A stretch of 64,000 nucleotides of DNA from Oscillochloris sp. (GTDB lineage: Bacteria > Chloroflexota > Chloroflexia > Chloroflexales > Chloroflexaceae): positions 1 through 64,000 of the forward strand of contig JAAUQO010000003.1 of the NCBI GenBank assembly GCA_012032775.1. The letters are read 5' to 3'. The notes below the pieces were generated by a model that worked only from the letters and a program-made list of their open reading frames with translations, did not search any database and was not told where the DNA came from. The position numbers and the translations under genes are program-made. This document shows, in pieces, positions 1 to 64,000 of the stretch. Position 1 is the first letter of the stretch. Every line of letters starts with the position of its first letter.

Positions 1-924
1 CCCACTGCCGCCGGCGCCCTGCGCCCAACTTGCCTTGCGCCGGCAACCATGACCGCCGGCGACAGCCGGTTGCTCGCCTCGGGCCGACCGACGTTGATCG
101 CCGGGTTCCACGAACTGCGCGATTTCTTCCCGCCGCTGATCGCAGCCAATCTGCGGGCGCAAGGCTTTCATTCCGATGGCGTCTACCTGCAATTACCGCC
201 GGTCGAACGTACCCTCGATTTCAACACCATGGTTTTTGCGCGGCTCTTTGATCGGCCCGATTTTCGCGCGGCCGTCGGGCGTCAGTTACGCGAGTTGGTG
301 CGAACCGGCGGCTATGGGCGGATCGCACTGCCGGCCGTACTCGGTATCCGCAAGCCCCTTGCCGCACTCCACGATCTGCAGGAAGCAGCCGGGGCGCTGA
401 TCTTCGAAATCCCGACCTTGCCCGCGTCGGTGCCGGGGATCAGGCTCTACCAGATCCTGGCCGCCGCCTTTGAAGCCGCCGGCGGGCGCATTCAACTCGG
501 CTCGGTGGTGTTGCGCGCCGAGGCCGAAGGTTCAACCCTGAAGGCCGTGTATAGCGAGGCCGCCGCCCGCGAACAACGTCACCGCGCCGCACGCTTTGTG
601 CTCGCGACCGGTGGTGTGCTTGGCGGTGGCGTTCGCGCCGATCACGCCGGTACTTTGCGCGAGACGGCCCTGAATCTGCCGTTGCGTACGCCCAATGGCC
701 GCAGCGAGTGGTTCGCCCAGCGCTTTCTGGAAGCGGGCGGCCATCCTGTTTTCCGCAGCGGTAGCGCCGTCGATGATCGGCTCCGGCCGCTCGATGCCGC
801 CGGGCGCGTCGTTTACGACAATGTCGCTGTTGTGGGCGGCGCGCTTGTCGGCTTCGACCCGATTCACGAAGGATGTCTTGAAGGAGTCGCCATCGCAACC
901 GGCTGGCGGGCCGGGATGTTGTAA
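1..924 (+). CDS. glpB: anaerobic glycerol-3-phosphate dehydrogenase subunit B, partial (5' end outside window)
   Basis: Frame is open from base 1 (PTAAGALRPTCLAPATMTAGD...), with a C-terminal FAD-binding pattern (VAVVGGALVGFDPIHEGCLEGVAIATGWRAG) and glpC immediately downstream. Confidence 0.85.
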   Translation, partial: PTAAGALRPTCLAPATMTAGDSRLLASGRPTLIAGFHELRDFFPPLIAANLRAQGFHSDGVYLQLPPVERTLDFNTMVFARLFDRPDFRAAVGRQLRELVRTGGYGRIALPAVLGIRKPLAALHDLQEAAGALIFEIPTLPASVPGIRLYQILAAAFEAAGGRIQLGSVVLRAEAEGSTLKAVYSEAAAREQRHRAARFVLATGGVLGGGVRADHAGTLRETALNLPLRTPNGRSEWFAQRFLEAGGHPVFRSGSAVDDRLRPLDAAGRVVYDNVAVVGGALVGFDPIHEGCLEGVAIATGWRAGML

Positions 925-998
925 CACCCCTCTTTACCGAGGATAGGGTGGTTGTCCATGTGGCGGTGCGCCGCCATACGGACAACCACAATACTACT

Positions 999-2225
999 AT
1001 GGATCATATCGAACTCTCGCTCGCTCAATCACTCGATCATTGTATCAAGTGCAACATTTGTACGTCGGCCTGCCCGGTTTCGGCTGTGACCGATAAGTTC
1101 CCCGGCCCGAAATATGTCGGCCCGCAGGCCCAGCGCTTCCGTGCGCCCGGCCAACCCGTGCCCGACGATTCGGTCGATTATTGCTCCGGCTGCCGGGTTT
1201 GCAATCAGGTTTGTCCGACCGGCGTGCGGATCGCCGAGTTGAACGCCCGCGCCCGCGCCGACATTGTGGCCGAGCGCGGCATTCCGCTGCGCAACCGCAT
1301 GATCGCTCGCGCCGGATTGGTTGGCCGGCTCAGCAGCGGCCCCCATGCGCCGCTGCTCAACTTCGGCCTCGGCTTCAAACCGGCTCGCTGGCTGGTGGAC
1401 AAAGTGATGAAGATCCACCAGGACGCGCCGCTGCCGAAATCCAGCACCTATACCTTCCGCAGTTGGTTCAAGGGCCACAGCAAAACCGCCGCCGACCGGC
1501 CGCGTACAAAGCAGGTGGTCTATTACCATGGTTGCAGCACCAACTACTACGAACCGCACGTCGGCAAGGCGGCGATCGCTGTGTTGGAGCGCAACGGCTT
1601 CGAGGTGATCATCCCGAAACAGGGCTGCTGTGGCCTGCCGCTGCTCTCGAACGGCGACTTCCGCACCGCCGAATCGTATCACCGCTATAATGTGCAACAA
1701 CTGTTGCCTTATGTGCGCCAGGGGATCCCGGTGGTAGGCACCAGCACCAGTTGTACGTTAACCCTTAAAGAAGAGGCGCCGGAGTTGCTGGGGCTGCACG
1801 ACGACGATGTGAAACTGGTGGCCGCCGGCACCTACGATATTTTCGAGTTCCTGCGCGATCTCGCCGATCGCGATGAGCTCGACACCAACTTCCGCCCAAT
1901 GGAACGGCATTTGCCCTACCATCCGCCCTGCCAGTTGCGTGCCCATCGGATCGGTCGGCCGGCGCTCGATCTGCTCGCGCTGATCCCCGGCTTGCAGATC
2001 ACCGAGAGCCATGCCGCCTGCTGTGGGATCGCCGGTACCTATGGCCTGAAGACCGAAAAATACCAGATTGCGATGGATGTCGGCGCCGATCTGTTTCAGT
2101 TCGTTCGCGATAGCAAGAGCGATCTGGCACTCTGCGACAGCGAAACATGTCGCTGGCAGATCACTCACGGCAGCGGCGTCGACTCGCGCCATCCGATCGA
2201 GATTCTGGCTGAAGCATACGCATAA
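999..2225 (+). CDS. glpC: anaerobic glycerol-3-phosphate dehydrogenase subunit C (4Fe-4S, CCG-domain protein)
   Basis: Two 4Fe-4S motifs (CIKCNICTSACPV, CSGCRVCNQVCPTG), CCG motifs (CCGLPLLS, CCGIAGTYG); follows glpB. Start set at MDHIELS. Confidence 0.92.
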   Translation: MDHIELSLAQSLDHCIKCNICTSACPVSAVTDKFPGPKYVGPQAQRFRAPGQPVPDDSVDYCSGCRVCNQVCPTGVRIAELNARARADIVAERGIPLRNRMIARAGLVGRLSSGPHAPLLNFGLGFKPARWLVDKVMKIHQDAPLPKSSTYTFRSWFKGHSKTAADRPRTKQVVYYHGCSTNYYEPHVGKAAIAVLERNGFEVIIPKQGCCGLPLLSNGDFRTAESYHRYNVQQLLPYVRQGIPVVGTSTSCTLTLKEEAPELLGLHDDDVKLVAAGTYDIFEFLRDLADRDELDTNFRPMERHLPYHPPCQLRAHRIGRPALDLLALIPGLQITESHAACCGIAGTYGLKTEKYQIAMDVGADLFQFVRDSKSDLALCDSETCRWQITHGSGVDSRHPIEILAEAYA

Positions 2226-2298
2226 GGAATGCTGTGGGTAAAAGGTAAAAAGGGCTGGTGAACTTTTACCTTTTACTCTTTATCTTCAATATACTACT

Positions 2299-3030
2299 AT
2301 GATTGGCTTACTGATCATCTCCCATAGTGCCGAGATTGCCCGCGGCGTAAAAAGTTTGGCCGAACAGATGACCCGCGGGCAGGTGCGGATCGCTGCTGCC
2401 GGCGGCACCCTTGACGGCGAACTCGGCACATCCATTGATCGCATCACTGTTGCCCTCGGAGAGATGACCAATGTCTCGGAGGTGCTGGCCCTGGTTGATA
2501 TGGGCAGTGCCGTGATGAGTGCCGAGATGGCGTTGGAACTGAGTGGGTTGCCGCATCGGATCAGTGCCGCGCCGCTGGTCGAAGGTGCGTTGGTGGCGGC
2601 GGTTGAGTTAATGCGGCCTGATGCCTCGCTTGAAGCAGTTGCCGCCGCTGCTGAAAAAGCCCTCGACGCCAAGGGGATCGCGCCGATCGCTACGACCGCG
2701 CCGCCCGATCCGGCGCCGGTGAGCGCCGCGCCCGCGCCGCAAGAACCCGGCATCACGCTTGAACTTACCAACAAAGACGGATTGCATATGCGCCCGGCGA
2801 AAGAGTTTGTCGCGACTGCCGGGCGTTTTTCGGCCACTATTCGGGTGCGCAACCTGGATCGCAGCGGCCAGCCGGAAGCCAACGCCAAGAGCTTGATCGA
2901 TCTGCTCAAAATCGCCGCCCGCGCCGGGCATCGCGTTCACGTCCGGGCCGAAGGCGCCGACGCCGATTCCGCCCTCCAGGCCCTTAGTGACCTGATCGCT
3001 AACCGCTTCGGCGAACCGCCGGCAACCTAG
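2299..3030 (+). CDS. dhaM: PTS-dependent dihydroxyacetone kinase phosphotransferase subunit DhaM (EIIA-Man-like + HPr domain)
   Basis: N-terminal MIGLLIISHSAEIARGVKSLAEQM...LVDMGSAVMSAEMALE; C-terminal HPr-like ITLELTNKDGLHMRPAKEFVATAGRF. Confidence 0.88.
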   Translation: MIGLLIISHSAEIARGVKSLAEQMTRGQVRIAAAGGTLDGELGTSIDRITVALGEMTNVSEVLALVDMGSAVMSAEMALELSGLPHRISAAPLVEGALVAAVELMRPDASLEAVAAAAEKALDAKGIAPIATTAPPDPAPVSAAPAPQEPGITLELTNKDGLHMRPAKEFVATAGRFSATIRVRNLDRSGQPEANAKSLIDLLKIAARAGHRVHVRAEGADADSALQALSDLIANRFGEPPAT

Positions 3031-3366
3031 AGTCTGCCAAAAGGCAAAAGCGAAAGGCGAAGTTGCTGCATTGGAACCTCCTGCGGCAATTTCGCCTTTC
3101 GCCGTTCATATGGCGCATTGCGGCCGTCCTCACTACTGCATATCGTAAAACTGTACGTGAGCGGTTATGAATTTGCTATAATCAAGCCATACAATAGAGG
3201 TGTGGCACATTCGCTGGAATGTCGTATCGGCGAATGTGAAACCGCTCCACCATTTCGGCAGCACCCAAATAGATGCTGTCTTGGCCTGTGGTACTGGGCG
3301 ATTTCTTTTGTCGGCCTGCGCTTTCGGTTGCGTTGCCGCGATAATTGTCTCCAGAGAAAGTCTGCC

Positions 3367-5247
3367 ATGCTCGCGCCCGGCACTGTTATACAAGACCGCT
3401 ACCGTGTCATTGCCCAGATTGCGAAGGGCGGGATGGGCGCGGTTTATCAGGCGCGCGATTTGCGGCTGCGTACCGATGTTGCGATCAAAGAAACGCTATT
3501 CAGCGATGATGCGTATCGCCAGGCATTCGAGCGCGAAGCACAGGTGCTGGCCCGTTTACGGCATCAGGCGCTGCCCAGGGTGATCGATCATTTTATCGAG
3601 CGCAACGGCCAGTTTCTGGTGATGGAGTATATCGGCGGCGAGGATCTGGGCAATCAACTTACCCGCCTCGGCCGGCGCTTCGCCTCGCCTCAGGCGCTAC
3701 CGATCGTCTTGAAATGGGCCGAGCAGTTGCTTGATGTGCTGCATTACCTGCATTCACGCCCATCGCCGGTGATCCACCGCGATATCAAACCCAAGAATCT
3801 GAAACTCTCGGCCAGCCACGATATTATTTTGCTCGACTTCGGCCTTTCGCGTGGCGGCATGACGGTGGCGATCGATGTCACCGACGACGGAACCACGACG
3901 CCGGAATCACGCAAAGTGTATGGCTTTACGCCGCCCTACGCACCCTTCGAGCAGATGCGCGACGGTGATCCCGACCAGCGCAGCGATATCTATTCGCTCG
4001 GTGCCACGTTGTACCATATGCTCACCGGTACGCTGCCGCCCGATGCGATGGCGCGCATGGCGCGCTTGCTCAACAGCCAGCCCGACTCGCTGCGCCCGAT
4101 TCAAGATCTGGCCCCCCATGTGCCTGTGGCGGTGGCCGAAGTGATCGAGCATTCGCTGGCGGTATTGATCGATGATCGCTTTCGCTCGGCGCGTGAAATG
4201 CGCGATGCACTTTTGCAGGCCCGCGGTCAGCGCCGGCCGCGCATCCAGCCGATCACAAATCGCCATCCCGAGTACCAATCGGCGGCCCCGGCGGTCGAAA
4301 TTCCGCTGCCGACCCCTTCGGTTGTTGCCCCGCCGACCCCCTCGGTTGCCGCCGATAGTACGCCGATGGGAACCCTGATGCGGCGGATGATCACCGGTAG
4401 CCCGATTCGCGCGGTTGCATACGGCCCCGACGGCAAAAGCCTGGCCGCCGGCTATGATGATCATACGATCGGCCTGTGGCATCTGGAAGACGACACACCG
4501 ACAGCGACGTTGCGTGGCCATAGCAGTAGTGTTCGCGGCGTCTCGTTCAGTAGCCAGAGCGGCTTGCTTGCCACCGCCAGCGACGATGAAACGGTGCGGC
4601 TCTGGGAGGTGAAGAACGGCATCCAGCGGCGCATGGTGCGGCTGCCCGGCTGTCAGATCGAAAGTATCTGCTTCAGCCCCGACGGCAAGTATCTTGCGGC
4701 CGGTGGTTGGGGCAGCGCCGTGGTTCTGATGACGGTCGATGATGATCGGATCGAGCCGCTGGGATCGCTGCCGTGCCCGTTTGTGCATAGCTTAGCCTTC
4801 AGCCCCGACGGCGCTCTGCTCGCCGCCGGTGGTTTCGACGGCGCGATCTACCTCTGGCGGATCGACGACCTCGAACGCGAAGGCGTGATCAATGGCTTCA
4901 GCCACTTCATCTACAGCGTCGCCTTCAGCCCCGATGGCCGGTACCTCGCGGCCAGCAGCAATAATCGGGTGCGCGTCTGGCGCATGCCCGACCAACTCGC
5001 GATCGAGACTCTGGAGGGCCATAGCGGGCCGGTGCGCAGTGTCGCCTTTAGCCCCGACGGTCAGACTCTTGCATCGGGTAGCGAGGATCGTAGTGTGCGT
5101 TTCTGGCGCCTTAGCGACGGCGCCCTGATGCCGCTCAGCCTTGATCACAGCGCCGGTGTCGCCAGCATTGTCTACAGCCCCGACGGCCATACCCTCGCCG
5201 CCGGCACCCACGACGGCCGGATCTTCCTCTGGCGGGCCAAAGACTAA
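3367..5247 (+). CDS. serine/threonine protein kinase with C-terminal WD40 repeats
   Basis: Kinase motifs VIHRDIKPKNLKL, LLDFGLSRG, SDIYSLGATLYHMLTG; repeated 'FSPDG..LAAG..D..I.LWR' WD40 units. Start set at MLAPGTVIQDRYR. Confidence 0.92.
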   Translation: MLAPGTVIQDRYRVIAQIAKGGMGAVYQARDLRLRTDVAIKETLFSDDAYRQAFEREAQVLARLRHQALPRVIDHFIERNGQFLVMEYIGGEDLGNQLTRLGRRFASPQALPIVLKWAEQLLDVLHYLHSRPSPVIHRDIKPKNLKLSASHDIILLDFGLSRGGMTVAIDVTDDGTTTPESRKVYGFTPPYAPFEQMRDGDPDQRSDIYSLGATLYHMLTGTLPPDAMARMARLLNSQPDSLRPIQDLAPHVPVAVAEVIEHSLAVLIDDRFRSAREMRDALLQARGQRRPRIQPITNRHPEYQSAAPAVEIPLPTPSVVAPPTPSVAADSTPMGTLMRRMITGSPIRAVAYGPDGKSLAAGYDDHTIGLWHLEDDTPTATLRGHSSSVRGVSFSSQSGLLATASDDETVRLWEVKNGIQRRMVRLPGCQIESICFSPDGKYLAAGGWGSAVVLMTVDDDRIEPLGSLPCPFVHSLAFSPDGALLAAGGFDGAIYLWRIDDLEREGVINGFSHFIYSVAFSPDGRYLAASSNNRVRVWRMPDQLAIETLEGHSGPVRSVAFSPDGQTLASGSEDRSVRFWRLSDGALMPLSLDHSAGVASIVYSPDGHTLAAGTHDGRIFLWRAKD

Positions 5248-5367
5248 CCAGACTGCGCTTGGTTGCCCTGAGCACTTGTCGTGACATCCGTCACGACAAG
5301 TGCTCGGTGTATAATACGCAGTATTCCCCCGAAGGAACAGCGGTTAGCATAACTAAGGGAGCCGGAC

Positions 5368-6507
<1,140 letters not shown>

Positions 6508-6553
6508 CGGCGGTGCGCCATCGGCCTATGTTATACTTAATTATTCAACAGCG

Positions 6554-7723
6554 ATGAACAGGCTCACGGAGGCGATGATGCACTTTGAGCTCAGCGAAGA
6601 ACAGGAATTAATTCGGCGCAGTGTGCGCGAGTTCGCCGAGAAGGAGATCGCGCCGCAGGCGCGTCACGTCGATGAGACGGGCGCGTTTCCCGCCGATACC
6701 TTCCGTGCAATGGGCCGGCTTGGCCTGATGGGCTTGCCGTTCCCCGAAGTGTACGGCGGCGCCGATGCCGATACGATCAGCACAGCCCTGGCGATTGAAG
6801 AAGTTTCACGGGCTTGCGGCAGCACCGGCCTGGCCTATGCCGCCCATTTGGGCCTGGGTTCGGCGCCGATCGCGATGTTCGGCAGCGAGGAGCAGAAACA
6901 ACGCTTTCTTGCTCCGGCCGCCCGCGGCGAGTATCTGGCGGCGTTCGGCCTTACCGAGCCCCACGCCGGCTCCGATGCCGGCGCGACGCGCACCAGCGCG
7001 GTGCTTGAAGGCAACGAGTGGGTGATCAACGGCCAGAAGATGTGGATCACCAATGCGCCGATGGCCGGGCACCTGATCGTTACCGCCATGACCGATAAGG
7101 ACAAGGGTAAGAAGGGCATCAGCGCGCTGATTGTTCCCGCCGGCATTCCCGGCCTGAGCTTCGGCAAGCACGAGGCGAAAATGGGACTGCGCGGCTCGGT
7201 CAGCACGGCGGTGATGCTTGAAGATGTGCGCGTGCCGAAGGAGAATCTGCTCGGCGAGCGCGGCAAGGGCTTTATTCAGTTCCTCAAAGTGCTCGACGGC
7301 GGCCGGATCGGGATCGGCGCGATGTCGGTGGGCCTGGCCCAGGGCGCCTACGAAGTTGCCGTGCAGTACGCCCGTGAGCGTGAAGCCTTCGGCAAGCCGA
7401 TCGGCGGACATCAGTCGGTGGCGAATATGATCGCCGATATGGCCGTGGCGATCGAAACCGCGCGCCTGATGGTGCTGAAGGCGGCCTGGCTCAAAGATCA
7501 GGGTCGGCCATTCACCCAGGAGGCCGCGATCGCCAAACTGTATGCATCGGAAACCTCTGAAAAGGTTTGCCGCGATGCGATCCAGGTGCTCGGCGGCTAT
7601 GGGTACAGCGCCGAGTTCCCGGTTGAGCGGATGTATCGCGATACACGCCTGTTGACGATCGGTGAAGGTACGTCGGAGATTCTGCGCGCTGTGATCGCCC
7701 ACGGAGTACTGGGCTTGCGTTGA
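6554..7723 (+). CDS. acyl-CoA dehydrogenase
   Basis: MHFELSEEQELIRRSVREFAEKEIAPQA, AFGLTEPHAGSDAG, QVLGGYGYSAEFPVERMYRDTRLLTIGEGTSEI. Confidence 0.95.
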   Translation: MNRLTEAMMHFELSEEQELIRRSVREFAEKEIAPQARHVDETGAFPADTFRAMGRLGLMGLPFPEVYGGADADTISTALAIEEVSRACGSTGLAYAAHLGLGSAPIAMFGSEEQKQRFLAPAARGEYLAAFGLTEPHAGSDAGATRTSAVLEGNEWVINGQKMWITNAPMAGHLIVTAMTDKDKGKKGISALIVPAGIPGLSFGKHEAKMGLRGSVSTAVMLEDVRVPKENLLGERGKGFIQFLKVLDGGRIGIGAMSVGLAQGAYEVAVQYAREREAFGKPIGGHQSVANMIADMAVAIETARLMVLKAAWLKDQGRPFTQEAAIAKLYASETSEKVCRDAIQVLGGYGYSAEFPVERMYRDTRLLTIGEGTSEILRAVIAHGVLGLR

Positions 7724-7733
7724 TTCTTACCAT

Positions 7734-8375
7734 ATGAATATCACCACAACAACCCTGCGGCAGTGGCTGCGGCGCTCAGCGGAACTGATTCAGGCCGAAC
7801 GCGAACGGCTGACTGATCTGGACGCCGCAATCGGTGATGCCGACCATGGCGTGAATCTTAACCGCGGATTTGTAGCTGTGGTTGAGGCGCTGCCGACGAT
7901 GCACGATCTCGATGCCGGAGCGATGCTGAAGGCGACCGGTATGCGTTTGATCGCAACCGTCGGCGGAGCCAGCGGCCCGCTTTACGGCACGGCATTTCGC
8001 CGGATGGGGCGGCAACTCGAAGGTATGAACAGCCTGGATGCGGCCACGTTGGTTGGTGCGTTACACGCATTCGTCGAAGGCGTTCAGACGATTGGCAAGG
8101 CCACGATCGGCGATAAAACCATGGTCGATGCGTTGAGTCCGGCAGTGGCGACGCTCGATACGGCAGTTGCCACCGGCGCCTTGTTGCCGCAGGCCATGCG
8201 CGAGGCAGCCGAGTGCGCAAAGGCAAGTGCCGAGGGAACCATTCCGCTGCTGGCCCGCCGGGGCCGGGCTTCGTACCTCGGCGAGCGATCGATCGGGCAC
8301 CAGGATCCCGGCGCAACTTCAGCCGCATTGCTGATCCAGGCTCTGGCCGATGTTGTCGCTCAGGAAGCGAAATAA
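7734..8375 (+). CDS. dhaL: dihydroxyacetone kinase subunit L (DhaL)
   Basis: LTDLDAAIGDADHGVNLNRGF, VGGASGPLYGTAFRRM, GDKTMVDALSPA. Confidence 0.9.
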   Translation: MNITTTTLRQWLRRSAELIQAERERLTDLDAAIGDADHGVNLNRGFVAVVEALPTMHDLDAGAMLKATGMRLIATVGGASGPLYGTAFRRMGRQLEGMNSLDAATLVGALHAFVEGVQTIGKATIGDKTMVDALSPAVATLDTAVATGALLPQAMREAAECAKASAEGTIPLLARRGRASYLGERSIGHQDPGATSAALLIQALADVVAQEAK

Positions 8376-8610
8376 GCGCCTGGCGATAGATTGGTATAGG
8401 CGCAGCAAGATTCGCAATCTTCCTGCGCGTCGGAGGTAAATGTGCTACAATATGCGCCAAATGCTACATACATGCTGCGGCGCTCTCAGCGATTATCGCC
8501 GTTGATGTAACGCAGTTGCCGTTACTCTCCAACCTGTGCAAACGGCCCCACCGGCAATGCCTCCTGTGTTCGGATCTCACGGGATCACCTGGTAATTCGA
8601 GGAATCACGT

Positions 8611-9785
8611 ATGTCGCAACCGCAACCCGATACCGCGCGTGCCCCTACGACAGTCGCCGCCAATGAGCTTCAGGCGCTGATTGCTCAGGGTCGCCAGAGG
8701 GGTTACGTCACTTTTGATGAGATCCAGGGGCTGGTACCAAACCCCGATGAGTCGGTCGAGGCGATCGACTCGGTGTATGCAGCCCTGGCTGATGCGAATA
8801 TTCCGGTTCGCGATCGGCCGAGGATGATACAACCCAGACGACGATCGATCTTGATGAAGGTCTTTCCGATGCGCTGCTTGGCGATAGTGTGCGGCTCTAC
8901 CTGCGCGAGATCGGCCAGGTGCCGCTGCTGACCGCCGATCAGGAGAAGCGGCTCGCTCAGGCGATCGAGCGCGGTCAGAAGGCTGAACAGAAGCTCGCCT
9001 CGGGTGAGTATGGTCCGTCTGAGAAGCGCGTTCTGATGGCCCAGAAGGCCGCCGGCGATGATGCCCGCCAGCAGATGGCGGCCGCGAATTTGCGCCTGGT
9101 GGTGAGTATCGCTAAACGCTATCGCGACCGGGGCTTGCCGTTGCTCGATCTTATCCAGGAAGGTTCGCTCGGTCTGTTGCGGGCGATCGAAAAGTTCGAC
9201 CACGATAAGGGCTTTAAGTTCAGTACCTATGCGACCTGGTGGATTAAGCAGGCGCTCTCGCGCGCCCTCGCCGATCAGTCGCGCCTGGTGCGCCTGCCGG
9301 TACATCTCGGCGAGACGTTGAACCGTATTCAGGCCGCCCGGCGCCAACTTACGCAGTCGCTCGGCCGTGAGCCGAACGATAGTGAACTCGCGCAGTTTAT
9401 CAGTATGAGCGAGGAGAAGTTGCGCGAATTGCGGCGAACCGCGCAGGATCCGGTCTCGCTGGCTACACCGGTCGGCGAAGAGGCCGATAGTACCTTGGCC
9501 GATTTTATCCCCGACCCACACGCACTCGATGCCGACGATGCCGCAGCCAGCGGGATGCTGCGCCAGCAGATCGCTACGGCGCTCGACCAGCTTACCGAAC
9601 GCGAACGACGTGTGCTTGAGTTGCGCTACGGACTCACCGACGGCCAACCACGTACCCTCGAAGAGGTCGGTAAGGCGTTCGGTGTCACCCGCGAACGCGT
9701 CCGTCAGATCGAGGTCAAGGCGCTGCGGAAACTGCGCCATCCCCGGCTTGGCAAATTGCTCAAGGATTACCTCGACCAGATTTGA
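8611..9785 (+). pseudogene. RpoD/SigA-type sigma factor, reading frame disrupted by an apparent 1-nt deletion near 8815-8822
   Basis: The first frame encodes a region 1.1-like segment (LIAQGRQRGYVTFDEIQGLVPNPDESVEAIDSVY). The shifted frame continues EDDTTQTTIDLDEGLSDALLGDSVRLYLREIGQVPLLT... through regions 2-4 (DLIQEGSLGLLRAIEKFDHDKGFKFSTYATWWIKQA; GVTRERVRQIEVKALRKLRHP). Confidence 0.85.
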
Positions 9786-9802
9786 GGGGCAGGATACAGG
9801 AT

Positions 9803-9830
9803 CTGTATCCTGTATCCTGTATCCTGTATC
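9803..9830. repeat. heptanucleotide tandem repeat (CTGTATC)x4, preceded by inverted copy GGATACAGG
   Basis: ggatacaggatctgtatcctgtatcctgtatcctgtatcctatg read directly. Confidence 0.95.
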
Positions 9831-9832
9831 CT

Positions 9833-11026
9833 ATGTTCTCACTTAGCTCGCGCCAACAACGCTTTGTTGCCGTTGCCGACGAACTCGCCGCGCAGTTGGC
9901 GGTGCATGCCGCTGCACATGATGCCGCCGGCAGCTTTCCGCAAGCGAGTTATGACTTGTTGCGCCGCGCCGGTTATCCGCGCCTGATTGTGCCGCAGGAA
10001 TACGGTGGTGAGGGCGCCGATCTGCTTGAGATGGTGCTGGCGCAAGAATATCTGGCCCGTGGCGATGGCGCAACCGCGATGGCGGTCGATATGACGGTTC
10101 ATCTGATCGGCCGGCTCGCCGAGACCCGCCAATGGCCTGAACCAATCTTCGCCCAGGTCTGTCGCGAGATTGCGAACGAGGGCGCACTGATTAATGCCGC
10201 CGCCAGTGAACCTGAACTCGGCAGTCCTTCACGTGGCGGCGCTCCTTCCACCCGCGCCGTGCGTGACGGCGATCTCTGGCGGGTGAACGGCCATAAACAG
10301 TTTGTGAGTATGGCGCCGGCCTTGCGTTTCTTTGTGGTGAGTGTCGCGCTTCCCGCCGACGAACACATGCCTGAAGGCGGTGTCGCAAACGCGATTGTGC
10401 GCGCCGGTACCGCAGGTGTGCGCTACGAGAATACCTGGGGCGATGCACTCAGCCTGCGCAGCAGCGGCAGCTATGATCTCTGGCTGGAAGATGTGGTTGT
10501 GCCCGATGCATGGGTGGTCGATCGCAAGCCGCTCGGCGCTCCGGCGGGCAAATCCAATGCCGCCGCTGCATGGTTTGGTCTGACCCTGGCCGCCGTCTAT
10601 CTTGGTATTGGTCAGGCGGCTTCGGACGCCGTTTGCGCCTACGCCAACCAGCGCACGCCGACGGCCCTCGGTAAGCCGATTGCGACGTTGCCCAATATCC
10701 AACGCCGGGTCGGCGAGTTACAGGTGCAGCTTGATGCAGCCCGGGCGCATCTCTATGCCGTCGCCGGCGCGTATGCCGCCGACCAATCACAACGCGCCGA
10801 ACTTGGGCCGGCGGTCGCCGCAGCCAAGTACCTTTGTACCAATGCCGCCGTCGCCGCCACCGATCAAGCCCTGCGCATCGCCGGTGGCTTTGGCCTTACC
10901 AGGCGGCTGCCGCTTGAACGCTACTTCCGCGATGTGCGCGCCGGCCTCACCCACCCGCCGAGCGACGACCAGGCGCTTGAACTTGTCGGGCGCGATGCTT
11001 TGGAGCGGGCTGAACGCCGCCCGTAA
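9833..11026 (+). CDS. acyl-CoA dehydrogenase family protein
   Basis: IVPQEYGGEGADLLEMVLAQEYLARGDGATAMAVDM, AASEPELGSPSRGG, RIAGGFGLTRRLPLERYFRDVRAG. Start set at MFSLSSRQQRF. Confidence 0.85.
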   Translation: MFSLSSRQQRFVAVADELAAQLAVHAAAHDAAGSFPQASYDLLRRAGYPRLIVPQEYGGEGADLLEMVLAQEYLARGDGATAMAVDMTVHLIGRLAETRQWPEPIFAQVCREIANEGALINAAASEPELGSPSRGGAPSTRAVRDGDLWRVNGHKQFVSMAPALRFFVVSVALPADEHMPEGGVANAIVRAGTAGVRYENTWGDALSLRSSGSYDLWLEDVVVPDAWVVDRKPLGAPAGKSNAAAAWFGLTLAAVYLGIGQAASDAVCAYANQRTPTALGKPIATLPNIQRRVGELQVQLDAARAHLYAVAGAYAADQSQRAELGPAVAAAKYLCTNAAVAATDQALRIAGGFGLTRRLPLERYFRDVRAGLTHPPSDDQALELVGRDALERAERRP

Positions 11027-11154
11027 CGTATGTTCAGTATGTCCACGCCCCTCGTCTGCTGGAACCTGTGGTAAGCTATACTATGTCCTGTGCAAATGGT
11101 GCGCAGCCGATGGACACGCAATACAGGCGTTGTCAAAAGGAGAACTGCAACCTA

Positions 11155-12098
11155 TGCGATCTACTACCACATCTTCACTTCTTATGCTGGTTTCGGTACT
11201 TGGCTTGAGCTTGATCGGTGTACTGACTCCCACTGCGTTTGCTCAGGAACCGCAGAAGATCATCCAACTTCCGAATGCCTGGTTGCCGGAAGGCGTCGTG
11301 ACGGGGAACGGCCCGGTGATCTACTCCGGATCACGGGCTGATGGTGCGGTGTATGCGGCCGATCTGATCAGCGGCGAAGGCCGGATTCTGGTGCCCGGCC
11401 GCGAAGGCCGCATCGCTGTGGGGCTGGCGTACGATGCCCGCAGCAACCTGATCTTTGTGGCCGGTGGTCCCGGCGGCGCCGGATATGTCTACAACGCCGG
11501 CGACGGTTCGGAGGCGGGGGGATTTCAGTTTGTCAACGATGGCGGCGGCACCTTTGTCAACGACGTAATTGTGACCGCCGACGGCGCATTCTTCACCGAC
11601 TCGCAGCGCGCCGTGCTCTACCGCATTCCGCTCGGTTCTTCCGGCGAACTGCCCGATGCTGCGGCGGTTGAGACGATCCAGTTGGGCGGTGAGTATCGCC
11701 AGATCCAGGGGTTTAACGCCAATGGTATCGAGGCGACGCCGGACGGCGAGGCGTTGATTATCGTTCACTCGTCGCTCGGCTTGCTCTACCGGGTTGATCC
11801 GCAAACCGGCGCCGCAACCGAGATCGATATCGGCGGGCCGAGTGTGGCCGCCGGCGACGGGATTTTATTGCAGGGTAATACGCTCTATGTTGTGCGCAAT
11901 CGGCGCAACCTGATCACCAAAATCAACCTTGCCCCCGATGCGAGCAGCGGACGCGTGATCGGCTTGATCAGCGATCCGGCCTTCGATGTCCCGACCACGG
12001 TCGCAGCCTACGGCGACTATCTCTATGCGGTGAATGCGCGCTTCGGCACGCCAAATACCCCTGAAACCACCTATTCGATTGTCCGCGTGGCGAAGTAA
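11155..12098 (+). CDS. secreted SMP-30/gluconolactonase-like beta-propeller protein
   Basis: Signal peptide MRSTTTSSLLMLVSVLGLSLIGVLTPTAFAQ, then propeller-like repeats (NGIEATPDGEALIIVHSSLGLLYRVDPQTG). Confidence 0.7.
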
Positions 12099-12161
12099 AT
12101 ATGTGACGGCGGACGCCGATAGAGGCAGCGCATATGCTGCCTTTATCGGCGCCTCATCCAC

Positions 12162-12308
12162 TCAGCGGCCGGGTTGGCGTGGCGGGCGCCGTTCGATCGG
12201 CGCGCTCTTTGGTAGCGGGCGGTTGTTTGGCCGGCGATCGTCGCGTTTGTCGTTGCGGTTGTCGGGCGTATTGGTGCGTTCGATCCGGATTAACGGTTTC
12301 TTCGCCAT
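12162..12308 (-). CDS. small basic protein (48 aa), function unknown
   Basis: MAKKPLIRIERTNTPDNRNDKRDDRRPNNRPLPKSAPIERRPPRQPGR with a strong upstream GGAGG (aataggaggttccccATG). Confidence 0.55.
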   Translation of the reverse strand: MAKKPLIRIERTNTPDNRNDKRDDRRPNNRPLPKSAPIERRPPRQPGR

Positions 12309-12384
12309 GGGGAACCTCCTATTCATGCCAACTGATTCTGCACGATACCGGAGTTGCGCTGGGCGCAGGCCCGACGGCGAATGC

Positions 12385-12416
12385 AAAAACGCCGTGGGCA
12401 TGTGCCTGCCCACGGC
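12385..12416 (-). terminator. Rho-independent terminator
   Basis: Minus strand: CCGTGGGCA-ggcaca-TGCCCACGG-CGTTTTTG; 9-bp perfect stem with T-tract. Confidence 0.8.
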
Positions 12417-12443
12417 GGAGGGTGCGCTGATTGCAAACGGAGA

Positions 12444-12545
12444 CTAGCGGCGCGACCCCTCTGTCGAGGGCGGGATGTGGTGAACCGACACGCTGATGTG
12501 AACATCGCGGCGGAACAACAGCATCTTGTCACGCAGATCGGTCAT
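12444..12545 (-). CDS. possible 33-aa small protein
   Basis: ATG-stop frame MTDLRDKMLLFRRDVHISVSVHHIPPSTEGSRR immediately upstream of the terminator at 12385-12416; coding status unproven. Confidence 0.3.
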   Translation of the reverse strand: MTDLRDKMLLFRRDVHISVSVHHIPPSTEGSRR

Positions 12546-12603
12546 TGGTCGATCACTCCGTTACTATCGCTTGCCTTAACTATAGACGCCGGCCGGATAC
12601 ATG

Positions 12604-13278
12604 TCAACCGGTCGGGCTTCCGCCTTTCGACCGAACCTCGGCGCCCGACCATTGACGGATGACGAGCAGCATCCCTTCGCGCAGACTCACTTCCGCCGGT
12701 ACACCGGTGATCACATTGCTGACCCCACGCGTGCGTTCGAAGCTGAGGCTCGCATTGGTTAGCGCATATTGCAGCCCGACCGTGGTGATACCATGGGCCG
12801 CGCCACCGATCGGCAGGAGTGAGACAGTGTCGCCGGGGGTGCCGATGATCGTCAGATGGACACGCACCAGGAATGCTTCCTGATCGACATCGAGCAGCCG
12901 CACCCGGCACGACTGAAGTTCGGGGAGTGCGAGCAGCGCCACATTGGCTAAACTCTGATCCCAGCGGCCGCCGATCGCGCCGAGAATATCGATATGATCT
13001 GCGCCACACTGAACTGCGTGCAGCAACGCCAACTCCAAATCGATCTCGTCTTTCTCGGGCGGATGTCGGATGATCGCCGCGCCGGCCGCAACGGCAAATG
13101 CCTCGGCTGCCGGCGTGAGTGAGTCGAGATCGCCGATGACAACGTGCGGCGCCACATTGATTGCGTGCAAGGCATTCCCACCGCCGTCGGCCGCGATCAC
13201 CAGATCGGCGCGGGCGAGTAAATCCCGAAAGGGCGTAGCATCGAATTGGGGCGCATTGGCGACAATTACAACTTGCAT
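12604..13278 (-). CDS. thiN: thiamine diphosphokinase
   Basis: DLVIAADGGGNALHAINVAPHVVIGDLDSLTP, HPPEKDEIDLELALLHA, GAIGGRWDQSLAN. Confidence 0.88.
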   Translation of the reverse strand: MQVVIVANAPQFDATPFRDLLARADLVIAADGGGNALHAINVAPHVVIGDLDSLTPAAEAFAVAAGAAIIRHPPEKDEIDLELALLHAVQCGADHIDILGAIGGRWDQSLANVALLALPELQSCRVRLLDVDQEAFLVRVHLTIIGTPGDTVSLLPIGGAAHGITTVGLQYALTNASLSFERTRGVSNVITGVPAEVSLREGMLLVIRQWSGAEVRSKGGSPTG

Positions 13279-13341
13279 AATACTTTAGAGTACCGCAGAT
13301 CATATGGCAATGCAAAATATCGAATCATAGCGGCATTCGTA

Positions 13342-13821
13342 TCACCGAATTGCGCGCCCGGCCAACCCCGCACCCCAGATATCGTCGGGGGGTGATTGCG
13401 GCGGGTGGAAAAGTTCGCGCACGTCGCTGGCCCGCCGTAAACAACCGAATGTCGTGCAAATAAACGTCACCCGCCGAAGACGTGCGGCGGGAACCGGCAG
13501 ATCGAGCGACGCCAACGGGCCGATCGCAATCCGGTAGTACGGCGCATCGGCCTGTGGGTGATCGGGTTCGTCGGGCAACATTTCGCGCCGTGTGAGCAAT
13601 TGGTAGCGCAAGATCGGCGCATAGTAGCGCACTTGCCAGCGTTCGGCGCCGAATGCGCCGGTCTGGTAGAACGCCAGCCATTCGGCGGCCAATCGCGCCG
13701 GTGCATGGCGGGCGGGCAGGCGATACCAACCCTGCTCACGGGCGATCGTCAGATCATGGGGGTTACGCAGGATCGCCACCAGCACGGCGGCATCGTCGTC
13801 GGGAGTAGGAAAGAGCTCCAT
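13342..13821 (-). CDS. conserved hypothetical protein
   Basis: MELFPTPDDDAAVLVAILRNPHDLTIAREQGWYRLPARHAPARLAAEWLAFYQTGAFGAERWQVRYYAPI...; coherent coding frame, no functional motif recognised. Confidence 0.7.
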   Translation of the reverse strand: MELFPTPDDDAAVLVAILRNPHDLTIAREQGWYRLPARHAPARLAAEWLAFYQTGAFGAERWQVRYYAPILRYQLLTRREMLPDEPDHPQADAPYYRIAIGPLASLDLPVPAARLRRVTFICTTFGCLRRASDVRELFHPPQSPPDDIWGAGLAGRAIR

Positions 13822-13895
13822 GAAACCTCGGCTTTGCTTTTGCCTACCATATACACCGTTTGGGGCGGGCAAAAGATATGCCGCTGCCGGAACAG

Positions 13896-14390
13896 TTAAT
13901 GCGAGCCGGACGAAGCGATAAGTCGGCGATAAAATTGGGTTCGACCACGAAATTGGCGGCGCAGCAGTGGATCGTCGATTGCGTTTGCCCGCCGCTCAAC
14001 GCTTGTTTCAGCCAGTTGCAACAGCCGGCCGGCACGTTGATCGGACAGCGCATGCAAAAGGTGATAGCAACTCCAGATCACCCGCAGCGGATCGTCGGAT
14101 CCGCCAAGATCGTCGGCTAATACCTGGTCGATAACCGGCTCGATCCAGGCATATGCCGCAGCCTGATTACCTTGATCGATGCTGAGGATCGCCAGGCCGG
14201 ACTGCGGCTCGGCTGCAAGATGCATCTGATTGAGTTGGCGGCGCAGTGCAAGTGCGCTCCGATAGGCTTTTTCGGCCTTGTCCGGCTCGCCGAGTGCAGC
14301 AAAAGTGTGGCCAAGACATGTTTGCGCGGCCGCCTCATAGCTGGGTGAACTAACCTGCCGAAAGATCTCGTTTGCCGTGGTAAGTTCCAT
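13896..14390 (-). pseudogene. C-terminal fragment of a TPR-type ATPase/cyclase or LuxR-like regulator
   Basis: TPR-like CLGHTFAALGEPDKAEKAYRSALALRRQLNQ...; no N-terminal domains and an in-frame stop just upstream of the first Met. Confidence 0.55.
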
Positions 14391-14629
14391 TGATCGGTCG
14401 TGCGCAGATCAACGGCCTGGCGGCGCGTAGTTCAACCCCGGCGACGGTGAATTGGACAACGCCGCCGGGCGCGGGAACGTACATGATTTACGCCGTGATC
14501 GAGACCGGCGCAGCCCAGGTGGCGCAGGTACGGAGCGACAACGATGCCGCTTACTCGCCATTGATGATCGGCGTCGGGAGTGGCTCGCCGGGAGCGAACC
14601 AGTTGTATTTGCCGCAGTTGTTTCGGTGA
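14390..14629 (+). pseudogene. C-terminal fragment of a secreted protein ending ...NQLYLPQLFR
   Basis: Opens at a TTG with a stop just upstream; CARDB/Ig-like tail TPATVNWTTPPGAGTYMIYAVIETG and C-terminal LYLPQLFR. Confidence 0.5.
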
Positions 14630-14750
14630 CACGAGTGTGGAAGGATCGCCTTTTTTGTGGCGTTTGCGCAGCGAAACTGCACAAACGCCACGTAATGATC
14701 GTCTGCACCGCGTTGCCGCAGGCGAGCAACGCCTGTGGTACGATGAAGCT

Positions 14751-15885
14751 ATGTACCGACGTGTCATCTTGCTCCTTGCACTCGTGTTGCTCGCTGCCTG
14801 TGCGCCCGCTCAGCCGACGATCCAGGCCGGGATCGACGCGGTTGCGGCGGTGAATAGTTCCGAAGACGCCGGGTTCGCCCGCGTGACCGAGCCGCGCCCG
14901 TTTGTGTTTCCGCAGGATCACGGCCCGCATCCTGAGTACGCGATCGAGTGGTGGTATTACACCGGCAATCTGTTTACGGCCGAGGGCCGGCGTTTTCGGC
15001 TTTCAGCTGACGTTTTTTCGCACCGGCATAACGCCAAATCCCGTTGCGCGCAGCTCCGATTGGGCGGCTTCGGCGGTGTACATGGCCCACTTCGCACTGA
15101 GCGACATCGCAAACGAGCAGTTCTACGCCAGCGAGCAATTCAGTCGCGATGCAGCCGGATTGGCCGGCGCAACCGGCGACCCGTTTCGCGTGTTCCTGAA
15201 CGATTGGTCGGTGAGCGGTAGCGGCCCCGAAGGTATGACGATGCTGTTGCGCGCGGCGAGCGACGAGGTCGCGATCGATCTGACCGCCGTCAGTACCAAA
15301 CCGCCGGCCCTGCAGGGCGATCGCGGTTACAGCCGCAAGGGCGAAGAAGTCGGCAATGCCTCGTACTACTACTCACTTACCCGCATGGAGACCAGCGGCA
15401 CCCTGCGGGTTGGCGGCGAGGAGTTCGCCGTAGCGGGGCTAACCTGGATGGATCACGAGTTCGGCACCAGCGCCCTTGAAGGCGATGCCGAGGGTTGGGA
15501 TTGGTTCAGCCTGCAACTCGCCGATGGCCACGAGGTGATGTACGCCCAGGTGCGAACACCGCAGGGGATCGGCTATAGTTTCGGCAGCCTGATTGCGCCT
15601 GACGGCACCCTGATCCAACTCGACAGCGTACAGGTGGAAAATCTTGCCACCTGGCGCAGCCCTCGTAGCGGCGCCGTTTATCCCATCCGCTGGCGTATGC
15701 GCGATCCGACGATCGGGCTTGATCTGACGATCAACGCCGCGCTGCCCGATCAGGAATTGCCGCTGACGGTGTTGTACTGGGAGGGCGCCGTCGATGTGGA
15801 AGGTCGCATGGCCGCTAACCCGGTTCGCGGCAGCGGGTATGTGGAATTGACCGGCTATGCCGGGCGAGGGGAGTCGATCCGATGA
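14751..15885 (+). pseudogene. CrtC/AttH-like (lipocalin-like secreted hydrolase) lipoprotein, apparent +1 frameshift near 14992
   Basis: Lipoprotein signal LLLALVLLAACAPAQ; EYAIEWWYYTGNLFTAEGRRF then shifted frame GFQLTFFRTGITPNPVARSSDWAASAVYMAHFALSDI...GLTWMDHEFGTSALEGDAEGWDWFSLQLADG. One extra T in 'gttttcgg' explains the shift. Confidence 0.8.
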
Positions 15886-16831
15886 GTCCGCCATTGACGA
15901 TTGTGACCGGCTTTCTGGGCAGCGGCAAGACGACATTGCTGCGTTCGGTGTTGGCGAGCGGGGCGGGCGGGCGGCGGCTGGGCTTGATCGTGAATGAGAT
16001 CGGCGCGGTCGGATTTGATGGCCCCGCCCTGGAGCAAGCCGGCCAACTGCCATTGGTTGAGTTGACCGCCGGATGCATCTGCTGTGTGGCCGGGAGTGAT
16101 TTTCTGCTGGCGGTTGAGCAGTTGATCGACTATGCCGATCCCGACGTGATTGTGATCGAGACAACTGGTTTGGCGGAGCCGGGCGGCATGATCCGGCAGG
16201 CTCGCGCCGCCGAACTCGACCTCGATGCGGTGATTGCGCTGGCCGGCGCAACTGATCTGGAAGCGGCGTTGGCCGCATCTGCGGTGGCCGAATGGCAACT
16301 GCGCGCCGCCGATATTGTGGCCCTGAGCAAAATCGATCTGAGCGCCGACAAAGGGCGAGCGGCGCTGGCCCGCATTCATGCGATCAACCCCCGCGCCGCC
16401 ATTATCCCCGCCGATCAACTGGCCCACACGCCGGATCTGATCTTCGGCCCGCGTTTCGGCGTCGATCCGCCGGTTGATCCGCTGCATCGCGAACACGACC
16501 ATTTCGCAAGTATGGTTTGGGAACTTGATGTACCATTGCGTCGCGAGGCATTGGTGCGCGCCCTTGATAGCTTGCCGGCGGCGGTCTATCGGGCCAAGGG
16601 CCGGGTGGCGTGCAGTGATGCGCCCTGGCCTGACGATCTGCAATTCGTGGCCGGGCGGCATCAGTTTCGTGCCGAGCGTCCACGCGGCGCCCGGCGCCGC
16701 TCAATCAGGTGGTGCTGATCGGCCCACATATCGCCAACTATGCTGCCGCGATCAGCGACGCTTTGGATGCATGTGCCGACACGCCGGAGCGAGTGGCGGC
16801 CTGGCTGGAACGGCAGCGCGAGGTCTGGTAG
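15882..16831 (+). pseudogene. CobW/G3E-family GTPase, apparent 1-nt deletion near 16690-16705
   Basis: TIVTGFLGSGKTTLLRSVL (P-loop), ELTAGCICCVAGSD, VIETTGLAEPGG. The C-terminus NQVVLIGPHIANYAAAISDALDAC...EVW is in another frame, ending at TAG 16829-16831. Confidence 0.85.
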
Positions 16832-16855
16832 GGGCGATGCTTCGACCGCACACAA

Positions 16856-17800
16856 CTATACCGCCAGGAGCGCTTCCAGCGCGATCGCCGTCGTCAGGGC
16901 GGGGCTGCCGTCGAGGTGAGGCGGATAACCGGAGTAACTTGCGGCTCCCGGCCAGGCGCCATCGGGTGATTGGCAGGACAGTAAGGCCTTCAGATACGGT
17001 TTTGCGGCCTTGTGTTCGCCGGCCAGGCCCAGGGTAGCGGCAAGGCATGCCAGCCGAAACGGTTCGTGTTCCTGTGGCGGGGTGAGCAGATCCGCGACGG
17101 CTGCCGGCAGCGCTGCGCCAAGTGGTGCGAGTCCTGGTGCTCCGGCGGCGTAGGCACGCGCGGCGCAAAACAGCAGCAAGTGGGGTGTCAGGCAGTAATC
17201 ACTGGCTGCATCCCAACGATCTGTTTCAGCCATTGCACACAGCCATTGGGCCGATCCGGCCAATGGAATCCCGGCCAGGCCCGAGAACAGCAGCAGATTC
17301 GCCTGAACAAGCGCATCAACCTGGCGGGCCAGCAAATGCTCGCCGCTATTCACGCCGATCCAGGTGTAGTACGGCCCGCCCGGCGCCGCCTCATTCTCCC
17401 AGAGCAGGCGAAACAATTCCGGCCCAACCGGCTCGCCGCAACTAAGTAATGCCGCCGCCGCACAGGCCGTATCATCCAGATCGGCTGGAACCCGTGTTGT
17501 GGCCCGGCCTTCGTACGACCAGCTTCCATCGCTGTTGCGTTCGCTGAGCAGAAATGCGGCGGCACGCCGGCGAATAGCCGCCGCGATCCGGTGCTCGGCA
17601 AGTTGACGTAATGCATATACCACAAACGTGGTTGTGTAGATCGAGGTAGGATAGGCTTGCGGATCGGAGAAATCGAGCCGGCGAGCGCTGAAGGTCGGGA
17701 ACTCGCCGGTTGGCTGTTGCAAGCCCGCAAGTGCGCTGAGTGCCGACTCGATAACCTGATGGTAGTGGTCGTGCATAGATCTTTGCGCAGTTTCAAGCAT
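16856..17800 (-). CDS. prenyltransferase/squalene-hopene-cyclase-like alpha-toroid protein with a DxDD(T/A) motif
   Basis: QxxxGxW-like repeats (LLSERNSDGSWSYEG, LLSCQSPDGAWPGAASYSG) and DLDDTACAAAALL; start codon directly abuts the upstream stop (taa-atg). Confidence 0.75.
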   Translation of the reverse strand: MLETAQRSMHDHYHQVIESALSALAGLQQPTGEFPTFSARRLDFSDPQAYPTSIYTTTFVVYALRQLAEHRIAAAIRRRAAAFLLSERNSDGSWSYEGRATTRVPADLDDTACAAAALLSCGEPVGPELFRLLWENEAAPGGPYYTWIGVNSGEHLLARQVDALVQANLLLFSGLAGIPLAGSAQWLCAMAETDRWDAASDYCLTPHLLLFCAARAYAAGAPGLAPLGAALPAAVADLLTPPQEHEPFRLACLAATLGLAGEHKAAKPYLKALLSCQSPDGAWPGAASYSGYPPHLDGSPALTTAIALEALLAV

Positions 17801-19210
17801 TTAGCGGGCGATGGATGCAGGCTGCTCGGGGGTATGGCCGATTGGCGCCGCTGAAGCAACCTGGATTACCACCACGGTAATGTCATCGCTTTGCTCGGAG
17901 TCGCCGCGAAACATACGTACCGCATCCCAAATACGTGCCAACATCTGATGCGGATCGTGGCCGACCGTGCTGGAGATCGTATCGATCAAGCGGTCGAAGC
18001 CGAACAGTTCGCGCTGCGGGTTCTGCTCTTCGATCACACCGTCGCTCAGCAGCACCAGTTGATCGCCCGGTTCCAACTGAATAGTATGTTCGGTATAGAT
18101 CGCATCGGCGCGGGCGCTGAGCGGCAAGCCACAAACTTCAATCTCGTGCAATGCACCATTGCGCCGCAGCATCGGGAATGGATGGCCGGCATTCGAGAAC
18201 GTCAGCGTCAGGTTCTGAGTGTCAAGGACGCCGTAAAACGCCGTGATCATCTGGCGCACCGAGCGATCACGGCAGAGCGTTTCATTTGCGGCCGTCAACA
18301 CCGCCGCCGGACTTAAGGCGCGCGTCGATTCGGAGCGGATCGCCCCACGCGCCATTGCCATCACAAGTGCGGCAGCGATACTCTTGCCGGTTACATCGGC
18401 GACCACAATCCCCAGCCGATCGTCGGGCAGATCGATAAAATCATAAAAATCGCCGCTGGTTTCGCGGGCCGGTTCCGAGCGCGAGGCGATTACCAGATTG
18501 GCGTTGGTCAGCGGCGGCGGCGGATAAAGGCGCTGCTGCAACTCACGGGCGATCGCCAGATCGCGCCGCAGCAACTCGTCGTGCATAATGCGCCGGCGGG
18601 CCATTTCAATCCGTTGTTCAGCCGCAGCCAGTGCGCGTTGAAAAAGCCACGAGATCAGTGCGACAATCAGCAACAGACCAATAACCGGCACGCTTGTGGC
18701 CAGTGCGCTTGAGAATGCGCTGCGATCGGTAACCGGCTCGACCACGCGAAAATAGTACTCCAACATGGCCAAGATCAGCAGCGAGTCGCCGATCGCGAAG
18801 ATCCAGGCCGCGCGCACATTGATCAAGATGCCGGCCAGCAAGACGCTCATCGACAACACCGCCGCGAAGATCATCCCAACGATCAGATTCTGCTCGGACA
18901 GCAGATTCAGCCCACTAAGCAGAATAATGCCCAGGTTGATCCAATTGGCGAAGAGGTTGGCGGCGGCGGCGGTATAGCCGGCGCGATCAAGCCAGACGAC
19001 CAGCAGATTAAAGGCTGCGCTGCCGATCACGATCGCATATGAGATCAGATTGGGCGTGCCGTTGAAGAACATAATCAGCAGGCCGAGGAGGGTCAGAACA
19101 AGCAAGCCGCGGTTAATTGGGCGCAAGACACCCGAACGCCGAGCGCGCGTCGTCTCGGGCGCCAATTGCGCGATCAGTTGTTCCATATCGTCGATCTGCT
19201 CGTCCGACAT
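17801..19210 (-). CDS. membrane-associated PP2C-type (SpoIIE/RsbU-like) protein phosphatase
   Basis: Six or so TM segments, then REPARETSGDFYDFIDLPDDRLGIVVADVTGKSIAAALVMAMARGAIRSE...LTLTFSNAGHPFPML...LVLLSDGVIEEQN. Start set at MSDEQIDDMEQ. Confidence 0.88.
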   Translation of the reverse strand: MSDEQIDDMEQLIAQLAPETTRARRSGVLRPINRGLLVLTLLGLLIMFFNGTPNLISYAIVIGSAAFNLLVVWLDRAGYTAAAANLFANWINLGIILLSGLNLLSEQNLIVGMIFAAVLSMSVLLAGILINVRAAWIFAIGDSLLILAMLEYYFRVVEPVTDRSAFSSALATSVPVIGLLLIVALISWLFQRALAAAEQRIEMARRRIMHDELLRRDLAIARELQQRLYPPPPLTNANLVIASRSEPARETSGDFYDFIDLPDDRLGIVVADVTGKSIAAALVMAMARGAIRSESTRALSPAAVLTAANETLCRDRSVRQMITAFYGVLDTQNLTLTFSNAGHPFPMLRRNGALHEIEVCGLPLSARADAIYTEHTIQLEPGDQLVLLSDGVIEEQNPQRELFGFDRLIDTISSTVGHDPHQMLARIWDAVRMFRGDSEQSDDITVVVIQVASAAPIGHTPEQPASIAR

Positions 19211-19314
19211 AATACATTCAACGCGGGCCTGTGAGCCTGCGGCCCATACAATTCGGCGGTTCGATGTGGTCATGCTGCGACCCTGCATCGAACCGCCGAG
19301 ATCATGGCGATAGA

Positions 19315-19533
19315 CTAACTCCAGACGCTCCCACGCATTGCATCGAGTTCGGCCCCGATCTTCTGCTTGCGGTTCTGTTTTGCGGCGTCTTTCACCGCAT
19401 CTTTGATCGCCTTTTCCTCGTCTTTGGTCAGGTTGAAGCCCTTCATTGCTTGCTCGGGATTCTTGAACAACTCATCGCGAAACGCCGGATCGGTAACGGC
19501 CTGACCGATCAGTTTCTTCATCTCGTCGCTCAC
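19315..19533 (-). CDS. NHLP-clan (Os1348-like) small peptide, putative RiPP precursor
   Basis: aggaggcattcGTG start; (V/M)SDEMKKLIGQAVTDPAFRDELFKNPEQAMKGFNLTKDEEKAIKDAVKDAAKQNRKQKIGAELDAMRGSVWS resembles nitrile-hydratase/Nif11-like leaders (short 'DPxFRxxLxxxPxxAxxxxxLTxxE' block). Confidence 0.65.
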   Translation of the reverse strand: MSDEMKKLIGQAVTDPAFRDELFKNPEQAMKGFNLTKDEEKAIKDAVKDAAKQNRKQKIGAELDAMRGSVWS

Positions 19534-19636
19534 GAATGCCTCCTCAATACGATCCAATACGCCACGCTAAACGATCACGCGCCGGGTGTCAAGCATCTAC
19601 AATGCACCACGCTGCGGCTCGATCGAACAAACGCCG

Positions 19637-20620
19637 TCATCGGTCGGGATTAGACTGCGTCGGCGGCGCGGACAGATTGAATAAGCTGCGAATGAAACCA
19701 CGATGCCGGCGTAACTCATGCCATGCTCGTTCGTCGCTGGCCTGTTGGTACGCGATCAAATCGGCCAGTCGGCATGGGGCGTATGGCGCCAGCAGGGCGG
19801 TGGCGGCCGTGCAGTGGCCGGCATGCTCTTGTTCCAATCCATGCCAAACGTCGTCGGCGGCAACCTGATGGCCGGCGAGCCATTCCAGGCTCAGCGCTGC
19901 GCGAGCATGGGGCGAGGCCTGCAACAAGTGGCGGATCAAGCGGGCTGAGGCATAATTCAGATGGCCGCGACGCAGATCGGCGACCCAGTCGGAAGCATCA
20001 TCGGCGATCTGGCGGGCAGCCGTGAGGTGGCGAATCGCGGCGGGCAGCGCATCGGCCAGGCCGGCCGGAAGATCCGCAGGCGTCAGTGTGAGCTGTGCGA
20101 TCACCACAAAACCGAACGGCGCCGATCGATCCATCAACAGATCCGGCGTGAATACCGCCAGATTCGCCTCAGTGAGGGCCGGAAGTTCCGATGGGCGCGC
20201 CTGCAACTCGGCGGCATAAGCGGCAGCGCTCGTGAGGGCTTGCTGTTGCAACACCGCCCAGGCCGGTGTTTCGGCTAAACCCAAACGACGGTAGCCCTCA
20301 AGGGCGTTGAGCAAGGCCTGTTGCGCGGCCGGCAACACCGCCGGTGAACCGCCGTCGAGCGTATCGTCGAAGGCCGAGGCATACCACCAGAGCCAGAGCC
20401 CGGCGCGGCCAAGGGCGTGTTGCTGTTCAACCGAGATAGGGATGAGGTCGGAAAGCCAGGCCGGCAGCAGGGCGGCCAGTTGGCTGAATTCGCTCCTGAG
20501 CAGGCGATCGAGATCGGGGGCAAGCAGAGTTTGTAGCAGCGGGGGATAGTCAGCCGTCACCGCCTGAAGATCGGCAGTGATTGCAGCATAGCGTTGCGTA
20601 TCGGCCGGATCGAGCTGCAT
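19637..20620 (-). CDS. class-I isoprenoid synthase-like protein with two Asp-rich motifs
   Basis: LWWYASAFDDTLDGG (DDxxD) and ARQIADDASDWVADLRRGHLNYAS (second DDxxD); all-alpha composition. Start set at MQLDPADTQRY. Confidence 0.65.
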   Translation of the reverse strand: MQLDPADTQRYAAITADLQAVTADYPPLLQTLLAPDLDRLLRSEFSQLAALLPAWLSDLIPISVEQQHALGRAGLWLWWYASAFDDTLDGGSPAVLPAAQQALLNALEGYRRLGLAETPAWAVLQQQALTSAAAYAAELQARPSELPALTEANLAVFTPDLLMDRSAPFGFVVIAQLTLTPADLPAGLADALPAAIRHLTAARQIADDASDWVADLRRGHLNYASARLIRHLLQASPHARAALSLEWLAGHQVAADDVWHGLEQEHAGHCTAATALLAPYAPCRLADLIAYQQASDERAWHELRRHRGFIRSLFNLSAPPTQSNPDR

Positions 20621-20967
20621 GGATGCCCCGCGAATGATTGTCTTATCATACCACTCGTCGCCAATTCTGAACAGACTGTCATCCGTAATTAGCGCGGATT
20701 TGAACCGCGCTTCATCAATTCTTAATAAAAGATCGGCGATAATAGGCCCGACGTACGAGGAAGGGGAGCCTGGTACGAGCAATGGGAGAGTCGCGCGAGA
20801 TGAAAGGAGTCCGTTCGAGCCACATTTCCACCACTGGCCTGCGTCTCACTCCAGCTTTCCATCAACAACCCGGCGCTGCCCGGCCCTGACGCCCGGACAC
20901 CAACCCATTACGGCGTAGGTGTGTTTCGTGTTGCAAGTGATTTCTTCAACCAGGGGAGTGCGAAAGC

Positions 20968-23900
20968 ATGCATTCAAGTTCACGGATACTCAATCCGATT
21001 CTGACCGTGCTTATGGTGGTTGGACTGGTCGGTGGTATGTTCGCGCCGCAGGCGGCGCAGGCGGCCAGCACGGGGCTTGTGATCAGCCAGGTGTACGGCG
21101 GCGGCGGCAATAGTGGCGCTACCTTCACTCACGACTTTATTGAAATCTTTAACTTAGGCTCTAGCCCGGTGAGTCTGGGCGGTTTGTCTCTGCAGTATAC
21201 TAGCGCAACCGGCACCGGTAGTTTTGGTGCAAGTTCAACGCAGCTTACAGAGTTGCCCAATACTGATTTGCAGCCTGGCCAGTATTTCCTGGTGCAGCAG
21301 GCCCAGGGCAGCGGCGGCACCACAGCTCTGCCGACGCCTGATCTAATCGATCCGACACCAATTGCCATGAGCGGCACTGCTGGCAAAGTTGCGCTGGTAA
21401 CCGGCGCCACCGGGCTTGGCTGTAACGGTAGCTCGACACCCTGCTCAGCCGAACAACTGGCACGGATCGTCGATCTGATTGGCTACGGCAGCGCTAACTT
21501 TTTTGAGGGCTCCGGTGCTGCGCCGACTCTTACCAACTCCACGGCGGCACTGCGTGCGGGCGATGGCTGCACCGACAGTGACAACAACAGCACCGATTTC
21601 AGCGCCGATTCACCCAATCCGCGCAATAGCCTCAGCCCGTTGAATATCTGTAGCGGCGGCACGGTTGAACCGGTGATCAATGAGTTCGTCGTCAATCACA
21701 TCAGCACCGACACCAACGAGTATGTCGAAGTCTTCGGCATGCCGAACACCGACTACGCGAACCTCAGCTTGATCCAGATCGAGGGCGACTCACCCAACGC
21801 GGGCACCATCAAATCGGTGACGCCTGTCGGCAGCACCGACGCCAACGGCTTCTGGACGACCGGTTTCCTCAACAACGCCTTTGAGAACGGCACGATCACG
21901 CTGCTACTCGTCGATGGATTCACCGGTGCGCTGGGCACCGACCTTGATACGAACGACGACGGTACGCCCGACAGCGCGCCCTGGACGGCGATCGTCGATA
22001 GTGTGGCGGTAAGCGACGGTGGATCAAGCGATCTGACCTACGCCACGCCGGTGCTGTCCGGCGGCTTCGATGGTGTCAGCTTCGTACCGGGTGGCGCCTC
22101 GCGCATTCCCAATGGGGTTGATACGGACTCTGTGAGCGACTGGCTGCGCAACGACTTCGATCTGGCGGGGATCTCCGGCTTCCCGGGCACGCCGGTCGCC
22201 GGTGAGGCGTTGAACACGCCCGGCGTGACGAATGTAGCGGTTACGCCTGCGTCAGCGCCGCTCGTCGGCATTGTCGCCAGCGACGATGCCGCCGCTGAGA
22301 GCGGTTCAGACGCCGGTACATTCACCGTCAGCCGCACCGGCGATACCGCCGCTGCGCTGAGTGTTAGCTACACTGTCGGCGGCACGGCCACCAACGGCAG
22401 CGACTATACGCCGAACCTGAGCGGCTCGGTTGAGATCCCGGCCGGTGCGGCTTCCGCCGACATCACCATCATCCCGGTGGACGACGCCGATATCGAGGGC
22501 AATGAGACCGTCATGCTCACCCTTGTTGACGGCAGCGACTACGATCTCGGCACGCCGAGCAGCGCCACCGTGACGATCGCCGACAACGACGTGGTTCCGC
22601 CCGTCGCCTGTTCGGCCGGCGACACGCCGATCGGTGAGGTGCAGGGCAGCGGATCTGCCAGTCCGCTGCAAGGCCAGACTGTGACGGTGCAGGGTGTGAT
22701 CGTTGGCGATTTCGAGGGGGCGACCCCCGGCTTCCGCGGCTTCTTCCTGCAGAACACGCCTGATAACGACGACGACGACCCACTTACATCCGACGGTATC
22801 TTTGTCTTCGTGTCGAATAACAGCACTGATCGCATGGTCGGCCAGGTGGTGCAAGTTACGGGCACAGCCGGTGAGTTCAGCGGACAGACCCAGATCAGTG
22901 TGAGCAATCCGGCCGTCCAGATCGAGGACTGCGGCGACACAGGCAGTATCACGCCGACCGACATCACGCTCCCGCTGAGCGAAGCCGAGCGCGAGCGCTA
23001 TGAGGGTATGCTGATCAACTTGCCGCAGGCGCTGGTGATCAGCGAGTACTTCAACTACGACCGATTCGGTGAGATCGTGATCTCGCTGCCGCTAGACAAC
23101 CTGGATCGGCCCTTCACCCCGACCAGTTACGTCGAACCCGGCGCTGCGGCGCAGGCTCTTGCCGAGCAGATTGCGTTGCGCCGGATCACCCTCGATGACG
23201 GTCTGGGCAACCAGAACCCGGATGTGCTGCGTCACCCCAACGGCCAGCCCTTCAGCCAGAGCAACTTCTTCCGCGGCGGCGACACGGTGCAAAATACGGT
23301 CGGCGTGCTCGACTACCGCTTTGGCCTTTTCCGCATTCAGCCCACCGCTCCGGCCGAGTACACTGCCGTCAACCTACGTCCGGCCGCCCCCGAGCCGGTC
23401 GGCGGCAGCCTCAAGGTCGCCAGTTTCAACGTCCTGAACTACTTCCTGACGCTAGATGACGGCACCAATGACATCTGCGGCCCGTTGCAGAACCAGGAAT
23501 GCCGCGGAGCGGATGACGCCACCGAGTTCGAGCGCCAGGAGGCCAAGATCGTCGCGGCCATCCTCGGCATCGATGCCGACATCATCGGCCTGATCGAAAT
23601 GGAGAACACCCCCGGCGTCGAGCCGGCGGAGCGGTTGGCAGAGCAGTTGAATGCCGCCCAGTTGACCGATACCTACGCCTTTATCGATACGGGCACAATT
23701 GGCGGCGACGCTATCCGGGTCGGCTTCATCTACAAGTCGAACACCGTCACTCCGGTCGGTGATTTCGCCGTCCTCGACAGCAATGTCGATCCGCGCTTCA
23801 TCGACACCAAAAACCGCCCGGCGCTGGCTCAGACCTTCCGGGAGAATGCGACCGGCGGCGTGTTCACCGCGTCGATCAACCACTTCAAGTCGAAGGGTTC

Positions 23901-24960
23901 GGCCTGTAACGACGTGGGTGATCCTGATCTGGGCGATGGCGCAGGGAACTGCAATATCACCCGCACCCAGGCCGCACTGGCCCTGGCCGACTGGCTGGCG
24001 ACCGATCCGACCAACAGCGGCGATCCCGACGTAATGATCCTCGGCGACTTGAACTCGTATGACGAGGAAGACCCGATCGACGCACTCAAGCTCGCCGGCT
24101 ACACCGACCTGAACGAGTTCTTCGGCGGTGAGTTCGCTTACTCCTATGTCTTCGACGGCCAGTTCGGCTACCTTGACTACGCTCTGGCCAACCCCTCGCT
24201 CACGGCGCAGGTAACCGGTGCGACCGAATGGCATATCAACGCCGATGAGTCGGACGCCTTTGACTACGACACCTCGTTCAAGCCCGACCCGATCGACGCT
24301 CTCTACGAGCCAAACCCCTTCCGTTCATCTGATCACGACCCGGTGCTGGTGGGGCTGAACCTTGATGCGCCCCTGGCCTGCACGGTGATCGACGACTTCA
24401 ACCGCAACGACGGCCCGTTGGGCAACCGTTGGGCCGGCGAGGATGGACTGGGCGGCTATGCCATCCGCAATAGCATGGTTGAGGTGTTCGGCGGCGGCCC
24501 GATCTTCTGGAAGGGCGCAAACCAGAACCTCGGCGTCGATCAGTACGCCTGTGTCACCCTGAACGACCTCGACGAGGATGGGCTGCATCAGTCGTTGTTG
24601 CTGAAGGTCCAGGGCGGCAACGGCCTTGATATTGCCCGCCGCTCGATGATCGCGGTCGGCTACGATGCGGCCAACAGCCGGATCGTGGTTGAAACCTACC
24701 GCCACAACACTCAGACCTGGACCACGATCGCCGACTTTGCCTATGGGTTGAGCGACGGTGATGTGTTCGGCGCCGCCGCCCGCAGCGACGGCAGTGTGAC
24801 GGTGTATGTCAACGGTAATAAGATCGGCGTTGTTGCCCCGAGCGACCCCGGCGCCGCGAGCCTGAGTTTCTTCCAGAACCGCCGCGGCCGCGTCGGTTTG
24901 TGGTTCATCGATGCCGCCGGCGCGCGCTTCGATGATTTCGCCGCAGGTAATCTGGAGTAA
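20968..24960 (+). CDS. large secreted nuclease: lamin-tail domain(s), Calx-beta domain, ExeM/NucH-type endonuclease/exonuclease/phosphatase domain
   Basis: Signal peptide; LVISQVYGGGGNSGATFTHDFIEIFNLGS (LTD), AAESGSDAGTFTVSRTGDTAAALSVSYTVGGTATNGSDYTP (Calx-beta), LKVASFNVLNYFLTLDD...MILGDLNSYDEEDPI...YEPNPFRSSDHDPVLVGL (EEP). Confidence 0.9.
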   Translation: MHSSSRILNPILTVLMVVGLVGGMFAPQAAQAASTGLVISQVYGGGGNSGATFTHDFIEIFNLGSSPVSLGGLSLQYTSATGTGSFGASSTQLTELPNTDLQPGQYFLVQQAQGSGGTTALPTPDLIDPTPIAMSGTAGKVALVTGATGLGCNGSSTPCSAEQLARIVDLIGYGSANFFEGSGAAPTLTNSTAALRAGDGCTDSDNNSTDFSADSPNPRNSLSPLNICSGGTVEPVINEFVVNHISTDTNEYVEVFGMPNTDYANLSLIQIEGDSPNAGTIKSVTPVGSTDANGFWTTGFLNNAFENGTITLLLVDGFTGALGTDLDTNDDGTPDSAPWTAIVDSVAVSDGGSSDLTYATPVLSGGFDGVSFVPGGASRIPNGVDTDSVSDWLRNDFDLAGISGFPGTPVAGEALNTPGVTNVAVTPASAPLVGIVASDDAAAESGSDAGTFTVSRTGDTAAALSVSYTVGGTATNGSDYTPNLSGSVEIPAGAASADITIIPVDDADIEGNETVMLTLVDGSDYDLGTPSSATVTIADNDVVPPVACSAGDTPIGEVQGSGSASPLQGQTVTVQGVIVGDFEGATPGFRGFFLQNTPDNDDDDPLTSDGIFVFVSNNSTDRMVGQVVQVTGTAGEFSGQTQISVSNPAVQIEDCGDTGSITPTDITLPLSEAERERYEGMLINLPQALVISEYFNYDRFGEIVISLPLDNLDRPFTPTSYVEPGAAAQALAEQIALRRITLDDGLGNQNPDVLRHPNGQPFSQSNFFRGGDTVQNTVGVLDYRFGLFRIQPTAPAEYTAVNLRPAAPEPVGGSLKVASFNVLNYFLTLDDGTNDICGPLQNQECRGADDATEFERQEAKIVAAILGIDADIIGLIEMENTPGVEPAERLAEQLNAAQLTDTYAFIDTGTIGGDAIRVGFIYKSNTVTPVGDFAVLDSNVDPRFIDTKNRPALAQTFRENATGGVFTASINHFKSKGSACNDVGDPDLGDGAGNCNITRTQAALALADWLATDPTNSGDPDVMILGDLNSYDEEDPIDALKLAGYTDLNEFFGGEFAYSYVFDGQFGYLDYALANPSLTAQVTGATEWHINADESDAFDYDTSFKPDPIDALYEPNPFRSSDHDPVLVGLNLDAPLACTVIDDFNRNDGPLGNRWAGEDGLGGYAIRNSMVEVFGGGPIFWKGANQNLGVDQYACVTLNDLDEDGLHQSLLLKVQGGNGLDIARRSMIAVGYDAANSRIVVETYRHNTQTWTTIADFAYGLSDGDVFGAAARSDGSVTVYVNGNKIGVVAPSDPGAASLSFFQNRRGRVGLWFIDAAGARFDDFAAGNLE

Positions 24961-25000
24961 TCACTACTTCAGGTAGTTTTAGCGTTGGGATACCGACATT

Positions 25001-25037
25001 TAGGGGCGGGCTTCGGAATTTTCGAAGCCCGCCCCTA
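25001..25037 (+). terminator. Rho-independent-type hairpin
   Basis: TAGGGGCGGGCTTCG-gaatttt-CGAAGCCCGCCCCTA, 15-bp perfect stem 40 nt after the nuclease stop. Confidence 0.65.
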
Positions 25038-25268
25038 GATATTGTGGTTTGTCCACAAACTATCCCCAAAATGTGGATAAGTCGTACGACAAGGCTCCTA
25101 AATGTAGTCGAATGTGAAGTCCGTGTGAAGCCGATTCTGTGTTGATCATAAACACTTAATCTCGGTAGGCTCAGGCAATGCTCTGGAAGCATGGAGCCAC
25201 CCGAAACAGCCCGATCGCTCTATGCTATAATGCGGTTCAGGAAGCCGCACGGGTGTGCGAGGGAGCCG

Positions 25269-26321
25269 ATGAGCGACGAGCGACTAGTCAATCCGAGCGA
25301 AGGTGGCGACGATCAGCAGGCCGAGAAGAGTCTGCGTCCACGTACCCTGCGTGAGTTCATCGGCCAGGAGAAGACAGTCGAGCAGTTGCAGATCGCAATT
25401 ACGGCCGCCAAGGGCCGCAGCGAACCACTCGATCACACCCTGTTCTACGGGCCGCCCGGCCTGGGCAAAACCTCGCTCTCGAATGTGATCGCCAATGAGA
25501 TGGAAGTCAAGATCAAGGTGACAAGCGGGCCGGCGATCGAGCGGGCCGGCGATCTGGCTGCGATCCTGACCAACCTGCAAAAGAATGATGTGCTCTTCAT
25601 CGACGAGGTGCATCGCCTGAATCGCGCGGTAGAGGAGGTGCTCTACCCGGCGATGGAGGATTTCGCGCTCGATCTGATCGTCGGCAAGGGGCCGAGCGCC
25701 CGCAACCTGCGCTTGAAACTGCCGCGCTTCACCGTGATCGGTGCGACGACGCGCCTGGCGCTTCTTACCTCGCCCCTGCGTGATCGCTTTGTCTCAGTCC
25801 ACCGCTTGGTCTTCTACTCCGACGAGGCCATGAATGAGATCGTCAGTCGTTCGGCACGGATCTTGAACATGCCGATCACTGATGAGGGCGCCCAGGAGAT
25901 CGGCCGGCGCGCCCGCGGCACGCCCCGCATTGCGAACCGCTTGCTGCGCCGGGTGCGCGATTATGCGCAGGTGGTTGCCGATGGGGTGATTACGTTGGAC
26001 GTAGCCCGCATCGCCCTGGCCCAACTCGAAGTGGACGAACTGGGCCTGGATGAGAGCGACCGGCGCTTGTTACGGGCGATTATCGAACTGTTCAATGGCG
26101 GGCCGGTTGGGCTCTCAACCCTGGCTGCCGCCCTGGCCGAAGAGGTCGATGCAGTTGAGGATGTGTACGAGCCGTTTCTGCTGCAACTCGGCTTTCTGCA
26201 ACGCACGCCGCGAGGCCGCATCGCCACTCGCCGGGCCTACGAACACCTCGGTGTCCCCTTTATCGAGCGCGGCACACCGGGTGACGATCCGAATAGCCCT
26301 CATCAAGGCCGCCTCTTCTGA
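25269..26321 (+). CDS. ruvB: Holliday junction branch migration DNA helicase RuvB
   Basis: [89 protein letters not shown]. Confidence 0.97.
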
Positions 26322-26480
26322 TTGCGTTCCATGTTGTTCGCTTCGTCGCGGCGGTTCTACCCCCGCCGCGAATCGAAGTAATCGTCGGTACTGAGCTGTC
26401 GCAGGCGAAACAAAAGTTGACGCTGCCAAATATTGCAGGTATGCTCAACACACATTCGCACAATGTCGGGATGGAACAAT

Positions 26481-27005
26481 ATGAGCAGTGAAGCTTTACG
26501 ATTGATCGTCTGCACATTCGACGCGGCCGCGCATCCACAAGAGGCCCATGAAGCGGTGGGTACGTTGCGGCGCCATTTTCACGCCGACAATACCGTTCGG
26601 ATCGCCGTTGTTCAACGTGATCGCGACGGCCGGATTCATTTTGAGGAACCGGGCGATCCGCGTGAGGCGCTGAGTGATCTCGCCGCGACCTTCGCCGGTG
26701 GGATCGCCTGGTTTGTCGGCGCATTTGCCGGGATGCTCGGCCCACAGAGCGCTGCCGCCGCCGAACGACTGACCGATGTCGCCGTCCACCGGGTTGTACG
26801 TGACGCCGGATTCCCCGATTCGGCACTGTATACGATCGGCCAGGCCTTGCATACGGGTGGTACGGCACTGGTGGCACTGGTGCCAGCCGACCAGGTGTCG
26901 GTGATTGCTGCCGAGCTTGAGCGGCTTGGCGGCGAACGTCACGAACACGATCTGCCGCCACAGGTTGTTGCACAACTCCGGGCCGGTGCGCCGGAGGATT
27001 CATAG
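26481..27005 (+). CDS. DUF1269-like conserved protein
   Basis: IVCTFDAAAHPQEAHEAVGTLRRHFHADNTVRIAVVQRDRDGRIHFEEPGD. Confidence 0.6.
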   Translation: MSSEALRLIVCTFDAAAHPQEAHEAVGTLRRHFHADNTVRIAVVQRDRDGRIHFEEPGDPREALSDLAATFAGGIAWFVGAFAGMLGPQSAAAAERLTDVAVHRVVRDAGFPDSALYTIGQALHTGGTALVALVPADQVSVIAAELERLGGERHEHDLPPQVVAQLRAGAPEDS

Positions 27006-27102
27006 CGACGTACGATCGTGCGTTTCTACGCGGGGAGCTGTGGCGTTGAGGTGTGGGACGTGATGTGGGGATGGTTCATTGAGCTAAGGGAGTGTAGCTG
27101 AT

Positions 27103-28296
27103 ATGGATAGTGCCTCGAAGATGCCCATTCGACCAAGAAGCGGCCTGCTGACGGTGGTTCTGATTGCGCTGTTCGTGCTGAGCGGCTGTGGCTTGTTCGG
27201 CGGTGGCGATGAGTCGCCGACAACACCGGCGAACGGCGATTCGTCGGCCCAGGTAACCGGAGCAAACGGTGCTGGACAGCGGATTACCCTGGTAGCGCCG
27301 CCGCCAAACAGCAGTGTCGGCGAGGCGTTCAGCGTGCGCGGCGCCGCCGCTCGGCCGCCGCGCGATAGTAATCTCACCTATCGTGTGCTCGATGCCGACG
27401 GCAATGTGATCGGCGAAGGCCAGATCGGCGCCATCGGCCAACCCGGCAGCGCCGCACCGTTCGAGGCCCAGATTATCTTTACGCCACCAGCACCCGGCAG
27501 CCTGATAACCTTTCAACTTTTTGAGCGCGATGGCGCCACCGGCGCCGAGATCGCGCCGCTGAGTATGCCGCTGACCTACACGTCCGATCCCGGCGCTGTC
27601 GCACAGCCCGGCGGTGCCGAGCAGGGCGCTCAAAATCAGGGCGATAACCAGATTGTTATTGAGACGCCGCCGCCCGGTACGCAGGTCGGCAGCCCGGTGG
27701 TGATCACCGGCCGTACGACCTTTGACCCGTTTGAAGGCAATCTCACTTATCGCGTACTTGATGCCGCCGGGGCGGAGATCGGCAGCGGTGCGTTCACGGC
27801 GAATACTGAGGCTGATCCCGGCGCGACGTTTAACGCCTCGCTGAACTTTAACGAGCCGCCACAGGCCGGGCCGATCCGGCTGGAAGTGGTGGCACCGAAT
27901 GCGGCCGGCGGCGCGCCGATCGCGCAAACGAGCATTGATTTGACGGTTGCCGGCAGCGGTGGTTTGCAGCCGATCACTCCGACGCCCGATGTGCCGGCGC
28001 CGCAGCAGATTGTGATCGCGAGCCCGCCGCCCGGCACGCAGGTTGGTAGCCCGCTGGTGATCACCGGCCGTACTGCCCGGTTGCCGTTCGAGCGCAACCT
28101 CGGCTATCGCGTGCTGACGCAATCCGGTGAAGAACTTGGGGTGGGCGGCATTACGGTGAATGATGACGGTAGTTTCGTGGCCGAAATTACTTTCAACCCG
28201 CCCGCCGGAGCCACGCCGCTGTTGATTGAGTTGACCGACCGTGATGCGGCGAGCGGCGCGATCCTGGCTGCTACGACCATCCAGCTGCGCTATTAA
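27103..28296 (+). CDS. lipoprotein with three Gmad2/Ig-like repeats
   Basis: Lipobox LSGCGLFGG; repeated 'I.IASPPPGTQVGSPLVITGRT....NLxYRVL' units. Confidence 0.8.
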   Translation: MDSASKMPIRPRSGLLTVVLIALFVLSGCGLFGGGDESPTTPANGDSSAQVTGANGAGQRITLVAPPPNSSVGEAFSVRGAAARPPRDSNLTYRVLDADGNVIGEGQIGAIGQPGSAAPFEAQIIFTPPAPGSLITFQLFERDGATGAEIAPLSMPLTYTSDPGAVAQPGGAEQGAQNQGDNQIVIETPPPGTQVGSPVVITGRTTFDPFEGNLTYRVLDAAGAEIGSGAFTANTEADPGATFNASLNFNEPPQAGPIRLEVVAPNAAGGAPIAQTSIDLTVAGSGGLQPITPTPDVPAPQQIVIASPPPGTQVGSPLVITGRTARLPFERNLGYRVLTQSGEELGVGGITVNDDGSFVAEITFNPPAGATPLLIELTDRDAASGAILAATTIQLRY

Positions 28297-28298
28297 GG

Positions 28299-28340
28299 TG
28301 TCGGGTGTTTTGGCTCGCTTAGGGGCCGAAACACCTGACA
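28299..28340 (+). terminator. Rho-independent-type hairpin
   Basis: tgtcgggtgttttggct-cgctta-ggggccgaaacacctgaca, imperfect long stem directly after the stop. Confidence 0.6.
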
Positions 28341-28359
28341 AAAGCTTCATTTTCGCGCT

Positions 28360-28388
28360 TTGACGCCCGTGAAGCGGGCTGTTATAAT
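28360..28388 (+). promoter_or_regulatory. sigma70-type promoter TTGACG-N17-TATAAT
   Basis: ttgacg 28360-28365, tataat 28383-28388, 17-nt spacer, upstream of CDS at 28447. Confidence 0.75.
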
Positions 28389-28446
28389 CGCGCGGATGGT
28401 GTAGCAAATTCTCCTTTTAGTACCTCACTGGAGGCTCTGTCGATTT

Positions 28447-28916
28447 ATGGGCTTTTTCACATACCTGACAACGTCAAGTCCGCAGCTTGGCACTCTCGGC
28501 TGGCTCTTTTTCATCGGCCAGGTACTCATTGCGGCTGCCGGAGCCTATCTGGCCTTTGCCCATAGTGAGCGCAACATGGCCCGGCCGCATTTATGCGTCA
28601 GCTGGGGATTGCACTGTTGATTGTAGGCGGTGTTGGTGTAGCCCTTGGTGTCCTGCGGATGCTGAATGTGCCGGTGCTGAATCAACATCTCTGGTTTTAT
28701 GTGCAATTGCTGATCGAGCTTGGCGTTGCCGGGTATGTGTTCTATTACATGCGCTCGGTGTTGCCCGGCCTGGAACGTGCCGCCGTCGGCCGGCGCCCTG
28801 CCCCGCGTGGTAATCGCTCCATCAGCGATGTGCAGACGACTCCTGCTGCGCCGCGGCCACCGGCAACCACCAGTCGCCGGGATGCCCGCCGGGATCGCAA
28901 GCGCCGTAAGGGCTAG
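28447..28916 (+). pseudogene. small membrane protein, apparent 1-nt deletion near 28585-28592
   Basis: MGFFTYLTTSSPQLGTLGWLFFIGQVLIAAAGAYLAFAHSERNMARP then, in the shifted frame, (A)FMRQLGIALLIVGGVGVALGVLRMLNVPVLNQHLWFYV...RRDRKRRKG. Confidence 0.65.
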
Positions 28917-28929
28917 GTTCAGGGTACAG

Positions 28930-28970
28930 GATACAGGGAAGCGCCGGTATTGCCGGCGCTTCCCTGTATC
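28930..28970. terminator. 18-bp perfect stem hairpin between convergent genes
   Basis: GATACAGGGAAGCGCCGG-tattg-CCGGCGCTTCCCTGTATC. Confidence 0.6.
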
Positions 28971-28997
28971 GGCGGATAATGCTCAGATGTTGGGTGC

Positions 28998-29204
28998 TCA
29001 GATGGTACGGCGTGGTGCAGGTTGCGGTTGTTCTTGTACCTGTTTCAGCGGGCTACGGCCGTACGCGGCACGAGTCTCGGCCGCGATCCGCACTAATGCG
29101 AAGATCATCCAGCCCAACACCAGCGCAAGAATCAGTTGCAGCAATACCAACATGAGCGGCTCCACCGTAGCTGTCGGCTCTGAAATTCGTGAAACGAAGA
29201 ACAT
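28998..29204 (-). CDS. small single-TM protein
   Basis: MFFVSRISEPTATVEPLMLVLLQLILALVLGWMIFALVRIAAETRAAYGRSPLKQVQEQPQPAPRRTI. Confidence 0.55.
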   Translation of the reverse strand: MFFVSRISEPTATVEPLMLVLLQLILALVLGWMIFALVRIAAETRAAYGRSPLKQVQEQPQPAPRRTI

Positions 29205-29276
29205 ATAAACGCCCTGAGTTAGTATATGCTAACCCAGGGCGTTCGTCAATGGATATGTGCTGTGGGACGATCGGGA

Positions 29277-32200
29277 TTATCCGACCCCTTCCAACTGATC
29301 TTCGAGGTCGGCATGCAATTCCCGCAATCGCTCCAGGGTATCTTCGTCGGCCTGCCAGAGCCCACGGCTGCTCGCTTCCAGCAATCGCCCGATCGCGTTG
29401 CGCGTGGCTTCGGGATTGGCTTCCTCCAGGCGCCGGCGCATGTGCTCGTCCAGCACAAATGTGGCCGCCGCCTGGTCGTACACCCAGTTGTCTACCGCAT
29501 TGGTGGTGGCGCTCCAGCCGAGCATATAGGTGAAGCGGTTGCCGATTTCGGCCGCGCCGGTGTGTCCATGCTTGAGCATCCCTTCATACCATTTGGGATT
29601 GAGCAACTTGGTGCGGTACTCGACGCGCAGGGTTTGCTCCAGGCTCTGCACCTTTGTCTCGGCGGTGTAGGTTTCGATAAAGCTAAGCGGTACACTGCGC
29701 CCGCCGGCCCGCTCGGCGGCGGCCTTGAGCGCGCCGGAGTAGCCGTAATAGTGCTGCATGTCGGTAAGCCCGTATTCGACGCTGTCGATCTCCTGGGCCA
29801 CCCGCTCGACGGTGCCGAGCAGCGACTTCAGCACTTCAGGCCGGGCCAACCCGTTATGCTTGCCGCCGAAGGCATAACTGTTGCGCTTCACAAAAAGATC
29901 TTCCAACTCCTGGCGATCTTCCCATGCGCCGCCTTCGATCGCCTCGTCTACGTCGGTGCCGTAGGTGCCGGCGGCCTGCGTAAAAATGCGGGCCGTTGCG
30001 GCTTCCGGCGGGGTGCCTTCGGCGATCACGGCACATACATGCTTGCGAATAAAATTCAGATGCTCGGGTTCGTCGGCCTCGGCGGCTTCGCGCACCAGCC
30101 GGTCGAGCATATCGATCGTGCCGGCAAATGTGTCGCGGAAAATGCCCGAGGCGGTCATCAGTACGTCGATGCGTGGGCGGCCCAACTCGGCGAGTGGAAT
30201 CAGGCTGTAACGCCCGATCTTGCCCTGGCCGTCTTTCACCGGGCGGGCGCCGATCAGCCCCAACACAACCCCGATCGCTTCGCCGCGGGTCTTGATTGCG
30301 TCGAGACCCCAGAGCACCTGGGCGATCGTCTCGGGATAGCCGTCGCCGTGTTCGGCGTGGTGTGCCGCAAGCAACGATTCGGCCACCTGCACCCCGCGCG
30401 CAAAGGCGCTGTCGCTGGGGATGCGCCAGGGATCGAGCGAGTGGATGTTGCGGCCGGTGGGCAGTACGGCGCTGCCGTCGCGAATAATGTCGCCGCCGGG
30501 CCCGGCCTGAATGTAGCCGCCGTTCAAGCCCTGCAACAGGAAGTCGAGTTCCTGGGTGTTGTCACGAAGTGCGGCCAACATATTCCGACCTTCACGGGCC
30601 AGATTGCTGAAAAGATCACCATGATGATGCTGGGCGAGGGCGGTTGTTACCCGATCGACCGATTCGCCATTGAATACCGCCCGTTGAACAAATGCAATAC
30701 AGGCGGCATCAACCTGTTCGCGCAAGGCCAGGGCGGTTGGATCACCATGGCGGGCGGCAGCCAACAATTCGGCATAACCTGCCGGTTGTTGCCCTTCCGT
30801 ATGCGGCACTCTGTATGCTGCATAGAAGAGATCGCCAAGCCCCGGTTGCCCATTCCGCGGCGGCTTCAGCGTCTCCGTCACCAGCGTGAGTTGCTGCTCG
30901 ATCGGCGCGGCGCTGCCGAGCACATGCAAGCTGTCGGTGATCATGGTCTGCTCAAGCTCACGTAGATAGGCGTAGGCACGGGCGGCGAAATCGGCGAATC
31001 GTTCGCCCTCGCGCCGCTTGAGTTCGGCGTCCATGTTCAGCAGCGCGAGCTTCTGTTGCATGGCCTCGGCGACCGGCGACTCGGCGGCATCGGGCGACGC
31101 ATCTGCCGGGGCCGCTGTATGGGTGGTACGTAGCTCTTCCAGCAGATCCTTGAGCGCTTGCAGCTCTTTGTAGAGCCCGGCGCGGCCATAGGGCGGGATG
31201 GCGTGGCCGACGATCGTGGCATAGCCGCGGCGCTTGGCGATATTGGCTTCGGCCGGGTTGTTGATCGGGTAGACATAGAAGTTCGGCAGTTCGCCCAGCA
31301 ACACATCGGGCCAGCACTCGTCGGTCATACCGAGTTGCACGCCGGGCATCCACTCGGAGGTGCCGTGCATGCCCATATGGATGATCGCGTGGGCGCCGAA
31401 GGATCGGCTGATCCACTTGTAGAAAAGCGCATACTGGTGGTGCGGCGTGTTGGCCTTGTCGAAAAGCAGCCGCATTGGATCGCCGGGCATGCCGATCATC
31501 GGCTGCACGCCGATGTAGACATTGCCGAGTTGCAACCCGCCCAGCCGCACCCGATCGCGCCCAGTGGTGCGATATCGCCGGGGAATGCGCCCCAGCGGTC
31601 GGTGATCCGTTCCTGATCACCGGGCCGCACCCAGGTATAGAAGGCGTTGCGATCGACATTGGGCAGGTTGATCGGCGGGTGACCGGGCGGTAGAGATGCA
31701 AGATTCTGTGTCTCTAGCGCCTCGGCCTTGATACTACCGCTGATGCAACGGGCCAACGTGGCCGGATCGCGGGGATACTCGCCGACGTTGTAGCCGGCGG
31801 CTTTGAGCTTGTCGAGCAGGGCGATCAAACTGGCCGGCACGTCGAGCAGGGCGGCGGTAGCGGTGTTGCCCTGGCCGGGCGGATAATCGTAGACCACAAT
31901 CGCCAGTTTTTTGGCCTGATTGGGCGTACGGCGCAATGTTACAAAATGCTCGGCGATGCTGGCCAGGCGCTTGATCCGGTCGGGAACGGTGACAATATCG
32001 CCGCCTTGCATGCCGCCGAGTACCACCGGGGCCACTGCGCCGTCCATCTCCGGCAAACTATACAAAATCGTGCTTTGCAACGGCCCGACGCCGTTTTCAC
32101 GCCAGTGTTCCACATCCTGCACGAACAACGGTTGCGCAACAATATACGGCACATCGAGCTTGCCGAGCAGATCACGGGCGACATTGGTGGTAAGGCCGGC

Positions 32201-33154
32201 TTTGGTGCTGCCGGCAGGCCCGCCGACAAGCGGAAAGCCCATCGTATTGATCACCAGATCCACAGCCATGTGGCTCAGCCACTCACGCACGACCACATGG
32301 CTCTCGATGCCCATCACAAAGATCGGCAACACCCGCAGGTTGGCCGCTTCCAAGGCCCGTACCACGTCGTTGTGATAGGTTGTTCCGCTGAGAATGTGTG
32401 AGCGGAACGAGAGCACCGCCACCGTACCGAGATAGGACTTGCCGTTTTTGGAAACCTTTCCAGCAGCTTTCGCCTGTTGTTTCTCCCATTTCTCATACTC
32501 GTCGGGCCTGGCGAACAACTTCGGCGAATTGGGATGGGCGAAGCCCATTGTCGGCATCTCGACCGGCGGATCGACGTGCAACTTTTTATGGCCGCCGTAT
32601 TCCCGCAGCATCAGCTTGAACATATTGGCGGCATTGGCGACACTGCGGTGGTTCCAATAACTACTCAGATTCGTCCAGTTGCGGAAATCGTTCAGGCGCT
32701 TCCCCGGCAGGAAATTGATCAATTTGCCGGTGATCTTCTGGAGTTTGACATAGCCGTAGAATGCGTCTTCCTCGCGGCCACCGACCAGCAGCCGGGCCAC
32801 ATTTTGCACCGGCTTGGGCATGCCGCTGCCCTTAAAGCCGTAGCCGCCGAGCTTCGTCAGCCGCATCATCTCAGGCAACCCCTCGTATGAAAGCACAACC
32901 TGCGGTTGGTGGCGCTCGACCATCGGCACCAGGAGTTCAGCGGTTTCGGCAAGTGTGATCAACGATGTGATCACCGCGTCGGCTTCGGCAATCGCCGCAT
33001 CTACCTCGGTGGTTCGGGTCTGAACATCGGCGTCCTCGAAAATGCGCAGGCGGAAATTGGGCAACTCCTTGCGCACTTCGGCTTCGGCCTGAGCGAAGAA
33101 ACTCTGGCTGTAGCGCTGCAAGCCCAACAGCATGACATAATTGATGGTACGCGC
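29277..33154 (-). pseudogene. bchH: magnesium chelatase subunit H (BchH-type), split by an apparent 1-nt deletion near 31545-31555
   Basis: N-part MARTINYVMLLGLQRYSQSFFAQAEAEVRKELPNF...IVVYDYPPGQGNTATAALLDVP; C-part in shifted frame RDRVRLGGLQLGNVYIGVQPMIGMPGDPMRLLFDKANTPHHQYALFYKWI...FGAHAIIHMGMHGTSEWMPG...MTASGIFRDTFAGTIDMLDR. Classical CobN/Mg-chelatase H. Start approximated at MARTINY. Confidence 0.9.
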
Positions 33155-33276
33155 CATACAATCCTCGTGGAATGATCTAATCGGCGAAGGGCGGGACGAA
33201 TGCTCCGATTGAGCCAGATCAGGCCTATTAGCATGTGGTGACAAGATGTGCATAATATTATCGTTCTTTTCCGAAT

Positions 33277-33297
33277 TATATGCAATGTGTGCATATA
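33277..33297. promoter_or_regulatory. inverted repeat TATATGCA-ATGTG-TGCATATA upstream of bchH
   Basis: 8-bp perfect arms; half-site TGTGCATA recurs at 33247-33254. Confidence 0.5.
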
Positions 33298-33458
33298 TGA
33301 AATAAAGGCTGTGCAGCAGCATAAAATAACGCCGTATTCCGCATCGCCATGCAGAATTCGGCGTTGATTGGCTGCTCGCTTGATGTCTATGAACCGGAAG
33401 TTACAGGAGTACCATCAGGTTGATGGGGCGGCTGATCAGTGCAAAACCCAACAGAACG

Positions 33459-35105
33459 TCAGTTGCGTTGCAACGCATAGCGCAGCGCACTTTGCAGATC
33501 CGCCATTGATTGCAGATCGCTGAGATCGACCCCGAGTCCGACGATCGTCTGCGCGAGTTCAGGGCGAATACCGACCAGAATCGGTTGTGCGCCGAGCAGA
33601 CGACTGGCATCAGCGGCCTGGATGAGTAACCTGGCGGTCTGGGTATCAATAACCGGTACGCCGGTAACATCGAGGATGATCATGCGGGCGCGATTGCGTT
33701 CGATCGCTTCTAGCAATGTTGTCACAAGATCCGATGCCCGCTGGCTGTCGATCACACCGATCAGCGGCATCACGAGGACATTGTCGGCCACCGGCAAGAC
33801 CGGGCTGGAAAGCTCGCGAATGGTTGCCGAAAGGGCATCACGCTCTTGCAGCGAGGCATGCAACGCGGCAAGCACCCGTTCCTGTTCCTGGTTAACCTGT
33901 TCGAGGGCTCGGGTTCGGTCGGCTACGCGCTGTTCAAGGCCGCTGAGCGTCTCTTGCAATTGCGTAGCCATGCGGTTAAATGTGGTTGTCAGAAGACGTA
34001 TTTCGCTGCTGCCGCGGCCCTCAGCGGTACGTTGTGAAAAATCGCCATTGGTGATCTGAAGTGCAGTTGCCGTAAGCCTGCTTAATGGGTCGGCGATCCG
34101 GGTAGCGACAAAGAACCCGAAGCCGACGGCGCCGGCCGCTGCGAGCAATGCCACCAGGCCAATCAACTGGATTGTTGCTGCGAAGCGTTGTGCGATCTCG
34201 GCTTGATCGATCTCGGCCAGAAACACCGCCTGTAGTTCCGGCACCCAGCGATAGACCCCGATCACCGGCACGGGTGGATCGCGGTAATCGCCATACACAC
34301 CGGATCCATTCTGCTGTTGCAGCCCAAGATCGATCCCCTGACTGCGGTAACTGCGATTGATCGGATAGCCTGCAAAGCGACTTGGCGTAAGCAAGTAGTT
34401 GTTTTCCGCGCTTACCAGATACGTTTCGCCCGAAAGACCTAACCCGGATCGCTCAAGCATGAAGTTGCCAAGGGTGTTCAAATTCAACTGTCCGGCCAGC
34501 ACACCATTCAACGAACCATCCAGGCTGCGGATCGGTCGCGTCACGAGCATAGTCAGTTCGCCGCTGCCAACAGCATAGTATGGCGCTTGCGTAAAAGGTT
34601 GATCCAGACTGGCCGCGAAATAGGGCTGGCGCTGAACAATCTTCCCAATCTGGCTGGGATCGGACGCTGCGATCACATTGCCTGCGCGATCATAAATGAA
34701 CAACTGGCTGAAAAGGCCTTCTGACGCCGTATTATCCTGGGTAATCAGTTGTTGAAGTAACCGGTTGATCCCTTCGCGCTGGGTCTCATCCTCGATCGTT
34801 GTGAGGATCGGATCGATCTGTGCCACCACGGGATTGCTCAATGTAATCGACAGCAAGGCGTGGCTATCGCCGATCCAGCGGGTGATCTGAGCGATCTTGA
34901 GATCAGTGATCGATCCGAGTTGATCGATCGCCTGAGCGGTTACCTGGGTTCGAACCTGATTAAAGGTAAGCGGAACAACAACCGCAATCGGCAGGATCGT
35001 CAGGCTTACAAATGCGATCACAAGCCACCAGCGTAACTGATTCCAGGGCGCTGTTCTGGCTGTGCGCTGATCGGCGTGCGACACGCTTGTTGGCCTATCC
35101 ATCAC
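33459..35105 (-). CDS. membrane sensor: cache-like extracellular domain, HAMP, C-terminal STAS (RsbR-like) domain
   Basis: N-terminal TM, RIADPLSRLTATALQITNGDFSQRT (HAMP), REL..PVLPVADNVLVMPLIGVIDSQRASDLVTTLLEAIERNRARMIILDVTGVPVIDTQTARLLI (STAS). Confidence 0.88.
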   Translation of the reverse strand: MMDRPTSVSHADQRTARTAPWNQLRWWLVIAFVSLTILPIAVVVPLTFNQVRTQVTAQAIDQLGSITDLKIAQITRWIGDSHALLSITLSNPVVAQIDPILTTIEDETQREGINRLLQQLITQDNTASEGLFSQLFIYDRAGNVIAASDPSQIGKIVQRQPYFAASLDQPFTQAPYYAVGSGELTMLVTRPIRSLDGSLNGVLAGQLNLNTLGNFMLERSGLGLSGETYLVSAENNYLLTPSRFAGYPINRSYRSQGIDLGLQQQNGSGVYGDYRDPPVPVIGVYRWVPELQAVFLAEIDQAEIAQRFAATIQLIGLVALLAAAGAVGFGFFVATRIADPLSRLTATALQITNGDFSQRTAEGRGSSEIRLLTTTFNRMATQLQETLSGLEQRVADRTRALEQVNQEQERVLAALHASLQERDALSATIRELSSPVLPVADNVLVMPLIGVIDSQRASDLVTTLLEAIERNRARMIILDVTGVPVIDTQTARLLIQAADASRLLGAQPILVGIRPELAQTIVGLGVDLSDLQSMADLQSALRYALQRN

Positions 35106-36136
35106 TCAGTTTCCTCGGCGGAGACAAATGCTTTCGTAAAGGCCCGTTCCAGATCGATCGGTGCGTCAATCCGATCGCCTTCCAGCAGGAGTTGTTGGGT
35201 CAGTTCCCAAATTTCTATGTCGAAAGTGCCGATTTGCGTGTTGGCCGGGCGAATAAGCGGCAGGCTGGCCGCCAGTCGTTGTAATTGGCCTGCCTGGTCG
35301 AGATCCGGGTTGAACTCCAGCGTGTAGCTAATCGCTTGCTCGGGGTTGGCGATAACATCGGCGATGCCGTGGTTGAGCGCGCGCATAAAGCGCTCGATCT
35401 GCTCGGGGCGTTCCTGAAGGGCCTGTTCACTGGTAAATATCACAAAGTCGTATGTGTCGATTCCGTAGTCACTCATCAGCATGATATTCGGTTCGCGGCC
35501 GGCTTCACGTACTTGTACGCCCTCGTTGATAATCCAGGCGACAATCGCATCGGCCTCGCCGTTGAGTAACGGATCGACGCCGAAACTTGTTCGCGGCAAA
35601 ATCGTGATTGTGTCGGGATCGATCTGTTGGATCTTGAGCATCGCCAGCAGACTGTCGTTGGCTCCGTCTTGCGCAACAAGCACTGTGCGGCCAACCAGAT
35701 CTTGGGGCCGCAGGATGTTTTGTTCGGCAAGGCTGATAATCGCCAGCGGGCTGCGCTGAAAGATATTGCCGATTCCAATCACCGGCTTGCCGGCGGCGCG
35801 GGCCGCGATCAGCGAGGAACTGCTGGTCATACCGATATCGGCGTTGCCGTCGAGCACCTGGCTAATTGGATCGATGTATCCCGCGCTGTTGAAACCGCCC
35901 TCTTCAAAGCGCACCTGAAGCCCTTCAGCGGCAAAATGCCCGTTTTTAGCGGCGGCGTAAAAGGGCGATGAGGAGTATTCATGCACCCACGAGAGCTGTA
36001 CGCCGAGTTCAGTCGGCGCGGGTTGCGCGGATGGGGTTGCCGGCGGCGCGGAACATGCGCTTGCCAATGTGATCATACACAGAAGTGTCACGAGTGCGAT
36101 TGCTCGCCCCAGGGGGCTGGTTGCATGGAGTGCCAT
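35102..36136 (-). CDS. NMT1/THI5-like ABC-type substrate-binding protein (lipoprotein)
   Basis: Lipobox SACSAPPATP; ELGVQLSWVHEYSSSPFYAAAKNGHFAAEGLQVRFEEGGF...; 4-nt overlap with the downstream sensor gene. Confidence 0.88.
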   Translation of the reverse strand: MALHATSPLGRAIALVTLLCMITLASACSAPPATPSAQPAPTELGVQLSWVHEYSSSPFYAAAKNGHFAAEGLQVRFEEGGFNSAGYIDPISQVLDGNADIGMTSSSSLIAARAAGKPVIGIGNIFQRSPLAIISLAEQNILRPQDLVGRTVLVAQDGANDSLLAMLKIQQIDPDTITILPRTSFGVDPLLNGEADAIVAWIINEGVQVREAGREPNIMLMSDYGIDTYDFVIFTSEQALQERPEQIERFMRALNHGIADVIANPEQAISYTLEFNPDLDQAGQLQRLAASLPLIRPANTQIGTFDIEIWELTQQLLLEGDRIDAPIDLERAFTKAFVSAEETE

Positions 36137-36351
36137 AGTAACCCCGTTTGTTGTTGTTGTGAAGCGGTTAATACAATATGGTTATCAACTTCATTCTAGT
36201 GGTATTGTGTTTCCAGAGATGAACCATGTAATACTACCGGTGCTGGGTTACGCAGGCGCGAGGATAAAAAATGCGCCGCTTTGGGCGCAAGTCGGACGAA
36301 GGGTAGAAGGGGCGCAATCTGCTGCGTCAACTGCCGGGATACTGCAGTCGA

Positions 36352-36855
36352 TCATTTGCCCCAATCGCGGAGATTACGGCTCCACGAGTTCATCAAGTCG
36401 GTGAGCGAGTGCATGGCGCGGCTGGCCGGGTCGGCGGAGATAGGTGGCGAGCCATGATCAGGGGGTTGAACCGCGTTGACGATCCGCGGGTCGATCCGGG
36501 CGCCTTTGCCGCGTGTTTCATCCAGATAATGCAGCGCGGCGTGTTCATCGCCGAACATGCCCATGCCACTAACTAGATGGACCAGCGGCGCAAACATGAG
36601 CAAGTGTTGCTCGGCAACCACAAAGGCGATCCGACCAAGGTGGGGATGATGCATAATCTGCTCGGTGCGCCGGCGGGCCTGCTGATCGGCGCTGTGAATC
36701 TGCCGGCCATCGACCAGCAGATCGGTCGGTGCAAGGCTGTTATCGAGCATGCCCCACATTTCCTTGTAGTAATGCTCGGCGTGATCCAGGCTCATGCGCC
36801 CATGAACCTTCACCCAGATCAAGTATTCGCTGTGGCGCGTGATTTCGTAGCTCAT
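36352..36855 (-). CDS. hypothetical protein (SpoIIAA/STAS-like in outline)
   Basis: MSYEITRHSEYLIWVKVHGRMSLDHAEHYYKEMWGMLDNSLAPTDLLVDGRQIHSA.... Confidence 0.55.
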   Translation of the reverse strand: MSYEITRHSEYLIWVKVHGRMSLDHAEHYYKEMWGMLDNSLAPTDLLVDGRQIHSADQQARRRTEQIMHHPHLGRIAFVVAEQHLLMFAPLVHLVSGMGMFGDEHAALHYLDETRGKGARIDPRIVNAVQPPDHGSPPISADPASRAMHSLTDLMNSWSRNLRDWGK

Positions 36856-36901
36856 CGCCGCGTCCTTCCCGCAGGTGGTGAATTTCATTGTTATCATACA
36901 G

Positions 36902-36939
36902 TTTTATTGCCTATATGTCTAGACATATAGGCAATAAAA
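36902..36939. promoter_or_regulatory. 38-bp perfect palindrome TTTTATTGCCTATATGTCT|AGACATATAGGCAATAAAA between divergent genes
   Basis: Read directly; 19-bp arms without spacer. Confidence 0.7.
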
Positions 36940-37098
36940 TACTTCTTCTGGGTAAATATTTCGCCGTTTGTGGTATACTGCGCAGTATCTCGCGGAATTA
37001 TCTGGAAGGTGGGCTTGCTCTGGTGTCGGCAACGCCGATCCTGGAGCAAGCCGAGTTTTGTGGGAACAGGCGTTATGCCCAGGCGAGGAGGCAGGGCC

Positions 37099-38013
37099 AT
37101 GATCTTTATTGTTGGCGGCACAGGGACGCTTGGTCAGACATTGGTGCGCATGCTGCGTGAACAGGGCCGGCAGGTGCGTGTATTGGTGCGGCCCGGTTCT
37201 GTAGCGAAGGCTGAGCCGCTACGGGCGCTCGGTGCCGAGTTGATCGGCGGTGATTTGCGTGATCAGGCCAGCCTGGAGCTCGGGTGCAAGGGTGCGCAGG
37301 TGGTGATCTCGGCAACCAGCGCCGGCGAAGATCGCCGGCCTCAGTCTCGGCGCCTGGCCGAGTATCAAGGCCCGCTGAATCTGCTGAAAGCCGCCAAAGC
37401 CGCCGGAGTAGAGCAGTATATCTTTACTTCGACCCTTTTCCCGCGCAACCCGGTCGGCTATAAATTCGTCTGGGCGAAATTGATGGCCGAAGAGGCGATC
37501 CAGCAGAGCGGCGTACCCTACACGATCTTTCGACCGTGCGGCCTGTTCTATGAAATTGTGCAGCGCGGCGAGCCGATCGTCGAGAAGTTCGGCTTCTTCC
37601 CGGTGGTGGGCAGCGGCCACAAACGTACTCAGATGCTGGCCATGGTCGATGTGGCGCGGGCCTTTGTCAATGCGATCGGCAATCCCGAGGCGATCAATCG
37701 CACCTTTGAGCTCGGCGGCCCGGAACATACTACCTTTGAAGCCATGATCGCGACCTGGTCGCGGATTCGTGGTCGTCCGATCCGGGTGTTGCACCTGCCG
37801 GCGCCATTGATGAATGCGATCGGCTGGGCGCTCTATCCCTTCAATCCTTCGGCTCCGGGGATTATGGAATTGCTCGAATTCAGCTACGATGCGATGTCGT
37901 GCGATATGACGGAGACGAGCCGCATCCTCAACCTCGGCCGGATGCAGACCCTTGAGGAGTACTGCCGCGCATATTATGCCGCCAAAGGCACGGTTGTGCC
38001 GACGCCGGCGTAG
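37099..38013 (+). CDS. atypical SDR / NmrA-like NAD(P)-binding protein
   Basis: MIFIVGGTGTLGQTLVRMLREQGRQVRVLVRPG Rossmann motif; RBS aggagg upstream. Confidence 0.8.
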   Translation: MIFIVGGTGTLGQTLVRMLREQGRQVRVLVRPGSVAKAEPLRALGAELIGGDLRDQASLELGCKGAQVVISATSAGEDRRPQSRRLAEYQGPLNLLKAAKAAGVEQYIFTSTLFPRNPVGYKFVWAKLMAEEAIQQSGVPYTIFRPCGLFYEIVQRGEPIVEKFGFFPVVGSGHKRTQMLAMVDVARAFVNAIGNPEAINRTFELGGPEHTTFEAMIATWSRIRGRPIRVLHLPAPLMNAIGWALYPFNPSAPGIMELLEFSYDAMSCDMTETSRILNLGRMQTLEEYCRAYYAAKGTVVPTPA

Positions 38014-38021
38014 GTGTGGCA

Positions 38022-38058
38022 TGGGGTGTTCGTCTGTGCGAAGCGCGAACGAACACCC
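38022..38058 (+). terminator. hairpin after SDR gene
   Basis: GGGGTGTTCGT...ACGAACACCCC, 11-bp arms. Confidence 0.5.
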
Positions 38059-38183
38059 CGCACAGCACCTTATAACCGCTTTTTGTTTCCCCGTAGCATC
38101 AAGGCGTTGGCGAAGCATGCGCTTGTAATTGCGGCGATGATACGGCTTTCGGCGGCGCATGCTTCACCGATGCTCAATTTTCG

Positions 38184-39650
38184 CTATGGCCAGCGATAGC
38201 GAATCGTGCCGTCGTTGAGTGCGATGGTGTAGAGTTCGTCGGCGGAGAGAAAGAGCGACTCGCGAGTCCAGACTGCGCCGCGGATCAGGGCAGTTGCGTT
38301 CTCGGTTGGCAGCGTTTTTTCCATGAGCAGGTCGCTGGTGGCCGGATCAAGTAAGCGGTAATATAGCTGTTCCGGCTCTTCCTGGGTTTCCACCACGGCT
38401 ACGCCACCATCAACGATCGCCGCCGCCCAATCACCGCTGGTGTCGGCGTTCACGCGCGTATCGGCTTGAAACGGTATCGCGCCGCGCCGCTCGCCGGAAA
38501 CCGGATCGACCAGCCAGAGTTCACTGCGGCTCGATCCACGGGTGCGGCGCGCCTCGACAAGCAGCACGTCATTTGAAGCGCTGATCGGCGTAAGCTCGTA
38601 ATCTTCGTCGGCCAGGATTGTGCGGACGGTGCCGTCGGCAGTTATGGCCAGGATTTCCGATTCTCCGCCGATAAACAGCGCTCCGGCAGCAAAAAGAAAA
38701 TCCTCGTCATCGATGTAGCGATCCTCCGGCAAGCCGGCCCAGATCGTAACTTCACGTTCGCCGGGAGCGAGGCGAACCAGACAACGGGCGCTATCCAGGT
38801 ACCAGTAGAGCATGCCGTCGGGGCCGGGCATAACCTGATCGAAGTAGTGCGGTCGATCTTCCCAGCCGGTGTCGGGCCTGACGCACAACGGCGCGATCTC
38901 GCCGGCCGGGGTGCCGTCTTCCGGCTCGAAGAGGTAGAGTGCTGCGGCTCCAGACTCATCCGGCAGACTATCGGGAATCCCAATCAGATCGTCGAAGCGC
39001 ACCAGTTGTCGCGCCGCCACGCGCATACGCCGGCTCCAGAGCGGTGTCCCGTCGGCGCCGGCAAAGACTTGCAGCACGCCGTCCTGGCTGTACGCAGCAA
39101 TGGTTCCATTCAGCGCCAACAGGCAATCCCGGCAGATCGAGGTTTGAATGCTATCGCTGAGCTGGGCATCCCAGAGCAGGCTTCCGTCGGCCCGGCTCAG
39201 TGCCAGTAGTCGCAACTCGGTGGCGACGAACACACGCTCGTCGTCGTAGGCGACCCTCCAACTTGAGCCATTTTCATCGATCGGCGCGCTCTCCCAGATC
39301 ACCTGGCGCTGGTCGGGGCTGAAGCGCAGGATGGTGTCGCTGTTGCGATCGTGGTTGCGGCTGATCAGCAGGAGTTCCGGTTCGCGGGTGTCGCTATCGA
39401 GCGGGATCGCTGCGTCCCACACCAGGCGCCGGCCCGCTGAGGCGCCGCTGATCGCGCTCAGGGGCGTCGGAACGGCGGTTGCGGCCACCAGCGCCGGGGC
39501 ATTGCCGCGTACGCGATCGAGTAAGTACTGGCTGTCCAATCCTGTCAGGCCGAGGGTGGCGCTGATGCCCACACACAGCCCGACCAGCATCCCAAACCCA
39601 AGCCCGAACAGACATCCTCCGCGATTGGTTCCCCGGTGTTGCGTGGCCAT
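38184..39650 (-). CDS. membrane-anchored PQQ-like beta-propeller protein
   Basis: N-terminal TM (CLFGLGFGMLVGLCVGISATLGL), repeated 'DG..LW' propeller units (LALSRADGSLLWDAQL, VFAGADGTPLWSRRM). Confidence 0.65.
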   Translation of the reverse strand: MATQHRGTNRGGCLFGLGFGMLVGLCVGISATLGLTGLDSQYLLDRVRGNAPALVAATAVPTPLSAISGASAGRRLVWDAAIPLDSDTREPELLLISRNHDRNSDTILRFSPDQRQVIWESAPIDENGSSWRVAYDDERVFVATELRLLALSRADGSLLWDAQLSDSIQTSICRDCLLALNGTIAAYSQDGVLQVFAGADGTPLWSRRMRVAARQLVRFDDLIGIPDSLPDESGAAALYLFEPEDGTPAGEIAPLCVRPDTGWEDRPHYFDQVMPGPDGMLYWYLDSARCLVRLAPGEREVTIWAGLPEDRYIDDEDFLFAAGALFIGGESEILAITADGTVRTILADEDYELTPISASNDVLLVEARRTRGSSRSELWLVDPVSGERRGAIPFQADTRVNADTSGDWAAAIVDGGVAVVETQEEPEQLYYRLLDPATSDLLMEKTLPTENATALIRGAVWTRESLFLSADELYTIALNDGTIRYRWP

Positions 39651-39915
39651 CGGAGCCTCTTCAGATTGACAGGAGTTACGCGGTCGTCTGGTGCTGCGGC
39701 AGCTCGCCCTGAGTGTGTTGAAGGGGCAAAAACGCCGACTGCGTATGTCCTGTGGATTGACGCGAGTTCTGCTCAATGCGATAATACCGCTTTGAGTCGC
39801 AAGATACAAGCTTACGATAGCTGTATTTGCTGAAACTGCTGGAATGCCTGAGGGTAGTAAATGAGCCGCGTACTGGGGCGCTCAGGTATCGGGCATTACG
39901 CATCTTGAGAAGATT

Positions 39916-42063
39916 ATGACTGATCTGATTGGCGCTTCAATTGCACGTCCTGACGCGTTGGCGAAAGTAACCGGCGCCGCCCGGTATCCCGCCGACAGTA
40001 TCCGCCCCGGTTCGCTGCACCTGAAAGTAGTTTTCGCCGATCGCCCACATGCCCGCATCATTGCGATCGATCCGTCGCAAGCGCTGGCCTTGCCAGGCGT
40101 GGTGGCGGTTTTTACCGCCGCCGATGTGCCGCATAACGCTTATGGCCTTGTCCAGGCCGATCAACCGGTGCTTTGCGGCGATGTGGTGCGCTTTATCGGT
40201 GATCGGGTTGCTCTGGTGGCGGCCGAGACTCGGGCGGCTGCGGTTGCCGCCGCGCGCCTGGTGCAGGTAACCTATGCGGATCTGCCGGTGGTGAGCGATC
40301 CGCGTGCTGCGCTTGATCCGGCAGCAGCGCTGATTCATCCCGCCCACGGCAGCAATGTCGTTTCGCGCTGCCCAATCCGCAAGGGCGATGCCGCCGCTGC
40401 CCTGGCGGAAGCCGATCTGGTGCTTGAAGGCACGTTCAGCACCGGCTGGCAAGAGCATGCCTATTTGCAGCCGGAAGCCGGTAGCGCCTACCTTGATGAA
40501 CAGGGTCGGGTGGTGGTGGAGACCGCCGGTCAGTGGCTACATGAGGATCGCCGTCAGATCGCCGAGATCCTGCAACTGCCCGTAGATCAGGTGATTGTGC
40601 GATACGCGGCGATCGGTGGTGCGTTCGGCGGGCGAGAAGATCTGTCGGTGCAGCACCTGGTTGCGCTGGCGGCCTGGAAATTGCGCCGGCCGGTGACGAT
40701 TCGCTGGAGCCGCGAAGAAAGTATGATCAGCCACCACAAGCGCCATCCGGTTCAGATTCGGTGCCGTTGGGGCGCCCGGCGCGATGGGCGGATCATCGCC
40801 GTTCAGTCCGAAGTGATCGCCGACGGCGGCGCCTACGAATCGACCAGCGCCGAAGTGCTGAAATGCCTGGCGCTTTTTGCGACCGGCTGTTACGAAGTGC
40901 CGCATATCCATGTCGATGCGACGGCGGTGTATACCAACAATCTGCCCTCCGGCGCCTTTCGCGGTTTCGGCTCGCCACAGGCCCAATTCGCCAGCGAGGT
41001 GATGGTGACGCGCCTGGCCCACGCCTTAGGGATCGATCCGATTGAGATGCGGCGGATCAACCTGTATCGCGAGGGTAGCATCGAACCCACCCAGATGCCG
41101 CTCCCGCCCGGCGTGAGTGTGCGTGCGTGCCTTGAGGCATGTGTGGATGCGATAAGAGTGGAGCATGCCCCACCCTTATCGCCCCGCCGCCGGGCCTGGG
41201 GGATCGCCTGCGGGATCAAAAATCTCGGCTATTCCTTCGGCTTCCCCGAACAGGCCACGGCAACCGTCGAATTGTTCGGCGCCGCCGCAATCGAGCATGC
41301 CCACATTCGGGTCGGCGCCGCAGATGTCGGCCAGGGTGTGCAGTTGATTCTGCGCCAGATTGCGGCAACGGCGCTGAATATCCCACTTGCACAGACAACC
41401 ATTATTGCCGACGACAGCGCCGAGGCGCCGAACGCCGGTTCGGCATCGGCTTCGCGGCTGACCCTTATGGCCGGGCGGGCTGTTCACGATGCGGCGCAGG
41501 CAGCTTTGCGCGAGTGGATGAACGAGGAGCGCCCGGCCCGCGCGACGGTTCAGTATCGCCCGCCGGCCACCACATCCCTCGATCCGCAGACAACTGCCGG
41601 GCAGCCGAACTATGCCTATGGCTACGCAGCCCAGGCGGTTGAGGTAGAGGTTGACGTAACGACGGGTATGGTGCAGGTGCTCCAGGTGATCAGCGCCCAC
41701 GATGTCGGCCGGGCGATCAATCGTCAGCAAGTCGAAGGCCAGATCGAGGGCGGGATTGCGCAGGCGCTCGGCTACAGCTTGCTGGAGCATTTTCAAATGC
41801 GCGACGGGCGAGTGCTGACACCGCACTTCAGCAACTATCTGCTGCCCACGGCCCTGGATGCGCCGCTCACAATCACGCCGATCATCCTTGAACTGGCCGA
41901 TCCCGAAGGTCCCTACGGCGCTCGCGGTGTGGCCGAACTGCCGCTTGTGCCGTTCGCCCCGGCGGTTGCCACCGCCATCCACGCCGCTACCGGCGCCTGG
42001 GTGAGCGACCTGCCGTTCACACCGGAGCGAGTGTTGCGGGCGATCCGCGACGCGGGGATGTAG
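39916..42063 (+). CDS. molybdopterin-binding large subunit of a xanthine dehydrogenase/CO-dehydrogenase-family hydroxylase
   Basis: IGASIARPDALAKVTGAARYPADSIRPGSLHLKVVFADRPHARI; GAFRGFGSPQAQFASE; VGAADVGQGVQLILRQIAA; PYGARGVAELPLVPFAPAVA. Confidence 0.92.
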   Translation: MTDLIGASIARPDALAKVTGAARYPADSIRPGSLHLKVVFADRPHARIIAIDPSQALALPGVVAVFTAADVPHNAYGLVQADQPVLCGDVVRFIGDRVALVAAETRAAAVAAARLVQVTYADLPVVSDPRAALDPAAALIHPAHGSNVVSRCPIRKGDAAAALAEADLVLEGTFSTGWQEHAYLQPEAGSAYLDEQGRVVVETAGQWLHEDRRQIAEILQLPVDQVIVRYAAIGGAFGGREDLSVQHLVALAAWKLRRPVTIRWSREESMISHHKRHPVQIRCRWGARRDGRIIAVQSEVIADGGAYESTSAEVLKCLALFATGCYEVPHIHVDATAVYTNNLPSGAFRGFGSPQAQFASEVMVTRLAHALGIDPIEMRRINLYREGSIEPTQMPLPPGVSVRACLEACVDAIRVEHAPPLSPRRRAWGIACGIKNLGYSFGFPEQATATVELFGAAAIEHAHIRVGAADVGQGVQLILRQIAATALNIPLAQTTIIADDSAEAPNAGSASASRLTLMAGRAVHDAAQAALREWMNEERPARATVQYRPPATTSLDPQTTAGQPNYAYGYAAQAVEVEVDVTTGMVQVLQVISAHDVGRAINRQQVEGQIEGGIAQALGYSLLEHFQMRDGRVLTPHFSNYLLPTALDAPLTITPIILELADPEGPYGARGVAELPLVPFAPAVATAIHAATGAWVSDLPFTPERVLRAIRDAGM

Positions 42064-42091
42064 GCGCATGCAAAACATGCATGTGCCTACA
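42059..42091. terminator. bidirectional hairpin overlapping both convergent stop codons
   Basis: TGTAGGCGCATGC-aaaac-ATGCATGTGCCTACA (one mismatch/bulge). Confidence 0.6.
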
Positions 42092-44396
42092 CCCGCCACA
42101 TGCGCACCGTGCCATCGCCGCCGCCGCTGATCAAGGTGCCGTCGGTCGGGAGGAAACACAGGTGTGTGACGTGCCCGGCATGGCCGACGATGCTCAGCGA
42201 TGGGCCATTACTGCGTCGGCGAGCGCCGGCTGTCAGTCGCCAGATTGCGATCCGGCCGCGGCCATCGCCGGCGGCCAGGCTCAGGCCGTCGGGGCTGAAG
42301 GCTAAGCTATAGATCTCGCCGATCGCGCCGGGCAAGCGGATCGGTGCGCCGTCGGTGAGCCGCCAGATCTGGGCGCCGCCCTGAACTCCGCCCGCTGCAA
42401 CCAGCATCCCGTCGGGGCTGAAGGTGAGCGCCCGGATGCGCCCGATATCGCTGCTAAGTTCAAGATCGGGTGTATCGCGGGACGAACGGGCCGTAAAGCG
42501 CCAGACGGCAATGCGCTGATTCTCGCATGCGACTGCCAGCGCTGCGGCCTTTGGCGCGAACAACAGCAGTTGCGGGCGGCTGTTTAAGCCGCGAAGCACG
42601 CGCAAGAATGTGCCGCCCGGCGCCTCGTGTTCCTGCGAGAGCCGCCAGAGTTGCACCGTCTGCTCGCCGTCGCTGTTGGCCAGCAGTTGTCCGTCGGGCG
42701 AGAGCGCGCTGGCCTGGAATGCGCCATGCACTTGCAGCAGGATCGCGCTTTCGTCCTGATCCATCTTGCAGGCCCGCACGGTGCGATCGGCGGCGGTGCT
42801 GATCAGACGGTTGCCTGTGGCGAAGGCGAGCGTTTGCACGGCTCCGCGATGATCTTCGTAACGGGTTTGCGGCGGCGCCTCGCTCTCCGGCCCATACACG
42901 GCAGTTGCGCCGTCGGCGGCGCCGATCGCAAGTTTACCGCCGTCGTCGCTGAGTGCCATTGCCGTGACGCGGCCACTGAATGGCCGTAGCATACTGATCC
43001 GCGCCCCGTCGGCGCAATTCCAGACGATCAAGCGCTCATCTTCGGCCACACTCGCGATCTGGGCGCTGTCGGGCGAGAAACTCAGGCCGGTGATCGGACC
43101 GCTGTGACCACTGAGGCTCTGCAACATTGCGCCATCGGCTGCGCGCCAGAGGAAGATCATCTGGTCGGTTGCGCCACTGGCCAGGCTGGCGCCGTCGGGG
43201 CTGAAGGCGACCCGCTCGACTGCGCCGTTATGCCGATCCAGCGTGTGGCGCAACACCCAGTGGCGGGTATCGAACAGGCGCGCACTGCGATCACGGGCGC
43301 CGGTCGCCAGCAGGGTTCCGTCGGGGCTGAAGGCCAGGCTCTCGACGCTGCCGCCGTGATTGCTGAGTGTTCGCACCAGTGAACGGTCGAGTGAACGCCA
43401 GATCCGCACGCTGCGGTCGGCGCTGCCGGTGGCGATCAGGCTGCCGTCGGGATGCAATGCGAGGCTGGTGATGGCGTCGTTATGCGCGGCGAATGCCGCC
43501 AATGCTACGCCGGTCGGCGTTGCGTCGGGATTGACCCGCCACAGCCGCAGCGTGCCGTCGCGCCCGGTCGAGAACAGGGTCAATTCATTGCTGCTGAAGG
43601 CCAGGCCGCTCACCGGCCCATCATGCCCGACACATTGGGCAAGCATGTGGCCGTCGCTCAAATCCCAAACCGTGATACGGTCGAGATCGGCGAGCGCCAA
43701 CAAGCGTTGATCCCGGCTCAAGGCGCTGCGATACGTCGGACAGTCGATCGTCCAGATCGGGGCATTGTCGCGCATGTCGAGCAGCGTCGCGCCGCCGCCC
43801 GCTACGATCAGGAGCCGGCGTGAATCAAGGAGCGCTACCGCTCGGGGTACACCACGGCCAAGCCGCCTGATGAAGCCGTGGCGCACATGTTCGGGCGGCC
43901 CGAATCGTCCGCGCAAACTCAGGGCCGGCGGCAGTGGTGGCGCCGGCGGCGGTTGCTCAGGTGCGGCGACGGCCCGAGCGCGACCGGCGCGTTCGCGCAG
44001 GAGCCGGATCAACTGTTCGTAGCCGCTGTAACCGAAGAGTTCGACCGTATCGACTTCACCAAGTGCTGCCGGCGTTGCGCAACGCGCCAGTTTCAGCACA
44101 ACCAGCGGGCGGCGTTGCGGCATCAGGGTGATCACATCGATCAGGCGGCCGATGTCGCCGATCGGTGCTCCTTCGGTATCCGACGAACGGCGCGACAGCG
44201 CGATCAGCACGACGGCGACATCACGCAGTGCGGCCCGTAATGAATGCGGCAGTGCGCGCTGATTCTCGGGCAGATCGCCCAGAAGGCGTACCGCCATACC
44301 ATCGATCCGTAGGCGCTGACTTAGCCCGCGCACGGCCGGCATATCTTCCGGTGCGCAGGCAATAAGAACGGCGGGCGGCCCCGCTCCGTGACTCAT
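42087..44396 (-). CDS. TIR-like N-terminal domain fused to WD40 repeats
   Basis: PAVLIACAPEDMPAVRGLSQRLRIDGMAVRLLGDLPENQRALPHSLRAALRDVAVVLIALSRRS (TIR/SEFIR-like fold pattern) then numerous 'FSPDG..LATGA.D.S.RLF' repeats. Start at MSHGAGPP. Confidence 0.75.
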   Translation of the reverse strand: MSHGAGPPAVLIACAPEDMPAVRGLSQRLRIDGMAVRLLGDLPENQRALPHSLRAALRDVAVVLIALSRRSSDTEGAPIGDIGRLIDVITLMPQRRPLVVLKLARCATPAALGEVDTVELFGYSGYEQLIRLLRERAGRARAVAAPEQPPPAPPLPPALSLRGRFGPPEHVRHGFIRRLGRGVPRAVALLDSRRLLIVAGGGATLLDMRDNAPIWTIDCPTYRSALSRDQRLLALADLDRITVWDLSDGHMLAQCVGHDGPVSGLAFSSNELTLFSTGRDGTLRLWRVNPDATPTGVALAAFAAHNDAITSLALHPDGSLIATGSADRSVRIWRSLDRSLVRTLSNHGGSVESLAFSPDGTLLATGARDRSARLFDTRHWVLRHTLDRHNGAVERVAFSPDGASLASGATDQMIFLWRAADGAMLQSLSGHSGPITGLSFSPDSAQIASVAEDERLIVWNCADGARISMLRPFSGRVTAMALSDDGGKLAIGAADGATAVYGPESEAPPQTRYEDHRGAVQTLAFATGNRLISTAADRTVRACKMDQDESAILLQVHGAFQASALSPDGQLLANSDGEQTVQLWRLSQEHEAPGGTFLRVLRGLNSRPQLLLFAPKAAALAVACENQRIAVWRFTARSSRDTPDLELSSDIGRIRALTFSPDGMLVAAGGVQGGAQIWRLTDGAPIRLPGAIGEIYSLAFSPDGLSLAAGDGRGRIAIWRLTAGARRRSNGPSLSIVGHAGHVTHLCFLPTDGTLISGGGDGTVRMWRV

Positions 44397-44461
44397 AACG
44401 TCTCCGTGAGCTTGTTGGTGTAGAGGAAGTATACCACGCCGTGAGCTGTGCGGCGCGATAA

Positions 44462-45307
44462 CTATGGTTTGCGCGCACTCAGCAATGCATAGCGCCAGAG
44501 GCCCTGCCGTAGGGTACGATACTGGTTGATACAACCGCGAATTCCGGCGATCTGCACCGCCGATTGCAGCCCGCCTGCGTAAAGGCCCAATGCCGCCGGC
44601 AAACTTATTGCCGCCAACAGGCCCAGGTAGCGCAGCGAGGGCCAGGCCGCGCCGGTCGCATCTTCGACGCTCACAGCCGTAAAGCCCTCTGCATGGGCCA
44701 GGCTCGCGAACTGCTGCGCGCTCACCAGATCCGGCATCGCCCAGGGTGTGAGCCAGCTTCGCAGTGCATCGCGTTCCGCCGGGGTTGGCGTGTCGGCGGC
44801 GGCGAAACGATCGGCGACCACCAGATGGCCGCCGTTGTGACCACGGCATGCCTCGGCCAGAAACGCCGGCTTGTCGGGCCCATGGCAAATGCTCTCAATC
44901 GCCCAGACCACGTCGCACGATCGGGCGGGTAGCGGCGCACGGGTATAGTCGGCGCACAGGAACCCGGCCTTGCCGTTGGAAAGGTTTCCGGCGGCGGCGT
45001 TTGCGCGGGCGGCCTGACGCGGTACCAGCGTCAGGCCAATCACCTGTACGCCATACACTTCGGCAAGGTGTAACGCACTGCTGCCCGCGCCGCAACCGGC
45101 GTCGAGGATGCGTTGGCCGGGCCGCACCCCGACCCGCTCCGCCAATGTGGTGTCGAGCCGGTGCAGGGCGGCCCGATGTGTCGCTACGCCCCGCCAGAGT
45201 CCGGCGTGCATCGCGGGTGAACCGCGCAGCAGGCCCATTGTCCGGAACATCCAATCGGTTTCGTCGTAGAAAGCGACGATACGCCGATGTAGATCCGGCG
45301 CACTCAT
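44462..45307 (-). CDS. SAM-dependent methyltransferase
   Basis: RPGQRILDAGCGAGSSALHLAEVYGVQVIGLTLVPRQAARA motif I; ATGA overlap with upstream gene. Confidence 0.85.
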   Translation of the reverse strand: MSAPDLHRRIVAFYDETDWMFRTMGLLRGSPAMHAGLWRGVATHRAALHRLDTTLAERVGVRPGQRILDAGCGAGSSALHLAEVYGVQVIGLTLVPRQAARANAAAGNLSNGKAGFLCADYTRAPLPARSCDVVWAIESICHGPDKPAFLAEACRGHNGGHLVVADRFAAADTPTPAERDALRSWLTPWAMPDLVSAQQFASLAHAEGFTAVSVEDATGAAWPSLRYLGLLAAISLPAALGLYAGGLQSAVQIAGIRGCINQYRTLRQGLWRYALLSARKP

Positions 45308-46722
45308 TCTTGGGGTGTCGATGATGACTGCTGCGCGGCGGCAAGGACGGCGTCGAAGATCTTGCGATAGCCGGTGCAGCGGCAGATATTCCCGCCCAAT
45401 GCGGCCCGCACTTGATCCAGATCCGGCTGGGGATGTTCGGCCAGCAGTTGGGCGCCCGCCATCAGCATGCCGGGGATGCAGTAGCCGCATTGCACCGCTC
45501 CATTGGCGATAAATGCGGCCTGGAGCGGGTGCAGCCCCGCCTCGGTTGTATCTTGCGCCGCCAATCCCTCGATCGTGGTGATCTGCGCACCGGCGGCCTG
45601 ACCGGCCGGCACCAGGCATGCCATCACCGCCTTGCCATCCATCCAGACTGTACATGCGCCGCACTCGCCCTCGGCGCAACCCTCTTTCGTGCCGGTCAAT
45701 CCGGCATCTTCGCGCAGTGCGTCGAGCAGTGTGTGCTGCGTATGAAATCTGACGGTTTCGCCATTCACAACCGCGCCGACGGTCGGCAACGCCTGGTCGG
45801 AACCCTGGGGCGGTTCCGCTGTGTGCGCCGTTTCCAGCAACACCGGGTGCTGCGGCCAAGCGGCGCGTTCGCTGCCGGCAGCCAGCCGGTTCAGGGCGTC
45901 GGACACAATCGCGGCAACGGCAGCGCGGCGATATGCAGCCGAGCCGCGCACGTCGTCGATCGGGCTGACGGCCGCCGCCGCGAGTCGTCCGGCCTCGGCG
46001 CAATTGTCGCTGGTAAGCGTACGGCCGGCGAGGAACTGTTCGGCCTCAGCGGCGCGAATAATCGTCGGCGCCACGCAACCGAGGGTGATCCGCACATCGC
46101 GCAATCTGTCGTCGGCGTTGGTCGTGATCACAACGGCGGTATTCACAACCGCGATCGCTTGCGCCCGCCGCAGGCCGAGCTTGCAGAAGATCCCGCGCTG
46201 GCCGGTTTCAAGCAGCGGCAGCCGGATCTCGCGCAGCAATTCACCCGGTTGCAACGCCGTGCGACGCACGCCAAGGTAAAACTCGCGCAGCGGCAAACGG
46301 CGCTCGCCGCCGGCCGCGACCAACACCAGTTCGGCGTCGAGCGCCAGCAGCGGCGTGATTGTGTCGTTGGCCGGGGAAGCGGTGATCAGATTGCCGGCCA
46401 GAGTGGCGCGGGTGCGAATCGGCGGTGCGCCGATCTCCAGGCATGCCTGGGCCAGCGGGAACGCAGCGGCGACGCAATCGGCCGACGCGATCAGATCATT
46501 ATGGGTGGCCAATGCGCCGATCGCCAGGCTTGCACCCTCGCGCCGGACATACCGTAGCTCGTGCAAGGCCGACAGATCGATCAATATATCGGTCGGACGA
46601 ACGCCGCGCTCCTGTTCAACCACCAGATCGGTGCCGCCGGCCAGCGGGCGAGCGGTTGGATGGGCCTGCAAAAGATCCAGCGCTGCGGCCAGGGTTATTG
46701 GTCGGTAGAAATGTTGCCACAT
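45304..46722 (-). CDS. molybdenum hydroxylase FAD subunit fused to a C-terminal [2Fe-2S] subunit
   Basis: FYRPITLAAALDLLQAHPTARPLAGGTDLVVEQ; ITASPANDTITPLLALDAELVL; C-terminal EGCAEGECGACTVWMDGKAVMAC and QCGYCIPGMLMAG...ICRCTGYRKI. Confidence 0.92.
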   Translation of the reverse strand: MWQHFYRPITLAAALDLLQAHPTARPLAGGTDLVVEQERGVRPTDILIDLSALHELRYVRREGASLAIGALATHNDLIASADCVAAAFPLAQACLEIGAPPIRTRATLAGNLITASPANDTITPLLALDAELVLVAAGGERRLPLREFYLGVRRTALQPGELLREIRLPLLETGQRGIFCKLGLRRAQAIAVVNTAVVITTNADDRLRDVRITLGCVAPTIIRAAEAEQFLAGRTLTSDNCAEAGRLAAAAVSPIDDVRGSAAYRRAAVAAIVSDALNRLAAGSERAAWPQHPVLLETAHTAEPPQGSDQALPTVGAVVNGETVRFHTQHTLLDALREDAGLTGTKEGCAEGECGACTVWMDGKAVMACLVPAGQAAGAQITTIEGLAAQDTTEAGLHPLQAAFIANGAVQCGYCIPGMLMAGAQLLAEHPQPDLDQVRAALGGNICRCTGYRKIFDAVLAAAQQSSSTPQE

Positions 46723-46794
46723 AGGAATGTAAGGATACAAAAGGAAAAACCCGATAACGAGTGCCGGTTTAGCGCGCCCAACCTGCTTGTGCGA

Positions 46795-47391
46795 CTACGC
46801 CTTGATCCCGGCAAGCGCCGCATCGACCACCCGTTCGGGCCAATCGGCGCTGAAAGGCATGCCGGAGAGATACTGCGCGTAGTAGGCGCCGACCAGCATG
46901 TTCGCGCTTAATTCCAGATCGACGCCGGCCCTGAGTTCACCCCGGGCCTGGGCGCGTTCCAGAATACCGGCGATCGCATGCCGGCGCGGAAAGACCAGGT
47001 ATTCGCGAAAGTTCGCCAACAACTCCGGTGTCTCATGTTCCTCAGCCAGCATTGTCCCCAACATCGACATGCCGTGAGGTCGGCCGAGTGCCTGCTGCAA
47101 CTGGCGCATCTGTGCGATCAGATCATCACACGTATCGCCGCTATAGACGGGCGGATTCTTGTCGCAGAATGCCACAATCGCGGCGAGTGCCAGGCGGTTT
47201 TTGTTCGGGTAGCGCCGGTAGATCGTCGGCTTGGTAACGCCCGCTTCCGTAGCTACCTGATCCATCGACATGCGCACATACCCACCTTGCGCCATCAGAT
47301 GCAAGGCGGCATCAAGAATGCGCTGATCGATCTCTGGTTCACGCGGGCGACCGGGACCGCGCTCGGTAGCTGTTTCCGCCTCGCTGTTCAT
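46795..47391 (-). CDS. TetR family transcriptional regulator
   Basis: GRPREPEIDQRILDAALHLMAQGGYVRMSMDQVATEAGVTKPTIYRRYPNKNRL. Confidence 0.92.
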   Translation of the reverse strand: MNSEAETATERGPGRPREPEIDQRILDAALHLMAQGGYVRMSMDQVATEAGVTKPTIYRRYPNKNRLALAAIVAFCDKNPPVYSGDTCDDLIAQMRQLQQALGRPHGMSMLGTMLAEEHETPELLANFREYLVFPRRHAIAGILERAQARGELRAGVDLELSANMLVGAYYAQYLSGMPFSADWPERVVDAALAGIKA

Positions 47392-47581
47392 GTCACTCCT
47401 TGAACAAGTATGCGGCTACAGCATACACGATACCGCGCCCACAAGCAAAATCTAAAAATCGCAACCCAACCACTATTGCTGAGGGGCCTGGGCGGCACTG
47501 CTACGGCCCGCCTGGTGATTGCGGCGCTTGGGATCTGAGTTTTGTTCGCGCGAACTCGAATATCGAGCAAGTTGAGTGCGG

Positions 47582-47613
47582 AACCGCTTTTCCAATCTGG
47601 AAAGGCGGTTTTT
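47582..47613 (+). terminator. Rho-independent terminator in an intergenic region with no upstream plus-strand CDS
   Basis: AACCGCTTTTCCA-atc-TGGAAAGGCGGTT-TTTG. Confidence 0.7.
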
Positions 47614-47706
47614 GTATGCATGCCCTGTTACAATACACGGGCGATTTTTGCCTTCTGTGGGAAAGCTGAGCATGTAGTAACTTCAGTATGGTTGTAGGCG
47701 TCGGGC

Positions 47707-50700
47707 ATGCTTGATTTGTTCGTCCAATCCAATGATCCGCCACCGGCGGCCTTAGTGCAATGGCGCGAGGCGGCATTGCAACGCCTGTTACAGTATGCGG
47801 CGCTGATGCTTATTCCGGTTGCCGTTGCCCTTGTACTCGGTGAGTTCACGCTTGATCCGGTGGTACAGTTTGCGCCGCTGTTCGTTTTACTCGGCCTTTT
47901 TCAGTTGTTTGCGGGCATCCGTCGCACCGATTTGAATCTGCGTGTCGGGCTTCTGGTTGCCTTCGGCAGTCTGTTCGCCGCCGTCTATCTGCTGTTTGAA
48001 GGCTTTACACCACCTGGGGTGACGGCCTGGATGGCTACGCTGGTAATTGCGGCGACATTCCTCTCGGCAGCGGCGGCGCTGCGGATCTGGGTAGCCGGTT
48101 CGCTGCTGCTGCTGCTGCTTGGGATCGCGCTGCGCAACCACTGGCTGATCCTGAACTGGAGTGCCCAATCATCGCTCAGCAATGTGCTGATCCTCATCCT
48201 TGCCGGCGGTTTCTGTACACTGCTCGTGTCGTCGCTTGTCGATCGTCTGGCCGAGAGTTTGTCGGCCGCCGAGCAGAGCAGTAACGCCCTTGAGCAGATC
48301 GTGGCAACTCGTACCGCCGAGTTGCGCGCGGCGCTGAGCGAGCACCACAGGTTGCAGGAAGCCGTCGGCGCGATGCCGGTCGGTCTGGCGTTGATCGGCT
48401 CTGCGGCGCCGGACTATCCGTTGCACTATGCCAATAATGCATTTGAGCAGTTGTTTGGTTCTGCGCAGGGGCTTGCTTTTGGAACGGCGAGCCATGAACT
48501 TCTTGCCCAGGGTGTGCCGGCGCTTGCCAGCCCAATCGCGGCTGCGTTGGCGGACGAGCGCCCATTTGCGGCCACTTTTCGGCTGGATTCGGCGGCGGAG
48601 CCGCCGGCCTGGCGGCGCCTGACCCTTGCGCCGGTCGGCTCGGCAGGCGAGCCGTTCAGCGGCTTTGTGATAATTTTGAGCGATGTCAGCGAGTCGCTGC
48701 ATGCGCAGGCGGCCCTGGCTAATCGCGAGGCGATGCTACGTGCGATCGGCGATAACTTGCCCGGCGGGATGCTGTATCAGTATCTGGAGCCGCCCGAGCG
48801 CGCCGAGTGGCGGTTTTCGTATGTGAGCAGCGGGGTTCGCCGCCGCTTCGCGGTCGATCCCAGCGATGTGTATCGGGATCCGGAAACTTTGCTCACGATT
48901 ATTCTGCCTGAAGATCGAGTCGCGCTGCGTAAGGCTGCGGCGCTGGCCCGCAAACAGGGAAGCGAACTGAATATCGAGTTGCGGCGCATCCAACCCGATG
49001 GCACGATCGGCTGGTCAACCCTGCGCGCTTCGGCGATCCCACATGCCGCCGGCGGGCTGATCTGGCACGGGATTGAGTTTGATATTACCAGTCGTAAGCA
49101 GGCCGAGGAAGATCTGGCGCGCCAGTTTCATTATGCCGAGGTGCTGGCACAGTGCTCGCGGGCGTTGTTGGTTGCCGACGCTGAGGGCGATCGTTGGTCC
49201 GCCGCCACTGTCGCACTTGAGCAGTTACGCCGTAGCCTGGCGGGCGACCGGCTGTATGTTTACTGCAATCTGCACGATCCGGTGCATGGGTTCGGCTCGA
49301 AGCTGGTTGCCGAAACCCGCGGTTCGGATGTGCCGGTGTTCCCGCACCGCAACTGGTTGTCCTGGTCGCCAACACCCGAGCGCTTGCTGCAAACCCTGGA
49401 ACAGGGCGTGCATATCGGCGGGCCGGTGGGACAGCTTTGCCCCGATGCACCGGCCTATCAGGAATTGCTCGCCAACGCCGGGATCCGCTCGTTGCTGCTG
49501 ATGCCTATCCATGTCGATGGTCGTTGGTGGGGCTACATCGGAGTCAGTGATTTGCAGCAATCTCGGCTGTGGGACGAAGCCTGCATCAGGCTCATGCGAA
49601 CCGTGGCTGAGATGATCAGCGCCTTTGTCGCCGTCGGCGATCGCACATATGCCTTGCGCGAGAGCGAGCGGCGCTATCGGGTGATTGCCGAGCATTTGCC
49701 CGATACGGTTTTGCTGATGTTCGACCGCGATTTGCAGATCAAGTTGCTGGCCGGCGATCATCGGCACAGCACGCCGCAGTTCGGCTTATCCGCCGAGGGC
49801 CGGCCACTCGCCGATCTGTATCCCGGCGATATCGCCGCTCTGCTGACGCCGCACTATCGAGCCGGGCTGAGTGGTGCGCCGCAACGCTTCGAGTACCGAT
49901 CACTCGGGCGTACAATCGCCCAGCAGGTGATCCCGTTGCAGCGCAGCGATGGAGCGATCGAGGGGATTATGGTGGTTTCGCGTGATGTGACCGCCGAACG
50001 CGAGATCGAGGCGATGTTACGGCGCGGCAAAGAGGCGGCCGAGTCCGCCGACCGGGCCAAGTCGCTCTTTTTGGCCCATATGAGCCACGAGATCCGCACG
50101 CCGCTCAATGCAGTGACCGGCATGGCCGGCTTGCTCCTTGATACGAATCTGAATCCTGAGCAACGGGCCTTTGTCGAGACGATCCAGACCGGGGGGCGCA
50201 GTTTGTTGGCGCTGGTAAACAACATCCTCGACCTCTCGAAGATCAGTGCCGGCGAGTTGACGCTGATTCAGGAACCGTTCGATCTGCTGGCTTGCATCGA
50301 GGATGCGATCGATCTGCTGGCCTATGACGCGCTCGCTCGCGGGATCGATCTCCGCTATACGATCGAACCCGATACGCCGCGTATGCTGATCGGTGATGTC
50401 GATCGGCTGCGCCAGATTATTTTGAACTTGCTTGGCAATGCGCTGAAATTTACCGAGCGCGGCTGGGTGGCGCTGCACCTTGGTTGCGCCGATCAGGCGA
50501 GTGCGTTGGAAACGCCGCAGATGCGCCTGATCACGATCGCGGTCTCGGACAGCGGAATTGGCATCGGGGCTACGGCGCTTGAGCAGATTTTCGAGCCGTT
50601 TGTGCAAGCCGATCAGTCCAACACACGGCGCTACAGCGGCACCGGCCTGGGGTTGCCGATCAGCCGGCAGATTGTGCAGCGGATGGGCGGTTCGCTGGAA

Positions 50701-51939
50701 GCACTCAGCGAGCCAGGGGTCGGATCGACATTCACGTTGAAGGTGCGGCTGCCGGTATCTCACGCTAGCCCTCCGGACGAACTGTCGCTGGCCGGCCGGC
50801 GGCTCTTGTTGGTAAGTGATGAAGCATTGAACCGCAGCCGTACTGCGGTGATCCTCGCTCGCTTCGGGATCGAGTTGGCGGTTTGTACCGATGTTGCGTC
50901 GGCATGTACGTGGCTCGCCTCGGGCCAACAGGCCGATGTGGCATTGCTCGATATTCGGCCGCAGCAGCCGCACGTCTTCGCCCAGGTGCGCAAACTGCGT
51001 GAAATGGCCCCAGGTATGCCGCTACTCAGGTTGGCCGGGGCGCACGCGCCGCTGAATGTGGAAGATCGCGGGCTTTTTGTGGCGACAATCGGGCGTCCGA
51101 TCCGCCGCTCGCAACTGGCGGTAGTATTGCACTCGGTCTTACAGAATGCCGATGCCGGTCACGCGCAACCGCCCGATCTTATGGCGCTCAAGGTGCTGTG
51201 TGTCGAGGATAATCTGATCAACCAGCAGGTGATGCAGCGCTTGCTGCGCCGGATGGGTTACCAGGCCGACTTAGTCGCTGATGGTGTAGCGGCGCTGGCT
51301 GCCGTGAAGCAGGTTGACTACGATATTGTGCTGATGGATGTACAAATGCCGCTTATGGACGGTGAAGAGGCGACGCGGCACATTCGCGCCCTTGGCACGG
51401 CGATCCGGCAACCCTACATTATCGCGATAACCGCTTCGGCCCTGGTCGGCGACCGTGAGCGCTACCTGGAAGCGGGCATGGATGCCTATCTTACCAAGCC
51501 GCTGGTGTTCGATGATCTGCAACAGATGATGAGCCGGCATGATCAGTTGTCACAAGCAGTCCGGCCTGCACCGGCGAGCATCGATTGGCGGGTGCTCGCT
51601 GACCTGACCACCGGCTTCGGCCCTGAATATGTCGAAATGCTGGCGCTACTGGTGCAGGTGTTTGCCGAGGAGATGCCGTTGCGCGTGGCCGATCTTGCCG
51701 ATGCCGTCGAACAGGATAACCATGTGCGCCGCCGGGAGATCGCCCATAAGATCCGTGGCGGCGCGCTGCAACTTGGTGCGGTGACGGTGGCGCAACTGGC
51801 GCAACAACTCGAATCCGATCAAGCTACCCGCCCATACAATGCATTGATCGCCGAGTTGCGGCTTGCCTGCCAGGTTGCGGTGCGTGAACTTCAGGCCGGC
51901 TACCGTTCCTTGGGGGGCGCCTTAACCGAGCGTTCATGA
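47707..51939 (+). CDS. hybrid sensor histidine kinase (7TM-like region, PAS, GAF, HisKA, HATPase, REC, HPt)
   Basis: [59 protein letters not shown]...[25 protein letters not shown]-terminal HPt-like [16 protein letters not shown]. Confidence 0.93.
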
Positions 51940-52841
51940 GTGCGATTGAGCGCCACGCGGTTGCGCCCGGCGCTTTTCGCACTATAGAGCGCACTGTCGG
52001 CCCGCGCAAAGATGCTTTCATTGTGGCTGAACGGCAGCGCCTCGGCAACCCCGGCGCTCATGGTGAGCTGAATCGTCTCGTCGTCGGTGTGCTGCAGCGG
52101 CTGGTCGCAGATGCACCGGCAGATCCGTTGGGCGATAATCTCGGCCTCCTCAATCTGGGTGTCGGGCAGCAGAAGCAAAAACTCCTCGCCGCCCCAGCGC
52201 CCGATTATATCGTAGGCCCGCAGATTCTCCTGAAATACCTGCGCCACATGCCTCAGCACCTGGTCGCCGGTCAGGTGCCCATAGCGGTCATTGATGAGCT
52301 TGAAATGATCGATGTCGAAGATGGCCATACAGAGCGGGCTGCCGGTGCGTTTGCGGCGATCTAATTCCAGGGTTGTCCGTTCGATCAGCGCACTGCGGTT
52401 CGGCAAGCCGGTCAATCCGTCGTGGGTGGCCTGGTATTGCAGCCGGGCGTTGGCTTCACGCAGTTGTTGTTCCAGGCCGATGATACGGGTGCCGATCTGC
52501 ATACGCGCCCGCAATTCATCGCGACTAACCGGCTTGACCAGGTAGTCGTCGGCGCCGCTGTCGAGGCCGGCGATTCGATCCTGTATTGCTTCACGGGCGG
52601 TGAGTAAAATGCAGTAGACATAGCCGGGCATTGTGCTCGCACGCACCTGGCGGATCAAATCCACGCCACTTAGTTGCGGCATCTGCCAATCGCTCACCAG
52701 CAGCGGGTGGAAATCTTGCTGGATCAACTCCCAGGCGCGTACTCCATCGGCAACCTCCGAAACCTGGTACCCCAGGCTGCGTAAAGCGCGACCAATGGTT
52801 AGGCGCGTAATTGGATCATCATCCGCCAGTAACACACGCAT
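51900..52841 (-). CDS. response regulator with GGDEF (diguanylate cyclase) domain
   Basis: MRVLLADDDPITRLTIGRAL...LVSDWQMPQLSGVDLIRQVRA; DHFKLINDRYGHLTGDQVLRHVAQVF, RWGGEEFLLLLPDT (GGEEF). Confidence 0.93.
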   Translation of the reverse strand: MRVLLADDDPITRLTIGRALRSLGYQVSEVADGVRAWELIQQDFHPLLVSDWQMPQLSGVDLIRQVRASTMPGYVYCILLTAREAIQDRIAGLDSGADDYLVKPVSRDELRARMQIGTRIIGLEQQLREANARLQYQATHDGLTGLPNRSALIERTTLELDRRKRTGSPLCMAIFDIDHFKLINDRYGHLTGDQVLRHVAQVFQENLRAYDIIGRWGGEEFLLLLPDTQIEEAEIIAQRICRCICDQPLQHTDDETIQLTMSAGVAEALPFSHNESIFARADSALYSAKSAGRNRVALNRTHERSVKAPPKER

Positions 52842-53061
52842 GGGATGGTTCCTCCGACAAGCGTTCGCTTAATATTCAGGGGCGGTGAACCTTGTCGTTG
52901 AAGCCCTATCATACAATGTGGTCGCTACCGCAGTGTAGCAGGGCGCGGAAGCGGCAGCGTTTGCCCAACATTCCGCGCCGTTGCGCATCTTTGCGGTCGG
53001 AATTACTGCGATGGTTGATGTTGCTCAAGCCCTGAGGGCGTAGCGGTCGAAATCGACATTG

Positions 53062-54078
53062 CTACCGCCAGGCCTGATAGCGCGGTGCAACGTGTTCATC
53101 GGCGGCGACTTCACGGTAGTTGACGATCGCCAACATTCCGCGCTGATCAAGATACTCTACATACGCGCCGATTTTTTGCAGGGCCAAAAGCTGATCGTAG
53201 CCCTGTGCCCGCGGATACAGTGCCGCTGCCAACTCGGCCAATGTCTGGGCCTGGGTGCATGCGTTGTGGAGCCGGGCGATACGCCGCTGCTGCTGCTGTT
53301 CGATCTGCGCGATCGCCGCCGCAATAGTATGTACCGGCGCACCATGCCCGCCCAGCGATACTTGCAGATCGGGGATCTGCGCCGCTTTGCGCAGGGATTG
53401 CAGAAAATGTTCGAGGCCGGTTGAGGCCGTCAGGCTTTCGGGAGCCAGAAACAGCGCCACGTCGGGCAAAATATGATCGGCGCTCAGCAAAATGTTGTCG
53501 AGTTGCAGGCAGATCTGGCCGGGACAATGGCCAGGCACATGGTAAATGCGAAACCGTTCATCCAGCAGATCGCCGTCCTGGACGCTGTCTTGCACCGGCA
53601 ATGATTGAAAGACGCCTTTGCTTTGATTGTAGAGCGCCAGCAATTGTGTACGCTGATCAGAATCCAGACCGGCCTGCTGCAAGAACTGGCTGATCCGAAC
53701 CCGCGTGAGTGCCAGCCGCTCTTCATAATGCACCAGCACCCGCCGATCAAGGATGTGAACGGCGATCGGCGCATCACTAAGTGTCCGAATGGCATTGAGC
53801 CCGCCGTGGTGATCGATATGGGCGTGGGTGATCACGATCCGATCGAGATCATCCCAGCCGACCGGCTCGCCCCATAGCACCGCCAGCCGATCGAATGCCG
53901 CGCACAAGTCGGCGTGGCTGTCGCCAAGGCCGCTCCCGACATCAACCAGCGCGACATACCCTTCGCTAATCACCAGGTGCGCAAAGGCGATCAGGCTGGG
54001 GAAGACCCGCATCGGTAAGCGGTAGATCCGTGCTCCCGCATGGGTAATATGGCGTGTGATCAAGTTGTCCATGATCAT
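53062..54078 (-). CDS. metallo-beta-lactamase-fold hydrolase
   Basis: DRIVITHAHIDHHGGLNAIRTLSDAPIAVHILD; YHVPGHCPGQICLQLDNILLSADHILPD. Confidence 0.88.
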   Translation of the reverse strand: MIMDNLITRHITHAGARIYRLPMRVFPSLIAFAHLVISEGYVALVDVGSGLGDSHADLCAAFDRLAVLWGEPVGWDDLDRIVITHAHIDHHGGLNAIRTLSDAPIAVHILDRRVLVHYEERLALTRVRISQFLQQAGLDSDQRTQLLALYNQSKGVFQSLPVQDSVQDGDLLDERFRIYHVPGHCPGQICLQLDNILLSADHILPDVALFLAPESLTASTGLEHFLQSLRKAAQIPDLQVSLGGHGAPVHTIAAAIAQIEQQQQRRIARLHNACTQAQTLAELAAALYPRAQGYDQLLALQKIGAYVEYLDQRGMLAIVNYREVAADEHVAPRYQAWR

Positions 54079-54167
54079 GCTGTTTTTTGTTTCGGGTTGC
54101 CGCCAAACCGAAGCACGAGAACCATTCCGCCCACGCTGATACAGGCGGGCCGGCTGCGTACGGATTA

Positions 54168-55808
54168 TCACTCAGTGTCGATGATGCCGCGCGCTCGTAG
54201 CGTAGCCTCAATCTGCTCAAGATGTAAGCCGTGGGCAAGCGCAATATCGGCGGCGTAACTTCGTCCGTCGGGCAGACCTGCGGTTACTTGGTAGGTGCGA
54301 ATGGCGTGATCGGGATTGTCGGCACTGGCGCCGGCCACAAGCGTAGTGATTGTACTCGGCCCGGTAACGCGCCGGTTCAGTTCTGCGGCATTATAGGCCA
54401 GTTCATGGACGTGGGTTACCAGAATCGCGCGGGCGCCGATCATGCGCAGGCCGCAAAGGACATCTCCGGCGATCGTGGTTGCTTCGCGCGGGCTGGTGCT
54501 GCCGAGCGGTTCATTCAGCAACACCAGGGCTTCGGCGTCGGCTTGCTGCACAATCGTCGCCAGTTGCGCCGCTTCTTCATCCAGGCGGCCTTTGCCGATT
54601 TCGGCCCGTTCAGCGGCCGGAAAAAGGGTGAAGATCGCACGTACCGGGCTGATAGTGGCACTGCTCGCCGGTAATGGTAAGCCCGCCTGGGCCAGCACCA
54701 CCGCCTGGCCGATCGCCCGCATGTAGGTGGTTTTTCCGCCGCGATTCGGGCCGGTCAGGATAAAGATCCGGCCGGCTGTATCATCAAAGGCGATGTCGTT
54801 CGGCACGGCGGTTGCCGGCAGATCGACGCCGGGCGGCGCATGGCGCAGGCGCAATGCTAATTCCAGATTGTACAAGCCCTCGGCCACGATCAGCCGGGCC
54901 TCGGGCGGCGCGAGGCTTGGTCGGGTCAAAATCAGCCCGGCCTCCTGCCGACTCTGTACAAAGCGGGCCGCGCCCAACAAAAACGCCAACTCCGCCTCCA
55001 GCCGGGCCAGGGGCGCACCATGTAAGCGCGCATAGCGCGTCAGCGCTTCGGCGATCGGTGTTGTTACATTCTCCAACAGCGCCGCCAGATCGAGGAATAA
55101 GCGCCGGTCGGGGCCGAATGCCTGGCGCTCGTCGGCGCTACGCAGCGGGCTCAGGCCGCTCTGTCCGTCGAGGTCGCCGCCGAAGATCCGGCCAAACAGC
55201 GAACGAGGGCCATTGAAGCGGCTGGGATTGATACTGATCAACGTGGCGCTTTGCGGGCGCAACTGCGGATCGAGGTTGATGCCCAGAGTGACACTTGCGG
55301 CGCGGTCGAGCTGTGCGCGCAACTGCGGCAACTCCGCTTCCAGGGCGCGAAAGCTCGGCTCAGCGGCCAATCCGGCCAGTTCTTGCTGCAACTGGCGCCA
55401 GCCGGCCGCCGTTAATCCCGGCGCAGCCGCATCGAGCGCGGCGCCGGCCGCCTTGATCGCGCCGATATAGCTTTCCAGTTCACGCAACCGCCCGGCGATC
55501 TGAAAGATCGCATCTTCGTCGGCCCAGCGAGCGGTGCCGGCCAGGGCGGCGGCGGCCAGATCCGGCAACACTGCTTCGAGTTGTGCCGCCAACTCCGGCG
55601 CAGCCAGCAAGTCCGCCAGCAACTCCTGTCGGGCTGTGATCGTCGGCAGATCGCGGCACAGATCGCTCAGCACCGCCCTGGTGGCACCGGCATAGCGGGC
55701 ATTCAGGCTCAGTGCCTGTATAATAGACTCAAGGGTCAGATCGGTAACCCAGGGAGCTGGTGGAGCGGCGGGAGGGGTGCCGTATGGCCAGAGCAGGCTG
55801 ATCACCAA
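54168..55808 (-). CDS. MutS-like DNA mismatch repair ATPase-domain protein
   Basis: GRIFILTGPNRGGKTTYMRAIGQAVVLAQAGLPLPAS (Walker A), EEAAQLATIVQQADAEALVLLNEPLGSTSPREA, ILVTHVHELA. Start codon uncertain. Confidence 0.8.
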   Translation of the reverse strand: MVISLLWPYGTPPAAPPAPWVTDLTLESIIQALSLNARYAGATRAVLSDLCRDLPTITARQELLADLLAAPELAAQLEAVLPDLAAAALAGTARWADEDAIFQIAGRLRELESYIGAIKAAGAALDAAAPGLTAAGWRQLQQELAGLAAEPSFRALEAELPQLRAQLDRAASVTLGINLDPQLRPQSATLISINPSRFNGPRSLFGRIFGGDLDGQSGLSPLRSADERQAFGPDRRLFLDLAALLENVTTPIAEALTRYARLHGAPLARLEAELAFLLGAARFVQSRQEAGLILTRPSLAPPEARLIVAEGLYNLELALRLRHAPPGVDLPATAVPNDIAFDDTAGRIFILTGPNRGGKTTYMRAIGQAVVLAQAGLPLPASSATISPVRAIFTLFPAAERAEIGKGRLDEEAAQLATIVQQADAEALVLLNEPLGSTSPREATTIAGDVLCGLRMIGARAILVTHVHELAYNAAELNRRVTGPSTITTLVAGASADNPDHAIRTYQVTAGLPDGRSYAADIALAHGLHLEQIEATLRARGIIDTE

Positions 55809-55849
55809 TATATCCTTACATGTTAGGCTATATCAGGAGGACGCGGGTG

Positions 55850-56248
55850 ATGTTCAAGGGGTTTCGTGACTTTATTTTGCGCGGCAATGTACTCGATCTA
55901 GCGGTGGGTGTGATAATCGGCGCTGCATTTGGCGCCATTGTGAGTTCATTGACCGCCGATATCCTGACACCGCTGATCGGTGCCTTGTTCGGCCAACCCG
56001 ACTTCTCTCAGGTGCAGCTTGGGCCGCTGATGATCGGCAATTTCATCAATGCGATCATCAACTTCCTGCTCACGGCGGCGGCGCTGTATTTTCTTGTGGT
56101 TGCGCCGGTAAATGCGCTTGCCGCGCGCAACGCGCCCGAACCGCCGCCGCCGCCCGCTACCAGGCTCTGCCCTGAGTGCCTGAGCAGCGTACCGGCTCAG
56201 GCCCGGCGCTGCGCCTTCTGTACCAGCGAGTTAGCGTTGGAAGCCTAA
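55850..56248 (+). CDS. mscL: large-conductance mechanosensitive channel MscL with C-terminal zinc ribbon
   Basis: MFKGFRDFILRGNVLDLAVGVIIGAAFGAIVSSLTADILTPLIG...FINAIINFLLTAAALYFLVVAPVN, then CPECLSSVPAQARRCAFC. Confidence 0.92.
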   Translation: MFKGFRDFILRGNVLDLAVGVIIGAAFGAIVSSLTADILTPLIGALFGQPDFSQVQLGPLMIGNFINAIINFLLTAAALYFLVVAPVNALAARNAPEPPPPPATRLCPECLSSVPAQARRCAFCTSELALEA

Positions 56249-56261
56249 CGGCCCGTATGGC

Positions 56262-56289
56262 GTAGGGACGCAGCCGGTTGCGTCCCTAC
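56262..56289. terminator. bidirectional hairpin between convergent mscL and fur
   Basis: GTAGGGACGCA-gccggt-TGCGTCCCTAC, 11-bp perfect stem. Confidence 0.6.
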
Positions 56290-56292
56290 CCC

Positions 56293-56742
56293 TTATCGAC
56301 AACGCTCGCAGCGCCCATACAACTGCAACAGGTGGCCCTCAATCGCGAAGCTCGTCTGGCGGGCGAGTTCATCCACCAGCGCATCGACGACACAACCCTC
56401 GAAGATCACAACTGCGCCGCAATTGGTACATACCAGGTGGTGCATATGGCCGGGATAACTCGCTACATAGCCATCTTCACCGCCCTGAGCGTGGATCCGG
56501 GCGACCCAGCCGGTTGTGTGAAGTTGTTCCAGGGTGCGATACACCGTCGCCCGGCCGGTTTCCGGCAATTCAGCATACAATTGTTCGGCGGAAAAAGGGG
56601 TGCGAAAGCGAACGATTGCCGCTAACACCCGCTCACGCGGTTCGGTGATCCGTAGCCCCGCCGACTGCCATGCCCGGCGTACTGCTGCGGTCCAGACATC
56701 GGGGCGTACAGCAACTGGCTGCGACTGTGCGGATTCATTCAT
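56293..56742 (-). CDS. Fur family transcriptional regulator
   Basis: WQSAGLRITEPRERVLAAIVRFRTPFSAEQLYAELPETGRATVYRTLEQL; HHLVCTNCGAVVIFEGC; CERC. Confidence 0.93.
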   Translation of the reverse strand: MNESAQSQPVAVRPDVWTAAVRRAWQSAGLRITEPRERVLAAIVRFRTPFSAEQLYAELPETGRATVYRTLEQLHTTGWVARIHAQGGEDGYVASYPGHMHHLVCTNCGAVVIFEGCVVDALVDELARQTSFAIEGHLLQLYGRCERCR

Positions 56743-56822
56743 GGCTGATCAATGCGCGATGCCTGGACAGCCCAGCACCAGAGGTGCGGCAGCCAGGCAT
56801 CAGACGAGGCGATGCTACGGAA

Positions 56823-57071
56823 TTACGAGCGGACGTGCGACGGTGCGGCCGGAAGCAACGACAGATGCCGGGCGCGCTTGATCGCCACCGAGAGGCGGCG
56901 CTGCATTTTGGCCGTGACACCGGTGCGGCGGCGCGGCAGGATCTTGCCCTGGGCCGTCACATACTTCTGCAGCCGCTTGATGTCTTTGTAATCGGGCAAA
57001 ATACCAAGCTTGGTAAATTCACACTCACGACGGCGCCCACGGGGCCGTCCGCCAATTCTCGGTCGGCGCAT
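56823..57071 (-). CDS. rpsR: 30S ribosomal protein S18
   Basis: [48 protein letters not shown]. Confidence 0.95.
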
Positions 57072-57490
57072 ATGTTCCTCTCCAATAGGACTTTGTGTCC
57101 ATCACAATCACTAGCAAACCGGCGTCCAGTATACCACAGGTTGCAAGGCACTGTTGAGCGGTCGATAATATGGCGCACTGCGGCAGGGACGTTTTGGCTG
57201 GATGCTGACCCTGGCGGCACTGCTGAATACCGGCCTGATGACGCCTAAGATGCAGCCGTTTGATCTGCGGCCTGCCTGAGCGATGCGCTGCATCTGCTAT
57301 AGCAAGCTGCCTGATGCGTGATGCCTGAGCGCGCTGCCGCGCGGCTCGCCAGTCGGGTATGCGCTCCGCGATCAGGCTCAAGCGTTGTGCTCCGCGATTA
57401 TAAGCCACCATGCCGCATAATCGCGTGGGCAATTGCGCCGCGAAGTTTATCGCCTGCGTGGCGGTTGTTTCGCATTAGGCTCCAGAACTA

Positions 57491-60400
57491 TCAAGCCGGA
57501 GATTCGGTGTTGGGCGCGGGGCGAAGCGAGATATGATGCGGAATGGGTGCAGCGGCGGCATCCTCGGCATCGATCATTTCCTGCACCTCGTAGCGTTTCT
57601 TGAGCAGCGTTAGCGCTTCGCCAAAATGCACGCGAATATCGCTCACCATGGCGCGGATTTGCTCGGCCGAGGCGCCGGCGACGCGAGCCTCCAAGGCACC
57701 GCATGCTTCACTCAAGCACTCCGCCCCTACCTGGCTGCTCCCGCCGCGTAACATATGGGCGATGTGGCTAACGGCATCGCGATCGAGCCGATCGCTTGCC
57801 GCTTCCAGTTCATCTAATTGCTGGGGGAAGACAGCGGCAAACAGGCCGATCAGGCGGCGCAGTTGTACATGGCCGCTGGCGCCGGCATGTTGCGCCAGGG
57901 TATCGAGGTGCGCCCAGTTGATCGTTGCGGTCTGCGGCGCGACATTCAGCACGCTGCGCAGTTGATCGATGCGGATCGGTTTACTGAGGTAATCGTCGAG
58001 GCCGGCTTCGAGGTAGCGATCACGATCACCGGCGATCGCCGAAGCTGTCAGGGCGATAATATGCGGTTGCACAATCTGATCGCCGCGGGCGCGTATCGCA
58101 CGGGTTGTTTCCACGCCGCTTATCCCCGGCAGTTGAATGTCCATCAGGATGGCATCGTAGGTTTTCTGCTCCAGGGCGGCAAGGGCTGCCTCGCCGCTCG
58201 CCACAATGTCGGCCGGGCATGCGAGTTGTTCAAGCATGCTGCGGATCACCATCTGGTTGATCGGATTGTCTTCAACCACCAGCAGGTTGCGCGGGCTGCG
58301 GAAACGCGCCGCCGGAGCGCTGGTACGGATCGGCGCCTGACCGACCGTAATCGGCAGGTGCAAACTGAAGGTCGAGCCGAAGCCGGGTGTACTAACCACC
58401 GCCAATCGGCCGCCCATCAATGTTGCAAGTTGGCGACTGATACTCAAACCCAAGCCTGTGCCGCCCTGGCGCTGACGGGCCTGGCCTTCATCCTGTACAA
58501 TGGTGCGAAAATCGCCTCAAGCTGATCACTGGCGATGCCGATCCCGCTATCACTGACCAGAATGCTCATCTCGCCGGTATCAGCCTGATAGCGAGCTTCG
58601 ATCGCCACATAGCCGCCGGGCGTAAACTTGATCGCATTCGCCAACAGATTCACCAGAATCTGCCGCAGACGCATGGCATCGCCGAGCACATAGTGCGGTA
58701 ACGCCGGTGCGATCGTGATCCGCAGATCCAGCCCCTTCTCCTCGGCTTTCTGGCGTATCAACAGCGCCGATGATTCAATCGCGCCGCGGATATCGAACGG
58801 TTTGCGATCGATATCCAGATGCCCGGCCTCGATACGGGCCAGATCCAGGATATCGTTCACCAGGCCCAACAATGTTTCACCGCCGATCATAATTGTCTCA
58901 AGGGCGGCCTGAGTTTCAGCAGGTAACGAGGATTCGCGCAGTAATTCCGCCATCCCAATCACCGCGTTGAGCGGCGTGCGGATCTCGTGACTCATATGGG
59001 CTAAAAAGGCTGATTTGGCGCGATCGGCGGCAGCGGCCACAGTGGCGGCATGCCGCAGTTGTTCGGCAACGCGTTCGCGCTCCGTTACATCGCGAATCAC
59101 AACCAGCACCTCGGTTGCGTTGATCGGTGCTAATCGGGCTTCGTAGATCGCCTGATCGGCCGGACTACCGGCATGCAATTCGCATTGCTGAACGGCGTTG
59201 GAGCGGCAGGCTGCGGTTGCTGCCTGGCGCAAAATTTGAACCGAAGTATCTGCGATCAGGTGATCGATGCTCAGGATCTCGTGTCGTTCCGCCTCGGCTA
59301 CGAGCCGGCTGTCGGGCGTCAGATGCAGATCGCTGAGCCGGCCATCGGCGTGGAGGGTGAAAAGTGGATCGGGCATTGCGTCGCGCACAGCTCGCAAATG
59401 CGACTCACGTTGTTGTAAGGCTTCCAGTGTTTCCAGGCGGCGGACAAACGACGCGATCATCTCGGCGGCGGTGTTCAAAAACTGCACCAGCGGCGAATCC
59501 CATTCGCATGGCTCGCGGCGTTCGCTGACGCCGATATGCCCCCAGAGCCGTTCACCAAGGAAGATCGGCACCGCAAGCCACGACAGGATCATGTTCCGGT
59601 CGAACATCGCCTGAAACTGTGGATAGTCGCGGTAGCGTCCGGCTGTCGGCCCGCCGAAGGCCCGCCGCGCATGGAGTGCGGCGATCAATTCCGGCGGCGC
59701 TTCGCCCCAGGTTACCGGAACCAGCAGCGGTTCCGGATCGTGGGGCGCCACTGTTGCCGCCAGACAACTCATCTGCGCATTGGCTTCAAGCGAGCTGTAC
59801 TGATAGACCACCACCCGGCTTACGTCCAGGGCGCTGCGCAATTCGGCGATAGCGTCCGTCACATTCGCCGCCAGATCTTCGGCGGCGGTGCTGCTGGCCA
59901 GCAACACCTGTGAACAACGGGCCAGCGCTTCGGCATAGCGCAATTGGCGCGCCAGATTGGCTTCATTGGCCTTGCGCCGGCTGATGTCGCGGGCCAGACC
60001 CACCAACCCGATCAGCTTGCTGTTGTCGTCGTACACCGGCGTGCGGCTGCTGTCGAACCAATATTGTTGCCCATCGGGGCCGCTAATCAGGCGCTCGGCA
60101 TAATAGTTCTGCCCATACTCGAATACATGTTTGTCGCCGGCGGTAATAAAATCGGCCAGGTTGGCCGGATAAAGTTCGGTCGCCGTACGCCCGATCATGG
60201 CATCGCTGCTGAGGCCATGAAATTGCGCCAACGCTTCGCTTACCAGCAGGTAGCGCCCGGCGCAATCTTTTAGCCAGAACTGTTCGGGAATCGTGCGCAA
60301 AATCAATTTAATCTGGCGTTCCAGGATTTGCAGCCGTTCCTCATCGGCCCGGCGGGCGCTGATATCCTGGTACAGGCTGATCATCCCCACAAAGTTACCG

Positions 60401-61101
60401 TTCGGCATATAGACCGGCGCCAGGGCAATATCGCTCCAAAATGATCTGCCGTCGCCACCTTGCAGACAAAGCACCGCCTGGGTTGCACGGCGTTCATGCA
60501 GCGCCGCCTGTAAGCGCTTCACCGCCGTCGGATCGCTGTCGGGGCCAAAAAGCATACGAAAATCGTATCCGATCAGTGCTTCAGGTGGGTAGCCGCTGAT
60601 CGCGCCGAAGGCCGGGTTTGCATAGCGTACGGTGAATTGTGCATCGTCCGGGCTGGAAAACGTCATCCCGATCGGCATCGTCATCACGGCCGCCAGCATC
60701 GCCTGTTTCTCGCTCTGGGCACGCTCCAACTCGGCTTCGCCGGCTGCCACGCGCTGCCGCAATTGGTTGCGCTGTTGCCAGAGTAGCCCGGCCAGGCCGA
60801 GACTCAAAAGGTACATCGCGATCCACTCGAACCACGCCGGTTCGGCCACGCCCAGGCTCAAGAGTCCATAAAACAACCCTGCTGCGATCGCGATCCCGAT
60901 GTTCGCCCCCAGCGAGCAATACAGCGCTCCCAGCAGCACAGCCGCCACCGGGATCAAGGGCATGCCGAAAGCCGTGCCGGAAAGCAGTACTGCCGCCGCA
61001 GTCAATGCAACCCAGGGCGCAAAGCGCACAAAGATACGGCGTAAACCGTTGTGGCGTGATTCGATCGGTGGTTGTGGAGAGGCTCCGGTTAAACTGCTCA
61101 T
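57491..61101 (-). pseudogene. hybrid sensor histidine kinase (PAS, GAF, HisKA, HATPase, REC, HPt), apparent 1-nt deletion near 58500
   Basis: [26 protein letters not shown]...NLLANAIKFTPGGYVAIEARY...DSGIGIASDQLEAIFAP then shifted frame VQDEGQARQRQGGTGLGLSISRQLATLMGG...NLLVVEDNPINQMVIRSML. One missing base in 'caatgg' restores the frame. Confidence 0.9.
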
Positions 61102-61611
61102 GTCTCAGGCTTGTGATAGCGCCGACGATGTTATGCCGGCCAGGCTAAGTGTAGCAGAGCACATGCAATAGCTTGCAACCGACCCTGGAAGTGTTCCAGT
61201 GCTGCATCATCGCAATGAGAAGTTGGAGTGGTGGTTGATGCAGTTATCGGCGGGGTTGCCGGTGTACCTATATGGATGATATGGCAAAACCGGGTTTTTG
61301 GGAAATGATTTGCATCATAACACAATCTTGCGCGGCACTTGTTGCCTAAGCGCCAAGTATGACGGCCCCTACACAGGCCGCGCCGCCACACACCTGGGTC
61401 TGCGGCATTGACAAGCGCACGATCGGGTGTGTAATTTTCATAATATAGATTTACTTTTCACGATATGGAAAACTATGCAACCGCCATCGGCGCTGAACGG
61501 CCTGTTCATCCCTTAAACCCGGCTGAGGGAGACCCGGCGCGCAACTGTGGCCGGCGAAACCTTGTTGGGTTATGCAACGCCGCAAGCACATTCCTTTGTT
61601 AGCCGGTGTCG

Positions 61612-62875
61612 CTATCGGGTGTGCTGGGATGAACCAATAGTTGCGCGTTGAATCCATCGGATCAGGGCGACCATCCCAACACCCGCATACAGAATCAGAA
61701 TGAACTGGAGTGGCCAGCGAAACCGTCCTAATCCAAAAAAAGGGAGGTAACTGCACAGATTATAGGCAAACAACATCCAGAGGATAAGTAATCGCGGTTG
61801 GTGGCGGGTCATCAGCGATCTACTCCCGACACCGGCGGCTCCCAATACCATCCAGTAATAGCTGTTGGTTGTCCAAGAAATGATCCGCTCAAACGGAAGC
61901 ACCGGTGACGCGGTCGTGCTCGCAAAAATCCAGGTCTGCCATTCTTCCCAGCGCATCAAATACCAGAGTTTCGCCGGCACTAATTGAAGGGCGCGCATTG
62001 GATGCTCCCGGATCCAGGCCATGGCTGCCTCGCGGGCTAGGGCATCATTCTGCGCATCTAAGTAGGCATGCGGGGGATAGACATAAAACCCGTCGGCGCG
62101 GGGGTTATTCCCAATCCACAAATTCAGTCCGCTGTTGCGGGCAATCGGCACGAACTCACCGACCGCGAGACTCGTCGCAAGCACCCACGGTGTAATCAGC
62201 AGGATCGCCAGCCCTTGGCTCAGGATCAATGGCCCGAAGCGCATGGCCCGAAGCGCATGGCCCGAAGCGCGCCTGGGCGGGAGCAAGTGCGTGGTGCATA
62301 ATCCAGAGGAGGCACGGCAAGAGCAGCCAAAAGGGTCGCATCAGGCTGATCAATGCGGTTAACACACTGATTTGAACCACATGCGCCACCCTCCACCGTG
62401 GCTGGATCGCAACGATCACACTCCAGATGAGCAAAAATTGCAGCCAGACCTCATACATCAACAGAGTATTCACGAGAATATAGGAGGGCATCCCCGCGAT
62501 AAGCCACATACTCGCCCAGGCAATGTGGGGATCAAATAATCGATACGCGATCCACCCGATCAGCCCGATGGTGAGGCATGAGATGAGCGTATTAAACACG
62601 AGACCAACGACGACTTGACTGCCAAAGACGGTATATAGGACACTGAGCGTGAACGGCCATCCCGGTGGCCATAACAAATCACGGTAGGTTCCTGATTGAA
62701 CCAAAGTGACGGCGATCTGATGATAATGGAGTTCATCGACAAAAGGTTGGTGCGGATGCACCAAGAACCAGCCGATGCGCAGCAGCGCGCCGACCAGAAT
62801 GGGCCATCCATAGACAAGGGGGCGCATAGCGATGACCGCCTGAACAAGAGCAACACGACGCTCAAGGGGAAACAA
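61612..62875 (-). pseudogene. polytopic membrane glycosyltransferase (PMT/ArnT-like), frame broken by a 14-bp tandem repeat
   Basis: N-part ..GALLRIGWFLVHPHQPFVDELHYHQIAVTLVQSGTYRDLLWPPGWPFTLSVLY..; C-part RFGPLILSQGLAILLITPWVLATSLAVGEFVPIARNSGLNLWIGNNPRADGFY.. in another frame. Confidence 0.75.
62230..62271. repeat. 14-bp direct tandem repeat, about 3 copies (GGCCCGAAGCGCAT)
   Basis: ggcccgaagcgcat|ggcccgaagcgcat|ggcccgaagcgcgc read directly. Confidence 0.92.
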
Positions 62876-63090
62876 TAGCGAAACCGGCGCTGCTTGTCAA
62901 ACCGCGTGTAGCGCGATGCCGCTGGCGCGGCCCTGACCTGGGCGCGAGTCTGCCAGGTTATGCTTGCCGGATCGTCGTTCCGTTCTAGCGGTGTTGCCTG
63001 CGGCGCGGCTAAAGCGGGATGTTGGGATGCCTGCCATGCAGTGTCTGGCGACGACGTGTACAGTCCGGCAGGCATCCGCTACGTTTGGGG

Positions 63091-63840
63091 CTACGATTCC
63101 ATCAATTGCGGCAAGAACAACCGATTCGGAGCCTGGCGAACCTGTACCTGGGTGTTGACGGTAAAGCGATTGTTGTCGGCGCGCAGATCGACCTGATTAT
63201 CACCAAGGCTCACATCCCAGGTGTACTGGAAGGCTTCGGTAAAGCCGGGATTGAGCTGAGCGCGGATCAGAAAGCCCTGTGGCACACCGGCATTGAGCGT
63301 CAAGATCGTACAGGTAAGCTGCGGCAGATCACGGGTATTGCAGTTCGGATTGTTGCTGCTCAGAAACTTGATCGCGGGCGGCAATGTGGTCGTCAACACC
63401 ACCTGGCGGGCCGTCGCATTGGCTATGTTCCGCAGTTCGACGTTATAGGTGAGAAACCCGGCCGGCTCCACCGGAAATGGCTCGGCGAAGATGTTGTAGA
63501 TCTCAACATCGGTATTATCGCCATTGGTAACGAGCACATAGAAACTGCCCTGCACCTGCTGATCGCCTGCGCCGGCCGTACAATCGACGCGGGTTGCGCC
63601 CGGCTCAAAGACCGCACCGCTCTCGGGCATGCAGGCAACAAAGGTATCGGCCGGGGTGACCCCAATATTGTAGTCGTAATTGACACTGGTGGGGCCAACT
63701 GATTGCACAACCACGTTCTCATCGCTGAACGAGAGCGTGATTGGTTCCTGCGCGACGGCGCGCTGGTTCAGGGCTGAGAGCAGTACAAGCAGCAGGACGG
63801 TAACGCTACTGAAACGGATAACCGACATCCATCGCGTGTC
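63091..63840 (-). CDS. secreted protein with a DUF11-like domain, ending ...RLFLPQLMES
   Basis: Signal peptide (MDTRWMSVIRFSSVTVLLLVLLSALNQRAVAQ); PAGFLTYNVELRNIANATARQVVLTTTLPPAIKFLSSN. Confidence 0.7.
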   Translation of the reverse strand, partial: DTRWMSVIRFSSVTVLLLVLLSALNQRAVAQEPITLSFSDENVVVQSVGPTSVNYDYNIGVTPADTFVACMPESGAVFEPGATRVDCTAGAGDQQVQGSFYVLVTNGDNTDVEIYNIFAEPFPVEPAGFLTYNVELRNIANATARQVVLTTTLPPAIKFLSSNNPNCNTRDLPQLTCTILTLNAGVPQGFLIRAQLNPGFTEAFQYTWDVSLGDNQVDLRADNNRFTVNTQVQVRQAPNRLFLPQLMES

Positions 63841-64000
63841 CATGGGGTTCTCCTGAGACGGCAAGGAGGGCCGTCCGCGAAACGGCCCTGCTTTTGGGAT
63901 TTGCGCTTCTGCGCTTTGGAAGGGTAAGGCTACGTTACGCAGATGATCAGGAGATGAATCGTGACTGCGGGTGAAGATGGCAATCTTTTCACCTTAGTCT

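Follow-up and report, generated by a model that had tools for sequence, protein, structure and literature searches.

The window analyzed here, a 64,000-nt stretch of an Oscillochloris sp. contig, contains four consecutive minus-strand genes, all of which lie where the first-pass annotation had placed them (Table 1), and the direct taa–atg junction that it described between genes iii and iv is real (the stop ends at 17801, and the start begins at 17800). The cassette is more than a chance grouping: its four-gene order is kept in four other genomes, whose proteins are 44 to 58% identical to those encoded here (the short peptide excepted).

Table 1. Features of the cassette (feature, coordinates in the window, strand, and description)
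Gene i	19637..20620	(-)	327-aa protein with the class I trans-prenyl-synthase fold; proposed ComQ/PalQ-like enzyme prenylating Trp
Precursor peptide (gene ii)	19315..19533	(-)	72 aa, Os1348-type NHLP leader, tail ...GSVWS
Inverted repeat	19253..19299	(-)	Perfect, 14 nt with a 19-nt loop; between precursor and SpoIIE gene
Gene iii	17801..19210	(-)	Six-TM sensor region plus SpoIIE/PP2C phosphatase, ~469 aa; proposed receptor or output
Gene iv	16856..17800	(-)	314-aa, single-domain protein resembling class II terpene cyclases; accessory, proposed prenyl-chain cyclase

The precursor begins with a GTG codon preceded by a GAGGAGG ribosome-binding site and scores 54.3 bits against the HMM NF038399 (Os1348 family, NHLP clan), above the curated cut-off of 40. 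On its sequence, it is an Os1348-type NHLP RiPP precursor, in keeping with the leader type first suggested for it. Its only Trp is residue 71 (codon 19321–19323), and exactly one Trp, located 0 to 2 residues from the C terminus, occurs in 25/25 distinct W-type peptides while the rest of the tail varies, a pattern that fits a modified core. This invariant near-C-terminal Trp, which the first-pass annotation overlooked, is the feature that identifies the proposed chemistry. By comparison, Trp is found in 0/36 “housekeeping” Os1348 paralogues (a housekeeping paralogue adjoins a signaling giant), and the near-C-terminal Trp present in 6/36 other, nonhousekeeping Os1348 peptides is accompanied by further Trp (at least two in each), with no gene i homologue found in the genomes of those six. 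Among the peptides examined, only the Os1348 subset linked to a class I gene has tails in which a lone Trp lies near the terminus. An NHLP leader combined with a conserved C-terminal Trp is the arrangement of PalX, although, unlike in PalX, the Trp is mostly not strictly last.

A Pfam/NCBIfam search assigned no family to gene i or to distant class I members, and a PDB-sequence profile search with gene i profiles returned nothing; fold comparison alone worked. The AlphaFold2 model of gene i (pLDDT 86.7) matches trans-prenyl synthases in Foldseek with a probability of 1.00 (best TM 0.6 to 0.7, with E-values just above 0.001), in agreement with the class I isoprenoid fold initially proposed; the top structural matches are prenyl diphosphate synthases, and the matches include Ord1, a Trp prenyltransferase. 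The FARM (DDTLD) spans residues 85 to 89 (codons of D85 and D89 within 20354–20368), and the SARM (DDASD) spans residues 207 to 211 (codons of D207, D208, and D211 within 19988–20002). These five Asp residues and Q204 are invariant across 21 gene i homologues, down to ~25% identity, and the invariance of the catalytic Asp residues indicates that the activity is under selection. GKxxR and RRG after the FARM, the IPP-binding motifs that are hallmarks of trans-IDS enzymes, are missing from the sequence, so gene i fits a non-IPP acceptor. Q204, upstream of the SARM, agrees with the conserved Gln of Trp-prenylating trans-IDS-like enzymes but is a weak discriminator: a Gln just upstream of the SARM is also frequent in ordinary prenyl synthases. 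Its conservation in the Trp-prenylating enzymes has been described (PMC13290415), and D85 and D89 supply the first and fifth FARM Asp expected of such enzymes, both of which are essential in ComQ (PMC5331326). The ComQ family is marked by a pseudo-SARM (NDxxx/GDxxx; IPR033965), whereas D207-D208-x-x-D211 is invariant here; with a full DDxxD and without the pseudo-SARM, gene i is not filed as ComQ.

Gene iv carries DLDDT at residues 107 to 111, invariant in six sequences, and scores just above the Pfam cut-off for SQHop_cyclase_C. Its profile matches are drimenol synthase, AstC, SHC, and MstE, and its Foldseek matches are 6ij1, AsDMS, and MstE (E-values of 5e-5 to 3e-4), obtained with a model of modest confidence (pLDDT 74) in which the loop before the DxDD, residues 97 to 106, falls below 50. 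The protein thus described has both the alpha-toroid fold and the DxDD/DxDT acid motif of single-domain class II terpene cyclases, which bears out its original description as a class II-like toroid. Alpha-Rep repeats, returned as relatives of gene iv by single-sequence phmmer, were rejected, this comparison requiring profile A2 instead.

Gene iii was correctly recognized as a membrane SpoIIE phosphatase: it has six TM segments, a SpoIIE Pfam score of 177 bits, and intact PP2C motifs. Its ORF opens at 19288, the start being placed by homology at ~19210. Mean identity is 28% in its TM region versus 51% in the PP2C domain, and a TM region that diverges faster than the PP2C domain is expected of a diversifying sensor. 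Where PalQXP and ComQXP loci have an adjacent histidine kinase, the partner here is this six-TM SpoIIE/PP2C phosphatase. The inverted repeat upstream of it predicts a strong RNA hairpin (z −3.7) that possibly sets the expression of the precursor relative to that of the downstream genes; promoter and terminator scans gave chance-level results, and inverted repeats of unrelated sequence lie at the equivalent place in L012, L014, L090, L091, L092, and L093.

Across 83 Chloroflexales genomes, one and the same set of 22 carries the W-peptide, the class I gene, and the six-TM SpoIIE (counts that are not phylogenetically independent), including genomes in which the loci lie apart, and the three are concordantly absent within genera g6, g9, and g11. 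The sole exception is a frameshifted orphan SpoIIE; strong six-TM SpoIIE matches are otherwise limited to the 22 genomes. SpoIIE adjoins the peptide at every W-peptide locus examined, even where the class I gene sits elsewhere. Gene iv, by contrast with this core, is present in 6/83 genomes, all six of which have gene i, and is missing from 16 of the 22 core-carrying genomes. The four-gene unit first annotated therefore stands as a conserved order, but its constant part is peptide, SpoIIE, and class I gene, three genes that co-occur far more widely than all four. Two of the outcomes named beforehand as refuting the original proposal, a peptide outside the NHLP clan and a gene set confined to this genome, are thus contradicted, and the invariance of the Asp motifs in genes i and iv is compatible with the catalytic geometry that the third concerned. 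Neither the optional status of the class II gene nor the exporter genes (an HlyD-MacB-ABC cassette) that adjoin the cassette upstream in four relatives had been remarked on; in this window, no exporter lies next to the cassette.

Among the closest known systems is PalQ-PalX-PalP of Paenibacillus alvei (2023), which comprises an NHLP precursor with a C-terminal Trp, a prenyltransferase of the isoprenoid-synthase fold, and a histidine kinase (PMC10853753). Both are small clusters, of three genes in PalQXP, that pair an NHLP-type precursor bearing a conserved C-terminal Trp with a family-less enzyme of this fold and an adjacent signaling protein; PalQXP differs in its histidine kinase (SpoIIE/PP2C here), its lack of a cyclase, its Paenibacillus host, and a Trp that is strictly last, and the likeness of PalQ to gene i is drawn here from description and gene logic. 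ComQ-ComX-ComP of Bacillus likewise sets a class I fold enzyme, and a short precursor whose fixed Trp lies close to its variable C terminus, beside a membrane receptor; it differs in the absence of a recognized leader motif from ComX, in the pseudo-SARM of ComQ, in having a histidine kinase (ComP) as receptor, and in lacking a cyclase (PMC5331326). In ChrPC (2024) and NctPC, as described in PMC13290415, a Trp prenyltransferase domain (trans-IDS-like in ChrPC) is coupled to a cyclase domain, such that Trp prenylation is followed by cyclization by the C domain, which is MstE-like in NctPC. There, P and C form one fused polypeptide and the ChrPC target is an internal Trp, whereas our cassette has separate genes, an Os1348-type leader, a near-terminal Trp, and a phosphatase. 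The Os1348 family itself, known from Pseudomonas sp. Os17 (PMC7726476), includes our precursor by HMM score but has different maturation partners.

Taken jointly, we read the cassette, with a probability of roughly 0.6, as a ComQX/PalQX-like prenylated-peptide system with prenylation, optional cyclization, and a phosphatase as receptor. Gene i would use the FARM, its first aspartate motif, to bind a prenyl diphosphate, would recognize the precursor through its NHLP leader, and would transfer the prenyl chain to the single near-C-terminal Trp; from sequence and by analogy, we strongly infer that gene i prenylates this Trp, as ComQ and PalQ do. This lends support, on the same grounds, to the first-pass suggestion that the isoprenoid proteins could modify the peptide. 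In the six genomes carrying it, gene iv would protonate and cyclize the chain through its DxDD, a role to which we assign moderate confidence by analogy with the C domain of ChrPC/NctPC. A peptidase would then release the tail and export would follow, in some relatives probably by the adjacent HlyD-MacB-ABC cassette. The product would act on the six-TM region of the SpoIIE/PP2C phosphatase, altering dephosphorylation of a cytoplasmic partner; that the phosphatase takes the role of ComP or PalP, a link suggested by genomic association, we put at about even odds. The fullest version, cell-cell signaling in which a prenyl-Trp peptide, in some species bearing a polycyclic terpenoid head from a separate class II cyclase, is sensed by the membrane PP2C and feeds a partner-switching cascade, would give ComX/PalX-like pheromones in Chloroflexales an output of a new kind; it is offered tentatively and may well be wrong.

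Several features count against the prenylated-peptide reading: no leader peptidase is evident, confidence in the gene iv model is modest, the tie to SpoIIE is genomic, and the window has no exporter beside the cassette. ComQ tolerates residues after the Trp, which offsets the 0 to 2 residues that follow it here. These residues otherwise conflict with PalQ, which is inactive once residues follow the Trp (PMC10853753), and the full DDxxD SARM of gene i also weighs against the reading, a DDxx(D) SARM having been judged unsuitable for Trp prenylation in the case of Bacillus ComQ (PMC5331326).

Genes i and iv could instead make a Trp-prenylated (and cyclized) antimicrobial or membrane-active peptide, with SpoIIE regulating only its expression or a stress response. 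The association of Os1348 itself with antibiotic activity, described for Pseudomonas sp. Os17 (PMC7726476), the MacB-type exporter genes in the four relatives, and the strong hairpin that follows the precursor, as is usual where precursors are highly expressed, all favor such a product; we nevertheless consider it unlikely, given that no partner is linked more tightly than SpoIIE, which stays by the peptide even with the class I gene away, that the SpoIIE sensor region is fast evolving, and that no immunity gene is evident. It is more doubtful still that the locus is a small-terpenoid operon, in which gene i would be a conventional synthase of short-chain prenyl diphosphates, gene iv would act as a free terpene cyclase, and the peptide would regulate the phosphatase. 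Such an operon would leave the invariant Trp unexplained; and although both Asp-rich motifs of gene i are complete, its top structural matches are prenyl diphosphate synthases, and gene iv resembles AsDMS, which cyclizes free FPP by class II chemistry, gene i lacks the IPP-binding motifs and a Pfam prenyl-synthase match, and the class I gene tracks the W-peptide in 22/22 genomes, 16 of them missing class II. An unmodified NHLP-like protein partner (e.g., a SpoIIE inhibitor or adaptor), with the class I protein as a degenerate binding protein, would suit a small peptide that always adjoins SpoIIE and the housekeeping paralogue beside its signaling giant, but it is hard to square with catalytic Asp residues invariant across the 21 gene i sequences and with a variable tail holding a single fixed Trp, and we regard it as very improbable.

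The cassette was first called a candidate undescribed one: its arrangement does appear new, but its chemistry has published precedents in PalQ/PalX and ChrPC/NctPC. Among the papers searched, none was found that connects Chloroflexota with ComQ-type enzymes or SpoIIE with NHLP peptides, and the separate enzymes, the Chloroflexota host, and the PP2C partner all appear new. If the prenylated-peptide reading is true, Trp-prenylated NHLP peptides extend from Paenibacillus to Chloroflexota, with a phosphatase replacing the histidine kinase as their partner, and prenylation and cyclization, so far described as fusion enzymes, are split over two genes. A function is suggested for a class I protein family with no Pfam or NCBIfam entry, and the 22 named genomes (two of them single-contig) allow direct testing of peptide, enzyme, and receptor. 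Also in favor of the prenylated-peptide reading, the class I homologues of L173 and L174 each form one polypeptide with a class II-like toroid, the toroid half in L173 being class II-like by Pfam and motif (its hhalign comparison with profile A5 is a weak local match, probability 10); beside these fusions lie a probable maturase of the radical SAM type, a short ORF resembling a precursor, and an FtsX permease.

We put at roughly 0.8 the probability that the class I protein (gene i) prenylates a tryptophan near the end of the neighbouring Os1348-type peptide (gene ii), judging from predicted structure, sequence conservation and analogy. All four minus-strand genes of the first-pass annotation are present where it placed them, and comparison with homologues moves the SpoIIE gene start from 19288 to ~19210. 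The peptide's proposed resemblance to NHLP/Os1348 leaders is borne out by NCBIfam NF038399 (Os1348 family NHLP clan; 54.3 bits, cut-off 40 bits). Gene iii is an unmistakable SpoIIE (Pfam, 177 bits), gene iv scores barely over the Pfam cut-off for SQHop_cyclase_C, and gene i has no meaningful-score family match in Pfam and NCBIfam searches.

The tryptophan first became apparent from the peptide alignment. Among all loci fetched, genomes with a class I gene yielded 25 distinct peptides, and each of them (25/25) has exactly one Trp, 0 to 2 residues from the end, in tails that include GSVWS, GSTW, GTQWG, GVWA, SFWK, SSWK, PVWN, SGWS, KADEW, SGWL, AFWG and GWFS (W-type). Trp is absent from all 36 housekeeping-type Os1348 paralogues (tails GRGFI/GKGFV and similar) and lies within the last three residues in 6 of 36 other Os1348 relatives examined, each of the six having at least two Trp; the class I search found no gene i homologue with these six. 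A constant Trp within an otherwise varying tail, with a class I isoprenoid enzyme encoded alongside, is the pattern of ComX and PalX.

The AlphaFold2 model of gene i is all-helical (pLDDT 86.7, pTM 0.83), and its Foldseek matches are trans-prenyl synthases (probability 1.00, best TM-scores 0.6 to 0.7), together with Ord1, a prenyltransferase acting on free Trp (PMC13290415). Because the E-values all lie slightly above 0.001, we regard it as a distant member of that fold. Across 21 homologues, Asp 85 and 89 of the first Asp-rich motif (FARM), Asp 207, 208 and 211 of the second (SARM) and Gln 204 are invariant, in keeping, like the predicted fold, with the earlier proposal of a divergent isoprenoid synthase. 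Ordinary prenyl synthases hold IPP through GKxxR and RRG motifs, neither of which was seen in the gene i sequence. For gene iv, the suggested likeness to class II terpene cyclases also held: the model (pLDDT 74) resembles prenylcyclase 6ij1, AsDMS drimenol synthase and MstE in Foldseek, its profile (A2) retrieves drimenol synthase (1.7e-9) ahead of SHC and AstC, and DLDDT is invariant in 6/6 homologues.

We searched 83 Chloroflexales genomes with the class I profile, NF038399 (tails checked) and the SpoIIE six-TM region. The class I profile was positive in 22/83, and W-type peptide, class I gene and six-TM SpoIIE all occur in these same 22. The sole exception, G010, has a SpoIIE gene (L162, G010:C214), close to a contig end, that a frameshift seems to have split, and neither peptide nor class I gene was found in that genome; this looks like decay after system loss, or an assembly error near the contig end. 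Two other weak matches to the six-TM region (E about 5e-11), both partial, fall within other proteins. The raw co-occurrence probability, 1.4e-20, ignores descent and is misleading by itself. Within the mixed genera g6, g9 and g11, peptide and class I gene are jointly present or jointly absent, so shared descent alone is insufficient as an explanation of the pattern. Only 6 of the 83 have the class II gene, all of them among the 22.

Four other genomes, ZM16-3 (L014), G032 (L012), G030 (L013) and G012 (L015), have the genes in this same arrangement (class I, peptide, SpoIIE, class II), which answers the neighbourhood check proposed earlier. An HlyD, MacB/FtsX and ABC ATPase exporter lies upstream of the class I gene in L014 and L015, is partly present in L012 (MacB and ATPase) and the short contig L013 (ATPase), and is absent from the window, whose other flank (a CobW GTPase and two further genes) is common to g9 (putatively Chloroflexus-type) genomes. 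In those g9 genomes the genes run peptide, SpoIIE, class I, with no class II gene; in g20 (putatively Herpetosiphon-type) genomes and G048, the peptide adjoins SpoIIE and the class I gene lies elsewhere. Beside the cassette of G001, a clostripain-family protease with an FHA domain is a candidate leader peptidase.

Coordinates of features in the window and in related loci
Feature	Position	Strand	Remarks
Precursor peptide	19315-19533	minus	GTG start, strong GAGGAGG site
Perfect 14-nt inverted repeat	19253-19299		between precursor and SpoIIE; folds strongly, z -3.7
Class I + class II-like fusion, 681 aa	L173:4238-6283	minus	Chloroflexota outside order
Class I + class II-like fusion, 681 aa	L174:3565-5610	plus	Chloroflexota outside order
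Tandem multi-Trp Os1348 precursors	L120:3126-3416 and 3584-3841
C11 protease	L045:9652-12699		G001
Housekeeping Os1348 peptide, host paralogue	L017:9864-10079
Housekeeping Os1348 peptide beside 1442-1510 aa protein	L094:8186-12942
Housekeeping Os1348 peptide beside 1442-1510 aa protein	L095:8784-13332

Searching with a broadened class I profile (A7) brought up weak homologues beyond Chloroflexales. Two of these, the L173/L174 fusions, combine a class I half (FARM DEAID, SARM DDLHD) with a toroid half (SQHop_cyclase_C 45 bits, motif DADD), a layout mirroring ChrPC, and their existence suggests, by analogy, that genes i and iv act sequentially. Their neighbours are a SPASM-like radical SAM protein, a 63-aa precursor-like ORF (tail CWANCGINIGL), an ABC ATPase and an FtsX permease, the radical SAM, ATPase and precursor assignments being motif readings rather than HMM matches; from sequence, these loci are a putative second, ChrPC-like isoprenoid RiPP cluster.

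In the most likely mechanism, the precursor would be produced in excess, its leader would bind the gene i protein, and a C10-C20 chain would be transferred onto Trp 71. Gene iv, in the six genomes that have it, would then cyclise the chain, a step we consider somewhat more likely than not. These modifications are proposed from folds, invariant residues and precedent. We infer that the modified tail would be released, exported and act on the SpoIIE sensor, altering dephosphorylation of a partner; the chances that SpoIIE is receptor or output seem about even. Mean identity between loci is 28% in the SpoIIE TM region versus 51% in the phosphatase domain, consistent with a sensor tracking a changing ligand; membrane segments often diverge faster regardless of ligand. 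At the hairpin's position, six other loci have inverted repeats of unrelated sequence and several have none; among the relatives examined, about half keep the position but not the sequence. Such hairpins are usual 3′ of abundant precursor genes.

Systems of this kind are known. ComQXP is the founding case (PMC5331326); ComQ has a pseudo-SARM, which gene i lacks, so we do not class gene i as a ComQ. PalQX(P) of Paenibacillus shares the peptide logic but is partnered by a histidine kinase (PMC10853753) rather than SpoIIE/PP2C. According to PMC13290415 (citing Hubrich 2024), ChrPC and NctPC perform the same two chemical steps within one protein; here we propose separate genes i and iv. The literature located on Trp-prenylated peptide systems yielded no description of separate enzymes, this phylum or a PP2C partner; the separate enzymes, Chloroflexota host and PP2C partner appear to be the new aspects.

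Other Os1348 arrangements were also seen. L091 (G048:C129) and L016 (G061:C151) have two or three tandem W-type precursors, with differing tails, ahead of a single SpoIIE gene. The L120 precursors end in GWWLIILGWFHWW and GWWYIIWGWFSWW, and related RPxW..WP tails occur in L122 and L128; by sequence, these form a Trp-rich core family different from W-type. The housekeeping peptide (no Trp) is present in many Chloroflexales, and at the two loci read it lies directly beside a large protein, in L095 a nucleotide cyclase, AAA and TPR protein; partnering signalling proteins may be a general role of Os1348 peptides.
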